Source: Gelidibacter japonicus
Lineage (GTDB): Bacteria > Bacteroidota > Bacteroidia > Flavobacteriales > Flavobacteriaceae
Direction of reading: 5' to 3'
DNA: 52,798 nucleotides
NCBI RefSeq assembly: GCF_010725055.1
Contig: NZ_BJKB01000022.1
Coordinates: forward strand, 1-52,798
Numbering within the stretch: the stretch's first letter is position 1; each line of letters starts with the position of its first letter. The position numbers and the translations under genes are program-made. This document shows, piece after piece, positions 1-52,798 of this stretch. The notes beneath the pieces are model-generated. The model searched no databases, was not told the origin of the DNA, and saw nothing but the letters and a program-made list of their open reading frames with translations.

Positions 1-121
1 CTGATAAAACGAATCTCAGAGAACTTTTCAGCAAAACTAAATTTCAAAATGACAAAGAACGAGATAGCCTTAATGGGCCAAATTTATTTAATTTTTAAAA
101 CGTCCCGATTTTAATGGGACA
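1..121 (+). mobile_element. Possible mobile-element edge with a partial C-terminal reading frame
   Basis: A reading frame is open from base 1 to a TAA at 112-114 (37 codons) and would be the C-terminus of a protein starting left of the window. Bases 35-48, 54-60, 70-77 and 109-121 recur in the same order, in inverted orientation, at the right end of the window (52679-52727), again next to the end of an open frame. The shared 13-mer TTTTAATGGGACA lies just after both frames. This would fit two related insertion sequences pointing inward, but I do not recognise the transposase family and the copies are diverged. Bases 103-120 also form a short inverted repeat (GTCCC/GGGAC). Confidence 0.35.
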
Positions 122-207
122 CTAGTGTTATCATATAAAATATAGCATCTAAATTAGAGAACCCTTACTGAAAAATTGTAATGATTCAGAGACGTGTGCA
201 TATTATA

Positions 208-245
208 AATTGTTTCAAAGATGAGCGCACCCATTTGAAACAATT
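208..245. repeat. Perfect 12-bp inverted repeat
   Basis: The arm AATTGTTTCAAA at 208-219 is exactly complementary to 234-245 across a 14-base spacer. It lies downstream of the minus-strand hydrolase gene. No T-run follows on either strand, so a normal intrinsic terminator is not obvious. It could be an operator-like site or a transcript-end hairpin. Confidence 0.45.
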
Positions 246-292
246 GTTGACTGCAATGTGTGTGAGAACTTTTATGAGGTGTTGAGGTCAAT

Positions 293-1132
293 TCAATTGA
301 TGAATTCAATACTTTTTTGAACGACCATCTTTAATGGTTTTGGAAGCGTACTGTCTTGCCATGGGTGTGATGCTCCAAAAACATGATCACTTTTTTTTAT
401 AGGAAATAGGATGCTTTTAGGATTCCAGGTGTGTAAGTCTTCAGCTTCACTGTATTTGACCGAAGGATCTTCTTTTGCATGGATGATCAGGTGTGGGATG
501 TTGAGCTTTTTAACCGCTTGTTCTATGTTTAAGCGTGTTTCATGCGCTTTAAAATCCTCATAAAATTGATAATTGTGTGGTAATTGCTGTTTTGTTCTGC
601 TGTTAAGCACGTATTTAACGCCGTCCTTTTTCCATTGTTCGAGTTCACCTGAAGTTGCGGTTCTACTTCCGAAATCGCTCACACTGGCCCATGTAATCAA
701 TTGTGTGACTCTTTGGTCTTCCGAAGCTTTGATGGTGGCAATCCCACCACCGCGGGAATGACCAATAATAATGAGCTTGTTAGGATTAATTTCAGCTTGA
801 AAAGGATTGGATGTAGAATGCAGAAATTTGATAAGATCATCCAAATCTTCGAGTTCTTTTGAATAATTGTTTTCTGCAAAGGCTTCCAAATCTGGAAAAT
901 CAATGGGTTGGTCCATCGTACCACCGTTGTGCGAAAAATTGAATTTTACAAAAAACAAATCTGCCTTAGCGAAAGCTTCTGCCACTACATCCCAGGCGCC
1001 CCAATCTTTAAATCCTTTGTACCCATGACAAAATATGACCAAAGGCTTTTGGATATCCGTTGCGTTGAAAAATGCATCCCAAAGGATGGGCTTTTTATCC
1101 GGCCTTTCTAAAATGATGTTTTTTTGTGTCAT
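293..1132 (-). CDS. Alpha/beta-hydrolase fold protein
   Basis: A 279-residue cytoplasmic hydrolase of the alpha/beta fold (dienelactone hydrolase or prolyl-peptidase-like branch). The oxyanion-hole segment FCHGYKG lies near residues 34-40. The nucleophile elbow GHSRGG is near residue 125, with Ser as the expected nucleophile. A late Asp (AKEDPSV) and His (KKSDHVF) complete a plausible triad. There is no signal peptide. The substrate cannot be told from sequence; small esters or acyl-peptides are typical for the fold. It stands alone, with a decayed ligase gene just upstream on the same strand and a mobile-element-like edge downstream. Confidence 0.85.
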   Translation of the reverse strand: MTQKNIILERPDKKPILWDAFFNATDIQKPLVIFCHGYKGFKDWGAWDVVAEAFAKADLFFVKFNFSHNGGTMDQPIDFPDLEAFAENNYSKELEDLDDLIKFLHSTSNPFQAEINPNKLIIIGHSRGGGIATIKASEDQRVTQLITWASVSDFGSRTATSGELEQWKKDGVKYVLNSRTKQQLPHNYQFYEDFKAHETRLNIEQAVKKLNIPHLIIHAKEDPSVKYSEAEDLHTWNPKSILFPIKKSDHVFGASHPWQDSTLPKPLKMVVQKSIEFIN

Positions 1133-1153
1133 GATACCGATAAAAATAAGCCA

Positions 1154-1663
1154 TTATTTTCGTTTATCAATCACGAGAATGGGTTTTCGACTTAATTTAG
1201 GAAAACGCAAGGTGTCGATCACGTTTTTATCAGACCATTCTATCATGGGAGTGACCCTTAATTTTGCTCTGAAGTGATCTTTTATTTGACTTAATAATTT
1301 GTCTGATGGGTTCGCTGACGCAATTCTTATCAAAATTTCATCTGTTCCAATCGCATTATGGCTGATTTCAATAACGAAACATTCCAAAGTGTTGAAGTTA
1401 TTGAGAATGTTTTCCATGGCTGGCGGATATAAGGTGGTGCCCTTGTATTTGATCATTTGTTTTTTACGGCCAGCAATTGGTCCCAATCGCAACGTTGTTC
1501 TTCCGCAGGAGCAAGCCTGGGTATGGACTTTCATCATATCACCCGTTTTAAAACGCAATAACGGCATGGCTTCAATACCTAAAGTGGTGATGGTGAGTTC
1601 ACCAATTTTGCCTTTTTTTATTGGTGTTTCGGTGCTGTCCTGCTCTGATAAGGGGTGTCAAAT
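1154..1663 (-). pseudogene. Decayed phenylacetate-CoA ligase-type adenylate-forming enzyme (C-terminal part)
   Basis: This frame encodes the C-terminal half of a PaaK-like acyl-CoA ligase. Recognisable parts are GELTITTLG, the hinge-type PLLRFKTGD, CSCGRTTLRLGP, a GRKKQMIKYKGTTLYPP lysine-rich loop, and the terminal AMP-binding C domain ending SRKPILVIDKRK. No plausible start or N-terminal adenylation domain (about 300 residues) exists in frame. A TGA at 1664-1666 interrupts the frame. Beyond it a further 45 or so codons stay open to about 1800 and may or may not belong to the same gene. I read this as a truncated pseudogene. A short standalone protein starting at Met 1567 is less likely, because that start lies inside the conserved domain. 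Confidence 0.65.
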
Positions 1664-1666
1664 ATC

Positions 1667-2052
1667 ATTCACTTGAATAAAAGGCATTAAAAGTATGGTC
1701 AAGCATGATATTTTTGTAATCATGGAAAACTTTCATTTTCTCATAATGCCCTTGAAGTGAGAGTGATGTGTTTTTTAGAAAAAAGACTTCCAATTACTTT
1801 TGTCGGATGTTTTTGCATTCTGACTAAAATACTAATTGATAATTGTTTGCTTTATATGTAGTGGTTATTTTTGAACAAAAAAATGTATGTATTGGACGGA
1901 GTATATTAAAAATACATATATTTGATAACGTGAATAAATAGCCATTTTTAAAAACAAAATCATGCATTTCATCGAAGAATATTGCTCTTCATGGATGTTT
2001 TTTCTTGTTTTTTGTTTTGTCGATTCACTTTTTTTTATACATTTACATCATA
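1667..2052. other. Intergenic stretch with decayed coding sequence on the minus strand
   Basis: On the minus strand an open frame continues from 1664 to a stop near 1799, encoding a peptide that contains YEKMKVFHDYKNIMLDHTFN. A second frame starting with ATG at 1816-1818 runs into it with a one-base shift. I do not recognise either piece. The rest, to 2052, is AT-rich with no hairpin, tRNA or gene that I can support. It presumably contains the promoter of the small plus-strand gene at 2053. Confidence 0.3.
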
Positions 2053-2283
2053 ATGATTAAACTATACAAGAAAATTACCGCTTCTATCTTATTGATGTTA
2101 ATCAGTATTATGGGCGTTGCTCAAAATAGTGCAGGTGGGGGTTCAGGTCCTCCGCCTCCACAAGGAGGAACGCCACCGCCGGGCTTGCCAATAGATGATG
2201 GATTGGTTGTATTGCTCGTTGCAGCAGTAATATATGGTGTTTACATAATTTTAAAGCACTCAAAAAAGCATTCTCAAGTTTAG
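2053..2283 (+). CDS. Small secreted protein with PID-CTERM-like sorting signal
   Basis: A 76-residue protein. Residues 1-24 form a signal peptide ending MGVAQ. A Gly/Pro-rich linker follows (GGGSGPPPP, GGTPPPG). Then comes LPIDDG, a hydrophobic segment of about 17 residues (LVVLLVAAVIYGVYIIL) and a basic tail KHSKKH. The order Pro-rich linker, PID motif, transmembrane helix and basic end matches the PID-CTERM sorting domain of Bacteroidota proteins. Almost nothing else is left of a mature domain. The ATG at 2053 is chosen over an earlier in-frame ATG at 2005 because it puts the signal peptide at the N-terminus. Its stop codon overlaps the end of the convergent riboflavin synthase gene by 4 nt. 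Function unknown. Confidence 0.7.
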   Translation: MIKLYKKITASILLMLISIMGVAQNSAGGGSGPPPPQGGTPPPGLPIDDGLVVLLVAAVIYGVYIILKHSKKHSQV

Positions 2284-2870
2284 TTTCTGAGTTCATAGAG
2301 GCGTTTGATATACTTCCCAAGAACATCAAATTCTAAGTTCACAATACTGTTTTCCTCTAAAAATTTAAAAGTCGTATGTTCATAGGTATAAGGAATAATA
2401 GCGACGCTAAATTCATTTTTCAAACTGTTTACTACGGTTAAACTTACACCATTTACAGTAATTGAACCTTTTTCAATAGTGATGTTGTTTAAGGAAGAAT
2501 CATATTCAAAAGTGAATAGCCAGCTCCCATTTTGAAATTCAATCGACTTACAAATGGCGGTTTGATCCACATGACCTTGTACAATGTGGCCGTCCAATCT
2601 ATCGCCAAGTTTCATGGCGCGTTCTAAATTGACCTGATCATCAACTTTTAATTTACCCAAATTGGTTTTATTGAGTGTTTCCCTAATTGCTGTAACCGTA
2701 TATAGCGAGCCGTTTAATGAGGTCACTGTTAAACATACCCCATTATGGGCTACACTTTGGTCAACTTTTAGCTCAGAAGTGAAATTACTCTTTAATGTGA
2801 TGTGAAGATTGTCGTGGTCGTGTTCCAAATTTGTGATGACGCCTAAATCTTCAATGATTCCAGTAAACAT
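2280..2870 (-). CDS. ribE: Riboflavin synthase, alpha subunit
   Basis: A 196-residue cytoplasmic enzyme that converts two molecules of 6,7-dimethyl-8-ribityllumazine into riboflavin plus a pyrimidine product. It begins with the family hallmark MFTGIIEDLG and has the two tandem lumazine-binding domains. Each carries its signature: VAHNGVCLTVTS in the first (about residues 40-52) and ITVNGVSLTVV in the second (about 137-148). Length is normal (about 200). It is divergent from pdxA, so the 136-base gap at 2871-3006 should hold both promoters. No FMN riboswitch is visible upstream. Confidence 0.95.
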   Translation of the reverse strand: MFTGIIEDLGVITNLEHDHDNLHITLKSNFTSELKVDQSVAHNGVCLTVTSLNGSLYTVTAIRETLNKTNLGKLKVDDQVNLERAMKLGDRLDGHIVQGHVDQTAICKSIEFQNGSWLFTFEYDSSLNNITIEKGSITVNGVSLTVVNSLKNEFSVAIIPYTYEHTTFKFLEENSIVNLEFDVLGKYIKRLYELRN

Positions 2871-3006
2871 ATTGTCGAATAATTAGTTAAATTTGCATTC
2901 GTGCGATGGCTTACAAAGATAAGACTTTAATGAGAAATTCGGGATAAACTCCTCTTTAGAAAAGTTTTCAATTAAATGTCAGAATGCATGAATAATTAAA
3001 ATTAGG

Positions 3007-4053
3007 ATGAAAAAAGAAGAGCAAATTAGAGTAGGGATTTCCATAGGAGATTTAAATGGCATTGGCGCAGAAATCATCCTGAAGACGTTTGAGGATTCTA
3101 GAATGCTTGAGTTTTGTACACCTATAATATTCGCCTCAATAAAAACGATGTCCTTCTTCAAGAAACATTTCAACAGTGGCATTAATTTTCATGGTATAAA
3201 TGATTTAAATCAGGCAATTGAAGCAAAGGTGAATGTGCTTAATGTTTGGAAAGAGACTATTGATATTGCTTTTGGAGAAGAAGATTTAAAAGCTGGAGAG
3301 TATGCTATAAAATCTTTAGAACGAGCTACAGAAGCATTGAAAAACGATGATATAGACGTATTGGTGACGGCGCCTATCAATAAACTGACTATTCAATCGG
3401 AGCGCTTCAACTTTCCAGGACATACCAATTATTTAGCCCAGGAACTTGGAGGGAAAAGTCTTATGTTCATGGTTTCTGATAAACTTAAAGTAGGGTTGCT
3501 TACAGATCATGTTCCAGTAAAAGATGTGCCTCAACATATTACTGCAAAGCTTATTGAAGAAAAGGTTCAGACCGTTTATGAGTCCTTGATAAAGGATTTT
3601 CGCATCAATGGACCAAAAATTGCTGTTTTGGGCATTAACCCCCATGCTGGAGATCATGGAGTTATTGGTAAGGAAGATGAGGAAATTTTAAAACCAGCAC
3701 TTCAGAAAATCAGGGAAAGGGGCAAATTGGTATATGGACCTTATTCAGCAGATAGTTTCTTTGGATCTAAAAACTATCAAAATTTTGATGCGATTATCGC
3801 TTCCTATCACGATCAAGGACTGATTCCTTTCAAAACCATCACTTTTGGTGAAGGTGTCAATTACACCGCGGGTTTGAACAAAATAAGAACTTCCCCAGAT
3901 CACGGAACTGCCTTTGAAATTGCAGGTAAAGGAACTGCAGATGAGAGCTCATTTAAAGCAGCGGTTTTTACTGCGATTCAAATCTATAGGAATAGAAAAG
4001 AATATCAGAAGCTGACCAAAAACCCTTTAAAAAGAGCTTCAAAAAAGATGTAA
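3007..4053 (+). CDS. pdxA: 4-hydroxythreonine-4-phosphate dehydrogenase
   Basis: A 348-residue cytoplasmic enzyme of the DXP-dependent pyridoxal phosphate pathway. It oxidises 4-phosphohydroxy-threonine to a 2-amino-3-oxo acid that decarboxylates. The N-terminus VGISIGDLNGIGAEI, the TAPINKLTI and FPGHTNYLAQ region with a metal-ligand His, GINPHAGDHG, and SYHDQGLIPFKT with further metal ligands are all present in order. Length is typical (330-350). It leads a plus-strand run into the DUF177-rpmF cluster, but a likely promoter at 4096 separates the two. Confidence 0.95.
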   Translation: MKKEEQIRVGISIGDLNGIGAEIILKTFEDSRMLEFCTPIIFASIKTMSFFKKHFNSGINFHGINDLNQAIEAKVNVLNVWKETIDIAFGEEDLKAGEYAIKSLERATEALKNDDIDVLVTAPINKLTIQSERFNFPGHTNYLAQELGGKSLMFMVSDKLKVGLLTDHVPVKDVPQHITAKLIEEKVQTVYESLIKDFRINGPKIAVLGINPHAGDHGVIGKEDEEILKPALQKIRERGKLVYGPYSADSFFGSKNYQNFDAIIASYHDQGLIPFKTITFGEGVNYTAGLNKIRTSPDHGTAFEIAGKGTADESSFKAAVFTAIQIYRNRKEYQKLTKNPLKRASKKM

Positions 4054-4095
4054 ACATTTTTTGTTAATAGCTTTTTTCTAATAAGAAATATTTTC

Positions 4096-4103
4096 TATAT
4101 TTG
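4096..4103 (+). promoter_or_regulatory. Candidate -7 promoter element for the DUF177-rpmF unit
   Basis: TATATTTG matches the Bacteroidota -7 consensus TAnnTTTG exactly. It would place the transcript start near 4108, shortly before the first gene. A clear TTG -33 element at the usual distance is not seen. Confidence 0.5.
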
Positions 4104-4125
4104 CAGGCTCAAAATGAATGCGAAC

Positions 4126-4665
4126 ATGAAGCCCCTGAAAGAGTATGATATACAATTTGTAGGATTGAAATTAGGAAAGCACCATTTTGATTATCAAATT
4201 GATAAAAAGTTCTTTGAACATTTTGAGTATGATGATTTCAATGATGCCCATATAAAAGTGAATATACTTTTTGAAAAAAAAGCCACACTTTTAGAATTGG
4301 ATTTTGAAGCATCGGGTACGGTGAATGTCAATTGTGACACATCAAATGAGCCTTATGAGCAAACGATTGAAGATGATTTCAATTTGGTTGTAAAGTTTGG
4401 AGATGAGTACAATGACGAAAATGAGAATATTTTGATCTTACCTCATGGAGAGTTTGAATTAAATATTGCTCAATATATCTATGAGTTGATTATTTTGGCA
4501 ATGCCCATAAAGCGCGTCCATCCAGGAATCAAAGATGGTACCCTCAAATCAGAAATACTTAAAAAACTAGAAGAGTTAAGCCCAAAGGGCCTAAAAGAAA
4601 AAGAAAAATCAGAGGATATTGATCCTCGCTGGAATACATTAAAAAAACTATTAACGGATAAATAA
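4126..4665 (+). CDS. DUF177 (YceD-like) protein
   Basis: A 179-residue acidic cytoplasmic protein of the DUF177 family, which nearly always sits directly upstream of rpmF; in other bacteria the family is linked to 23S rRNA or large-subunit biogenesis. Here it also precedes rpmF, by 11 nt. The N-terminal beta-rich part runs to about residue 110 and contains the single pair-like CDTSNEP segment. The C-terminus is helical and charged ([22 protein letters not shown]), the usual end of the family. The start at 4126 is preferred because the -7 box at 4096 would leave only a few bases before the alternative ATG at 4114; 4114 remains possible. Confidence 0.85.
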
Positions 4666-4676
4666 CACGATATAAA

Positions 4677-4880
4677 ATGGCACATCCTAAAAGAAAAATT
4701 TCTAAAACCAGAAGAGATAAAAGAAGAACACATTATAAAGCAGTTGTTCCTACAATTGCAACGTGTCCTACTACAGGGGAAGCACACTTATTCCACAGGG
4801 CTCATTGGCATGAAGGAAAACTCTACTACAGAGGTCAAGTGCTAATCGATAACTCTGAGAAAGAAGAGAATTTGGCATAA
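4677..4880 (+). CDS. rpmF: 50S ribosomal protein L32
   Basis: A 67-residue basic ribosomal protein beginning [20 protein letters not shown], the standard L32 N-terminus. The four-cysteine zinc site of some L32 proteins is missing: only one Cys (TIATCPTTG) remains, so this is the zinc-independent form. The gene follows the DUF177 gene closely and is closed by a strong terminator at 4898-4928. fabH starts 180 nt further on, so the ribosomal and fatty-acid genes are neighbours but probably have separate promoters. Confidence 0.96.
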
Positions 4881-4897
4881 CTACTATGCACGCATAC

Positions 4898-4928
4898 AAA
4901 AAAACGCTCACACTAGGGCGTTTTTTTT
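4898..4928 (+). terminator. Intrinsic terminator after rpmF
   Basis: The stem AAAAAAACGC (4898-4907) pairs with GCGTTTTTTT (4918-4927) around a 10-base loop, followed by a T-run. The A-rich 5' arm would let it act on both strands. Confidence 0.85.
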
Positions 4929-5060
4929 ATGTTTAATTTTAGAAAGTCTGAAAAACAACTTAATTTGCATCATATTTGACTAAATATTTAGTAAATTCAT
5001 CTGAAATTTACTTCGTTTGACGGATTTTTGTCAAATAATGGTCATATCTAATACAAAACA

Positions 5061-6056
5061 ATGAGTAGAATCACTGCTGCAATTACGGCCATAGGAGGAT
5101 ATGTACCTGATTATGTGTTGACAAATCAAATTTTAGAAACCTTAGTCGATACAAATGATGAATGGATAACCAGTAGAACGGGAATCAAGGAACGAAGAAT
5201 CCTTAAGGAAGATGGCAAAGGCACCTCTTTTTTAGCGATAAAAGCCGCTGAAAATCTCATAGAAAAAAAAGGCTTAGACCCCAAAGAGATAGAGCTTGTC
5301 ATCGTTGCTACAGCGACACCAGACATGAAGGCGGCAGCTACATCAGCCTATACTGCGACACAAATTGGTGCTGTAAATGCTTTTTCATTTGATTTGGAGG
5401 CCGCCTGTTCGAGCTTTCTATATGGAATGTCTGTAGCTGCACGTTATATTGAATCCGGAAAATATAAAAAAGTATTATTGATAGGTGCGGATAAGAACTC
5501 TTCAATGATCAATTATGAAGACAGAGCCACATGTATCATTTTTGGAGATGGTGCAGGTGCTGTTTTGTTTGAACCCAATACAGAAGGTTATGGCCTTCAG
5601 GATGAGTTGTTGCGAAGTGACGGAGCGGGAAGGGAGTTTCTACAAGCTACTTATGGAGGTTCGTCATATCCTTCAACGCCAGAAGCAGTAGCTGAAGGAA
5701 AGCACTATATTTTTCAAGAAGGTAAGATGGTTTTTAAGAATGCTGTTTTCAATATGGCCGACGTTACTGAAAAAATATTGGTCAGAAATAATCTTAACAA
5801 GGATGATATTGCCTGGTTGGTGCCACATCAGGCTAACAAACGAATCATTGATGCTACGGCAAGTAGAATTGAACTTGAAGACAGCAAAGTAATGATGAAT
5901 ATCCATAAATATGGAAATACGACTTCGGCAACTCTACCACTACTCTTATATGATTATGAAAAACAACTAAAAAAAGGCGACAAATTATTATTTGTGGCAT
6001 TCGGGGGTGGTTTTACCTGGGGCTCAGTGTACCTTACTTGGGCCTATAATTCATAA
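5061..6056 (+). CDS. fabH: 3-oxoacyl-ACP synthase III (KAS III)
   Basis: A 331-residue enzyme that starts fatty-acid synthesis by condensing an acyl-CoA primer with malonyl-ACP. Visible motifs are the N-terminal GGYVPDYVLTN and TSRTGIKER, the active-site Cys in EAACSSFLYGM, the catalytic His in VPHQANKRI, and the Asn in HKYGNTTSATLPLLL, giving the Cys-His-Asn triad. Length is typical. It heads fabH-accB-accC, which groups the initiating condensation with malonyl-CoA supply. Flavobacteria make branched fatty acids, so branched acyl-CoA primers are likely, but this cannot be read from the sequence. Confidence 0.95.
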   Translation: MSRITAAITAIGGYVPDYVLTNQILETLVDTNDEWITSRTGIKERRILKEDGKGTSFLAIKAAENLIEKKGLDPKEIELVIVATATPDMKAAATSAYTATQIGAVNAFSFDLEAACSSFLYGMSVAARYIESGKYKKVLLIGADKNSSMINYEDRATCIIFGDGAGAVLFEPNTEGYGLQDELLRSDGAGREFLQATYGGSSYPSTPEAVAEGKHYIFQEGKMVFKNAVFNMADVTEKILVRNNLNKDDIAWLVPHQANKRIIDATASRIELEDSKVMMNIHKYGNTTSATLPLLLYDYEKQLKKGDKLLFVAFGGGFTWGSVYLTWAYNS

Positions 6057-6096
6057 ACTAACTAACTAATCTTTAAATATTTAAATTCTAATTATT

Positions 6097-6582
6097 ATGG
6101 ATATAAAAGAAATTCAAAACTTAATCAAATTTGTTGCTAAATCTGGCGCGAGTGAGGTTAAATTGGAGATGGATGATATCAAAATTACCATTAAAACGGG
6201 TAGTGAAGATAGAGGGGAATCCACAACTTATGTGCAACAAATTCCAATGGGACCTGCCCCAGTTGCTCAACAACAAGCCCCAGCACCACAACAGGTAGCA
6301 CCGCAACCCATTGCTGCTCCTGCCGATGACGAAAACTCAAAATACATCACCATTAAATCACCAATTATAGGTACCTTCTATCGTAAACCGTCTCCCGACA
6401 AACCAATGTTTGTTGAAGTAGGCAAAACAATAAAAGAAGGTGACGTTTTGTGCGTTATTGAGGCGATGAAGCTGTTCAATGAAATTGAATCTGAAGTTTC
6501 TGGTAAAATCATTAAAATTTTAGTTGACGATTCCTCTCCTGTCGAATTTGATCAGCCATTATTTTTGGTAGATCCATCATAA
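6097..6582 (+). CDS. accB: Acetyl-CoA carboxylase biotin carboxyl carrier protein
   Basis: A 161-residue BCCP subunit that carries biotin between biotin carboxylase and carboxyltransferase in malonyl-CoA synthesis. The N-terminal helical region (MDIKEIQNLIKFV) is followed by a flexible Ala/Pro/Gln linker at about residues 52-80, then the biotinyl domain. The biotin attachment motif EAMKL places the modified Lys at residue 125, with the thumb-like segment IGTFYRKPSPDKP before it. It lies 40 nt after fabH and 100 nt before accC. Confidence 0.96.
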   Translation: MDIKEIQNLIKFVAKSGASEVKLEMDDIKITIKTGSEDRGESTTYVQQIPMGPAPVAQQQAPAPQQVAPQPIAAPADDENSKYITIKSPIIGTFYRKPSPDKPMFVEVGKTIKEGDVLCVIEAMKLFNEIESEVSGKIIKILVDDSSPVEFDQPLFLVDPS

Positions 6583-6642
6583 CCAAATGAAAATTACAAT
6601 AGACAAATCTCAAAATCCAAAACTTGGAATTTGGTGCGTGGA

Positions 6643-6658
6643 CCCGATAGCTATCGGG
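6643..6658. repeat. Perfect 16-bp palindrome between accB and accC
   Basis: CCCGATAGCTATCGGG reads the same on both strands and lies in the only untranslated spacer of the accBC pair. Similar GC-rich palindromes inside AT-rich spacers recur through flavobacterial genomes. A related stem (CCCGAC/GTCGGG) lies at 31252-31276, before recJ. No T-run follows, so it is probably a dispersed repeat and not a terminator. Confidence 0.6.
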
Positions 6659-6681
6659 AGAAATTTTTAATTTGAAATGTT

Positions 6682-8034
6682 ATGTTTAAAAAAATATTAA
6701 TAGCCAATAGGGGTGAAATTGCACTACGGATCATCAGAACCTGCAAGGAGATGGGCATCAAAACTGTAGCTGTGTACTCTACCGCTGACGCAGAAAGTTT
6801 ACATGTTAAATTTGCAGATGAGGCTGTGTGTATCGGACCACCGGCAAGTAGTGAGTCTTATTTGAAAATGTCCAATATTATCGCGGCAGCAGAGATCACT
6901 AATGCCGATGCAATACATCCTGGTTATGGTTTCTTGTCTGAAAACGCAAAGTTTTCGAAGATATGTGAAGAGCACAATATAAAGTTCATTGGTGCTTCGC
7001 CAGAAATGATTGAAAAAATGGGCGATAAGGCGTCGGCCAAAGCAACCATGAAAAAAGCCGGTGTACCTTGTGTTCCTGGAAGTGATGGTATCTTGGAGTC
7101 CTATGAGCAGACTGAGAAATTGGCAGTTGAAATGGGCTTTCCAGTAATGTTGAAAGCATCAGCAGGAGGTGGTGGTAAAGGAATGCGCGCCGTTTGGAAA
7201 AAGGAAAAACTTAGAGACGCATGGGATTCTGCACGTCATGAGGCTAGAGCAGCTTTTGCCAATGATGCGATGTACCTCGAAAAACTTATTGAAGAACCAC
7301 GTCATATCGAAATACAGATTGTGGGTGATTCTCGTGGGAAAGCATGTCATCTTTCAGAACGTGATTGCTCCATCCAACGTCGCCATCAAAAATTGACAGA
7401 AGAAACTCCATCACCATTTATGACTGATGAGCTTCGAAACGAAATGGGATTGGCAGCGGTGAGAGCGGCAGAATTTATTAAATATGAAGGTGCGGGAACC
7501 ATAGAGTTTTTGGTGGATAAACACCGTAACTTCTATTTTATGGAAATGAATACCCGTATTCAGGTGGAACATCCTATTACTGAGCAAGTTATTGACTTTG
7601 ACTTAATCAGAGAACAAATTTTAGTAGCTGCAGGGGTGTCAATTTCTGGTAAAAATTATACTCCAAAATTGCATTCCATAGAATGTCGAATCAATGCAGA
7701 AGATCCTTATAACGATTTTAGACCGTCTCCAGGAAAAATAACGACGCTGCATGCTCCAGGCGGGCACGGCGTGAGGTTGGATACGCATGTGTACTCAGGC
7801 TATACGATTCCACCAAACTATGATTCGATGATTGCAAAGTTGATTACTACTGCGCAAACACGTGATGAAGCCATCAGTAAGATGAAACGTGCTTTGGACG
7901 AATTCGTCATAGAAGGTATCAAGACTACAATTCCATTCCATCGACAATTGATGGAGCATCCAGATTACTTGGCTGGTAATTATACCACTAAATTTATGGA
8001 AAGCTTTAAAATGGAAGCACCGGTTGAAGACTAA
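6682..8034 (+). CDS. accC: Acetyl-CoA carboxylase biotin carboxylase subunit
   Basis: A 450-residue ATP-grasp enzyme that carboxylates the biotin on AccB with bicarbonate and ATP. The N-terminal biotin carboxylase domain starts [16 protein letters not shown]. The ATP-grasp glycine loop is [14 protein letters not shown] (about residue 159). [16 protein letters not shown] and [16 protein letters not shown] are the substrate and metal-binding signatures. The C-terminal domain ends after [10 protein letters not shown]. Length matches the free-standing AccC (about 450), so it is not the long pyruvate carboxylase or propionyl-CoA carboxylase form. A terminator follows at 8043. Confidence 0.96.
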
Positions 8035-8042
8035 CAATACAG

Positions 8043-8067
8043 ACTCCGAAAGAAATTTCGGAGTTTT
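8043..8067 (+). terminator. Intrinsic terminator after accC
   Basis: ACTCCGAAA (8043-8051) pairs perfectly with TTTCGGAGT (8056-8064) around a 4-base loop, followed by a short T-rich stretch. It begins 8 nt after the accC stop codon. Confidence 0.85.
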
Positions 8068-8122
8068 ACTTTATTGTCAAATCCGGATTTACTTAAACTC
8101 TCATTTCCTTAAATAAACCTTA

Positions 8123-8325
8123 CTAAAATTGTCCACGGGAGTTATAATCCCTTCGAGGATCATATTCGTATTTAAAGAGCTCAGTGCTTAGCAGGATTGG
8201 GTCGAAGATTTTTAAACCTAAATTAGGTTACTCCTTGATATTGTTGGTTATGGGTGTCCATCACTTTAAAACTCATTTTCACCTTGTAATTGGCCTCAAT
8301 AATTTCAACAGGGTTTGATAATTTC
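8123..8325 (-). pseudogene. Unidentified gene relic between accC and the oxidoreductase
   Basis: In the 366-base gap the minus strand shows two protein-like open segments in adjacent frames. The first (down to the TAA at 8228-8230) contains NPVEIIEANYKVKMSFKVMD. The second (stop at 8123-8125) contains GLKIFDPILLSTELFKYEYD and ends SRGQF. Together they look like the C-terminal 60-70 residues of one protein broken by a frameshift. No upstream part survives, because the next gene starts at 8401 on the other strand. I do not recognise the family. Chance open frames cannot be ruled out. Confidence 0.3.
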
Positions 8326-8400
8326 TAATAGGGATTACAAATTCTAAACAAATACACTAATTTCACTTCATTACAAATTTCTTTAGAAACAATAAAAATT

Positions 8401-9516
8401 ATGATTCTTTCTTATTGGGAGATAAAAAGTTACCTCTCCAACATTGATTATACCATTGTTGGCAGTGGAATTGTTGGTCTCAATTGCGCTTTACGGTTGC
8501 GGGAGCGGTTTCCAAAAGCAGCCATAGTTATTCTTGAAAGAGGAATTTTGCCACAGGGAGCAAGCACTAAAAATGCAGGTTTCGCTTGTTTTGGGAGTCT
8601 CAGTGAGATTTTAGACGATCTGAAAACGCATTCTGAAGATGAAGTCGTACAGTTGATAGAGAAGCGGCGTAAAGGTCTTTTATTATTACGCAAAACATTA
8701 TCTGATAAAGCCATCGACTATCAACAGCATGGTGGGTATGAATTATTTGATCATAACGACCATAAAGAATACGACTATTGTATGTCGCGTATGGACAAAG
8801 TAAACGTCCTTTTAAAGCCATATTTTAAGGACAATGTTTTTCAAATTAGGGACAATCTGTTCAATTTTAATAACATTCAAAAACAATTAAGCTTTACACC
8901 ATTTGAAGGACAAATCGATACCGGAAAAATGATGCGCTCATTAACTGATTTAGTTTTGAGCAAAGGCATTCTGATCCTTAATTCAGTTTCGGTTGAGCAT
9001 TTTGACGAATTGAATGGAAGCGTGCATGTTAAAACTGATAAATTTGAATTTAAAACGAATCGCTTGCTCTTTTGCACCAATGGTTTCGCATCGAAACTGA
9101 TAAATGCTGAAGTAAAACCCGCGAGAGCACAAGTTTTGATCACAAAACCGATTGAAAACTTAAAGATTAAGGGCACGTTCCATCTCGATAAAGGGTTCTA
9201 TTATTTTCGTAATATTGACTCGCGAATTTTATTGGGTGGTGGACGGAATCTGGATTTCAAAACCGAAGAAACGATTGAAATGGGAGAAACTGAAATCGTT
9301 CAGAACAAGTTGGAAGAACTCTTGAAAACCACCATTCTTCCATATACGCCTTTTGAAATCGAGCAGAGATGGAGTGGTATAATGGGAGTTGGAAGCACTA
9401 AAAAACCGATTGTAGAACAGCTGAGCGACAGGGTATTTTGTGGTGTAAGACTTGGAGGTATGGGAATTGCCATTGGAAGCCATGTAGGTAGGGAATTGGC
9501 GCATTTGGTGGATTAA
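8401..9516 (+). CDS. FAD-dependent oxidoreductase, DAO family
   Basis: A 371-residue flavoprotein of the D-amino-acid oxidase/glycine oxidase fold, expected to oxidise an amine or hydroxy acid in the cytoplasm. The N-terminal Rossmann motif DYTIVGSGIVGLNCALRLRE binds FAD ADP; ILERG closes the ribose site. GASTKNAGFACFGS is the second FAD contact typical of DAO proteins. The C-terminal RWSGIMGVGSTKKP and VRLGGMGIAIGSHVGR segments match the family. The substrate is not determinable, and no biosynthetic partner is adjacent. mtgA follows 48 nt later on the same strand. Confidence 0.85.
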   Translation: MILSYWEIKSYLSNIDYTIVGSGIVGLNCALRLRERFPKAAIVILERGILPQGASTKNAGFACFGSLSEILDDLKTHSEDEVVQLIEKRRKGLLLLRKTLSDKAIDYQQHGGYELFDHNDHKEYDYCMSRMDKVNVLLKPYFKDNVFQIRDNLFNFNNIQKQLSFTPFEGQIDTGKMMRSLTDLVLSKGILILNSVSVEHFDELNGSVHVKTDKFEFKTNRLLFCTNGFASKLINAEVKPARAQVLITKPIENLKIKGTFHLDKGFYYFRNIDSRILLGGGRNLDFKTEETIEMGETEIVQNKLEELLKTTILPYTPFEIEQRWSGIMGVGSTKKPIVEQLSDRVFCGVRLGGMGIAIGSHVGRELAHLVD

Positions 9517-9564
9517 TATGGTGCATTGACATCACATGGCCCGTAGGTTTAAATTGAAAAATTC

Positions 9565-10260
9565 ATGATGAAAATATTCAGATTTCTATTCAAAACATTA
9601 TTATGGCTTTTGGTCATTCCTATAATTGGTGTGGTAGTTTTCAAATGGGTGCCTGTTCCAGCAACACCATTAATGGTCATTCGATATTTTGAGCAGAAAG
9701 GTGCTGATAAAGAAACCATATGGAAACACGATTGGGTACCAATTGATGAGATTTCCAAAAACTTACAGTTGGCGGTGATATGTAGTGAAGACCAGAATTT
9801 TTTAAGTCACAACGGATTTGACTTGAAAGCAATTGAAAAGGCCTTTGACAGTAATCAGAAAAGTGAAAGGGTAAGGGGAGGCAGCACCATTAGTCAGCAG
9901 ACTGCAAAAAATGTATTTTTATGGCCAGAACGCAGTTGGCTCAGGAAAGGAATGGAAACCTACGTCACCTTTTGGATCGAATTAATTTGGTCCAAGGAAC
10001 GCATTATGGAGGTTTATTTGAACAGTATTGAAATGGGTAACGGGATTTATGGAGCAGAAGCGGCTTCTCAATTTTGGTTTAAGAAACCGGCTTCAAAGTT
10101 GAGCAAAAGTGAGGCTGCAGCCATTGCGGCTATTTTGCCACGACCACTAAAATATCGAGCCAATCCTCTAACCAAATATATTGCAAGTCGCAAATTATGG
10201 ATCATGAAGCAGATGAGTTTTCACGGTGCTTTAAATTACGACAGGAAAGATGAAAAATAA
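9565..10260 (+). CDS. mtgA: Monofunctional peptidoglycan glycosyltransferase
   Basis: A 231-residue inner-membrane enzyme (GT51 family) that polymerises lipid II into glycan strands without a transpeptidase domain. Residues 8-27 form the single N-terminal membrane anchor (LFKTLLWLLVIPIIGVVVF). The catalytic Glu lies in CSEDQNFLSHNGFD. RGGSTISQQTAKNVFLW and the second Glu region ERIMEVYLNSIEMG follow, then GIYGAEAASQFWF. Length is typical. Its last 11 bases overlap the next gene, suggesting translational coupling. Confidence 0.95.
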   Translation: MMKIFRFLFKTLLWLLVIPIIGVVVFKWVPVPATPLMVIRYFEQKGADKETIWKHDWVPIDEISKNLQLAVICSEDQNFLSHNGFDLKAIEKAFDSNQKSERVRGGSTISQQTAKNVFLWPERSWLRKGMETYVTFWIELIWSKERIMEVYLNSIEMGNGIYGAEAASQFWFKKPASKLSKSEAAAIAAILPRPLKYRANPLTKYIASRKLWIMKQMSFHGALNYDRKDEK

Positions 10261-10711
10261 TCTCCCATTGAAGCAGGAACTTTTTCTACAATGTGTCAAA
10301 TTTGTTGAAGAGCGCCATTTTAAGATCCTAAATCAAATAGCTGAGATTCAGGAATCCTTGACCTCAGAGACTAAAAGTAGTGCCGGTGACAAACATGAAA
10401 CTGGTAGGGCGATGATGCAATTGGAACGTGAAAAAGCAGGACAACAGTTGGCAGAAGTAGAAAGGCTGAAAGAAGCTTTATCTCAACTTGATGTGGATAA
10501 GATCTCTCAAAAAATCGGATTGGGAAGTGTTGTGTTTACAACAAAAGCCAATTACTTTATGGCGATCAGTGCAGGTCAAATGACAGTTAATTCACAATCG
10601 TTTTTTGCCATTTCTCCAAATACGCCCATTGGATTGCTATTAATGGGGAAAAAGGTTGGAGATGCCATCGTTTTTCGGGATCACACGTTTGTGATTGAAT
10701 CCGTTGGATAA
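10250..10711 (+). CDS. GreA/GreB-like C-terminal domain protein
   Basis: A 153-residue cytoplasmic protein found widely in Flavobacteriia, where database copies often carry the name 3-oxoacyl-ACP synthase; I see no thiolase-fold or catalytic-Cys motif to support that. The N-terminal half is helical and charged and probably a coiled coil (about 30-85, with EREKAGQQLAEVERLKEAL). The C-terminal half has the layout of the GreA/GreB C-terminal domain, including SPNTPIGLLLMGKKVGDAIV. It may be a secondary-channel RNA polymerase factor or a diverged relative. It overlaps mtgA by 11 nt and is followed by a hairpin at 10725. Confidence 0.7.
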   Translation: MKNNLPLKQELFLQCVKFVEERHFKILNQIAEIQESLTSETKSSAGDKHETGRAMMQLEREKAGQQLAEVERLKEALSQLDVDKISQKIGLGSVVFTTKANYFMAISAGQMTVNSQSFFAISPNTPIGLLLMGKKVGDAIVFRDHTFVIESVG

Positions 10712-10724
10712 GTGGTTAACGAAA

Positions 10725-10757
10725 AGACCTGGCAGGTTTTTAAAACCTGTCAGGTCT
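10725..10757. repeat. Interspersed hairpin repeat, copy 1
   Basis: AGACCTGGCAGGTTTT (10725-10740) pairs with AAAACCTGTCAGGTCT (10742-10757) over 16 positions with one G-U pair. Each arm is itself partly palindromic (CCTG/CAGG). A related copy lies at 11752-11784, on the other side of the ABC ATPase gene. It may end transcription of mtgA and the GreA-like gene. Confidence 0.75.
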
Positions 10758-10797
10758 AAAATTATCATTCAAATTTGAACTAGTAGTCTTTCGAGAT

Positions 10798-11736
10798 TCA
10801 TTCAAAAAAAGAGTTAGATGCAACCTCCAAATAAACTTCTTGATTGATTTCAAGCTTGAATTTACTCTCGAAAAAAACAATATCATCGTCTGTACGTCCC
10901 TCAATTAAGTAATAGTGGCCTTTAAAGTAATTGCGGTAAACTTTCACTTTTAAATCAGATTTCTCAACTTTTTGAAGTTGATGCGCATAGATGATTTGAT
11001 CATTGATGAGATTAAATTCGCCGAAAAATGAGGCCGTTAAAGGCATTTCTGGGCTTTTATAAAGTTCTTGAGGCGATTTGTTGGCGATGATTTTCGAATC
11101 GTGTAGGACAATCATTCTGTCAGCATAAGCCAAAACGTCTTCACTATCATGGGTAGCCACAATACAGGCGATATCTTTTTCTTTCAGATAATTAAAGATG
11201 CTCCTGCGCAATGATTGTTTTTGAAAATTGTCAATATGGCTAAAGGGCTCATCCAGCAATATGATCTCCGGTTGTTTGGCTAATGCTCTTGCTAAGGCCA
11301 CACGCTGCTTTTGTCCGCCACTCAAAGTCTTCACTTTAGTTTTGGCGAAGTCTTCTAAATCGACCACTTCCAAAAGCTCTTGAACGCGTTCTTTTTTTTC
11401 TTTGGGAAAGAAATTGGACAGATGTTTGCCAATATTTTCTTCAACAGTGATGAATGGCATTAAGTCGAATTCCTGAGCGACATACTTCATGAAATCATAG
11501 CCAACTACGAGATTGTATTTTGGGCCTAAGATTTCAGTGTCATTCCAAAAAATTTGTCCTTCATTTAAGTCATATTCTCCATAAATCACTTTCAACAGCG
11601 TCGATTTTCCTGATCCACTTTCCCCAATGACAGAAATGTGCTCGCCTCTTTTGACCGAAAAGTTAAGATTATTGAGCACCGGAGAATCTGTGCTTTTTTT
11701 GTTATAAGTGAAGGTAATGTTTTGGACTTTAAGCAT
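10798..11736 (-). CDS. ABC transporter ATP-binding protein
   Basis: A 312-residue ATPase of the PotA/MalK-type layout. It has Walker A GESGSGKST near residue 40, signature LSGGQKQRVALARALA, Walker B IILLDEPFSHID and switch His in VATHDSED. A C-terminal TOBE-like extension of about 70 residues starts after the ATPase core. The upstream in-frame start at 11769 would begin inside the hairpin repeat, and the family starts at MLKVQNITF, so 11736 is chosen. No permease or binding protein is adjacent, so the substrate and membrane partner are unknown. The gene is bracketed by two related hairpin repeats. Confidence 0.85.
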   Translation of the reverse strand: MLKVQNITFTYNKKSTDSPVLNNLNFSVKRGEHISVIGESGSGKSTLLKVIYGEYDLNEGQIFWNDTEILGPKYNLVVGYDFMKYVAQEFDLMPFITVEENIGKHLSNFFPKEKKERVQELLEVVDLEDFAKTKVKTLSGGQKQRVALARALAKQPEIILLDEPFSHIDNFQKQSLRRSIFNYLKEKDIACIVATHDSEDVLAYADRMIVLHDSKIIANKSPQELYKSPEMPLTASFFGEFNLINDQIIYAHQLQKVEKSDLKVKVYRNYFKGHYYLIEGRTDDDIVFFESKFKLEINQEVYLEVASNSFFE

Positions 11737-11751
11737 CTGTAAACTATAAAA

Positions 11752-11784
11752 AGACCTGTCAAGTTTCAAATACCTGACAGGTCT
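11752..11784. repeat. Interspersed hairpin repeat, copy 2
   Basis: AGACCTGTCA (11752-11761) pairs perfectly with TGACAGGTCT (11775-11784). It shares the AGACCTG(T/G)CA(A/G)GTTT arm with copy 1 at 10725. It lies between the prolyl oligopeptidase stop and the ABC gene start on the minus strand, so it could attenuate read-through between them. Confidence 0.7.
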
Positions 11785-11803
11785 GAAATCAACTCTGAAT
11801 TAA

Positions 11804-13969
11804 TTATCCCTTAATTTTTGATTTAGTGGTATTTGGAAGCACTTTATAACCCATATTGTAAAGCGTAAATCCGAATATATCGGCGTATTGCTCTATGGTC
11901 TTGCTCACCGGAGTACCTGCGCCATGCCCGGCATCAGTTTCAATTCTGATTAATGTGGGATTGGTTCCTGTCTGTTTGCTTTGTAATTCTGCGGCAAATT
12001 TAAAACTATGTGCAGGTACTACTCGATCATCATGATCGCCTGTTGTGATCAACGTTGCAGGATATTCTACCCCTTCTTTGACATTATGGATGGGAGAATA
12101 GCCTTTTAGGTAGTCAAACATCTCCTTGTTATCCTCAGACGTTCCATAATCATACGCCCAGCCAGCACCTGAAGTAAAGGTATGGTAGCGTAGCATATCC
12201 AACACGCCAACTGCAGGGATGGCTACTTTTACTAAATCTGGACGTTGGGTCATGGTTGCACCAACTAAAAGCCCTCCGTTTGAACCGCCTCTAATAGCTA
12301 AATAATCTGATGAAGTGTAATTGTTGTCAATCAAGTATTCTGCGGCAGCGATGAAATCGTCAAATACATTTTGCTTTTCCAATTTGGTTCCTGCATCATG
12401 CCATTTTTTACCATACTCTCCACCTCCGCGAATGTTAGGCACTGCATAAATACCTCCTTGTTCCATCCAGACTGCGTTGGCGATACTGAAGGATGGGGTC
12501 AGGGAAATATTGAATCCACCATAACTATAAAGAATGGTAGGATTTTTACCGTTAAGCTCTATGTCTTTTTTATAAGATATAATCATGGGTACTTTGGTGC
12601 CATCCTTTGAGGTATAAAAGACTTGTTTGCTTTCAAAATCGTCGGCATTAAAATTGATTCCAGGTTTAATATACACTTCAGAAGTACCAGTTTTAGGATT
12701 AAAACTGTAAATCGTACTTGGAGTGATATAGTTGGAAAATGAGTAGTAAATGACTTGGTCTTCTTTTTTACCTCCAAATCCACTAGCGCTTCCAACACCA
12801 GGCAATTCAATCTCTCTCACCAATTTGCCATCATAGTCGTATTGCTTTACTTTAGAAACTGCATCCACCATATAACTAGCAAATATATAACCACTACCGG
12901 TAGAAGCACGAAGTACATTTTCTGTTTCTGGAATCAAATCCTTCCAGTTTTCCGGACTCGGATTGGAAGCATCAACGGTAACAACTTTTTGGTTGGGAGC
13001 ATTTCTATTGGTAATTAAATAGAGCTTGCTTCCAACATTTTCAATGACTCCCGTATCGCTGTCTGAGTTTTCCAAAATAGTAATCATTTTGCTGTTTGGC
13101 TGCGATAAATCCTGCATTAATAATTTTGTTCCAGAAGTGGAGTTTCTTGGATATATGAACAGATAGTTGCCATCTTCTGTAACACTACCGCTTACATAGC
13201 GATGTTTTTGTGCTTCAGTACCGCCATAGATCAATTGGTCTTGTTTTTGTGAGGTTCCTAATTTGTGGTAAAAGAGTTTATGTTGGTCTGTTTTAGCTGA
13301 AAGCTCACTGCCTTTTGGTTTGTCATAGCTCGAATAATAGAAGCCTTCATTGTTTTTCCATGAAATGCCACTAAATTTGACATCCACTATCGTGTCTTCA
13401 ATTTGTTTTTTGGATTCGACATCCATGATGATCACTTTTCGCCAATCACTTCCGCCTTCAGAAATTTGATAAGCCGCCAGTTTTCCGTTTTTCGAAAAAT
13501 TTAGTCCACCTAACGAAATGGTACCGTCTTTACTGAAGGTATTGGGATCCAAAAAGACCTCTTCGTTATCTTCGCCAGTTTTCTTTCTGTAAATAACCGA
13601 TTGGTTTTGTAGACCGTCATTTTTGTAATAATAAGTATATTCTCCCTCGATGAAAGGAGCACCAATTTTTTCATAGTTCCAAATTTCTTCCAATCGTTCT
13701 TTTAGTTCTTGACGATATGGAATTTGGGCCAAATAATCGGCAGTCACTTCGTTTTGGGCTTTTACCCATTCGCCGGTTTCTTCGCTTCTATCATCTTCGA
13801 GCCACCGGTATGGGTCTATTACTTGTTCTCCAAAATAAGTGTCAACGGAATCTACGGTTTTGGTCTCAGGATAAGTCACGGCAATGACATTGGATTTTTT
13901 AAGTTCATTTTCATTTTTACAGGCGGTAATTGTGGTTAGAACTACCATGGCAAGCGCTAAATTTCTCAT
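11804..13969 (-). CDS. Prolyl oligopeptidase family lipoprotein (S9A)
   Basis: A 721-residue serine peptidase that cleaves short peptides after proline. The start at 13969 gives a lipoprotein signal peptide with lipobox ITAC ([19 protein letters not shown]), so it is probably a periplasmic membrane-anchored enzyme. An earlier in-frame ATG at 14011 would bury this signal. The seven-bladed propeller occupies the middle. The catalytic domain shows the Ser in [10 protein letters not shown], Asp in [11 protein letters not shown] and His in [25 protein letters not shown] is the N-terminal family signature. Length is normal for S9A. Confidence 0.95.
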
Positions 13970-14010
13970 AAAAGTTAAACGTGTTAAGTGTTGTGTTCCA
14001 AAAATAAACA

Positions 14011-14045
14011 AAAAAGCCCCTACAAGCGGATGTAAGAGGCTTTTT
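14011..14045 (-). terminator. Intrinsic terminator after asd
   Basis: AAAAAGCC (14011-14018) pairs with GGCTTTTT (14038-14045), with an inner TACA/TGTA extension. On the minus strand it lies 60 nt after the asd stop, and it separates asd from the peptidase gene. Confidence 0.75.
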
Positions 14046-14105
14046 AATATAATGTTAAGAAATCTATCGATTGATAAACATCTCTATTTTTTGTGAATTA
14101 CATTT

Positions 14106-15095
14106 TTAAATCAGATTCTTATCAATTAAATATTCTGCAATCTGAATGGTGTTTGTAGCGGCACCTTTTCTGAGGTTGTCACTAACGATCCATAGGTTTA
14201 GTGTGTTTGGTTGAGACTCGTCGCGTCTGATACGTCCAACAAAAACATCATCTTTCCCATTGGCATAAATGGGCATTGGATAGGTATTGACATCTAGATT
14301 GTCTTGAACCACAACACCAGGAGTTTTACTTAGCAGTTTACGAATTTCAGAAACATCAAAATCATTTTCAAATTCAATGTTTACGGCCTCGCTATGACCA
14401 CCTTGCGTTGGAACTCTCACAGCGGTGGCAGTAACAGCTATGGAGCGGTCATCCAGAATTTTTTGGGTTTCCCTAACCAATTTCATTTCTTCTTTGGTAT
14501 AGCCATTTTCTTCAAAAACATCGCAATGTGGGATAACGTTCTTATTTATTGGATAAGGATAAGCCATTTCACCTTTAACTCCAGCCAATTCATTTTCTAG
14601 TTGTTTTACTGCTTTTACCCCAGTTCCCGTAATGGATTGGTAGGTAGAAACAACGATTCTTTTGATTTTATATTTTTTGTGAAGTGGTGCCAAGACCATC
14701 ACCATCTGAGTGGTCGAACAGTTTGGATTGGCAATGATTTTATCGTCTTTTGTAAGTTGATCTGCATTGATTTCAGGAACTATCAGTTTTTTTGTAGCAT
14801 CCATTCGCCAAGCGGAAGAGTTATCAATAACCGTAGTGCCAACTTGTTCGAATTTTGGAGCCCATTCCAACGACGTAGTGCCTCCGGCTGAAAAGAAGGC
14901 GATATCTGGTTTTTTTGAGACTGCTTCTGCCAAACCAATAACTTTATGGGTTTCATTTTTAAAGGTAATTTCTTTCCCGACAGACCTTTCTGAAGCTACG
15001 AGCATTAACTCTGTAAAAGGGAAATTACGCTCTTCAAGAATTTTTAACATCACTTCGCCAACCATACCTGTGGCGCCAACAACAGCTACTTTCAT
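14106..15095 (-). CDS. asd: Aspartate-semialdehyde dehydrogenase
   Basis: A 329-residue NADPH-dependent enzyme that reduces beta-aspartyl phosphate to aspartate semialdehyde, feeding lysine, diaminopimelate, methionine and threonine synthesis. The nucleotide motif VAVVGATGMVGEVMLKIL begins at residue 3. The catalytic Cys is in NPNCSTTQMV, and the substrate-binding Arg and His appear in VRVPTQGGHSEAV. IDNSSAWRMD matches the family. Length is typical. The mscL terminator lies just upstream on the same strand, so asd is likely transcribed alone. Confidence 0.96.
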   Translation of the reverse strand: MKVAVVGATGMVGEVMLKILEERNFPFTELMLVASERSVGKEITFKNETHKVIGLAEAVSKKPDIAFFSAGGTTSLEWAPKFEQVGTTVIDNSSAWRMDATKKLIVPEINADQLTKDDKIIANPNCSTTQMVMVLAPLHKKYKIKRIVVSTYQSITGTGVKAVKQLENELAGVKGEMAYPYPINKNVIPHCDVFEENGYTKEEMKLVRETQKILDDRSIAVTATAVRVPTQGGHSEAVNIEFENDFDVSEIRKLLSKTPGVVVQDNLDVNTYPMPIYANGKDDVFVGRIRRDESQPNTLNLWIVSDNLRKGAATNTIQIAEYLIDKNLI

Positions 15096-15165
15096 AATAA
15101 AAAAAATTTAAGTCGCTAAAGTAACCAATTATTCAATGTATTTAAAGAAGATTATATAAAAAAAG

Positions 15166-15192
15166 AACCCGATTCTGATAAAGAATCGGGTT
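15166..15192 (-). terminator. Intrinsic terminator after mscL
   Basis: AACCCGATTCT (15166-15176) pairs perfectly with AGAATCGGGTT (15182-15192). On the minus strand it is followed by a run of seven T residues, 27 nt beyond the mscL stop. Confidence 0.9.
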
Positions 15193-15218
15193 AAAGTTAG
15201 AATATGGGTGTAGCGTGA

Positions 15219-15629
15219 TTATTTCTTTAGTGCGTCTCTAATTTCTTTCAATAAATCAATTTCAGTTGGGCCAGCAGGAGCTGCAGGTGCTTCTTCCTTT
15301 TTAGCTCTTACTTTTGCGTAAGCCTTAACAATCATAAACAGTACAAAACCAACAATCATTAAATTGATGATGGAGTTGATCCAATTACCATAGGCAATGA
15401 CTGCAGCTCCTGCTTCGTTAGCAACGGCCAATGACTCATAGGTCTTTCCGTCCAAGGCATAGAACATATCTGAAAAGTCAACGCCTCCGGTGAAATATCC
15501 AACAATAGGCATCATGATGTCACTTACAAACCCATTGACCACCAAGCCAACGGCTCCAGCAAGTAAAACGGCAACCGCCAAATCAATGACGTTGCCCGTC
15601 ATGATAAAATCTTTAAATTCTTTCCACAT
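15219..15629 (-). CDS. mscL: Large-conductance mechanosensitive channel
   Basis: A 136-residue inner-membrane channel that opens under membrane tension to relieve osmotic downshock. The N-terminal helix FKDFIMTGNVIDLAVAV and TM1 pore region with LAGAVGLVVNGFVSDI are characteristic. TM2 is near residues 83-104 (INSIINLMIVGFVLFMIVKA). The C-terminal helix ends IDLLKEIRDALKK. Length is normal (about 136). It is downstream of alr on the same strand with a 77-nt gap, and is closed by a strong terminator. Confidence 0.96.
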   Translation of the reverse strand: MWKEFKDFIMTGNVIDLAVAVLLAGAVGLVVNGFVSDIMMPIVGYFTGGVDFSDMFYALDGKTYESLAVANEAGAAVIAYGNWINSIINLMIVGFVLFMIVKAYAKVRAKKEEAPAAPAGPTEIDLLKEIRDALKK

Positions 15630-15706
15630 AGTTAATTGAATTTTTACATTGGTTAATAGGATACTAAAATAGGAAAAATTTATTACGGTTAATTCTTACT
15701 TAGAGA

Positions 15707-16813
15707 TTAATTTATGATATTCCTTTTAACGCGTTGTGAAATGGCCGTAATCAATTCGTACGAAATGGTATTCGCCGAATGCGCCAAATCGTCGGCGGTA
15801 TTTGAAGCATCAAACACAATAACTTCATCTCCTTCATGACAGTCAATTCCGGTGATATCAACCATAATCATATCCATACAAACGTTACCTACTATAGCTG
15901 CTTTTTTTCCATCAATGATCACATAGCCTTTTCCATTGCCATAAGGTCTGCCAATTCCATCAGCATGACCAATTGGGATTGTGGCTGTTTTCATGGATGA
16001 TGTGCTTTTATAAGCCCGATTATAGCCTACCGTTTCGCCTTTTTCAATATGATGTATTTGTGAAATAACCGATTTGAGCGAAGCAATGGGTCTGAAATTT
16101 TTATTTTCTTTTTCAGAATTTCCAAAGCCATACAATCCTATGCCACTACGTACCATGTCAAAATGGGCTTCAGGATAGTTTAATATCCCTGAAGTATTGC
16201 ACATATGAAGCATAGGTTGGTAACCAAAACAGACTTTAAATTTTTCTGTTATCTTTTTAAAGGAATTTATTTGATGCAGCATAAATTCTTTTTCTGATAG
16301 ATCCTCGCTTGCGGCCAAATGAGAAAATATGGATTCAACTCTGACTACGTTTGATGAGTTTATCTTTGAATATATGCCTTCAATATCATTTTCAGAAAAA
16401 CCCAATCGGTTCAGTCCGGTATTAAATTTTAGATGTATGGGATAGTCTTTTTGATTCTTATCCGAAGCCATTTGCATGAAGGCATTAAGCACCTTTGCAT
16501 TATAAATGCTGGGTTCCAAACATCGGTCTATGATACTGCTAAAGCCTACCGGCAAAGGATGCAGTACCAAAATGGGCTTTGTAATTCCTGCATCACGTAG
16601 AGCGACTCCTTCTCCTGTATAGGCCACCGCAAAATAGTCAACATCTAAATTTTGCAGAAAAAGAGCGATTTCATCAGCCTCATGGCCATAGGCGAAGGCT
16701 TTGACTACTGCTAAAAACTTGGTTTTTTTTTGGAGTTTGGATTTGAGATATTCAAAATTGTGCTTTAAGGCCGATAGGTCTATTTCGAGTACGGTTTCTT
16801 GCGTTTTAGGCAT
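15707..16813 (-). CDS. alr: Alanine racemase
   Basis: A 368-residue PLP enzyme that interconverts L- and D-alanine for peptidoglycan. The PLP Lys is in [15 protein letters not shown] near residue 38; the usual VKANAYGHG is slightly changed. [10 protein letters not shown] and [12 protein letters not shown] mark the barrel and its C-terminal boundary. The second catalytic base Tyr lies in the GYNRAY region, and VCMDMIMVD completes the site. The gene is translated from within the tdk end, overlapping it by 8 nt, so tdk-alr is an operon. Confidence 0.95.
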
Positions 16814-17453
16814 TGGAGTTTTTTGGTTTTTCAGTGAGTTCTACGGCATCGGTGACCTTCATTCCTCTTATTTTATCCATTGACATAGCTTTGTAAAATG
16901 CGGCACGGCTCAAGGGTTCATATTCATCCACTTCGCCTAAAAGTACTAAAGCGTCACTTTGTGCTTTTCTGTAGCTGTATTGTGCCAGGTTTCCAGTACG
17001 GGTGCAAATGGCATGTACCTTAGTGACATACTCGGCTGTTGCCATTAAATTTGGCATTGGACCGAACGGATTGCCTTTAAAATCCATGTCCAAACCGGCA
17101 ACAATGACCCTAATGCCCTTATTGGCCAAATCATTACAGACGCGTACGATTTCATCATCAAAAAATTGAGCTTCGTCAATTCCAACCACATCACATCCGT
17201 CGGCTAAAATTGGAATATTGGCTGCAGCAGGTACTGGGGTTGAGCGAATTTCATTGGCGTCATGAGACACGACCATTCCTTCATCGTAGCGCACATCAAC
17301 AGCAGGTTTGAAGATTTCAACTTTTTGTTTTGCAAACTGCGCACGCTTAAGACGCCTGATCAATTCTTCAGTCTTACCAGAGAACATAGAGCCACAAATA
17401 ACCTCAATCCACCCAAATTGTTCTTTAGGATTTACTGTATTTTCAAGAAACAT
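16806..17453 (-). CDS. tdk: Thymidine kinase
   Basis: A 215-residue cytosolic TK1-type kinase that phosphorylates thymidine with ATP. The P-loop is [15 protein letters not shown] near residue 20. The Walker B-like [11 protein letters not shown] contains the catalytic Glu environment. [12 protein letters not shown] is the lasso-preceding signature. The structural zinc site of the family normally has CxxC plus CxxC/H. Here [15 protein letters not shown] keeps only one Cys, so the zinc site appears lost or rebuilt. It leads the tdk-alr operon behind a -7 element at 17508. Confidence 0.94.
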
Positions 17454-17507
17454 TTCGTAATTTTAACACTAAAACAAAGCTTGCCTTCGTTTGTTATAAA
17501 GGTGGCG

Positions 17508-17515
17508 CAAATTTA
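17508..17515 (-). promoter_or_regulatory. Candidate -7 promoter element for tdk-alr
   Basis: Read on the minus strand this is TAAATTTG, an exact TAnnTTTG match, 54 nt before the tdk start. No clear -33 TTG at the standard distance. Confidence 0.45.
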
Positions 17516-17556
17516 TTAAAAATCAAAAGCATAAATTAGAATTAAAGTTAAAAGTT

Positions 17557-18294
17557 ATGAAGAAGAAGTTGGAGTCTGAATTAATGAGTATTGCCCATCG
17601 TATTCTGAAGTTGAAGGGCAAAGAGGATGTTAAGGAAATGCACAGAGAAGTAGGGTTGTTATATGAAAAATTGAGTGTTTTGAAATTTGCCAATGAAAAC
17701 TTAGAACAATCTATGCCTACAATAGGGGTCGATTCATCATTTTTTGAGATGTTGGATGTGGCATTTAATAATAAAATAAGTGATAATATTGAACGTGACG
17801 ATAAAATTTATGTCAATCTTGATGAGGTAGAAGATGATGATATTATGGAGCCTGTCATGGAAAAAATTAAAGATATGGTTGCTCAAATGCCTCATGAAAC
17901 ACATCAAATTGATGCTTTTTTTGAACACCCACTTCCGGATGCACCAAAAAATAAAGATGAATTTGAAGAATTGACTGCCGATTTTAAGAACATGCCGGTT
18001 TTTGACCCTGTTTCCGCTTCAGAAACCAATGGTCACTTAAAAAAATCACTAAACGATAAGCTTAAAAACGGACTCAATATTGGTCTAAACGACAAGATTG
18101 CATTTATAAAACATCTTTTTGATGGGCATCGTGAAGATTATGATCGGGTACTTTCTCAGATCAATACGTCAAGCTCGTTGGATGAAGCTAAAAATCTAAT
18201 CCAAAATATCGTCAAACCCGATTATAACAATTGGTTAGGAAAAGAGGACGTCGAAGAACGTTTTATGAACATTATAGAGGGTAAGTTCAATTAA
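17557..18294 (+). CDS. Conserved protein of unknown function, upstream of rsmI
   Basis: A 245-residue acidic cytoplasmic protein with no signal peptide or membrane segment. I do not recognise a named domain. The N-terminus is helical and charged (LESELMSIAHRILKLKGK, then a coil with VGLLYEKLSVLKFANENLEQ). A middle acidic linker has DEVEDDDIMEPVMEK. The C-terminal third (about 160-245) is the most regular part, with LNDKIAFIKHLFDGHREDYD and NNWLGKEDVEERFMNIIEG. Genes of this type sit next to rsmI in flavobacteria. It ends 3 nt before rsmI, so the two are cotranscribed. A link to 16S rRNA maturation is inference only. Confidence 0.8.
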   Translation: MKKKLESELMSIAHRILKLKGKEDVKEMHREVGLLYEKLSVLKFANENLEQSMPTIGVDSSFFEMLDVAFNNKISDNIERDDKIYVNLDEVEDDDIMEPVMEKIKDMVAQMPHETHQIDAFFEHPLPDAPKNKDEFEELTADFKNMPVFDPVSASETNGHLKKSLNDKLKNGLNIGLNDKIAFIKHLFDGHREDYDRVLSQINTSSSLDEAKNLIQNIVKPDYNNWLGKEDVEERFMNIIEGKFN

Positions 18295-18297
18295 TTA

Positions 18298-18975
18298 ATG
18301 AGTAAATTATTCATCGTACCCACGCCCATTGGCAATTTGAAAGACATGACTTTTAGGGCCGTTGAGGTTCTAAAGGAAGTTGATTTGATTTTGGCTGAAG
18401 ACACGCGTACTTCTGGCAAACTCCTTAAACATTATGAAATTGCAACGCCTTGCCAATCCCATCATATGCACAATGAGCATAAAACGGTGGAATTATTGGT
18501 GCAAAAGATAAAATCGGGTACAGCTATTGCTTTAATTAGTGATGCAGGAACACCGGCTATTTCCGATCCCGGATTTTTGTTGACGCGTGCCTGTATTGAA
18601 CATCAAATTGAAGTGGATTGTCTCCCTGGAGCAACTGCTTTTGTTCCCGCTTTGGTGAATAGCGGAATGCCCAATGATAAATTTGTATTTGAGGGATTTT
18701 TGCCAGTCAAAAAAGGACGACAAACCCGATTGCTGTTATTGGCAGAAGAAACCCGAACCATTATTTTTTATGAGAGTCCGCATAAACTCATTAAAACCCT
18801 ATCCCATTTTTGCGAATATTTTGGTGAAGATCGACCTGTATCCGTTTCGAGGGAAATGACCAAACTTTATGAAGAGACCATCAGAGGGACCGCTAAAGAA
18901 GTTTTACAACATTATACTGCAAAACCTCCAAAAGGTGAAATAGTGATTGTAGTTGGTGGGAAGCCAAAGGATTAA
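18298..18975 (+). CDS. rsmI: 16S rRNA (cytidine1402-2'-O)-methyltransferase
   Basis: A 225-residue SAM-dependent enzyme of the tetrapyrrole methylase fold that methylates the ribose of C1402 in 16S rRNA. LFIVPTPIGNLKDMTFRAVE at the N-terminus and ILAEDTRTSGKLLKHY are the family signatures. ALISDAGTPAISDPG is the SAM loop, and FYESPHKLIKTL lies near residue 160. It follows the unknown gene at 17557 by 3 nt. It is shorter than E. coli RsmI (286 residues) because the C-terminal extension is missing, as is common in Bacteroidota. Confidence 0.94.
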   Translation: MSKLFIVPTPIGNLKDMTFRAVEVLKEVDLILAEDTRTSGKLLKHYEIATPCQSHHMHNEHKTVELLVQKIKSGTAIALISDAGTPAISDPGFLLTRACIEHQIEVDCLPGATAFVPALVNSGMPNDKFVFEGFLPVKKGRQTRLLLLAEETRTIIFYESPHKLIKTLSHFCEYFGEDRPVSVSREMTKLYEETIRGTAKEVLQHYTAKPPKGEIVIVVGGKPKD

Positions 18976-19184
18976 CGTTTTAATTTTTAGAACGAGTACC
19001 AAACTAGATAATTAAGGTATCTTTTAGATCATAATATGGATATTATCGAGCATTGACGTCTTTATTCTTTATTCTAACAGCGCAGCGGTCTTGGTTTCTT
19101 TCTCTGACTTTCCAAGTTTTATTTCTAAACTTTAGATTTTTCATAACATAATTTGTCGGAAGATTCGGTATCTTAATCCTTAAT

Positions 19185-20555
19185 ATGAAAAAGACTAAAA
19201 ACAAACATTATGACGTTTTTGTCATTGGCAGTGGAATTGCAGGACAGACCGCTGCTGAGATTTGTAGGGAGCACAAGTTGAGCGTAGCCATTGCAGATAA
19301 TAGAGAGTTTGGCGGCACTTGCGCCAATAGAGGTTGTGATTCCAAAAAAATACTGCTTCAGTTTTCTCAATTGGTCTATCAAAGTAGAAACCTTAAAGGT
19401 ATTGGTGTTAAAAGGCTGCCAAAACTAAATTGGAAGAGCGTCCAAAAGTTCAAGAGGTCATTTTCTGACCCCATTCCGCCAAATACAGAAGAAAAGTTAA
19501 AGGATTTAGGGATTTCATTGTATCACCAATCGCCAAAATTCATCAGTAAAAATGAGGTTGAGGTAGAAGGAAAGGTTGTTTCTGCCGATCATTTTATTAT
19601 CGCTACCGGAAATATTCCGAGGGAACTTGATATTGAAGGCAAGGAATTTCTGAAAGTGAGTGAAGATGTTCTGAATTTTAAGAAAGTCCCAAAGTCCGCC
19701 ACCTTTATCGGCTCTGGTTATATTGCCATGGAATTTGCCTGTATGTTGGCGACATTGGGCTGCAAGGTGACAATTTTGGAAAGAGATAAGACCTCTCTTG
19801 CTAAATTCGATGACTATTTGGTGGAAAAATTAATCGTAAAACTTGAAAGTTTGGGCGTTAAATTTGTTTTTAATGCCGATGTCACTGGAGTTCAGAAATT
19901 GAAAAAAAACTTAAAAATTTTGTATGCTCATAATGGTAAATCAAAGAGTCATAAATCCAGAAAAGTTATTAATGCGACAGGAAGAGTTCCGGCAATAGAA
20001 GCCTTAGAACTCGACAAAGCGGGAATAGAGACGGATAAGGATGGAATTGTTGTCAATGATCATTTACAAAGTAAATCGCACCCAAAAGTTTATGCCTGCG
20101 GCGATGTCTCTAATAAATCGCCATCTCTTACACCACTTTCTGGCCTACAAGGCTATATTGCTGGGAACAATGTGGTCAAAGAAAAATCAAAGATTTTAGA
20201 TGTGCCTTGCGTGCCTTCAACGGTATTTACCACGCCAAATTTATCATCAGTTGGTTATGGCGAAGCCGAAGCCAAAGCGCGTTATAAAAACGTCAAGGTT
20301 TATCAAGGGGATTGCAGAAACTGGTTTAATGCGAAAAAGGAAAATGAAGACACTTATGCCTATACCATTTTAGTCAACGAGCGCACTGATGAAATTGTGG
20401 GCGCCCATATTTTGAGTTCAAAAGCCAACGAAAGTATCAATGTTTTTGCAGCAGCCATTTATAATAAAATGACCGTTAAGGAATTTAAGCGTATGGTGTT
20501 GACCTATCCTTCGTATAGCATGGATTTTAAGAAGATGATGGAGAACAAAGAATAG
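19185..20555 (+). CDS. Pyridine nucleotide-disulfide oxidoreductase family flavoprotein
   Basis: A 456-residue FAD enzyme related to dihydrolipoyl dehydrogenase, glutathione reductase and MerA. The FAD motif VFVIGSGIAGQTAAEI starts near residue 11. The redox pair is Cys46/Cys51 in GGTCANRGCDSKK (CX4C). The NAD(P) site is ATFIGSGYIAMEFACMLATL, and VYACGDVSN is the second FAD contact. The C-terminal active-site motif HPTxxE is replaced by YPSYSMD, so the usual His-Glu base pair is missing. Classical lipoamide or glutathione activity is therefore doubtful. Substrate unknown. No lipoyl or mercury genes are nearby. Confidence 0.85.
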   Translation: MKKTKNKHYDVFVIGSGIAGQTAAEICREHKLSVAIADNREFGGTCANRGCDSKKILLQFSQLVYQSRNLKGIGVKRLPKLNWKSVQKFKRSFSDPIPPNTEEKLKDLGISLYHQSPKFISKNEVEVEGKVVSADHFIIATGNIPRELDIEGKEFLKVSEDVLNFKKVPKSATFIGSGYIAMEFACMLATLGCKVTILERDKTSLAKFDDYLVEKLIVKLESLGVKFVFNADVTGVQKLKKNLKILYAHNGKSKSHKSRKVINATGRVPAIEALELDKAGIETDKDGIVVNDHLQSKSHPKVYACGDVSNKSPSLTPLSGLQGYIAGNNVVKEKSKILDVPCVPSTVFTTPNLSSVGYGEAEAKARYKNVKVYQGDCRNWFNAKKENEDTYAYTILVNERTDEIVGAHILSSKANESINVFAAAIYNKMTVKEFKRMVLTYPSYSMDFKKMMENKE

Positions 20556-20568
20556 TGATATAGAATTA

Positions 20569-21144
20569 ATGCAAGATTTACTTCACAATATAAGAAACTG
20601 CAGTCTCTGTAAAGCTCATTTGCCACTCGGGCCAAGGCCTGTAGTCACTGCACACCAAGATTCAAAAATCGTTATTATTGGACAGGCACCAGGAACGAAA
20701 GTGCACGCCTCTGGAATCCCTTGGGATGATGCCAGCGGCAAACAATTGCGAAAATGGTTGGGTGTGACCGTGGAAGAATTTTATGACGAGAAGAACTTTG
20801 CCATTGTACCAATGGGATTTTGTTATCCAGGGAGAGGCAAAGGTGGCGATTTGCCTCCTCGACCAGAATGTGCTCCACAATGGCATGAACAACTCATGGA
20901 ATTTATGCCCAATGTTGAATTGGTCCTTTTAATAGGCATGTATGCCCAAAAATACTATTTGAAGAACGATGCCAAGAAAACCCTGACGGAAACTGTTGCT
21001 GAATATCAAGATTATTTGCCCAAATATTTTCCCTTGCCGCATCCATCGCCCCGCAATCGGTTTTGGTTGACGCGGAATCCTTGGTTTGAGGGGGAGGTGG
21101 TATCTCAGTTGCAAAAATCCATAAAAACGATCTTGAATCCATAA
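20569..21144 (+). CDS. Uracil-DNA glycosylase family protein
   Basis: A 191-residue member of the UDG superfamily, similar to the family 4/5-like bacterial group. It starts with a CxxC pair (RNCSLCKAHLP). The motif 1-like loop is VIIGQAPGTKVHASGIPWDD, where family 4 has GEAPG, so the catalytic acidic residue is Gln-Ala at the usual position. Motif 2 is PLPHPSPRNRFWLTRNPWF near residue 160. Two Cys alone would not make the 4Fe-4S cluster of family 4. Activity on uracil in DNA is likely for the fold but not certain. It follows the flavoprotein by 13 nt. Confidence 0.8.
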   Translation: MQDLLHNIRNCSLCKAHLPLGPRPVVTAHQDSKIVIIGQAPGTKVHASGIPWDDASGKQLRKWLGVTVEEFYDEKNFAIVPMGFCYPGRGKGGDLPPRPECAPQWHEQLMEFMPNVELVLLIGMYAQKYYLKNDAKKTLTETVAEYQDYLPKYFPLPHPSPRNRFWLTRNPWFEGEVVSQLQKSIKTILNP

Positions 21145-21170
21145 TAGGATCATAAATAATATTCAATAAA

Positions 21171-21213
21171 ACCCCACCTTCCAATTTCGAAGCTTCGAAA
21201 CGGAACTGGTGAG
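21171..21213. repeat. Long imperfect hairpin between convergent genes
   Basis: The centre TTTCGAAGCTTCGAAA (21185-21200) is a perfect palindrome. Outer arms also pair: TTCC with GGAA, and ACCCCACC (21171-21178) with GGTGAGGT. About 20 base pairs form in total, with two small bulges. It lies between the convergent UDG-like and macroglobulin genes and may terminate both, though no T-run follows. Confidence 0.55.
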
Positions 21214-21238
21214 GTCTTCAAACTAAATCAATCAAATC

Positions 21239-24200
21239 CTAATTCCCAATCACAAGATCATTTCCTGAAATCCAGGTTTTATCTTCATCACCATAAAACA
21301 AGTACACGTTGCTTGCTGGGGCTTTATAGGTTCCGGCAATATCTGCCTTTAAGTCCAAGCGCAAAGTTTTGGTTTCATTTTCTCTAAATTCACTCCAATA
21401 AAATACGAGGTAATTGTCGAAAATCTCATAATAGGCCGCTTGATTTTCGTCTAAAATCTTTTTAAGCTGCCAAGGTTGGGGTGTGGTACCGGACGGGATT
21501 CCAATCATGGCAATGGTCATTCCTGTAGGTTCATTTTTAGTATTGCTCACTTTTATGGTCATGCTCACGTTATCACCAACCTTATGCATTTTTGAGGCCA
21601 ATTCAGTTTTCAAATCCATCGGGCAGGCTTCTGATGAATTTGGCAACGTACTGTCCCATTTTAAGTTTAGGGCATAAGGATAGCTGTTTTCGGGAGTGTT
21701 GAAAATCACTTTTGCAGTCTGCTTACCTTCCTTGATGTGTTTTTCAAGTCCGTTAAGAGTGATTCTTCCTTGGGCATTGATTTCAAGTTTCGTTTTTATG
21801 GAACTTCCATTGATGATCAATTCTACAACCTCATTGGCACTAATGATTTTTTGATTCTGTTGTACGGTGTAATTGATTAAAACCTTTAATGCCATGGCCG
21901 TAGCTTGGGTGCTTCCAAACGTGCCGCCTTTTCGTTTACTGACCAAATATTCAATGCCTTTGGCGATGAGCGTATCATCTGGTTGATTTTCCCTCATTAA
22001 GGCCAAAAGTGTTAATGCCGTGGTTTCAATAGTTTTTGAATCGCCATAAGAGCGTGTAATGGTGTTTTGTACAGGAAGTCCGTTAAACCCGTATTCTGAA
22101 ATATTCGTTTTTATCTTTTTGATCAGGACCTTCAGGTTTTCTTGATTTCCAAGATTGTGGCTGGCCATAGCTAAAAGTGCCATTTTATAACTGTCATTGC
22201 TATGAAGTGCATCTTTATAAGTAGAATTATACTCAAGTTCAAGAGATGCATCAATTTTAGCTTCGCTCAAGGCATAGACAATATAGGCATTGGCAACATC
22301 CGATGGTGAGCTTGCAAAACTGTCATAACCTTTGTCGCTTTTTTTGAAGCCACCTTTTCCATCTTTTCTGCCTAATAACCATTTTACGGTTCTATCAATC
22401 ATCTTTTGATCTACGCCATTATAAAGTTGTTTCATTTCGGTAAACTCCAAGATGCCATAGGCCGTCAGTGTTTCGTGAGGTGGCGTATGGCCGAACCATT
22501 CAAAACCACCTTCAGAAGTTTCATAACTTATCAATCGCTTATAGCCTTCTTTAATATAGTCCATGGCTATAGCTTCAATGTCAGGATTGCTTTTTCCTGA
22601 TGCTTTCAAATATTGAAGCACCATAATATTGGGATAGGTAGCTGATGAGGTTTGTTCAAAGCAGCCATAAGGTTTGCTGATCATGCCTTCAATACCGTTC
22701 ATGACATCACCCACAACATCTGTGTAAATGTTGAATTCGGCTTCTAAACTACCCTCCACAACATTATTAATATCAAATTCAAAAGCTTGCGATTGTGATC
22801 CTGAAAGACTCATTTCGGTTGGAAAATACGGACTGACGACCGCCACTTCCCGATTTACAGTGTCTGAATATTCTTTTGATTGGAGTTCAAAACTTAGCCG
22901 TATTTTTTCTCCCTTTTTGATAGGAATCACGCTAATGTTTCTGATTATTGAACTTTTCGCATCCACCAGAATCTTCTTTTCTATGGATCCAACAAGTTTT
23001 AAATGTTCTGGTAGATTTATCTTGAAATCGGCAGAAATGGCCTGATCACTCTCATTTGTGATGGTAATAGGCAAAATGACCGTATCATTCAAAGTCATAT
23101 AATTGGGCGCTTTAAAATCGATAGCCAGAATTTTTTTGGTAGCATAGATTTCTTCTGCTCGACCAATTAATCCATTAAACCCAATGCCCTCTGCTACAAT
23201 TTTAAAAGAGGTAATGGCGTCAGAATTGTAATACTCTAATTGCGCTTCGCCGTTGGCATCGGTCTGCACCACAGGATTCCAATAGATGGTCTGTCTAAAA
23301 TCTGTGCGTTCTTCCACCACGTCTTTGCTATCGTATTTTGGCACATAAAATTGTTGAGAGCTGTAGGTGTTGGGCGTATTATAATTATAGTACTGTTGCA
23401 CAGCGTAGTTGTTGTAATTCGCATTATTTAGTCTTTTCTTGCCATAATTATTATAAAAATGAGCGTTTTTTGTTCCCACAAGGATGACACCGTTTGCTGC
23501 TCGACTCCCATATAGAGACGTTGCTGCGGCATCTTTTAAGACCGTGACTGAGTTGACTTGATTGGCATCAAGGTTTGCGAAGGTGTTTTGATCGTAAGGC
23601 ACACCGTCAACAATAATCAATGGTTCATTGTTTCCACTAATGGAGCTCATGCCTCTAATACTTGTTTTTGATGCATTTCCTGGTTGACCTGCATTCTGAA
23701 TAACTTGGATACCTGCAACATTGCCTTGGAGTGCATTGATCACAGATCCGTCGCGCATAAGTGCTTCAGCTCGCACTACGGTAACAGCACCTGATAGTTC
23801 CCGTTTATTTTTGTACCCATAACCAACCACCACCACTTCATCCAATGCCGCAGAATCCTCAGTTAGGGAAATTGTGGCAATGGCGTTTTGTGTGATGGTT
23901 TTTTTTAGCGGATTTTCATTTTTATCAAAACGCTTTGCTATCGTTTTATTTTCTTGATGGATGGCGTTTATGCCCTGGGCCAATTGTGCATTTTTGAAAT
24001 CGGTGTTTTTGATAGTAAGCGTTTCGCCATCATCGGCATAGGCAATAAGTACCAAGCTTCTGTTTTTATTGAATTTGAATGAGAATGTGCCATTTTCCTT
24101 GGTTTCAAATACCAATACCTTGTCACCATGTTCATCGAATAAGAATAAGTTGGCTTTTTTAGGATTTCCTTTTCTATCAAGGACGATACCGTTTTGTATG

Positions 24201-25810
24201 GCACTTTGTTCAGGTAAAAAAGCGGCGTTTTCTGCAGTGACCGTTGGTGTGCGAATATAATTTCTCCAGCCATGGGTGAGCATCACATAATCCAAAGCTT
24301 GCTCAGATTTCGGCTCCTTTGGGTTGAGATAAAAATGGGGCTTGTGTAGTTTTCCTTTTAATTCTGAAGATACCAATAGTGACGATAAAATATGATCCTG
24401 CTTATCATCGGCAAAGGACAACAGTTTATTATCGGCAACGGATACTGATAAATTGGAGGGAATAGGGGTGTTGTTCGCATCTGTGGTTTTTATTTTTATG
24501 CACATCTTCTCTCTTGTATCATAGATGTCTTTTTCTAAAGCAATGGTTACCTTGAGTTGTTTGTGGGCATTCATAAATACCAATCGTTCAGCAAGGATGT
24601 CTTGATTCGCATTTTTAATGCTGAAAGTGGCAATCCCCATAGGGAAATGTGCCGTATTTAAAACTATGTTTTTCTGATTTGAACCTATGGTTTGTGACAT
24701 TAATATCTTCGATGAGTTTCTGACTTCAAGAAATAAAATCTCATTTAAGGTTGAAAAAAGATCAATTTTAGTGGTTAAACTATCTGTTTCAATAGAGAAC
24801 TTGACGCCTTTATTATGAACGTCTGGAAGTTGGATGTTTCGATCAGACTTGAAAGGTTCCATAATTCTCGCATAATAAACCTGATCTGGTTTAACAAAAA
24901 ACTTAAAACTTCCCATGCCATCGTGAAAACTTTTGAAATCAGCCACTACGTTCAAGTTATTGTCCAATATCTGTCCGCTGACATCCACGGGTTTTCCAAA
25001 TTCATTGAGTGCTTTTAAGGCAATGGTATTGGTGGTCCCAGAAATCATTTGGCCACTTTCAGGGAAAAACTGAAGATCGATAGTATCTAAAACCACCGGA
25101 ACCGCTCGTGAAATCGATTCTGTACTGCCTTGATAAGGAATTAAAACATTCAGTACCACATCGGCAGTTTCCAGATTTTCAGGAAGTTTAAATCTTGGGT
25201 GCGCTTTCCCATCTGCATCAGTCATAAACTTTTCCGTAAGGAACGATTGTCCTTTGAGCGTGACTTCGAATGTCATTTCTTTATGGACCAACGGATTGTT
25301 TTTAAGGTCTTTCACTACAAAATCGGCAATCACCTCTGAAGATTTTCCGTAGCCTTCTTTCTGAAATTTAAGATTCAACAATAGGTTGGGCTGCACGACT
25401 TTTTGAACAGTAATCTGTTTGGTGAAAATCGCCTCTTCACCATAATTATGCGTCCAATTTGTATATACTTTTAAAGTATAAATCCCGCCAGCCCAATCGT
25501 TATCAATATGGAAATCACCGTAGGCATACCCTTGATCGACGCTCAATAATCGTGAGGTGACAACCGCCCCTTTTGGTGAAATCAATTCTGCATGAACAAG
25601 ATCGCTCAGATTGGAAATGGTGTGGTCTGAACTTACTATATAGGATTTGAACCAAATGGTTTCCCCTGGGAAATAAAATGGCCTGTCCGTTTGTGTGTAA
25701 ATTTTCTCCAAAAGCGATTTGTCTGACTGATAACTGTTAAAGGAAATCAGCGCAAAAAATAAAAGACCTACTAAAATCAGTGTTCTGGTAATTGGGCGAT
25801 GTTTTATCAT
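21239..25810 (-). CDS. Alpha-2-macroglobulin family protein with an internal TonB plug domain
   Basis: A 1523-residue exported protein. A signal peptide covers about residues 1-28. The first macroglobulin domains start at YTQTDRPFYFPGETIWFK. A carboxypeptidase-regulatory-like fold is at about 540-605. A SusC-type TonB-box-like segment DEVVVVGYG (Glu658) and a complete plug follow, to about 782; plug signatures are INALQGNVAGIQV, SIRGMSSISG, PLIIVDGVPYD and SLYGSRAANGVILV. The A2M domain resumes at TDFRQTIYWNPVVQT. The thioester motif GCFEQ is present (Cys1050, Gln1053) within a helical thioester domain, and a receptor-binding-like domain ends the protein. Five bases separate it from the upstream barrel gene, which lacks a plug. 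Location (periplasm or outer membrane) is inferred. Confidence 0.9.
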   Translation of the reverse strand: MIKHRPITRTLILVGLLFFALISFNSYQSDKSLLEKIYTQTDRPFYFPGETIWFKSYIVSSDHTISNLSDLVHAELISPKGAVVTSRLLSVDQGYAYGDFHIDNDWAGGIYTLKVYTNWTHNYGEEAIFTKQITVQKVVQPNLLLNLKFQKEGYGKSSEVIADFVVKDLKNNPLVHKEMTFEVTLKGQSFLTEKFMTDADGKAHPRFKLPENLETADVVLNVLIPYQGSTESISRAVPVVLDTIDLQFFPESGQMISGTTNTIALKALNEFGKPVDVSGQILDNNLNVVADFKSFHDGMGSFKFFVKPDQVYYARIMEPFKSDRNIQLPDVHNKGVKFSIETDSLTTKIDLFSTLNEILFLEVRNSSKILMSQTIGSNQKNIVLNTAHFPMGIATFSIKNANQDILAERLVFMNAHKQLKVTIALEKDIYDTREKMCIKIKTTDANNTPIPSNLSVSVADNKLLSFADDKQDHILSSLLVSSELKGKLHKPHFYLNPKEPKSEQALDYVMLTHGWRNYIRTPTVTAENAAFLPEQSAIQNGIVLDRKGNPKKANLFLFDEHGDKVLVFETKENGTFSFKFNKNRSLVLIAYADDGETLTIKNTDFKNAQLAQGINAIHQENKTIAKRFDKNENPLKKTITQNAIATISLTEDSAALDEVVVVGYGYKNKRELSGAVTVVRAEALMRDGSVINALQGNVAGIQVIQNAGQPGNASKTSIRGMSSISGNNEPLIIVDGVPYDQNTFANLDANQVNSVTVLKDAAATSLYGSRAANGVILVGTKNAHFYNNYGKKRLNNANYNNYAVQQYYNYNTPNTYSSQQFYVPKYDSKDVVEERTDFRQTIYWNPVVQTDANGEAQLEYYNSDAITSFKIVAEGIGFNGLIGRAEEIYATKKILAIDFKAPNYMTLNDTVILPITITNESDQAISADFKINLPEHLKLVGSIEKKILVDAKSSIIRNISVIPIKKGEKIRLSFELQSKEYSDTVNREVAVVSPYFPTEMSLSGSQSQAFEFDINNVVEGSLEAEFNIYTDVVGDVMNGIEGMISKPYGCFEQTSSATYPNIMVLQYLKASGKSNPDIEAIAMDYIKEGYKRLISYETSEGGFEWFGHTPPHETLTAYGILEFTEMKQLYNGVDQKMIDRTVKWLLGRKDGKGGFKKSDKGYDSFASSPSDVANAYIVYALSEAKIDASLELEYNSTYKDALHSNDSYKMALLAMASHNLGNQENLKVLIKKIKTNISEYGFNGLPVQNTITRSYGDSKTIETTALTLLALMRENQPDDTLIAKGIEYLVSKRKGGTFGSTQATAMALKVLINYTVQQNQKIISANEVVELIINGSSIKTKLEINAQGRITLNGLEKHIKEGKQTAKVIFNTPENSYPYALNLKWDSTLPNSSEACPMDLKTELASKMHKVGDNVSMTIKVSNTKNEPTGMTIAMIGIPSGTTPQPWQLKKILDENQAAYYEIFDNYLVFYWSEFRENETKTLRLDLKADIAGTYKAPASNVYLFYGDEDKTWISGNDLVIGN

Positions 25811-25815
25811 GATGT

Positions 25816-28662
25816 TTAGATTTTAATGTTGAGTTTCAGACCGATTTCAGTCGCTATTGGCGCATTAAAAAAGTTTAAGCCCTGTCCGGAATGGGTGTCA
25901 TAAAGACTGCTATAAGGTGAAGCTCCTCGATATTTTGTATAGGTAAATAGATTATTGGCATATAGTCCGAGGTCAAAAGCCCTGAAGAATGAATGGTTGT
26001 TTTGGTTTGTGAAACTGTAGGTGATGTCCACCGACTTTAAATTGATATAGCTTCCGTCTTCAATAGCATCTTCAGCAACCCCTTCAAAACCGTAACGCAC
26101 AAAGCGGTTGGCTTCTATACCCTGAGAAGGATTATAAAAATCTACCGGAATTGTATTTGGGTGACCCTGAGCGTTGACGCCAGCAAAAACATAATCTTTG
26201 ATGCCTCTTTCTTGCGCAGATTGTTGGGAGGTTCCGTAGTAATTCAAGACGTTTTGAGTGCCATTCCATACATCGCCGCCTTTTTGAAAATCGATAACAA
26301 AATTTAATTGAAAGCGTTTCCAAGTCAATCCGTTGGAGAAACTTAAATTGAAATCAGGTGTTGGATTCCCAATCTGCTGGAGTTCTGAAGCGACCAGTGG
26401 AAACCCGTGCGCTCCAATAATTTGATTTCCATGAGCATCTCTGGCATACGCTGAACCGTAAATAACACCAGCGGGTTGGCCCACCACCAAATTTTTTGAA
26501 ACTGTTGAAAATCCTGCAATTGCCAAGCGTTCTTGAGGGATTTTTAAATCCAACACTTTACTTCTATAGGTTGAAAATAGAATTTGAGAGGTAAACCCAA
26601 AATTATTGTACCGATAGCGCATAAACTCCAAATTCATTTCTATGCCGTTATTTTGTATCTCTGCAGTATTTCTAAGTTGAAATCCGTTCCCTTCATGTAC
26701 AGGGAAAACACTGCCTTTATGTTTGCTATAGAAATAGGTCATGCCGAAATCGACAGTGATGTCCCATACCTTGAGGCCTATTGTTGCGGCAACATCATGG
26801 TAGATTTTTTTTTCAAGTTGGAGTTCGTCGTTGAGGAATAAATCTTGGTTTGCCGTATATCTCAAAGTTTCTGAAGGGCTCATCACCAGACTATTATGGC
26901 TTTGATTGTTATAGAATAGGGGCATTTCTTTAACATCAAAGGAGTTACGTGAGCTCAAGTAAAGTTTGTCTAAACTATATATTTCGAATAGTTCAATGAG
27001 ATTCAGCTTTAAATATCCTGTTGGTAATACATAATGGTTTTTTTGAAGGGATGATATGAAACTGCTATTGCTAAGCGTTAATTCCAAACCAAGATGATGC
27101 CATTCCAAGCTTGCCTCGTTCAAAACTCTTAGTGAATGCATTGAAGCATCATGTACATTGGAGTTTTTGTTGTTTGGATTTGAAAATGAAAAATCATTGA
27201 ATCCAGTGGCTTCATTGAAACGGTATTTCAAATGGTCATAACCATAATCGATTGCTGAATTGATGGTAAGGGAATAGTTGTTTTCTTCAAATTTGTAGTT
27301 GAGATTGACATTGGCAATGAGCGTATTTTTTTCAATATTTTTTTGACTTAAATACCCGTTCTCAAATCCAACGGTCTGCGCCACAAGTCCGAAGTTTTGC
27401 TCATTATTTGTGTGTTGATAGTTGATTTTGCTGGTAAGTTGAAGGTCATCAGAAATTTTAAATTGATTTTGAATGCTTCCAAGAAATAGCTGATAATAAT
27501 CTGCATTTTTATTGTAATTGAAAAGCCATTCCGGATTGTTGAACCTTAAAGGACTATAACTGCGCTGTGTTTGATTGTTTAAGGTGGCGCCTTGTGAATT
27601 CTCAAAACTTGTTGGTGTGGTCCAAGAATTCAAGAACAGATTGTTTATAAAACCATTGGTATTGGGCTGGGCGTTGAATTGATCTGTATATCTAAGACTT
27701 GTGTCCCATTTTATTCTTTTTCGGTAATAATTGGTGTTCTTATAGGTTAGGGCAAGATTGTTTTTAGTGCTGGCTTCTCTTCCAAAAGCATCTTCGTCCA
27801 TGTCGTAATTATAGTCGAAGCCTAAAATCCAATCTTCAGTCGAGATTTTAAAAAATAGATTGTGATGTGATTTAAGATTGGTTTTTAAAATAGAATTATC
27901 ATAAGCTTGTGCTGGAATGCCGTTGCCATTTCCAAGTGTTACCAAACGGCCATTCACATCATAAGGGTAAGAGCTGCCGTCAAATTCCAAAGTTCTCAAA
28001 TACGGTCCGTAAGAAAATGGATTGCCGGTTTCTGGGCCTAAAAATGACAACTTATTATTTGAAACTGTACCCTGGCTGAAAGACGTTTGTAGTTCTGGAA
28101 GGTTTTTCTTCTTAATGAATTGAAACGATGTAAAGGAGCTGTATCCAATTTCATAATAGATGTCAGGATCAAAATAGGTAAGTTCTACTCTATCAGGTTT
28201 AATTTCCATCGCTTTAATCCGATTGTACTCAAAATGATTATTTTTATTAAAGGTTCTTTCGGAATGTTCAAAGCTTGGGACTTCAAAAGACGTTTTATTC
28301 AACTCTTTTAATGCGTTGGCATAAGCTTCAGTTTGAATCTTGGCCACAGGTTCCTGAGCTTTGGTTTTAATATTCGGATCCATTCCAAATAGACGTGTAG
28401 TGACTTTCACTTCAGTACTTTTCATGCCAACACTACTGAAGACCAGAATGTCGCCAATTTTGCAGTCAATTTTGTAATTCCCGTCAAAATCGGTTTGAAC
28501 GCCTTTGTTGGTGCCTTTTATAACAATAGATACGCCGGGCAATGGCAAACCATCAACATCAGATTTTAAGATTCCCGAAACCGTCCCTTGTTGTGCAAAA
28601 CCATGTGTAACGATCATTAAAAAGAAGAAGAGGAAAAGATAAGGATGGTATTGATTTCTCAT
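25816..28662 (-). CDS. SusC-like TonB-dependent receptor barrel without a plug domain
   Basis: A 948-residue outer-membrane protein. The signal peptide ends HGFAQ near residue 24. A carboxypeptidase-regulatory-like domain follows (GTVSGILKSDVDGLPLPGVS, GTNKGVQTDFDGNYKI) to about residue 95. Then come about 70 residues I do not recognise, and from about residue 165 a SusC-type barrel with LPELQTSFSQG, NPTPDFNLSFSNGLTWKRFQ and YINLKSVDITYSF. The DEVVVVGYG segment and plug signatures (LQGxxAGVxV, IRG, VDGV, LYGSRAANG) that normally lie between these parts are absent. They occur in the next gene. No SusD gene is adjacent. Transcribed first in the pair. Confidence 0.88.
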   Translation of the reverse strand: MRNQYHPYLFLFFFLMIVTHGFAQQGTVSGILKSDVDGLPLPGVSIVIKGTNKGVQTDFDGNYKIDCKIGDILVFSSVGMKSTEVKVTTRLFGMDPNIKTKAQEPVAKIQTEAYANALKELNKTSFEVPSFEHSERTFNKNNHFEYNRIKAMEIKPDRVELTYFDPDIYYEIGYSSFTSFQFIKKKNLPELQTSFSQGTVSNNKLSFLGPETGNPFSYGPYLRTLEFDGSSYPYDVNGRLVTLGNGNGIPAQAYDNSILKTNLKSHHNLFFKISTEDWILGFDYNYDMDEDAFGREASTKNNLALTYKNTNYYRKRIKWDTSLRYTDQFNAQPNTNGFINNLFLNSWTTPTSFENSQGATLNNQTQRSYSPLRFNNPEWLFNYNKNADYYQLFLGSIQNQFKISDDLQLTSKINYQHTNNEQNFGLVAQTVGFENGYLSQKNIEKNTLIANVNLNYKFEENNYSLTINSAIDYGYDHLKYRFNEATGFNDFSFSNPNNKNSNVHDASMHSLRVLNEASLEWHHLGLELTLSNSSFISSLQKNHYVLPTGYLKLNLIELFEIYSLDKLYLSSRNSFDVKEMPLFYNNQSHNSLVMSPSETLRYTANQDLFLNDELQLEKKIYHDVAATIGLKVWDITVDFGMTYFYSKHKGSVFPVHEGNGFQLRNTAEIQNNGIEMNLEFMRYRYNNFGFTSQILFSTYRSKVLDLKIPQERLAIAGFSTVSKNLVVGQPAGVIYGSAYARDAHGNQIIGAHGFPLVASELQQIGNPTPDFNLSFSNGLTWKRFQLNFVIDFQKGGDVWNGTQNVLNYYGTSQQSAQERGIKDYVFAGVNAQGHPNTIPVDFYNPSQGIEANRFVRYGFEGVAEDAIEDGSYINLKSVDITYSFTNQNNHSFFRAFDLGLYANNLFTYTKYRGASPYSSLYDTHSGQGLNFFNAPIATEIGLKLNIKI

Positions 28663-28682
28663 GGTTGGCTGGTTTTATAACT

Positions 28683-28690
28683 CAAAGCTA
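28683..28690 (-). promoter_or_regulatory. Candidate -7 promoter element for the barrel-macroglobulin operon
   Basis: Read on the minus strand this is TAGCTTTG, matching TAnnTTTG. It lies 20 nt before the start codon of the barrel gene, leaving a leader of about 15 nt. No -33 element is clear. Confidence 0.4.
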
Positions 28691-29151
28691 TTGTAATACC
28701 AATTCAATAAAAAAGAAGAATGAGTGAATGCAGCATTTGAATGAGCCAACACACTTTTGAGTCAAAAACCCGCTTATTACTGATGAATAAATTAATAATT
28801 ATTCATGAACCAATAATTTCGTCCCCAATAACATCACTATAGAAGATTCCATTTTAGTGATTTTTTTTCAAACATAATGGTCAAAACTTCAAAAATAGCC
28901 TACGGAAATTTAGAAATGAATAATAGTGTGGCTCAATTCAATTCCTCTTCAAAATAGCTATCAAGATTTAAACTTAATTCAGTAGTTTTACGATTTTATT
29001 TGATTTTTGACATTATAAAAAATTCATAATTTTAAAATTTAAATTACTGATAAACAGCTATTTGAATAAGTCATAAAAATGATATATAGTTGATGGTCAG
29101 TGACCTGAAATTTGACATCCACCATGTCGAAAAAGTATTAAATATTAATAA
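28691..29151. other. AT-rich intergenic region between divergent genes
   Basis: About 460 bases between the barrel gene (minus) and aspA (plus). I see no open frame with protein-like content, no tRNA and no stable hairpin. It presumably holds the aspA promoter, but no exact TAnnTTTG was found near the aspA start. Confidence 0.4.
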
Positions 29152-29163
29152 GTGCACAATATT

Positions 29164-30582
29164 ATGCAAACCAGAATAGAAGAAGACCTGCTTGGTGAAT
29201 TAGAGATCGATAATGATGTTTATTATGGTATTCACACGCAGCGAGCGATTGATAATTTTAAGATTTCAAAATCTAAAATATTAGATTATCCATTATTTGT
29301 GAAAGGGCTGATTATTACCAAAAAAGCTTGTGCCTGTGCAAATAGGGAGATTGGAACGATATCTTCGTCCAGAGCGGATATGATTATCGCTGCTTGCGAT
29401 GAGATTTTGGCCAACCTAGATACCTATGTGAAATATTTTCCATCCGATATATTTCAAGGAGGTGCTGGCACTTCGGTCAATATGAATGCAAATGAGGTCA
29501 TTGCCAATGTAGCTCTTGAAATGAATGGCTATGAGAAAGGCCGTTATGATATTTTACACCCAAATGATCATGTCAACAAGTCGCAGTCAACCAATTGTGC
29601 CTACCCAACCAGTCTAAGAGTAGCCATATACTACTATATGAACCATCTTTTGGAAAAAATCAATCTGCTCACGACGCGTTTGGACATCAAAGGGACGGAG
29701 TTCAAAAAGGTATTAAAAATGGGTAGGACCCAACTACAGGACGCCGTACCCATGTCGTTGGGTGATGAGTTTTCGGCATGGGCCGCAAATTTAAAAGAGG
29801 AAACCAAAATGCTGAAAATGTGCAGAGACATCATTTTGCCTGTGAATTTGGGAGGGACTGCAATCGGTACACGTGTTAACGCCCCAAATGGCTTTTCCAA
29901 ACTTTCGGTCGGCTATTTGGCAAAATTCACCAAAGCAAGTTTTGTTGAGGCAGAGGATTTAATCGAAGCCTCTTTTGACTGTGGTGATTATGTTATGATT
30001 TCCGGAGGATTGAAAAGGGCCGCAGTAAAGCTGTCCAAAATATGCAATGATTTAAGATTATTGTCCTCAGGTCCGCGTTGTGGTTTCCACGAAATAAACT
30101 TGCCTGAAATGCAAGCAGGGTCCTCTATTATGCCAGCCAAAATCAATCCGGTTATACCCGAGGTGGTCAACCAGGTGTGTTTTAAAGTCATTGGAAATGA
30201 CGTGACCGTATCTTTTGCGGCAGAAGCAGGACAATTGCAATTAAACGTCATGGAGCCAGTTATTGCACAGTGCGTATTTGAATCGATTGAATTGCTCTCA
30301 AATGCCTGTGTTTCGCTTGCCGATAAATGTATTTCTGGAATCACGGCAAACGAAGCGCACACTAAAGAAATGGTATACAACTCAGTGGGACTGATCACGT
30401 TTCTGAGTCCTTATATTGGACATCATATGGGCGATTTGATTGGAAAAGAAGCTATAGCAACGGGCAAAACCATACGTGAACTTGTTCTTGAAAAGAATTT
30501 GCTGTCGGAGCAAGAATTGGATCTAATCCTCAGTCCAGTAAATTTAATGCACCCAGAATATACGGCATTGGCTCAGAAATAA
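29164..30582 (+). CDS. aspA: Aspartate ammonia-lyase
   Basis: A 472-residue enzyme of the fumarase/aspartase superfamily that reversibly converts L-aspartate to fumarate and ammonia. The N-terminus [20 protein letters not shown] is typical of aspartase. [29 protein letters not shown] and the signature [15 protein letters not shown] (the mobile catalytic loop with Ser) are in order. Fumarase would be the main alternative; the overall match favours aspartase. The ATG at 29164 is chosen over an in-frame GTG at 29152. It is a lone gene. Confidence 0.9.
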
Positions 30583-30766
30583 ACAATGGACCACCGCCAT
30601 TAATAAGAATTTGTAGTTCTTTAAATAAATTTAGAAATAATGGTGCTTGTGATTATCACTGACTAAGACTTTTATCTGATCAAGTAGCCCAGCTGGGTTT
30701 CCTGAATTTCTATTTCGTTCCAAATATATTGACATCTACTAAGTTCACAATCTTGATATTTAGTAG

Positions 30767-30774
30767 TATTTTTG
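30767..30774 (+). promoter_or_regulatory. Candidate -7 promoter element for the OsmC gene
   Basis: TATTTTTG matches TAnnTTTG and lies 41 nt before the start codon. A TTG at 30753 is closer than the usual -33 spacing. Confidence 0.4.
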
Positions 30775-30815
30775 GAATATATCATAGAATTTTAACAACA
30801 TTAAATACATAGAAT

Positions 30816-31238
30816 ATGGAAGATAAAGTCATCACGCATTGGAAAGGGAATTCGCAATTTGAATCCGATAACCCTAGCGGAAAAACCTTATTGATGGATA
30901 CTTCGGCAGAACATGGCGGATATAATTCCGGACTGCGCCCTAAAGCGATGATGCTCGCGGCGTTGGCGGGCTGTTCAGGTCTCGATGTGGTCTCTGTCCT
31001 CAATAAGATGAAAGTTACCGTTTCAGATTTTAGGATGGATACTTACGGCCAATTGACCGAAGAACATCCAAAATATTATCATACAGTGTCTGTGGAATAT
31101 CATTTTTATGGAAAAAACCTGGATGAAGGTAAAATCAAGAAGGCGGTTGATTTATCCATAGAAAAATATTGTGGCGTCATGGAAATGTTCAGAAGATTTG
31201 CCAAAGTGAACACCTCGATCCATTATCACAATAAGTAG
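30816..31238 (+). CDS. OsmC family peroxiredoxin-like protein
   Basis: A 140-residue cytoplasmic protein of the OsmC/Ohr superfamily, which reduces organic hydroperoxides with two conserved cysteines. Both are present: one in ALAGCSGLDVVSVLNKM near residue 54 and one in EKYCGVMEMFRR near residue 121. The sequence is closer to the YhfA-like OsmC subfamily than to Ohr, so the substrate is uncertain. A candidate promoter lies at 30767. It is followed by a short inverted repeat and recJ. Confidence 0.85.
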   Translation: MEDKVITHWKGNSQFESDNPSGKTLLMDTSAEHGGYNSGLRPKAMMLAALAGCSGLDVVSVLNKMKVTVSDFRMDTYGQLTEEHPKYYHTVSVEYHFYGKNLDEGKIKKAVDLSIEKYCGVMEMFRRFAKVNTSIHYHNK

Positions 31239-31251
31239 TTTTGAGCCAAGA

Positions 31252-31276
31252 CCCGACCGTCACGATAAATGTCGGG
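31252..31276. repeat. Short GC-rich inverted repeat before recJ
   Basis: CCCGAC (31252-31257) pairs with GTCGGG (31271-31276) across a 13-base loop. It resembles the palindrome at 6643-6658 and is probably a dispersed repeat. Confidence 0.4.
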
Positions 31277-31339
31277 ATTGTCAGATCTGAAATCAATTAA
31301 AACTTGAAACATTTTAAAGCTGAAACCAGAAACGAGAAA

Positions 31340-33031
31340 ATGCGTTGGACCTTAAAACCAAAACCAGAGCTTTCCAAAATAAAGCAGTTATCTGAAGCCC
31401 TTCAGGTGGAGCATGCTATTGCTTCGTTATTGCTACAGCGCGGCATTGAGACTTACGAAGATGCCAAACAGTTCTTCAGACCAAGTCTTGATGAGCTACA
31501 TGATCCTTTTTTAATGAAGGATATGGACAAGGCAGTCGATCGTATTGAAAAAGCAATCAATGATGGCGAAAATATTTTGGTGTTTGGCGATTATGATGTG
31601 GACGGTACCACGGCAGTAGCTTTAATGTCTTCTTATCTAAAAGCAAGAACAGATACGGTTGCTACGTATATTCCTGATCGTTATGATGAAGGTTATGGAG
31701 TTTCCATAAAGGGTATAGACTTCGCACATGACAATGATTTTGCGCTGATCATAGCACTAGATTGTGGAATAAAAGCGATTGACAAAGTTGCCTATGCGAA
31801 AGAAAAAGGCATTGATTTTATTATTTGTGACCATCACCGGCCTGGTGCTGAACTTCCAGATGCCGTGGCCATTTTGGATCCGAAACGTGAGGATTGTGAC
31901 TATCCCTACGACGAATTATGCGGCTGTGGTGTGGGTTTCAAATTAATTCAAGCGTTAGCGTCCAGAGATGGTAAATCCATTGAAGACTTAACCGGGTATC
32001 TCGATTTAGTGGCTACAGCCATTGGTGCTGATATTGTTCCTATTACTGGGGAAAATAGAACCTTGGCGTATTTTGGATTGCAGGTGATTAATGGAGATCC
32101 CCGTGCCGGAATTAAAGCCATTATCGATCAAACCAAAAAGGCCCAATTGACCATTACTGATGTGGTTTTTATCATAGCACCTCGGATTAATGCAGCAGGC
32201 CGCATGAAACACGGCAATCACGCCGTAACATTATTAACCGAAGAAGATGAAGTGCTTGCGCAAACCTATGCCCAAGAAATCGAGCAGTTCAATACCGACA
32301 GAAAGGAAGCCGATCAAAGAATAACCCAAGAAGCCCTGCTACAAATTGAAGAGTATGAAGAACAGGAACGTTTCACATCAGTCGTTTTTCAAGAAACTTG
32401 GCATAAAGGTGTTATTGGTATTGTGGCGTCGCGATTGATTGAAACATATTATAGGCCAACCTTGGTGTTCACCAAAAGTGGTGATAAATTGGCGGCCTCG
32501 GCCCGATCGGTATCTGGATTTGATGTGTATAATGCCTTGGAAGCATGCAGTGCGCATATTGAACAGTTTGGAGGACATAAATACGCCGCGGGTTTGACGC
32601 TTAAAGAGGAGAACTATGAAGCTTTTAAACAGGCTTTTGAAGATGAAGTCTCTAAAACGATAGATAAGTCTTTATTGATTCCAGAAATCCGAGTGGACAC
32701 TCAAATAGATTTTAAAGATATTACCCCAAAATTTTACCGGATCCTAAAGCAATTTGCCCCTTTTGGCCCAGGCAATATGGCACCCGTTTTTATGACCGAA
32801 AACTTACAGGATACAGGTTATGGAAAATGTGTTGGTGCCGATGACAAACATTTAAGAATTATAGCTAGGCAGGGAAATTCACAGAATATAGTAGGTATCG
32901 GCTTTAACTTGGGTGACAAATATAATTTGATCACCGATAAAAAACCCTTTAAGGCTGTGTATTCCATTGATGAAAACCATTGGCAAGGTAATGTGAGTTT
33001 GCAACTGAAATTAAGGGATATTAAAGCCTAA
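31340..33031 (+). CDS. recJ: Single-stranded-DNA-specific exonuclease RecJ
   Basis: A 563-residue 5'-3' single-strand exonuclease used in recombination and mismatch repair. The DHH-family motifs are all visible: FGDYDVDGTTAVALM, IALDCGIKA, the namesake CDHHRPG, and LVATAIGADIVP. The DHHA1 domain has RINAAGRMKHG, and KVGIIG-like WHKGVIGIVASRLIE and SGFDVYNALEACSAHIEQFGGH follow. The start ATG at 31340 (MRWTLKPKP) is the family start; an in-frame TTG at 31304 is unlikely. Length is normal. Confidence 0.95.
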   Translation: MRWTLKPKPELSKIKQLSEALQVEHAIASLLLQRGIETYEDAKQFFRPSLDELHDPFLMKDMDKAVDRIEKAINDGENILVFGDYDVDGTTAVALMSSYLKARTDTVATYIPDRYDEGYGVSIKGIDFAHDNDFALIIALDCGIKAIDKVAYAKEKGIDFIICDHHRPGAELPDAVAILDPKREDCDYPYDELCGCGVGFKLIQALASRDGKSIEDLTGYLDLVATAIGADIVPITGENRTLAYFGLQVINGDPRAGIKAIIDQTKKAQLTITDVVFIIAPRINAAGRMKHGNHAVTLLTEEDEVLAQTYAQEIEQFNTDRKEADQRITQEALLQIEEYEEQERFTSVVFQETWHKGVIGIVASRLIETYYRPTLVFTKSGDKLAASARSVSGFDVYNALEACSAHIEQFGGHKYAAGLTLKEENYEAFKQAFEDEVSKTIDKSLLIPEIRVDTQIDFKDITPKFYRILKQFAPFGPGNMAPVFMTENLQDTGYGKCVGADDKHLRIIARQGNSQNIVGIGFNLGDKYNLITDKKPFKAVYSIDENHWQGNVSLQLKLRDIKA

Positions 33032-33079
33032 TCAGCGTTGTGTTTCTTTGTTCAAAAACCTACTCGCTAAAAAAAAGTA

Positions 33080-33517
33080 ATGGAAGAAAAGAAAAAAAAT
33101 AATCTTATTGGAACAGCTATAATTGTAGTGATAGTTGTACTGGCCGTAAATTTTGGGCCGAAATTGTTTAACTCTAAAAAAGATTTGACATTGAGTAGTG
33201 ACAATACTATCACGGAAAGGGCAGCAATTATGAATAAAGATTGTCCTTTTACGTTTGATTCGAATACGAGACTTGATAGTGTTACTTCGCCTGAAAAGAA
33301 TGTTTTGAGACAGAATTACACTTTATTGAATGACAGTAAATTTGATATCGACACAGAGGCATTTGAAAATATATTTAAACCTGAATTCAAGAAAAATTTA
33401 CAGAGCCAAAATCAAGCTGAATATTTTAAAAAGAATAGTGCAACATTAGTTTATAGATTTTACGATAAAGACAAGAATTTTGTAACTGACATTGTTTTGG
33501 AATCTAACGAATATTAG
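33080..33517 (+). CDS. Single-pass membrane protein of unknown function
   Basis: A 145-residue protein with a short basic N-terminus (MEEKKKNN) and one membrane helix at about residues 9-26 (LIGTAIIVVIVVLAVNFGP). The rest, about 115 residues, is polar with one Cys (NKDCPFTF) and should be periplasmic by the positive-inside rule. It has no lipobox and I recognise no domain. It starts 48 nt after recJ and may be cotranscribed. Codon use looks like its neighbours, so I take it as real. Confidence 0.7.
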   Translation: MEEKKKNNLIGTAIIVVIVVLAVNFGPKLFNSKKDLTLSSDNTITERAAIMNKDCPFTFDSNTRLDSVTSPEKNVLRQNYTLLNDSKFDIDTEAFENIFKPEFKKNLQSQNQAEYFKKNSATLVYRFYDKDKNFVTDIVLESNEY

Positions 33518-33577
33518 AATTGATTTCTGAATTGTTTTATTTGATAAATTCAACTAAGATAAGAACCCATCTTGTTT

Positions 33578-33585
33578 TACATTTG
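33578..33585 (+). promoter_or_regulatory. Candidate -7 promoter element for the MFS gene
   Basis: TACATTTG matches TAnnTTTG and lies 60 nt before the start codon of the transporter gene. A small hairpin (AATCCT/AGGATT, 33597-33613) falls in the predicted leader. Confidence 0.4.
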
Positions 33586-33645
33586 CATTGAAATAAAATC
33601 CTCTTTTAGGATTATCAAGCCAATACTTAAAAGGGTCTGATATTT

Positions 33646-34926
33646 ATGCAACAAAAACCAATCAAAAAAGATCCCTACGCCGCACTTCGGATAAAAGAAT
33701 TCAATATTTTTTTGATGGTACGTTTTGCGCTGGTTTTTGCATGGTCCATGCAGTTTATCATCATTGAATGGGAAGTGTATTCCATCACCAAAGACCCATG
33801 GGCGCTTGGTTTAATTGGTCTGATGGAAATTATTCCAGCTGTATTAATTGCTCTTTTTGCGGGACATATCGTTGATCAAAAAGAAAAAAGAGGGCTTCTT
33901 ATCAAATGTATTTTGGGATTTTCTGTCATCAGTCTTGGACTGTTTTTGTTGACCTGGCCAAAAATTGTGGGTGAATGGTCAACTAATGAAATCCTCTACA
34001 GTATTTACTTCTTGGTGTTTTGCGGCGGGTTGGTCAGGGCTTTTATAGGTCCGACTATATTTTCGTTGATTGCCTTGATCGTTCCTAAAAGACTATACCC
34101 TAATGCGGCCACATGGAGCAGTTCCACCTGGCAAGTGGCATCCGTTTTTGGGCCTGCTTTGGCAGGTTTTAGTATTAGTTGGATTGGTGTACATTGGTCC
34201 ATGTGCTTGATCATGGCCTTTGCACTTTTGGCACTTATCAATTTACTCCGCATTTCAAAGAAGCCAATCTTAAATCCAAAAATTGGAGAACCGATTATGG
34301 ACAGCCTTAAAGAGGGCGTGAAATTTGTATTCAAAACCAAAGCGATATTGGGTGCCTTAACCTTAGACATGGTTGCTGTACTTTTTGGTGGTGCAGTGGC
34401 CCTATTACCGATATTCGCACAGGATATTCTGAAGGTGGGATCAGAAGGCTTTGGGGTGTTAAGAGCGGCTCCGGCTGTAGGCGCGTTTTTGACCATGCTG
34501 GTTACAGCTTATATTCCTATCAGTAAAAATGCGGGAATGAAATTGTTGGTGGCCATATTTGGTTTTGGAGTGAGTATTATTGTATTTGGCCTATCCTCCG
34601 TGTTTTGGATATCCGTTGCTGCCTTGTTTTTTAGTGGGGTGACTGATGGCGTTTCGATGGTCATCCGTCAAACAATTTTACAATTGAAAACACCAGATCA
34701 TATGCGCGGACGTGTGGCATCTGTGAATTCCATGTTTGTGGGGTCCTCCAATGAACTTGGAGCTTTTGAGAGCGGATTGACAGCAAAGCTTATGGGAACG
34801 GTTACAGCCGTTGTTTTTGGAGGCACGATGACATTATTGACGGTAGTGACGACAGGTATTGTTTCTCCTTCGTTTAGAAAGTTAGATTTGCGCAAGGATA
34901 TTGAGGAACATGGGAAGGAAGATTAA
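33646..34926 (+). CDS. MFS transporter
   Basis: A 426-residue inner-membrane secondary transporter with about 12 hydrophobic helices. It belongs to the enterobactin-exporter-like (EntS/MFS_3) branch judged by EWEVYSITKDPWALGLIGLM and the loop-2 motif AGHIVDQKEKRGLL. The second half contains MRGRVASVNSMFVGSSNELGA, another family signature. The substrate cannot be inferred; the branch includes siderophore and drug exporters. Its last 4 bases overlap the convergent lpxH-like gene. Confidence 0.85.
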   Translation: MQQKPIKKDPYAALRIKEFNIFLMVRFALVFAWSMQFIIIEWEVYSITKDPWALGLIGLMEIIPAVLIALFAGHIVDQKEKRGLLIKCILGFSVISLGLFLLTWPKIVGEWSTNEILYSIYFLVFCGGLVRAFIGPTIFSLIALIVPKRLYPNAATWSSSTWQVASVFGPALAGFSISWIGVHWSMCLIMAFALLALINLLRISKKPILNPKIGEPIMDSLKEGVKFVFKTKAILGALTLDMVAVLFGGAVALLPIFAQDILKVGSEGFGVLRAAPAVGAFLTMLVTAYIPISKNAGMKLLVAIFGFGVSIIVFGLSSVFWISVAALFFSGVTDGVSMVIRQTILQLKTPDHMRGRVASVNSMFVGSSNELGAFESGLTAKLMGTVTAVVFGGTMTLLTVVTTGIVSPSFRKLDLRKDIEEHGKED

Positions 34927-35675
34927 TACTTCTTCAACTCCATGTTCTCTCCATCAAAAACGCCATAGGTATAGTAATGGATCCAATCTCCAAGATTGAT
35001 ATAGGAGGATTGGTCATTTAACTTAACTTTCAACGGGAGGTGCCTATGACCAAATATAAAATAGTCACGGTGTTTTTCTTCTAATTTCCTTTTGGAATAC
35101 TGAACCAGCCATTCTTTGTCTTCACCTAAAAATTTGGCATCCTCATCGCCAGAAATCAATTTGTTTTTGACCGACATATATTGGGCAAGTTTAACGCCTA
35201 AATCTGGATGCAGCCATCTAAAACACCATTTGAAAAATGGATTGGTGAACACTTTTTTCATGCGTTTGTAGCCTTTGTCATGTGGCCCCAAACCATCACC
35301 ATGTCCAATAAAAAAAGTTTTGTCGTTAAAGATAAATTCCTTGGGTTTATGAAATACTTCAATATTCAGTTCTTCCTCAAAATACCCATGCATCCATAAA
35401 TCATGATTGCCCACAAAATAATAAATGGGAATTCCAGAATCGCTTATTTCAGCAAGCTTGCCTAAAGTTCTTGTGAATCCTTTTGGAACAACAGTTTTGT
35501 ATTCAAACCAAAAGTCAAAAAGATCTCCGAGCAAAAAAATGGCCGCGGCATCTTGTTTGATCTCATCCAACCAAGCCACGAACTTCTTTTCTCGTGGAAA
35601 CGATGCTTCTTTTGTAGGAGCCCCTAAATGGTTGTCAGAAGCAAAATATACTTTTTTCCCTTTTGGAATATTCAT
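34923..35675 (-). CDS. lpxH: UDP-2,3-diacylglucosamine diphosphatase-like metallophosphoesterase
   Basis: A 250-residue calcineurin-like phosphoesterase expected to hydrolyse UDP-2,3-diacylglucosamine to lipid X in lipid A synthesis. The dimetal motifs are in order: ASDNHLGAP (the usual DxH is DNH), LLGDLFDFWFEY, FVGNHDLWM, FIGHGDGLG and FGHRHLP. Length is close to LpxH (240). Bacteroidota carry LpxH-like paralogues, so the exact role is probable but not proven. It overlaps the MFS gene end by 4 nt, convergently. Confidence 0.85.
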   Translation of the reverse strand: MNIPKGKKVYFASDNHLGAPTKEASFPREKKFVAWLDEIKQDAAAIFLLGDLFDFWFEYKTVVPKGFTRTLGKLAEISDSGIPIYYFVGNHDLWMHGYFEEELNIEVFHKPKEFIFNDKTFFIGHGDGLGPHDKGYKRMKKVFTNPFFKWCFRWLHPDLGVKLAQYMSVKNKLISGDEDAKFLGEDKEWLVQYSKRKLEEKHRDYFIFGHRHLPLKVKLNDQSSYINLGDWIHYYTYGVFDGENMELKKY

Positions 35676-35694
35676 TAGTCAGCTATTTAAATTC

Positions 35695-35724
35695 CTGCCT
35701 GCCTGTCGGCAGACAGGAAGGCAG
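35695..35724. repeat. GC-rich hairpin repeat
   Basis: CTGCCTGCCTGTC (35695-35707) pairs with GACAGGAAGGCAG (35712-35724) around a 4-base loop with one internal mismatch region. Its GC content stands out from the flanking DNA. It lies just upstream of the lpxH-like gene and looks like a dispersed flavobacterial repeat. Confidence 0.6.
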
Positions 35725-35863
35725 AAAACCTTTAGGTTCAACGAAGTTAATCTCATGATTTAAAAACGAATCTGGTAGATGCATATTTACTCAAATATTT
35801 TTTCTTTGAAACAGAAAGCATATTCTCGGAAGCAATAATTTCCTACCCACTACCCACTACTTT

Positions 35864-36313
35864 CTAATTATCACTCGCATACCATTCCGCAAAACTCGTA
35901 TCGGTTTCTTGAAGTTTTAAGGAATGAAGTTGGATGTTTTCAGGTAAACGTTTTCTAATTTTTTGCGAAAAATCAATCACCATCATTTCACTAGTTGGTT
36001 GATAATCTACTAAAAGTACACTATGGCCTCTATCTTTTAGCTCCTTTGCCAACTCCACATGTGGTGTGTTTTTGTTGAACACCGTGGCATGGTCAAAAAC
36101 ATCGACGATTTCGTCTTTGACGATTTTTTTCAAATCTGAAAAATCAATGACCATCCCAAATTTAACATTAGAAGAATCACTGATTGGTTTTCCAACAACA
36201 GTTACTGACAATTTATAACTGTGTCCATGGACATTTTTGCACTTGCCATCGTAGCCATATAGGGCGTGACCAGTTTCAAAAGAAAATTGTTTTGTAATCC
36301 GAATTTTGCTCAT
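35864..36313 (-). CDS. queD: 6-carboxy-5,6,7,8-tetrahydropterin synthase / PTPS family
   Basis: A 149-residue enzyme of the QueD/6-pyruvoyl-tetrahydropterin synthase family, making 6-carboxytetrahydropterin for queuosine. The zinc His ligands are in FETGHALYGYDGKCKNVHGH, which also contains the catalytic Cys. FGMVIDFSDLKKIVKDEI and PTSEMMVIDFSQKI are family signatures, and LKLQETDTSFAEW closes the active site. No other queuosine genes are adjacent. A candidate promoter lies at 36331. Confidence 0.9.
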   Translation of the reverse strand: MSKIRITKQFSFETGHALYGYDGKCKNVHGHSYKLSVTVVGKPISDSSNVKFGMVIDFSDLKKIVKDEIVDVFDHATVFNKNTPHVELAKELKDRGHSVLLVDYQPTSEMMVIDFSQKIRKRLPENIQLHSLKLQETDTSFAEWYASDN

Positions 36314-36330
36314 TTGGCATCAATTTATCG

Positions 36331-36338
36331 CAAAGATA
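36331..36338 (-). promoter_or_regulatory. Candidate -7 promoter element for queD
   Basis: Read on the minus strand this is TATCTTTG, matching TAnnTTTG, 17 nt before the queD start codon. Confidence 0.45.
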
Positions 36339-36431
36339 TTCAAATTGTAAAAAGGAATCCCTTTTTAGACTACATTTGGCTGATTATTGCTTATATTCAT
36401 TTGTACTCCAAGTTCTTAATTTCTAAGTTAT

Positions 36432-37073
36432 ATGAATCCAATCTTTCAAGACATTGCTTTTGAAGAGAACCCTTTATATGAAACGATTATTAATGATATC
36501 GTTTCTCAGAAGTATGCCATTGTGGAAAATTTTTTTGATGAAAAAGAAGTTCAGCTGCTCAGGCAATCTTTAATTGACAAGCACAAAGAAGATGCTTTCA
36601 AAAAAGCGGCAATCGGCAACAAACTTAATGCCACCATAGTCAAAACGATTAGAGGTGATGTTATTTTATGGATGGATGAATCCAACGCCAATACGACCGA
36701 AAAGTTGTTTTTTGATAAAATCAATAATCTTGTCAGCTATCTCAACAGGACCTGCTTTTTAGGTATCCTTCATAAAGAATTTCATTATGCTTTATACCCA
36801 AAAGGTACTTTTTATAAACGTCATATCGATACATTTCAAAATGACGACAGACGCAAGCTATCTTTTGTCTGCTATTTGAATGAATCGGGTTGGTTGCCAG
36901 AAAATGGCGGCGAACTGGTATTGTATTTGGACGATAATGGCAAGGAGATAGAAAAGATTATCTATCCGTTTCCAGGTCGTGTCGTTATTTTTAAAAGTCA
37001 GATCATTGAACACGAAGTAAAACCGGTCAAGACCGAGAGATTGAGTATTACCGGATGGTTAAAAACCCGTTAG
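36432..37073 (+). CDS. 2OG-Fe(II) oxygenase (prolyl 4-hydroxylase-like)
   Basis: A 213-residue non-haem iron dioxygenase of the prolyl-4-hydroxylase alpha-subunit fold, using 2-oxoglutarate and oxygen to hydroxylate a substrate. The iron facial triad is HxD in FYKRHIDTFQ and the distal His in SQIIEHEVKPV. The Arg that binds 2-oxoglutarate is likely in KTERLSITGWLK. CYLNESGWLPENGGELVLY is the typical core strand. Bacterial relatives modify ribosomal proteins or elongation factor, but the target here is unknown. It ends 1 nt from the convergent small gene at 37075. Confidence 0.88.
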   Translation: MNPIFQDIAFEENPLYETIINDIVSQKYAIVENFFDEKEVQLLRQSLIDKHKEDAFKKAAIGNKLNATIVKTIRGDVILWMDESNANTTEKLFFDKINNLVSYLNRTCFLGILHKEFHYALYPKGTFYKRHIDTFQNDDRRKLSFVCYLNESGWLPENGGELVLYLDDNGKEIEKIIYPFPGRVVIFKSQIIEHEVKPVKTERLSITGWLKTR

Positions 37074-37074
37074 A

Positions 37075-37173
37075 TTATCTGTTTTTTCTTCGGTTGTAAA
37101 CATAAATGACAACCAATACGATGGCTAATATTAAAAATAAGCCGTTACCACTTAAATATTCGAGTATTTCCAT
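37075..37173 (-). CDS. Putative 32-residue single-pass membrane microprotein
   Basis: A short frame encoding MEILEYLSGNGLFLILAIVL followed by VVIYVYNRRKNR. It has a short acidic N-terminus, one hydrophobic helix of about 18 residues and a basic C-terminal tail, a common layout for small inner-membrane proteins. The longer in-frame start at 37278 gives a non-membrane extension that looks like chance sequence. No known family. Support is the clean topology and its position immediately after a convergent gene. Confidence 0.4.
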   Translation of the reverse strand: MEILEYLSGNGLFLILAIVLVVIYVYNRRKNR

Positions 37174-37376
37174 AGTTGAAATTGCAATAAGTGCTGCCAA
37201 AGTTAATCGTTTTGTTCGAATGGCAAGAAAAGTTATCTGAATTTTAGGATCAGTAGCGGGCCTCTGACAGTCATTCAAAGAATAAACAGAAAAAAATTTG
37301 CTTACAACTTATAACTCGGACTTTTCAGTGGGAAAGACAATCATACGATTGATATTTTTCAAACGGATTGTCCAAC

Positions 37377-37880
37377 TCATAAGAGAAGTTCATAACAGTA
37401 AAATGGATGTTCACTTTGCATAGGAAAATAAATGGAGCCTAAACGCTTATAATTGCGAAGTTCATAAAAGGTTTGATTTCTATGGTTTTGGGAAAAAGTG
37501 TCTAATCTTATGGAGTTATATCCATTGGATCTTCCCAGATTTTCAGCAAAATCCATTAGTATTTGTGCAAAACCCCGCCCTTGATGGTCCGGATGTACGG
37601 CCAATCGATGAATATATAGATTTTTATCATTAGGTGTGAGCCATTTTACAGCGTGATATTCTTCGTCCATAAAAGAAGAAATCACAATCGTGCCAATAAT
37701 GTTGTCATCATCATCAATCAGCACATAGAGTTCTTTTCTTGCGAGATCTTTTTCAAACGCAGCGACATTTGGGTAATGCTCGTTCCATTGATAAATTCCC
37801 TTTTTTGTCATAGACCTGGCACAGGCCTTCGTCAATAATAATATAGATTCAATATCCGATGAATTTGCATTTCGAATCAT
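37377..37880 (-). CDS. GNAT family N-acetyltransferase
   Basis: A 167-residue acetyl-CoA-dependent acetyltransferase. It starts MIRNANSSDIESILLLTKAC. The acetyl-CoA pyrophosphate loop (motif A) is LAVHPDHQGRGFAQILMDFA, with the QxxGxG/A signature. Motif B includes IRLDTFSQNHRNQTFYELRN. The acceptor is unknown. The gene is isolated, with about 260 AT-rich bases upstream before the tRNA gene. Confidence 0.9.
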   Translation of the reverse strand: MIRNANSSDIESILLLTKACARSMTKKGIYQWNEHYPNVAAFEKDLARKELYVLIDDDDNIIGTIVISSFMDEEYHAVKWLTPNDKNLYIHRLAVHPDHQGRGFAQILMDFAENLGRSNGYNSIRLDTFSQNHRNQTFYELRNYKRLGSIYFPMQSEHPFYCYELLL

Positions 37881-38144
37881 TTTTATTTATTTTTTGATAA
37901 ATTTAGTCTTTAATTCAGATAAGAAAATTATTAAGGAAGCTATATAATCGTCAAAAATATATCAAATTATTTGAAAAGAGCAACAGATTTTGAACGGATT
38001 AAAGTAAGAAAAATCTACAAGTAAAAATATAGTGATAGAAAAGAGGCTAAAAAAGAAAAAAATATTTTAAGTTTGCCGATTAATCAAAGAAGCCTAAAAA
38101 TTTTTTAAATCTTCTGCAGGAAGGAAGTGGCGTAAAAATAATTT

Positions 38145-38218
38145 GGGGATGTAGCTCAGTTGGCTAGAGCGCTTGGCTGGCAGCCAAGAGGTCGTCGGTT
38201 CGAGCCCGATCTTCTCCA
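38145..38218 (+). tRNA. tRNA-Ala (anticodon GGC)
   Basis: A 74-nt cloverleaf: acceptor GGGGATG paired with CTTCTCC with a U-U mismatch at 6-67, D arm GCTC/GAGC, anticodon arm CTTGG-CTGGCAG-CCAAG giving anticodon GGC, T arm with TTCGAGC. The G3-U70 wobble pair that defines alanine tRNAs is present, which agrees with the GGC anticodon. CCA is not encoded, so it must be added after transcription. A terminator follows at 38223. Confidence 0.95.
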
Positions 38219-38222
38219 CGTG

Positions 38223-38250
38223 AAAAGCAATGCGAAAGCGTTGCTTTTTT
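38223..38250 (+). terminator. Intrinsic terminator after tRNA-Ala
   Basis: AAAAGCAATGC (38223-38233) pairs with GCGTTGCTTTT around a GAAA loop, with one G-U pair, ending in six T residues. It starts 5 nt after the tRNA and shows that the tRNA is made as a single-gene transcript. Confidence 0.85.
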
Positions 38251-38279
38251 GTTTATATAGGTTTTGACGATCGATATGT

Positions 38280-41039
38280 CTAATATCCCACGTCCTTTTC
38301 GATAAAATCGATTTCCGGATTGCAAATTTCTATGATCAGTTTTTTAAGTTCTCCATAAAAACTATCCAAGGTTTCTTTTGTTATTGTTTGATCTTTATCT
38401 CTACTTCTTGATGATGGTTTTTTGCCAAACTTTAAAAAATAATCACCTTGTAGATTCTTAAAGGAAATGATACCGGCTTCTAATGATTGAGATATACCTT
38501 CTGTTGCATTCAGCATATAAGCATAGGCCAAAATTTGAAAGCTTTTGCTATACTTATTGTAATCTGAGGTGATGTTTTCCCAATCAACGATTTCAACCTG
38601 TCCTTGGTTGACTTTACCTGTTTTATAATCTATTATCCTAAGTGTCCCATCAAACTCGTCAATTCTGTCCACAGTGCCTTTTAAACGAACGTTAAAATCC
38701 AATTCAGGGATGACCACTGGTATGTCGAGTTCCTTTTCTAAGTGTATGATCTTAATCTGATGCCCCGCTTTTAAAGTTTCTATTTCTTTATTAATAAAAT
38801 TTGATATATAACGTTTGGCGACTTCAAGAATAATAAGGTTTTTTCCTTTGGTCATATCACCTTCCTTATAAAACGACTTAAAGTGATGGGCCACATTAGC
38901 ATTTATTTGAGCTTTCATTTGGAGTAAATCGGCTTCAGTGAGTAGTTGTCCTTTATGCGGTGTGTAAAAATCCTCTAAGGTCTGATGGATGACGCTCCCC
39001 AAGGTATTGGCTGCTACGGTTTCTTCAACATCTTCAAAACTCTGTATTTTTAAGACTTTTTCATAGTAAAAATCTAAAGGATTTCTGATGTAATTTGTCA
39101 AGGATGATGGCGAAAGTCCGTAGCCAGCAATCTGCTGCAATCTTGTGATTACACCGGGCGTTTTTTCAATGATTTTAGGCTGCTTTTGTACGACTTCCAC
39201 GTTCGGAACGACAATGCTATGTTGTATATGGTGGATGTTTTCAATTTGGAGTTGGGTTATAAACCGACTTTTCTCCCCACCATTCAACACATCAGGCTCT
39301 GTATTGTAAATGATATACACATTTTTTGCACGTTGCAACAGTCTGTAAAAATGATAGGTATAAACTGCATCTTTTTCCTTATAGGTTGGTAGTCCATTTT
39401 CAAGTTTCACATCGAAAGGAATAAATGAGTTGCTACTTTTTCCTGCCGGAAGAATTCCTTCATTAACGGACGATATGATAACCGTTTCAAAGTCCAAAAC
39501 TCTAGACTCGAGCATTCCCATAATTTGAAGTCCCTGTAGAGGTTCACCTTTAAAATCTAAAGTTTCACTACTCAATAACTCCTTGTAGAGAAAATAAAGT
39601 GTAGTACTGTTGCTGATGAGATTGTATTTGGTGTTATAGTGCTCTAACTCGTTGAATATTTGATTAAATCTATATAGATACTCGAGAGCCAAAAGATGTT
39701 TTGACTTCTCTAAATCAAGTTCTGACTTTAGCGTGAGGATGAGTTTGGAACAATTCCTGAATGCTTTTTCAGAGCTATTTTCCCACGATTGGAATAGAAG
39801 CCTTACAACCTCGTATTTTGCACCTGCTAATGCTATTAACTTATCAACTGAAATTGTAACAATATTATTGCTCTGAATATAATTTATGATCTGATTGCTA
39901 AAATTGACTCCCTTATGTGTCAATACAGACTGTATAAAGGAGTGTGATAAAATAGCTACCACATCCTTATAATAAAGTGTGTGGTTATGATTTTTCTGAA
40001 TCTTGAATACTAAATCGAATAAGGATGCCATTGGTACCGATTTCAGAGGAAGACCCATGGTGATGTTTATGGCTTCTACCTTTTGTGGAATAGAATTGAG
40101 CAATGGCATTAAAAGGGTTTCATCACCTAAAACGACTGCAGTTTTCTTTAAATCGCCGGGAGCTAAGCTGTCCAGTAATTCTCCAATATACTTTACCTGA
40201 CCAATATTTTTTGGAACGGCAATGGTCTGGATGTTTTTTTCGGAGCGATAATTCTCGCCTACCCAGTTCATTTGATTGTTTTTATAAAAGGGCCAGTTCT
40301 TGAGATGCTGCCTGATAAACAAACCTGCATCATGGATTGGATTTTTAATGAAAGTTGCGTCAATATCCCAATAGATATCTGCCAGATCCTGTTGCAATAA
40401 TTCTTGTATAATACGTTCTTCAGCGTTGTTTAAGGCATTGAAGCCAATAAAAACATGTTGTTTATTGGGGTTTGAACCTATGTAGGGTTCGATGCCATTT
40501 ACTGCCTCCCTATAGACTAAGCCTTGATATCCTTTTTTATTTAAGATCAACTTTTCTCGGAATGCATTATAATAGATTTTAAGTCGGTTCCAAAATGCTA
40601 AATAATTTTTGATATAAGGGGTCTGCTGTTCTGATAAAGACCAATGATTGAGTTCCTTAATGGATGTTAAATAATCAAAAATATGATCAGGATCTATAAG
40701 GTACCGATCTATTTCATTAAAATCCTGAAGTAAAAGTTGTCCCCATTTTGAAAATTGATCAAAAGTGTCTCGCTGAGGTTCTGGGGTAAGTTGGGTATAT
40801 ACTAGGTAAAACTCAAAAAGAAGTTCGGTGTTGCTAGCATAACTAAGATCAGAAAGACTTTCCACAAATTCCTCAATGGATAAAATTTCGGGAGCAAATG
40901 TAGTTTTGGAGATGGAATGGGAGAGGATATCCTTTAAGAAAGTACCAGCTCTTTTGCTTGGCAATATAAAGGTGAGCTGTGAAATATCCAATTCTTTTTT
41001 TTGGATGTCGTCAATAACTTCTTTTAAAAAACTTCTCAT
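38280..41039 (-). CDS. AddB-like PD-(D/E)XK nuclease subunit
   Basis: A 919-residue protein similar to the AddB (RexB-like) subunit of double-strand-break resection enzymes. The N-terminus has a degenerate helicase motif FILPSKRAGTFLKDIL, as in AddB of Bacteroidota, without a real Walker A. The C-terminal nuclease domain shows GSVIHQTLEDFY, the catalytic Asp in VDRIDEFDGTL and DYKTG. The partner helicase is at 43809-46955, with kbl and ompA in between. It is the last gene of the minus-strand run, after the ompA terminator. It should act with the AddA-like protein on DNA ends. Confidence 0.88.
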   Translation of the reverse strand: MRSFLKEVIDDIQKKELDISQLTFILPSKRAGTFLKDILSHSISKTTFAPEILSIEEFVESLSDLSYASNTELLFEFYLVYTQLTPEPQRDTFDQFSKWGQLLLQDFNEIDRYLIDPDHIFDYLTSIKELNHWSLSEQQTPYIKNYLAFWNRLKIYYNAFREKLILNKKGYQGLVYREAVNGIEPYIGSNPNKQHVFIGFNALNNAEERIIQELLQQDLADIYWDIDATFIKNPIHDAGLFIRQHLKNWPFYKNNQMNWVGENYRSEKNIQTIAVPKNIGQVKYIGELLDSLAPGDLKKTAVVLGDETLLMPLLNSIPQKVEAINITMGLPLKSVPMASLFDLVFKIQKNHNHTLYYKDVVAILSHSFIQSVLTHKGVNFSNQIINYIQSNNIVTISVDKLIALAGAKYEVVRLLFQSWENSSEKAFRNCSKLILTLKSELDLEKSKHLLALEYLYRFNQIFNELEHYNTKYNLISNSTTLYFLYKELLSSETLDFKGEPLQGLQIMGMLESRVLDFETVIISSVNEGILPAGKSSNSFIPFDVKLENGLPTYKEKDAVYTYHFYRLLQRAKNVYIIYNTEPDVLNGGEKSRFITQLQIENIHHIQHSIVVPNVEVVQKQPKIIEKTPGVITRLQQIAGYGLSPSSLTNYIRNPLDFYYEKVLKIQSFEDVEETVAANTLGSVIHQTLEDFYTPHKGQLLTEADLLQMKAQINANVAHHFKSFYKEGDMTKGKNLIILEVAKRYISNFINKEIETLKAGHQIKIIHLEKELDIPVVIPELDFNVRLKGTVDRIDEFDGTLRIIDYKTGKVNQGQVEIVDWENITSDYNKYSKSFQILAYAYMLNATEGISQSLEAGIISFKNLQGDYFLKFGKKPSSRSRDKDQTITKETLDSFYGELKKLIIEICNPEIDFIEKDVGY

Positions 41040-41051
41040 TGTATAAAAATA

Positions 41052-41080
41052 AAAAACGCCCCGAATATCGGAGCGTTTTT
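41052..41080 (-). terminator. Intrinsic terminator after ompA
   Basis: AAAAACGC (41052-41059, with one more A before it) and CCCGAATATCGG pair with the GCGTTTTT arm at 41073-41080. On the minus strand it lies 26 nt after the ompA stop and 13 nt before the AddB-like start. Confidence 0.75.
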
Positions 41081-41105
41081 CTGAAATATTTATAGTTTAT
41101 AAAAC

Positions 41106-42467
41106 TTAGTTTGTAAGTTTTACTTCTACACGTCTGTTGTTGGTTCTACCAGCAGCAGTTTTGTTAGTGTCAATTGGATTCTCCTGACCAAAGCCTTTAG
41201 AAGTTAAACGATCTTTGTCAATTCCGTTAGCAATTAACCAGTCTTTCACCGCATTAGCTCTTCTTTCTGACAATAATTGGTTAGATCTTGCTGATCCAAC
41301 GCTATCAGTATAGCCTTCAATAACAAAGGTAGCTTCTGGGAATTCTTTGAAGATGGCGTTCATAGCCTCTAATGTTTGAATAGACTCTTTCTTGAAAGTA
41401 GCTTTACCAGTATCGAATAAGATAGTTCTAGCATAGTCATTCAATTGTTTCATCTTCTCAGGAGTTGGCTTAACTTCTGGACAACCGAAGTTTGCAACAG
41501 TACCAGGAACATCTGGACATTTATCATCTTTGTCCAATACACCGTCACCATCTCTATCTGGCCAAGGACATCCTTTGTTAGCAGCAGGGCCAGCTTCGTT
41601 TGGACACTCGTCTAAATGATCTGGAACACCATCACCATCAGCATCAGGACAACCTTTTAACGATTTTAATCCAGCAACAGTAGGACAGTCATCTAAATGA
41701 TCTGGAACACCGTCACCATCAGTATCAGGACAGCCGTTAAATTCAGCTAAACCAGGAACGTCTGGACAGTCGTCTTTTGCGTCTTCAATACCGTCGCCAT
41801 CTGTGTCAGGACAACCGTTGAACTCTGGTAAACCAGGAACGTCTGGACAAGCATCATCTTTGTCATATATGCCATCACCATCAGTGTCTTTTCCACCAAA
41901 TTTAAGTGCTAAACCAACTGTGTGTTGGAAATGTGTAGCTAAGTAATCTTCGAATGCATGTTTGTAGGCAGATTGAACTGTTACACCAATGTTTTCAGAA
42001 AACCATAGGTTGAAACCAAGGGTTCCGTTTAATGTACCTGCTCCAATATCATCAACCCAGGTATAACCACCACCTACTCCTAAGTAAGGCTCAAAAACTT
42101 TTGAGTTAATTAGGTTGGCAAAGCTATATTTTACCGTACCGTCTAATGCATAGTAAGATAAATCGTCAGCTGAGGTATTACCTATTTTACTGATTTCGTT
42201 GATAGTACCAGCTGCAGTTAATGAAAAACCGTCTGATAAGTATCTAGAAACAGAAATTGAGGATAATGAAGGTAAGACGTTGTAGTGATCTCCAAAATTG
42301 AAGTATTGATCAAAGATCTCACCCTGTCCGTCTTCACCCGTTGGGTAAAAGTCAACTGCATTCACGCCAACCCCAATAGCCCAAGGGTTGTTTGCGTCTT
42401 GTGCGTTGGCGTTGCTAAAGCTCAATAGAAGCAACATAGCGAAAAATAATCTGCTAAGATTTTTCAT
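41106..42467 (-). CDS. OmpA family protein with thrombospondin type 3 repeats
   Basis: A 453-residue outer-membrane protein that links the membrane to peptidoglycan. The signal peptide ends SNANAQ near residue 23. An N-terminal beta-barrel of about 170 residues follows. Five calcium-binding TSP3-type repeats of the form [19 protein letters not shown] run from about residue 200 to 325. The OmpA C-terminal domain has [20 protein letters not shown] and [20 protein letters not shown] with the peptidoglycan-binding Asp and Arg. Highly expressed family. A strong -7 element lies at 42537 and a terminator at 41052. Confidence 0.95.
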
Positions 42468-42536
42468 ATTCTAATAATTTAATTTTTAAGTGTTAATTAT
42501 GAACAAAAGTAAGTTGTTAAACGTTATTAACAAAGA

Positions 42537-42544
42537 CAAATATA
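42537..42544 (-). promoter_or_regulatory. Candidate -7 promoter element for ompA
   Basis: Read on the minus strand this is TATATTTG, an exact TAnnTTTG match. It lies 70 nt before the ompA start, giving a leader of about 65 nt. Confidence 0.5.
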
Positions 42545-42591
42545 TAAAAATATTGACTATTTGCCTTAAAACAGTACTGTTTGGACTAATT

Positions 42592-43785
42592 TTAGATAAT
42601 TTTCAAGGTTTTCCCAACTTTTATAAAAGCGGCTATTGCTTTGTCCAAATGTTCTTTGGTGTGGGCCGCTGATAACTGTACCCTAATCCTTGCTTGGTCC
42701 TTGGGTACGACTGGAAAGAAGAAGCCTATTACATAGATTCCTTCCTCAAGAAGCATTGATGCCATTGTTTGGGATAATTTCGCGTCGTAAAGCATCACTG
42801 GGACTATCGCTGAATCGCCATCAATAATATCAAATCCTTCCTTCTGCAACGCTTCTTTGAAATATTTCGTGTTTTTGGTCAATTGATCCTTTAATGTAGT
42901 GTCATTGGCAAGCATGTCAAATACCTTGATGGAAGCACCAACTATAGCTGGAGCCAGCGAATTTGAAAACAAATAGGGTCTTGAGCGTTGACGAAGTATT
43001 TCAATGATTTCTTTTTTTCCTGTAGTATATCCACCCATGGCACCACCCATTGCCTTCCCTAAGGTTCCGGTAATGATGTCTATTCGGTCCATAACCCCTT
43101 TTTCTTCTAAGGTACCACGTCCTGTATCTCCAATAAATCCAGTGGCATGGCATTCGTCTATCATGACCAGAGCGTCATATTGATCTGCCAAATCACAAAT
43201 CTTATCCAAAGGTGCCACCAAGCCGTCCATAGAGAATACACCATCGGTCACAATAATCTTAAAGCGTGCGCCATTCTTATTGGCCTCAACCAGCTGTTTT
43301 TCTAAATCCTCCATGTCGTTATTTTGATAACGATAGCGTGCCGCCTTGCATAAACGTACCCCGTCAATAATTGACGCATGATTCAATGAGTCAGAAATAA
43401 TCGCGTCCTCTGCACCAAATAGAGGTTCAAAAACCCCACCATTGGCATCAAATGCTGCCGCATATAGGATGGTGTCCTCGGTGCCATAAAATTCAGCGAT
43501 TTTTTGCTCCAAAGTTTTATGGATGTCTTGAGTGCCACAAATAAATCGTACTGAAGACATTCCAAATCCATGACTGTCCAAAGTGTCTTTGGCAGCTTGT
43601 ACTACTTCAGGATGGGAAGAAAGGCCTAAATAATTATTGGCACAAAAGTTCAGAACAGTTTGGCCTGTATTGAGAGTTATTTCTGCGCCTTGAGGAGAAG
43701 TGATGATGCGCTCTTCTTTGTAAAGCCCTGCTTCTTTAATGTCTTCAAGTTCTTTTTGTAAGTGTTGTTGTATATTTCCGTACAT
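42592..43785 (-). CDS. kbl: Glycine C-acetyltransferase (2-amino-3-ketobutyrate CoA ligase)
   Basis: A 397-residue PLP enzyme of the alpha-oxoamine synthase family. It cleaves 2-amino-3-ketobutyrate with CoA to glycine and acetyl-CoA in threonine degradation. [56 protein letters not shown] and the PLP Lys in [17 protein letters not shown] identify it. Length matches Kbl. No threonine dehydrogenase gene is next to it. The gene sits between the two recombination subunits, 23 nt after the AddA-like gene, so it is probably cotranscribed with it. Confidence 0.94.
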
Positions 43786-43808
43786 AATAATTTGAATTTA
43801 GTACAAAG

Positions 43809-46800
43809 TTAAAATTCTTTTACTTGAATATCCTCATTAATGTATACAAGTATTCTTTTTACTACATTAAAACCCATTTCCTCAAGAATAACTTGATATT
43901 CCATGATTTGATTTTGATGTGATGGACGTACAGCACCTGTTTTGTAATCTATAATAACTGTCTCTAATTTATTGTTGACAATAATGCGATCCGGTCGTGA
44001 AATAAGCCCCCCTGATATGAGAATATCCCTTTCATTATAAACAGTAAGATCAGGTAGAAAAAAGTCTTTCAATTGTTCGTGACGGACAATTTGCATTATG
44101 ATTGGTTGTAGTTCTGAACTTTGATGGGCATTGAGATCCCCTTTGCTTTCAAGTTCTTGAAAAACAAAATTGATGTCATTTTCTGTTTTGATCTTGGACA
44201 TGATTAAATGTACCAAGTTTCCTTTTTCAATGGCGGCTTCTTGCTCTGTGTCCCATAGGTAACCAGTATTGGTGACAATCCGTAAATCGTGATTTTCCTT
44301 AGCAACCGAAATGAAGCGTTTCTGAAGAGTGGATTCTTCTACTTTTTTTGTGGGTAAAACCCGAGTCGGATCTCCAAACGTATAGGTTTTTTCGGCATCA
44401 TTCCACAATCCAGCCGATTTAAGATAATTGATAAATAAACCCGAATACACGTTAGGATTTTCGTTTTGCCCTTTATCAACATCGTATTCAGATACAATAT
44501 ACAGCTGTTCCACGGCTCTGGTGAGGACAACATACAGAAGATTCATGCTATCCAATTCTAATTGTGCCCTATAATCGGCATACAAGCTTTGTCCTAATTC
44601 TCCAAGACCTTCCAAATCTTTATTGACATTGATGAATACATTTGAAAAACCATTGAATATCTCCGGATTGACAGGAAACCACATTTTAGGGGACATATCA
44701 AAATAAAGATCCTGATTGGCATAAGGGAAAATTACAACCGGGAACTCCAAACCTTTAGATTTGTGGATAGTCATAATTTGGACCGCGTTATTACCCTGAG
44801 GAGAAGTAATGGATAGTTTTTCTTTTTTAATCTCCCAATGTGAAATAAAATCAGAAAAACTGGCATTGTGCTTCTGCGAATAGTCCAAAACTTCATCCAA
44901 GAAAAACTGAATATAGGCGTTGGAGGTTTTGTTTAAATTAAATTGTCTGACCACACTTTCTACAGCTTCGTAAAATGGAAGTTGTAAAAATTGATTAAAA
45001 TCGAAAAACAGATTGTATTTACTGAGTGCTTTGAACATTTCAAAAGCCTCCAAATGTACAAGGTTGTCAAAAAACAGATGTTTATCATCCAATTGAATGT
45101 GCTGGTCAGCCAAATAACTTAAGACCTCAATTTTCAACATCTCGTTATAAGGTTGAGAGGCTAATGCGATGGTGTTGGTGAGAAATTGGACTTCGGGTGA
45201 ATTTTTTAGCAGCAAGGATTCGGAAGAAATGATGGGAATTCCTTTAACACTCAAATATTCAGCAAGAGCGGTCCCTTCTTTAGATTTTCGAGATATGATG
45301 CACATATCCCGCAATTCAAACTTGTTTTCCTGAGCCTTTTGGATCGCTTCCAACACTTTTTTTCCATAAATAGCGTCTTTGTCTTCAGATTCAAACTCTA
45401 AAAACGAAAGCTCAATATAACCATCACCTGTCAAATGAAAATTTTGCCGACTGGCTTCATAAATTTCTCGATGTGATCTATTGGAAAACGCAAGAGAGGA
45501 AGTGTGCTTGAAGAAATCATTGTTGAAATTTACGATCGTCTCTAAACTTCTATAATTGGTTGGTAAGTCTTCAATATGCTGTTCAATGTGAAATGGTTGT
45601 GTTCGTTTGGTATATAAGTCAATAAACTGTTCGGCCTTGCCACCGCGCCATCTGTAGATAGCCTGTTTTGCATCGCCCACCAGCATTGCCGAGCCTGTTT
45701 CACCTTTTAAATTCTGACTTGAGATGGCATTCTCGATTAATGGAATAAGGTTTTCCCATTGTTTTACAGAAGTGTCCTGGAACTCATCAATAAAGTAATG
45801 CCTGTATTTTTCACCGATCCGTTCGTAGATAAATGGGGCTGGTTGTGATTTTATTTCATTGCTGATAAGTGAATTGAATTCTGAAATGAGGATTAAATCT
45901 TCATCGACTTTAATCTCCTGAAGACTTTTATATATGGCATTCAATACAGATAAAGGCGTGAGGTTATTCATGATGTTCTTTAAGAACTTCAGTTGGTACA
46001 CTTGCTCTTTGGTTTCTTGAAAGGCAGCAACTAAAATGGGCTGTATAGTATCAATAGTTGCAGCGGTGCCAAGCGAAACTCTTGTTGGATAGAGCTTTGT
46101 GTCTTCAATTTCCAACTGCCATTTGTTGTCAAACTTAAGATCATAATTCTTATCCCTTAATTTAAGAAAGTGGTTAGGCAATGAGTTTCTTGAAAAATCG
46201 CTGTGCTCCAAGCCATTTTCATCTAAAAGGTTTAAAACGTGTTGTGATTTTTCAACGACATCTAATTCCTGAGTCTTGATAATTTTTAAGAGTTGCGTTT
46301 TTAGACCTTTAAAATCTTCAATAGACTTGTCCTTTAAAGCTTCAAAATACGGAATGTCATTTTCATTGATGAGCACTTGCGCAATTTGATTAAAATCGAA
46401 GGCCACATCCCAGCTTTTGTCATCATCGGCTTTTTCAATGGCAAAGTCAACAAGTATTTTTGTGAGTTGTTTTTCAGTTCCAGCCTTATCGATCAATTGG
46501 TCCACAGCTTTTGAAAGAATTGTCTTGGTGTCCAATTCTACCTCAAAATTGAGAGGTAGTTTCAAGTCGTGGGCGAAGGTTCTTATAAGCCTATGGTTGA
46601 ACTTGTCAATGGTAGATATGTCAAATGCCGCATAGTTATGGGCAATGGTGTTTAGGATAATTTTCGATTTTTCGTGAAGTGTTTTGGGTTCCATATTGAG
46701 TTCCTTAGATAGAATCTCGAACATTGGGGTTGGTCTTTCTAAAATATCAGGATCTGAAAATGCGATAAGCATTTCTACGACCCGTTCTTTCATTTCAGCA

Positions 46801-46955
46801 ACGGCTTTATTTGTAAATGTTAAAGCCAATATATTTTTAAAGGCATTTTGCTGATTGGAAGTAAACAGTATTTTTAAATATACCTTTACCAAGGTAAAAG
46901 TTTTTCCACTTCCGGCCGAAGCATTATAGATGAGGAAAGGTTGTCTGACTTCCAT
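43809..46955 (-). CDS. AddA-like UvrD-family helicase-nuclease
   Basis: A 1048-residue superfamily 1 helicase with a C-terminal nuclease, the motor subunit of an AddAB/RecBCD-type enzyme. Walker A is YNASAGSGKTFTLVKVYL near residue 15. Motif Ia is LALTFTNKAVAEMKERV, Walker B is FIDEFQDTSVKQW, motif III is LVGDAKQAIYRWRGG, and motif VI is VVLTRAVEQLYIVS. The PD-(D/E)XK core near the C-terminus has SRPDRIIVNN and IIDYKTGAV. The gene is followed by kbl on the same strand, and the AddB-like subunit is two genes further on. Confidence 0.92.
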   Translation of the reverse strand: MEVRQPFLIYNASAGSGKTFTLVKVYLKILFTSNQQNAFKNILALTFTNKAVAEMKERVVEMLIAFSDPDILERPTPMFEILSKELNMEPKTLHEKSKIILNTIAHNYAAFDISTIDKFNHRLIRTFAHDLKLPLNFEVELDTKTILSKAVDQLIDKAGTEKQLTKILVDFAIEKADDDKSWDVAFDFNQIAQVLINENDIPYFEALKDKSIEDFKGLKTQLLKIIKTQELDVVEKSQHVLNLLDENGLEHSDFSRNSLPNHFLKLRDKNYDLKFDNKWQLEIEDTKLYPTRVSLGTAATIDTIQPILVAAFQETKEQVYQLKFLKNIMNNLTPLSVLNAIYKSLQEIKVDEDLILISEFNSLISNEIKSQPAPFIYERIGEKYRHYFIDEFQDTSVKQWENLIPLIENAISSQNLKGETGSAMLVGDAKQAIYRWRGGKAEQFIDLYTKRTQPFHIEQHIEDLPTNYRSLETIVNFNNDFFKHTSSLAFSNRSHREIYEASRQNFHLTGDGYIELSFLEFESEDKDAIYGKKVLEAIQKAQENKFELRDMCIISRKSKEGTALAEYLSVKGIPIISSESLLLKNSPEVQFLTNTIALASQPYNEMLKIEVLSYLADQHIQLDDKHLFFDNLVHLEAFEMFKALSKYNLFFDFNQFLQLPFYEAVESVVRQFNLNKTSNAYIQFFLDEVLDYSQKHNASFSDFISHWEIKKEKLSITSPQGNNAVQIMTIHKSKGLEFPVVIFPYANQDLYFDMSPKMWFPVNPEIFNGFSNVFINVNKDLEGLGELGQSLYADYRAQLELDSMNLLYVVLTRAVEQLYIVSEYDVDKGQNENPNVYSGLFINYLKSAGLWNDAEKTYTFGDPTRVLPTKKVEESTLQKRFISVAKENHDLRIVTNTGYLWDTEQEAAIEKGNLVHLIMSKIKTENDINFVFQELESKGDLNAHQSSELQPIIMQIVRHEQLKDFFLPDLTVYNERDILISGGLISRPDRIIVNNKLETVIIDYKTGAVRPSHQNQIMEYQVILEEMGFNVVKRILVYINEDIQVKEF

Positions 46956-47121
46956 TGTTTTGATTTTTCATACAAGATAAAAACTATACTTGATTTATAT
47001 GAGGAAATTTAAACTTTTCAGTGGTCAAGTGCTTTTTATACAGTGGCTGTGGCCAACGTTAAACTTTTCTTAACAGTTAGATACGAAGCCTTTAATATTT
47101 TTTAATGCACAGTTTTATGCG

Positions 47122-47129
47122 TAAATTTG
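47122..47129 (+). promoter_or_regulatory. Candidate -7 promoter element for sodA
   Basis: TAAATTTG matches TAnnTTTG, 37 nt before the start codon. A TTG at the -33 distance is not evident. Confidence 0.45.
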
Positions 47130-47166
47130 GTTTGAATAAATATTAACACTTAAAAACAGATACATT

Positions 47167-47775
47167 ATGGCTTTCGAATTACCGAAATTAAAATATGCGT
47201 ATGATGCCTTGGAGCCTCATATTGATGCAAAAACAATGGAAATCCATTACTCAAAACATCATCAAGGATATACCAATAACCTAAATGCTGCTATTGAAGG
47301 CACTGATTTGGCAGGAAAAACTATTGAAAATATCTTGATCAACTTGGATATGGATAAAAAAGCTGTTAGAAATAATGGTGGTGGTTTCTACAATCATTCC
47401 CTATTTTGGGAAATTATGAATCCAGAAGGCAAAGGACGTTTGTCAGGAGAATTAAAAGATGCTATTGAAGCAGCCTATGATTCAGTTGATGCTTTTAAAG
47501 ATGAGTTCAGTAAAGCTGCTGCAACCCAATTTGGTTCTGGATGGGCTTGGTTATGTGTACACAAAGGCGGAAAAGTAGAAATTTGCTCAACTCCAAACCA
47601 GGACAATCCGTTGATGCCAGGGGTTGGATGTGGTGGAACACCAATATTAGGATTGGATGTTTGGGAGCATGCTTATTACTTGAAATACCAAAACAGAAGA
47701 CCTGATTATATCAATGCATTTTTTAATGTGATCAATTGGAATGAGGTTGAAAGACGTTATGCGGAAGCGAAATAA
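47167..47775 (+). CDS. sodA: Superoxide dismutase, Fe/Mn type
   Basis: A 202-residue cytoplasmic enzyme that converts superoxide to oxygen and hydrogen peroxide. [20 protein letters not shown] is the standard N-terminus. The four metal ligands lie in [12 protein letters not shown] (His), [11 protein letters not shown] (His) and [16 protein letters not shown] (Asp and His). FGSGWAWLC is the substrate channel region. Whether iron or manganese is used cannot be decided from the sequence. It has its own -7 element and two terminator-like hairpins downstream. Confidence 0.95.
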
Positions 47776-47799
47776 GATTTTCTAAAAAGCTTATATACC

Positions 47800-47834
47800 A
47801 ACCTACAAGGTTTTTAAAATCTTGTAGGTTTTTT
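47800..47834 (+). terminator. Hairpin repeat acting as terminator after sodA
   Basis: AACCTACAAG (47800-47809) pairs with CTTGTAGGTT (47821-47830), with a TTTT/AAAA inner stem, followed by T residues. The TTTTTAAAA centre is shared with the hairpin repeat at 10725, so the two belong to similar dispersed hairpins. Confidence 0.75.
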
Positions 47835-47852
47835 AATACTTTATAGCAAGCT

Positions 47853-47881
47853 AAGCGAATCTAAAAAGGTTCGCTTTTTTT
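47853..47881 (+). terminator. Second terminator-like hairpin downstream of sodA
   Basis: AAGCGAA (47853-47859) pairs with TTCGCTT (47870-47876) around a 10-base loop, followed by a T-run. Confidence 0.7.
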
Positions 47882-47958
47882 ATGTGGAATTGTGGATTTT
47901 TGAAAAAGTCCATGTTGGGATTTGAATTTTGAGATACTCGCCTTCACGGGTATTCATG

Positions 47959-48030
47959 AAAAAAGGTGGACGAGTGTCCACCTTTTTTGCCCCAAATCTA
48001 CCATAAACTTAACCTACTTATGTTATGGTG
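47959..48030 (-). ncRNA. Candidate small RNA, copy A
   Basis: On the minus strand a transcript of about 72 nt is predicted. It starts near 48030, forms a 5' hairpin with CCAT/ATGG and AAC/GTT pairs around a 13-base loop, continues through TAGATTTGGGGC, and ends in a perfect terminator (GGTGGAC/GTCCACC, loop 4) plus six T residues. The 49-base block 47983-48031 is 98% identical to 48261-48309 in copy B, and the terminator stem covaries between copies. A -7 box TATATTTG is at 48034-48041. Rfam's Flavo-1 family is one candidate to test; I cannot confirm membership. No sizeable protein is encoded. Confidence 0.6.
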
Positions 48031-48033
48031 AAA

Positions 48034-48041
48034 CAAATATA
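48034..48041 (-). promoter_or_regulatory. Candidate -7 promoter element for small RNA copy A
   Basis: Read on the minus strand this is TATATTTG, an exact TAnnTTTG match, two bases upstream of the conserved block. This spacing puts the transcript start at the base of the first hairpin. Confidence 0.5.
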
Positions 48042-48234
48042 GGTGGACTAAAATGTAAAAATTCAATTTATTAGATAAACTACGAATAAATTAGGCTGAA
48101 TGATGAATTTGGGTAAATAAACCCAAATCGAAGGTGTCATAGTTAAAAGTAATTGCTTGGAGTTGAAAGTAAGTATTTGAATGAAGTATATTATACACTT
48201 AAAAGCTTATTTAAACACTACTAAAAAAGGGCAT

Positions 48235-48308
48235 AAAAAAAGGTAAACAGAAGTTTACCTTTTTTTGCCCCAAATCTACCATGAACTTAACCTACTTATG
48301 TTATGGTG
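48235..48308 (-). ncRNA. Candidate small RNA, copy B
   Basis: A second copy of the element at 47959-48030, 275 nt away in the same orientation. The conserved block differs from copy A at one base, which sits unpaired in the 5' hairpin. The terminator stem is GGTAAAC/GTTTACC where copy A has GGTGGAC/GTCCACC, so two positions changed on both arms and pairing was kept. A -7-like box TACTTTAG (48312-48319) lies at the same distance as in copy A. The end of the PurF-like gene lies 113 nt upstream, so read-through transcripts are also possible. Confidence 0.6.
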
Positions 48309-48311
48309 ATA

Positions 48312-48319
48312 CTAAAGTA
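48312..48319 (-). promoter_or_regulatory. Candidate -7-like element for small RNA copy B
   Basis: Read on the minus strand this is TACTTTAG, one mismatch from TAnnTTTG, at exactly the spacing seen in copy A. Confidence 0.35.
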
Positions 48320-48421
48320 TATTGAATTTCAACAACTTGATATAAAATTTAGATGAATTACCAAATTATCCGATTAAAAGACTTTTTGATAGATAAAGTG
48401 GCTGATTGCCTTCTTTTAAAT

Positions 48422-50320
48422 TTAATAAGCACGTTTGTTATTTCCTTCGTAAAAGTTAATGAATGCCCTGTTGACAACTCGATTTCCGCCAACCGTAGGA
48501 TAATTTCCTGTAAAATACCAATCGCCCAAATTTTTGGGACAAGCTATATGTAGGTTTTCTATGGTCTGAAATATGGTCTTGACCTCTGTCTTTACGCTTG
48601 GGTCACAAATAAGTTCTGCAATCTTATCCGAAATTTGTTCTGCACTAAACTGATTGTAAAGTTCTTTGACAAAATTTCTAACCTCTTTGTCCTCCAACTG
48701 CACTTGTTCTAGACATTTTTTATAAACTTCTTCTACCAGATGGTATTTGTCATTTTCCTTGAGCAGTTCAAGCATGGCTCTAAATGCGATTAGGTCTTCC
48801 AATTTTGCCATGTCAATCCCATAGCAATCAGGATAACGAATTTGAGGTGCAGAGGAGACGACGATTATTTTTTTAGGATGGAGCCTTTCCATCATTTTAA
48901 TGATACTTTTCTTTAAAGTGGTGCCACGTACAATACTATCATCGATAATCACTAGGTTGTCCGTAGGTTTTATGACACCGTAGGTAATATCATAGACGTG
49001 AGCCACTAAATCATCTCTGCTGCTATCTTCAGTGATGAACGTTCGGAGTTTAACGTCCTTGATGGCTATCTTTTCTATTCGAGGACGTTCAGATAATATT
49101 TGTGTGACTCTTTCGGCAGAAAGTTCACCATTGCCACTAATAATAGCTTCGGTTTTCTTTTTGTTGAGATGGTCTTCTACGGTCTCAATCATTCCAAAGA
49201 AGGAGGTTTCTGCGGTGTTTGGAATATAAGAAAACACGGTGTTTTTCGTGTCAAAGTTAATGGCTTCCAAGACTTTTGGCATGAGCAGTTTACCTAAATT
49301 TTTTCGCTCTTGATAAATTTCGGCATCGCTACCTCGAGAAAAATAAATCCGTTCAAAGGAACAAGCTTTGCGTTCCAATGGTTTCAGTATTTTTTTAATG
49401 CTCGTTTCTCCTGATTTTTTAGTGATAATGGCATGGCCAGGTGTTAGTTCTTTAACATCCTCAAAGTTGACATTGAATACGGTTTGTATGACGGGGCGTT
49501 CAGATGCAACCACCACGACTTCATCATCTTGGTAATAGTAAGCCGGCCTGATTCCCGCAGGATCACGTAACACAAAGGAGTCACCATGTCCTAAAAGCCC
49601 AGCTATGGCGTAACCTCCATCCCAGTCCTTTGCGGAACGTTTCAGGATTTTTGCAACGTTGAGTCGGTCAGCTATCAATGGTGAGCATTCGTTTTTATTG
49701 TATCCCTCATGCTTCAATTGCTTGTATTTTTTAGCAACGGCATCATCTAAAAAATGACCGATTTTCTCCATAATGGTAACGGTATCTGCCTTTTCCTTTG
49801 GATGCTGTCCGATTTTGACCAAGCCTTCAAATAATTCATTCACATTGGTCATGTTAAAATTTCCAGCAACAATCAGGTTTCTGTGCATCCAATTGTTCTG
49901 TCGCAAAAATGGATGAACGTTTTCAACACTGTTTTTTCCGAAAGTGCCGTAACGCACGTGTCCCAAAAGTACCTCTCCTATATAAGGAATGTTCTTTTTT
50001 TGTAAGGCCACATCATCGGTGTATTCTGGATGCTCAGTAAATTCTCTATTGATGCGCTCATTGATTTGGGCAAAAATGTCCTGAATGGGTTGTTGTGCAA
50101 TAGAGCGTACACGACTGATATATCGCTCTCCCGGTGCCGTATCGAGTTTAATGCTTGCAAAACCAGCGCCATCTTGTCCACGATTGTGCTGTTTTTCCAT
50201 CATCAAATACATTTTATTGACACCATAAAATGCACTGCCGTATTTTTCTTTATAAAATTCTAAAGGCTTTAAAAGTCTGATAAGCGCAATTCCGCACTCA
50301 TGTTTTATCGCATCACTCAT
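48422..50320 (-). CDS. PurF-like amidophosphoribosyltransferase, long form
   Basis: A 632-residue glutamine amidotransferase fused to a phosphoribosyltransferase, the reaction type that starts purine synthesis from PRPP and glutamine. The N-terminal Cys nucleophile is Cys9 in MSDAIKHECGIAL, which implies removal of an eight-residue propeptide, as in Bacillus PurF. The PRPP loop is VIIDDSIVRGTTLKKSI near residue 455. The protein is over 100 residues longer than usual PurF (about 480-510), with extra sequence in the N-terminal half and at the C-terminus. Bacteroidota have such a long form beside a normal PurF, so its true substrate is uncertain. Confidence 0.85.
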   Translation of the reverse strand: MSDAIKHECGIALIRLLKPLEFYKEKYGSAFYGVNKMYLMMEKQHNRGQDGAGFASIKLDTAPGERYISRVRSIAQQPIQDIFAQINERINREFTEHPEYTDDVALQKKNIPYIGEVLLGHVRYGTFGKNSVENVHPFLRQNNWMHRNLIVAGNFNMTNVNELFEGLVKIGQHPKEKADTVTIMEKIGHFLDDAVAKKYKQLKHEGYNKNECSPLIADRLNVAKILKRSAKDWDGGYAIAGLLGHGDSFVLRDPAGIRPAYYYQDDEVVVVASERPVIQTVFNVNFEDVKELTPGHAIITKKSGETSIKKILKPLERKACSFERIYFSRGSDAEIYQERKNLGKLLMPKVLEAINFDTKNTVFSYIPNTAETSFFGMIETVEDHLNKKKTEAIISGNGELSAERVTQILSERPRIEKIAIKDVKLRTFITEDSSRDDLVAHVYDITYGVIKPTDNLVIIDDSIVRGTTLKKSIIKMMERLHPKKIIVVSSAPQIRYPDCYGIDMAKLEDLIAFRAMLELLKENDKYHLVEEVYKKCLEQVQLEDKEVRNFVKELYNQFSAEQISDKIAELICDPSVKTEVKTIFQTIENLHIACPKNLGDWYFTGNYPTVGGNRVVNRAFINFYEGNNKRAY

Positions 50321-50408
50321 TGGGTTTTTTCAATTTTAGATTCGCTACAGTTTATTGAGGGTTAGTCTTAATAAGTTGAGAATTATTACAAACTAGGGTT
50401 ATTAAAAA

Positions 50409-50430
50409 ACGCGCTCCATTTAGAGCGCGT
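50409..50430 (-). terminator. Intrinsic terminator after the PfkB kinase gene
   Basis: ACGCGCTC (50409-50416) pairs perfectly with GAGCGCGT (50423-50430) around a 6-base loop. On the minus strand it is followed by a T-run. It separates the kinase gene from the PurF-like gene. Confidence 0.85.
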
Positions 50431-50534
50431 TGATTTATATCAATTCATTTTTTATATGTTTCCAAGAAGCATTATTAAAAATCATATGAAACAGTTTTTT
50501 AGTTCTAATGATAGGTTCTTTACAAACTTTTTGA

Positions 50535-51461
50535 TTACTCTAAAATAATCTCGAATTTGGTCAATTGTTTAAATTGATCCAATCGCTGGTACACTTCTCT
50601 GTCTTGGAGTTCCTCCATGCGTTCTGTTCCGAATTTTTCTACACAAAACGATGCTAATGTGGAACCGTAAATAACGGCAGTTTTCATATTCTCAAAAGAG
50701 TAATCTTCCGTTTTTGTCAAATATCCGGCAAATCCCCCAGCAAATGTGTCGCCAGCACCAGTTGGATCAAATACCTCTTTCAAAGGCAAGGCTGGTGCAA
50801 AAAAGACATTTTCGCCATGGAATAATAAGGCACCGTGCTCTCCTTTTTTAATGACCACATATTTTGGGCCCATCTTATGAATTTTTTGGGCGGCCACTAC
50901 CAGCGAATATTCTCCGGTCAACTGACGGGCTTCTTCATCGTTGATTGTAATGACGTCCACTTTATTGATGACTGCTTTTAATTCATCAAGAGCGCAATCC
51001 ATCCAAAAGTTCATGGTATCTAAAATCACCATTTTTGGTTTTTTGTTCATTTGCTCCAAAACACTCATTTGAACCAAAGGATGCAGGTTGCCGAGCATGA
51101 CTACCTCTGCGTTTTTATAATCTTCCGGAACCACGGGATTGAAATCGGCAAGGACGTTAAGCTCTGTTGCCAAAGTGTCACGAGTGTTCATATCGTTATG
51201 ATATTTGCCTCTCCAAAAGAAGGTTTTGCCCTCTTTTACAATTTCAACACCAGAAATATCAAGATTTTTATTAGCTAATAAGTCTAAGTATTCTTTAGGA
51301 AAATCACCCCCAACAACCGAAACAATGGCGGCATCTACATTAAATTGGGATGCAGCCAAGCCTATAAAGGTTGCAGCACCACCCAAGATTTTATCAGTTT
51401 TTCCAAAAGGTGTTTCGATAGCGTCAAAGGCAACGGTACCTACAATTACTAATTTGCTCAT
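50535..51461 (-). CDS. PfkB family carbohydrate/nucleoside kinase
   Basis: A 308-residue ribokinase-fold kinase. The N-terminus MSKLVIVGTVAFDAIETPFG and GGAATFIGLAASQF match the family. The anion hole and catalytic base are in FDPTGAGDTFAGGFAGYL near residue 235. TINDEEARQLTG is the other PfkB signature. Likely substrates are a sugar or nucleoside, perhaps adenosine or inosine given the PurF-like gene next to it, but this is inference. A -7 element lies at 51484 and a strong terminator ends the gene. Confidence 0.9.
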   Translation of the reverse strand: MSKLVIVGTVAFDAIETPFGKTDKILGGAATFIGLAASQFNVDAAIVSVVGGDFPKEYLDLLANKNLDISGVEIVKEGKTFFWRGKYHNDMNTRDTLATELNVLADFNPVVPEDYKNAEVVMLGNLHPLVQMSVLEQMNKKPKMVILDTMNFWMDCALDELKAVINKVDVITINDEEARQLTGEYSLVVAAQKIHKMGPKYVVIKKGEHGALLFHGENVFFAPALPLKEVFDPTGAGDTFAGGFAGYLTKTEDYSFENMKTAVIYGSTLASFCVEKFGTERMEELQDREVYQRLDQFKQLTKFEIILE

Positions 51462-51483
51462 ATTGCGGTTTCAAAATTTGGTG

Positions 51484-51491
51484 CAAAGATA
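51484..51491 (-). promoter_or_regulatory. Candidate -7 promoter element for the PfkB kinase gene
   Basis: Read on the minus strand this is TATCTTTG, matching TAnnTTTG, 22 nt before the start codon. Confidence 0.45.
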
Positions 51492-51541
51492 ATGCTTTTT
51501 AGCTTCGAATTCAGCACTATTTTCGAGGAATTTATGTGTGT

Positions 51542-52339
51542 TTATTCGGGATTGAAATGTCGCAAAAAGGCATTGGGGTCATTTAAAAACGATTTTGTAA
51601 CCGAATAATGATCCGTGTTTTCGAGTGGGGTTGCCTGCATTGCCTCATTGGTAATCTCATAAATGGTTGCTCCAGGATAAGCCATCAGCATGGGGGAATG
51701 TGTGGCAATAATGAATTGGGATAAGTGATTTTGCAGGTGGTTATGGAGAAAATAGATAAAAGATAATTGTTTTGATGGAGAAAGTGCGGCTTCGGGCTCA
51801 TCCAATACATAAATACCTGGCGACTTTATCATTTGCTCCATGATATGAAGATAGGCTTCCCCGTGGGAAAAGGCATTTAATTCCTGACCATAGTTTTTCC
51901 GCATATAGCGCAGTTGGTAATTGGCATTTTCTTTCATTTGACTGATGATGTGATCCGGAACATGGCCTTCCAAATCAGAAAATTTATTTTGAATCTGGGC
52001 ATCTGTTCTATTCACACTGTTCAGATAATCGCCAAAATCTTCAGCCCTAAAGAAAAATCCTGTAGGACGTTCAATGGTCCAAGTGAGCTCCAAATAGGGC
52101 AGTAGTCGTTTTGCCGCATCAAAACTAGGTTTGTTGTAATCGGCGCCGTCCAAGTGAGGGAGCTGTAATCTACATGCCAATGTTTCCAGCAAGGTCGATT
52201 TTCCTGAACCGTTTTCTCCAACCAGAAATGTGATTGAGTTGGATACATCAGTGTTTTTCGCATATTTGATCGCGGGAATATCATACGGGAAAGGATGGGT
52301 TCTGTTGGTTTCAATATGTATGGAAGACAGGTAGGACAT
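51542..52339 (-). CDS. AAA family ATPase, ABC-type fold
   Basis: A 265-residue cytoplasmic ATPase of the AAA_23/ABC-like type without transmembrane segments. Walker A is LVGENGSGKSTLLETLA near residue 40. The signature-like LNAFSHGEAYLHIME is followed by Walker B IYVLDEPEAALSPSKQ and the His switch IATHSPMLMAYP. Proteins of this type are common stand-alone ATPases; some act in phage defence beside a nuclease, but no such partner is adjacent here. The ATG at 52339 is chosen over an in-frame TTG at 52351. Confidence 0.88.
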   Translation of the reverse strand: MSYLSSIHIETNRTHPFPYDIPAIKYAKNTDVSNSITFLVGENGSGKSTLLETLACRLQLPHLDGADYNKPSFDAAKRLLPYLELTWTIERPTGFFFRAEDFGDYLNSVNRTDAQIQNKFSDLEGHVPDHIISQMKENANYQLRYMRKNYGQELNAFSHGEAYLHIMEQMIKSPGIYVLDEPEAALSPSKQLSFIYFLHNHLQNHLSQFIIATHSPMLMAYPGATIYEITNEAMQATPLENTDHYSVTKSFLNDPNAFLRHFNPE

Positions 52340-52678
52340 TGTTTTTATCAAAGAAATACGATATTTATAGGAATCAAGATACTTATTTTAATTCTTTTAA
52401 TTTGGAGAACAACAAGTAAATAGAATTATCACAACGCCATAAAACCGTTTGACATGAATGATGCGCATTCTCACAAATATGATTAGAGTTGAAGACAATA
52501 CAGTTTTTATTCAGAGAGTTATGTGCCAAAAGCAGCTGTGCCAATAAGCCATATTCGTCAAGAAACCTTTAGAAACATATTTCTAAACCTTTGCTTCCGA
52601 GAGGTTTCAAATATAAGTAGCTATTTCGGGGTGATGGTGCCACGCTTTCGTCTTTCACTTTTTAAAAACTATCATTAC
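52340..52678. other. Gene-free stretch with a possible decayed reading frame
   Basis: No convincing gene. On the minus strand one frame is open for 61 codons (52568 down to the stop at 52383-52385), with LDEYGLLAQLLLAHNSLNKN near its start. Beyond an in-frame TAA at 52569-52571 it continues for about 30 codons. The peptide has several Cys residues and no family I recognise. It could be an old gene fragment or chance. Confidence 0.25.
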
Positions 52679-52794
52679 TGTCCCATTAAAACTTAAAATT
52701 GTTCTTTGAAATATTTGAAATTTAGTTGGTTATAGAGGTTTGTCAGCCGAACGGACTTGAAAACATAGCTTTGTTGCCAGATGAATCTGCCAAC
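52679..52794 (-). mobile_element. Possible mobile-element edge at the right end, inverted relative to the left end
   Basis: On the minus strand a 33-codon open frame (with NLYNQLNFKYFKEQF at its end) stops at 52693-52695. The 13-mer TTTTAATGGGACA follows at 52691-52679. The sequence matches bases 35-121 at the left end in three collinear blocks (14, 7 and 8-13 identical bases). The translated ends are also alike (LNFKMTKNE against LNFKYFKEQ). An in-frame stop at 52795-52797 shows that this copy may be damaged. Confidence 0.35.
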
Positions 52795-52798
52795 CTAT

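What the first reader, a model, noticed from the sequence alone, without database searches (positions are those of the whole stretch)
21239..28662. A plugless SusC-like barrel next to an alpha-2-macroglobulin that carries a TonB plug
The barrel protein goes from its regulatory domain to the barrel with about 70 unrecognised residues between, where the TonB-box-like DEVVVVGYG segment and the roughly 120-residue plug should be. The macroglobulin gene 5 nt downstream has exactly that segment and plug (about residues 658-782). SusC receptors cannot gate without a plug. The simplest reading is a split system: a thioester macroglobulin that inserts its plug into the neighbouring barrel. That would link a protease-trapping protein to TonB energy, either to export or anchor it or to import trapped material. 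No SusD is present.
Basis: partly seen in the sequence, partly recalled or inferred. Interest (0 to 1): 0.88.

Follow-up and report, generated by a model that had tools for sequence, protein, structure and literature searches.

The report
Split transporter plugged by a macroglobulin
In a number of Bacteroidota bacteria, an outer-membrane transporter has lost its internal plug, and the gene next door encodes a complement-like protease-trapping protein that carries such a plug where its protease-bait segment should be, which suggests a two-part gate joining transport to covalent capture.

Summary
Observation confirmed. The 948-aa barrel protein has an N-terminal extension domain and a SusC barrel but no plug; AlphaFold2 and Foldseek agree. 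The 1523-aa macroglobulin 5 nt downstream has an intact thioester motif, a TonB box and a SusC-type plug (residues about 657-782). Among 86 non-duplicate macroglobulin homologues, 68 carry a plug; the 62 with upstream DNA all have a plugless barrel upstream, in 27 gene contexts (23 with neighbours on both sides), and the other 6 run into contig ends. None of 15 intact plug-free homologues has a barrel. In reverse, each plugless barrel found (11 genomes in a family sample, 4 in a phylum sample; only the best 2-4 candidates per genome were scored) lies beside a plug-bearing macroglobulin. The plug sits in the bait-region/anaphylatoxin slot; plug-free homologues have a charged low-complexity stretch there. 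I infer a two-protein TonB-dependent gate with the macroglobulin body in the periplasm and covalent capture triggered by plug release or cleavage. Binding of plug to barrel is inferred, not shown. Plug and barrel change state together once on the tree, so the correlation is not many independent events. I found no description in the open-licence papers searched.

The parts
25816..28662 (-). Plugless SusC/RagA-type barrel gene, 948 aa
28393..28578 (-). N-terminal extension domain of the barrel protein (CarbopepD_reg_2, residues 29-90)
28171..28386 (-). About 72 residues (93-164) where the TonB box and plug of a SusC would be; mostly low pLDDT, one helix (112-120) and one hairpin (149-163); no plug
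25819..28170 (-). Beta-barrel (residues 165-948; about 22 long strands by my count of the DSSP line)
21239..25810 (-). Thioester alpha-2-macroglobulin with a TonB plug, 1523 aa
25445..25705 (-). MG2 domain (residues 36-122)
24005..24190 (-). CarboxypepD_reg-like domain just before the slot (residues 541-602; weak Pfam match E 0.095, confident strands in the model)
23843..23974 (-). Tether before the TonB box (residues 613-656), pLDDT below 50, no secondary structure
23816..23842 (-). TonB box DEVVVVGYG (residues 657-665)
   Evidence: the Ton box of Bt1763 is DEVVVTG
23465..23815 (-). SusC-type plug domain (residues 666-782)
23315..23464 (-). Tether after the plug (residues 783-832); 783-797 mostly pLDDT below 50
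23297..23308 (-). alpha'NT-like RxxF motif (R835...F838), aligned with R732 and F735 of human A2M
23030..23290 (-). A2M domain PF00207 (residues 841-927)
21869..22729 (-). Thioester domain (residues 1028-1314)
22652..22666 (-). Thioester motif GCFEQ (residues 1049-1053)
21287..21526 (-). A2M receptor-binding-type C-terminal domain (residues 1429-1508)

Best explanation
The two genes encode one heteromeric TonB-dependent gate. The barrel is a SusC-type pore without a plug. The macroglobulin supplies the plug in trans, on two flexible tethers, from the slot where other macroglobulins carry their bait region and complement proteins their anaphylatoxin domain. Both ends of a TBDT plug face the periplasm (recalled), so the macroglobulin body hangs under the barrel in the periplasm with its TonB box within reach of TonB. 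When TonB pulls the plug, or when a protease entering at the gate cuts the plug or its tethers, the alpha'NT segment behind the plug is released from its channel, the macroglobulin collapses, and its thioester bonds covalently to the incoming protein. The product is a protease or protein trap placed directly behind an outer-membrane door. Shown by sequence and model: the domain anatomy, the missing plug, the conserved pairing, the slot position, the conserved TonB box and thioester motif. Inferred: docking of plug in barrel (about 0.8), periplasmic body (about 0.75), plug release or cleavage as trigger (about 0.4).
For: Complementary parts of one SusC model lie in two adjacent proteins. Confident barrel model without a plug; the plug model run without filters finds nothing better than E 0.96 in 62 barrels. 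62 of 62 assessable plug-bearing macroglobulins have the barrel upstream, 49 of them with a gap of -1 to 6 nt; 0 of 15 intact plug-free ones do. 27 gene contexts, 23 of them with neighbours on both sides. Reverse direction: 11 of 11 genomes in the family sample and 4 of 4 in the phylum sample. A loose TonB-box pattern matched in 65 of 68 and the three misses still read DEV or TEV by eye. Thioester motif GCxEQ in 86 of 86. The plugs keep the SusC consensus residue at 51 of 62 conserved columns (entropy r 0.71) and score a median 120 bits against a SusC-plug model, compared with 45 for 8 barrel-less MG-plug proteins. The slot lies just before the RxxF motif. In A2M the trigger is retraction of alpha'NT after the bait is cut, and complement uses a structured domain in the same slot (PMC9352918, section 6). 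SusC plugs can be displaced from the barrel, and the Ton box of Bt1763 is needed for function (PMC7782687 passages).
Against: No complex was predicted or measured. The plug in the macroglobulin model has block-mean pLDDT of only about 42-66, so its fold rests on sequence. The plugs score below left-out SusC plugs (median 120 against 193 bits). Plug-barrel rate covariation beyond the rest of the macroglobulin is weak and no stronger than plug versus N-terminal part in the Flavobacteriia-type set (partial r 0.16 and 0.17; 25 of 500 permutations as high). Plug and barrel change state together only once on the tree. The pair is patchy: 8 of 8 other genomes of the same genus had no barrel match at E<=1e-30, so it is dispensable. 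Other Bacteroidota proteins carry plug domains with no barrel beside them, so a plug is not by itself proof of a barrel partner. The trigger model is by analogy only, and the alignment of the alpha'NT stretch to human A2M is sub-threshold on its own (-3.7 bits).
Confidence: 0.55

Rival explanations
1. Plug docking is only an anchor. The barrel-plug pair tethers an otherwise ordinary periplasmic protease inhibitor under the outer membrane, in place of the inner-membrane anchor of E. coli ECAM; TonB and transport are not needed, and the tethers or other loops serve as bait.
For: The first 45 residues of the window macroglobulin hold no cysteine, so there is no lipoprotein signal. [quoted passage not shown] Low-confidence, probably flexible tethers flank the plug.
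Against: The TonB box is conserved and the plug keeps much SusC constraint, which a pure anchor would not need.
Confidence: 0.27
2. The plug never enters the barrel. It binds TonB or another partner, and the barrel is an open or otherwise closed pore that merely shares the operon.
For: Plug domains occur in other Bacteroidota proteins without a barrel of their own: MG-plug proteins, a VWA protein with a T9SS tail and a 2005-aa protein in L142.
Against: Two-way pairing with a barrel that lacks exactly this domain. The MG-plugs with no barrel beside them score far lower against SusC plugs.
Confidence: 0.1
3. The macroglobulin is exported or displayed through the barrel with TonB energy and acts outside the cell.
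For: A TonB-dependent transporter, Oar, is required for secretion of protease PopC in Myxococcus xanthus (PMC6434023, start of abstract).
Against: Both ends of a plug face the periplasm (recalled), so domains on both sides of an inserted plug should be periplasmic. A 1500-residue folded protein would have to pass the barrel. Pfam found no T9SS tail in the window macroglobulin.
Confidence: 0.06
4. Artefact: the barrel has a hidden or frameshifted plug, or the gene pair is a local accident.
For: None found.
Confidence: 0.02

Closest known systems
SusC/RagA TonB-dependent transporters (BT2264, Bt1763, RagA)
   Same: Barrel fold (Foldseek E 6.7e-45 to 5fq6), N-terminal extension domain, Ton box of the same type (DEVVVTG in Bt1763), SusC-type plug.
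   Different: The plug is on a separate protein, a macroglobulin, and no SusD was found among the neighbouring genes scanned.
Bacterial alpha-2-macroglobulins (E. coli ECAM/YfhM) and the human A2M/C3 family
   Same: MG domains, TED with thioester motif, C-terminal receptor-binding-type domain; sequence and structure matches to C3, CD109, A2ML1, A2M and ECAM.
   Different: A TonB box and plug stand where the disordered bait region or the anaphylatoxin domain would be; the gene is paired with a barrel, whereas ECAM is paired in function with Pbp1C (passages).
MG-ring plug proteins of Flavobacteriaceae (about 820-1340 aa; I know no name for them)
   Same: MG2 domain (Pfam in 5 of the 6 short proteins, all but L063's), a plug (own model in 8 proteins) and an MG6alpha-like tail in the same order.
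   Different: The match to the macroglobulin C-terminal half is limited to about 65-95 residues at their end, no barrel hit in the fetched loci, and weaker plugs (median 45 bits against 120).
Myxococcus Oar-PopC
   Same: A TonB-dependent transporter linked to a protease-related protein (abstract start).
   Different: Oar is reported as needed for secretion of a protease; no macroglobulin is mentioned in the part I saw.

Membership tests
SusC/RagA TonB-dependent transporter (the barrel gene) | SusC-type beta-barrel | tested here: met
SusC/RagA TonB-dependent transporter (the barrel gene) | Plug domain on the same chain | tested here: not met
SusC/RagA TonB-dependent transporter (the barrel gene) | TonB box on the same chain | tested here: not met
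   None seen by eye between residues 91 and 165 in the alignment of 10 barrels; the box is on the macroglobulin
SusC/RagA TonB-dependent transporter (the barrel gene) | Match above the TIGR04056 cut-off (368.25 bits) | tested here: not met
   162.8 bits
SusC/RagA TonB-dependent transporter (the barrel gene) | Partner SusD gene nearby | tested here: not met
   None among the eight nearest genes scanned with Pfam; the whole genome was not searched for SusD
Alpha-2-macroglobulin | MG domains and thioester domain with CxEQ motif | tested here: met
Alpha-2-macroglobulin | Disordered bait region before alpha'NT/MG6alpha | tested here: not met
   The slot holds TonB box and plug; the flanking low-confidence tethers could still act as bait
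Alpha-2-macroglobulin | Protease-triggered collapse and covalent capture | not testable with these tools
   Needs an experiment
Two-protein TonB-dependent gate (proposed) | Physical insertion of the plug in the barrel | not testable with these tools
   No complex prediction was available
Two-protein TonB-dependent gate (proposed) | Co-variation of plug and barrel beyond shared history | tested here: inconclusive

The most novel reading that the evidence does not exclude
A TonB-energised covalent trap: the transporter's plug doubles as the bait domain of a complement-like protein, so that each gating event or proteolytic attack at the outer membrane fires a thioester at whatever comes through. 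This would be a TonB-dependent transporter with its plug in trans and a macroglobulin whose trigger is a membrane gate.
Probability: 0.35. Interest if true: 0.96.

Novelty: categorically new. Interest (0 to 1): 0.9.

Why it matters
TonB-dependent transporters are described as one chain with barrel and plug, and macroglobulins as bait-triggered traps (established knowledge). A conserved pair in which a macroglobulin carries the plug would give a two-component gate, a clean way to study plug movement (the plug can be added or withheld), and a new role for bacterial macroglobulins, whose function is still largely presumed. It would also supply a third filling, after the bait region and the anaphylatoxin domain, for the trigger slot of the complement superfamily.

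Tried and rejected
Hidden plug in the barrel: rejected. Chance adjacency: rejected. Mirror-tree test for plug-barrel co-evolution: inconclusive. Literature (all ten searches): searches returned no paper; from the listings of 34, 36, 37 and 83 I saw nothing on this arrangement (one search was swamped by words beginning 'susc'; only the listed papers were seen); 33 and 75 were for background. The library holds open-licence papers only, so absence there is weak evidence. A conserved third gene: none found; the 156-aa half-plug ORF (L048) and the VWA-plug ORF (L172) were each seen beside one locus. Oddities looked at: the negative gap in L087 comes from an upstream ORF start (I assume the same for the other large negative gaps but did not check each); L134 has 1199 nt between the two genes, with only short ORFs that look repetitive; L100 is a plug-bearing pair whose macroglobulin is in two ORFs.

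Full report
OBSERVATION. The window holds two minus-strand genes 5 nt apart: a 948-aa protein (25816-28662) and a 1523-aa protein (21239-25810). Pfam gives the first only a CarbopepD_reg-type domain (29-90) and no Plug at E<=1. It gives the second MG2, Plug (669-775, E 2.7e-18), A2M, TED_complement and A2M_recep. The SusC family model TIGR04056 is divided between them: positions 59-292 match the macroglobulin; positions 2-63, a weak 218-517 and 635-980 match the barrel. In the window's genome the 29 SusC matches over the cut-off each coincide with a Pfam Plug match (in one search, 56 of 81 candidates were scored), so the missing plug is not a general detection problem. The eight nearest genes scanned are ordinary (UDG, a pyridine-nucleotide oxidoreductase, a TP_methylase, a fumarase/aspartase-type lyase, OsmC, RecJ, one without a family, an MFS transporter); no SusD was among them.

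STRUCTURE OF THE BARREL. AlphaFold2 with 58 homologues (58 of the 62 barrels collected) gives mean pLDDT 88.7 and pTM 0.78. Residues 94-110 and 121-130 are below 50, there is one short helix (112-120) and a hairpin at 149-163, and the first long strand starts at 169. The top 22 solved matches are SusC/RagA-type chains (best 5fq6, BT2264, E 6.7e-45). The plug model run without filters on 62 barrels finds nothing better than E 0.96. 45 of the 62 barrels match the N-terminal extension profile; the other 17, nearly all Chitinophaga-type, do not, and 15 of those 17 are only 829-854 aa long, so there is even less room for a plug.

CONSERVATION OF THE PAIR. In 199 genomes of the family, 10 (own included) have a macroglobulin of this type; in all 10 a plugless barrel lies directly upstream with 2-5 nt between. 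With the 10 above, and after removing 4 duplicates, there are 86 macroglobulins. Of these, 68 carry a plug. 62 of the 68 have a plugless barrel upstream on the same strand; 49 gaps are -1 to 6 nt, 12 others lie between -269 and 50 nt, and one is 1199 nt (L134). The other 6 (L085, L088, L092, L095, L110, L111) start within 67 nt of a contig end or are cut there. Eighteen were called plug-free. Of these, L100 is a plug-bearing pair whose macroglobulin is in two ORFs, and L117 and L131 are truncated. That leaves 15 intact plug-free proteins, 0 with a barrel anywhere in the locus (two of them, L138 and L143, have only 1.3-1.4 kb upstream). The pair's neighbours are not conserved: 62 pairs fall into 27 contexts that share no neighbour family within 5 kb; 23 of the 27 contain a locus with neighbour ORFs on both sides, the rest are limited by contig ends or empty flanks. 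The largest context holds 18 pairs.

REVERSE DIRECTION. A barrel profile against the family sample (E<=1e-140; the best 4 candidates per genome scored) found the same 10 genomes plus G079. G079's barrel fragment is followed by the N-terminal part of a plug-bearing macroglobulin, cut by the contig end. That is 11 of 11 genomes. The only other hit, a 1060-aa ORF in G057, has its own plug. In 395 genomes of the phylum, 5 have the macroglobulin at E<=1e-80. Four (G000, G127, G157, G427) have a plug and the barrel. G352 has no plug, no barrel in its 16 kb locus and no barrel hit in its genome at E<=1e-90. The next 12 barrel hits are SusCs of 1049-1128 aa, all 12 with a plug (best 2 candidates per genome scored, so a weaker plugless barrel elsewhere is not excluded). 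The pair is patchy: 8 of 8 other genomes of the window's genus had no barrel match at E<=1e-30.

CAUTION ON INDEPENDENCE. On a tree of 82 macroglobulin C-terminal halves, plug versus no plug needs a single change. The perfect correlation is therefore one historical event kept faithfully, not many independent events. The retention across Flavobacteriaceae, Chitinophagaceae, one Sphingobacteriaceae and unplaced lineages, through many changes of neighbourhood, is the real evidence. Some plug-free proteins of Saprospiraceae (L122, L123, L142) show TonB-box-like or plug-like remnants by eye (Pfam Plug E 0.018, below cut-off, in L142), which hints at loss of plug and barrel together, but the root is not known.

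WHERE THE PLUG SITS. The plug lies between a CarboxypepD_reg-like domain and the start of PF00207 (841). phmmer aligns residue 835 with position 93 of the C3 alpha chain (E 6.8e-12) and residue 832 with TEP1 602 (E 7.6e-20); C3a is the first 77 residues of the C3 alpha chain (recalled). In the alignment to human A2M, R835 and F838 face R732 and F735, the conserved alpha'NT residues named in PMC9352918 (abstract and section 6 read); this short alignment is not significant alone (-3.7 bits). An RxxF-type motif just before the YW motif (permissive pattern) is present in 67 of 67 plug-bearing proteins tested and 13 of 16 plug-free ones. In plug-free relatives the same slot holds a charged, low-complexity stretch (31% charged residues in the 12 that could be measured against 17% in 65 plug-bearing ones), which looks like a bait region. 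The model of residues 1-1002 (59 of 63 rows) has good MG domains, unstructured stretches at about 613-668 and 783-797, and a plug with helix/strand pattern at low confidence. Its structural matches are C3, CD109, A2ML1, A2M and, lower, ECAM.

IS THE PLUG A WORKING PLUG? A loose TonB-box pattern matched in 65 of 68; the three misses (L095, L111, L136) still show DEV or TEV by eye. The plugs keep the SusC consensus residue in 51 of 62 conserved columns (21 SusC plugs against 68); column entropies correlate at r 0.71. They score a median 120 bits against the SusC-plug model, below left-out SusCs (193) but well above eight MG-plug proteins with no barrel in their loci (45). The thioester motif GCxEQ is in 86 of 86. 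Rate covariation of plug and barrel beyond the rest of the macroglobulin is weak (partial r 0.21 in 62 pairs, 0.16 in 44, where 25 of 500 permutations were as high).

MECHANISM. SusC plugs can be displaced from the barrel, and TonB-box mutants of Bt1763 fail to grow normally on levan (PMC7782687 passages), so a plug entering from another chain is mechanically plausible. Gating of TonB-dependent transporters by forced remodelling is reported (PMC5413942, title and start of abstract). A2M collapse is triggered when alpha'NT is released from its channel after the bait is cut, and complement proteins use a structured domain in the same place. Putting these together gives the gate-and-trap model in Best explanation. 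[quoted passage not shown] this is inference.

WHAT IS KNOWN. The protein families are known; I found no description of the arrangement in the papers I could search. By membership, the barrel fails the in-cis plug and TonB-box features of a TonB-dependent transporter, and the macroglobulin fails the bait-region feature; each holds what the other lacks. I therefore rate the pair categorically new as an arrangement, while stressing that complex formation is inferred.

Noticed in passing
L056:4837-13971, L057:6042-8546, L058:7734-15597, L060:3005-9210: Eight proteins of about 820-1340 aa with MG-type domains, a plug in the same slot and an MG6alpha-like tail, but no thioester half and no barrel hit in the 20-kb loci; often in tandem. 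Their plug partner, if any, is unknown.
   Followed up: partly
L172:379-2703: A protein with a von Willebrand A domain, T9SS tail, TonB box and plug directly upstream of the plugless barrel of G427, so one barrel may have two candidate plugs.
   Followed up: partly
L048:4623-5093: A 156-aa ORF with two copies of the second half of a plug, just upstream of the barrel (G157).
   Followed up: partly
L142:12439-18456: A 2005-aa ORF just downstream of a plug-free macroglobulin that itself matches the plug model (residues 1196-1346) and the extension-domain model, with no barrel hit.
   Followed up: no
L122, L123, L142, L126 (macroglobulin slot): Plug-free macroglobulins with remnants that look like a TonB box (LNEVVV, LNAVVV) or plug pieces (FVDGV; IRG...VEGLDI), suggesting decay of an ancestral plug.
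   Followed up: partly
L087:5179-7587: The Dokdonia pacifica barrel is only 802 aa and matches the barrel profiles over short stretches, yet is still paired with a plug-bearing macroglobulin.
   Followed up: no
L054:17032-17361: A 109-aa ORF matching only the C-terminal domain of the macroglobulin, about 4.5 kb downstream of the full gene in G117 (Pustulibacterium, same contig as L097); possible remnant of a second copy.
   Followed up: no
window 38280-46955: AddB-like and RecB/AddA-like genes on either side of an OmpA-family protein gene.
   Followed up: no
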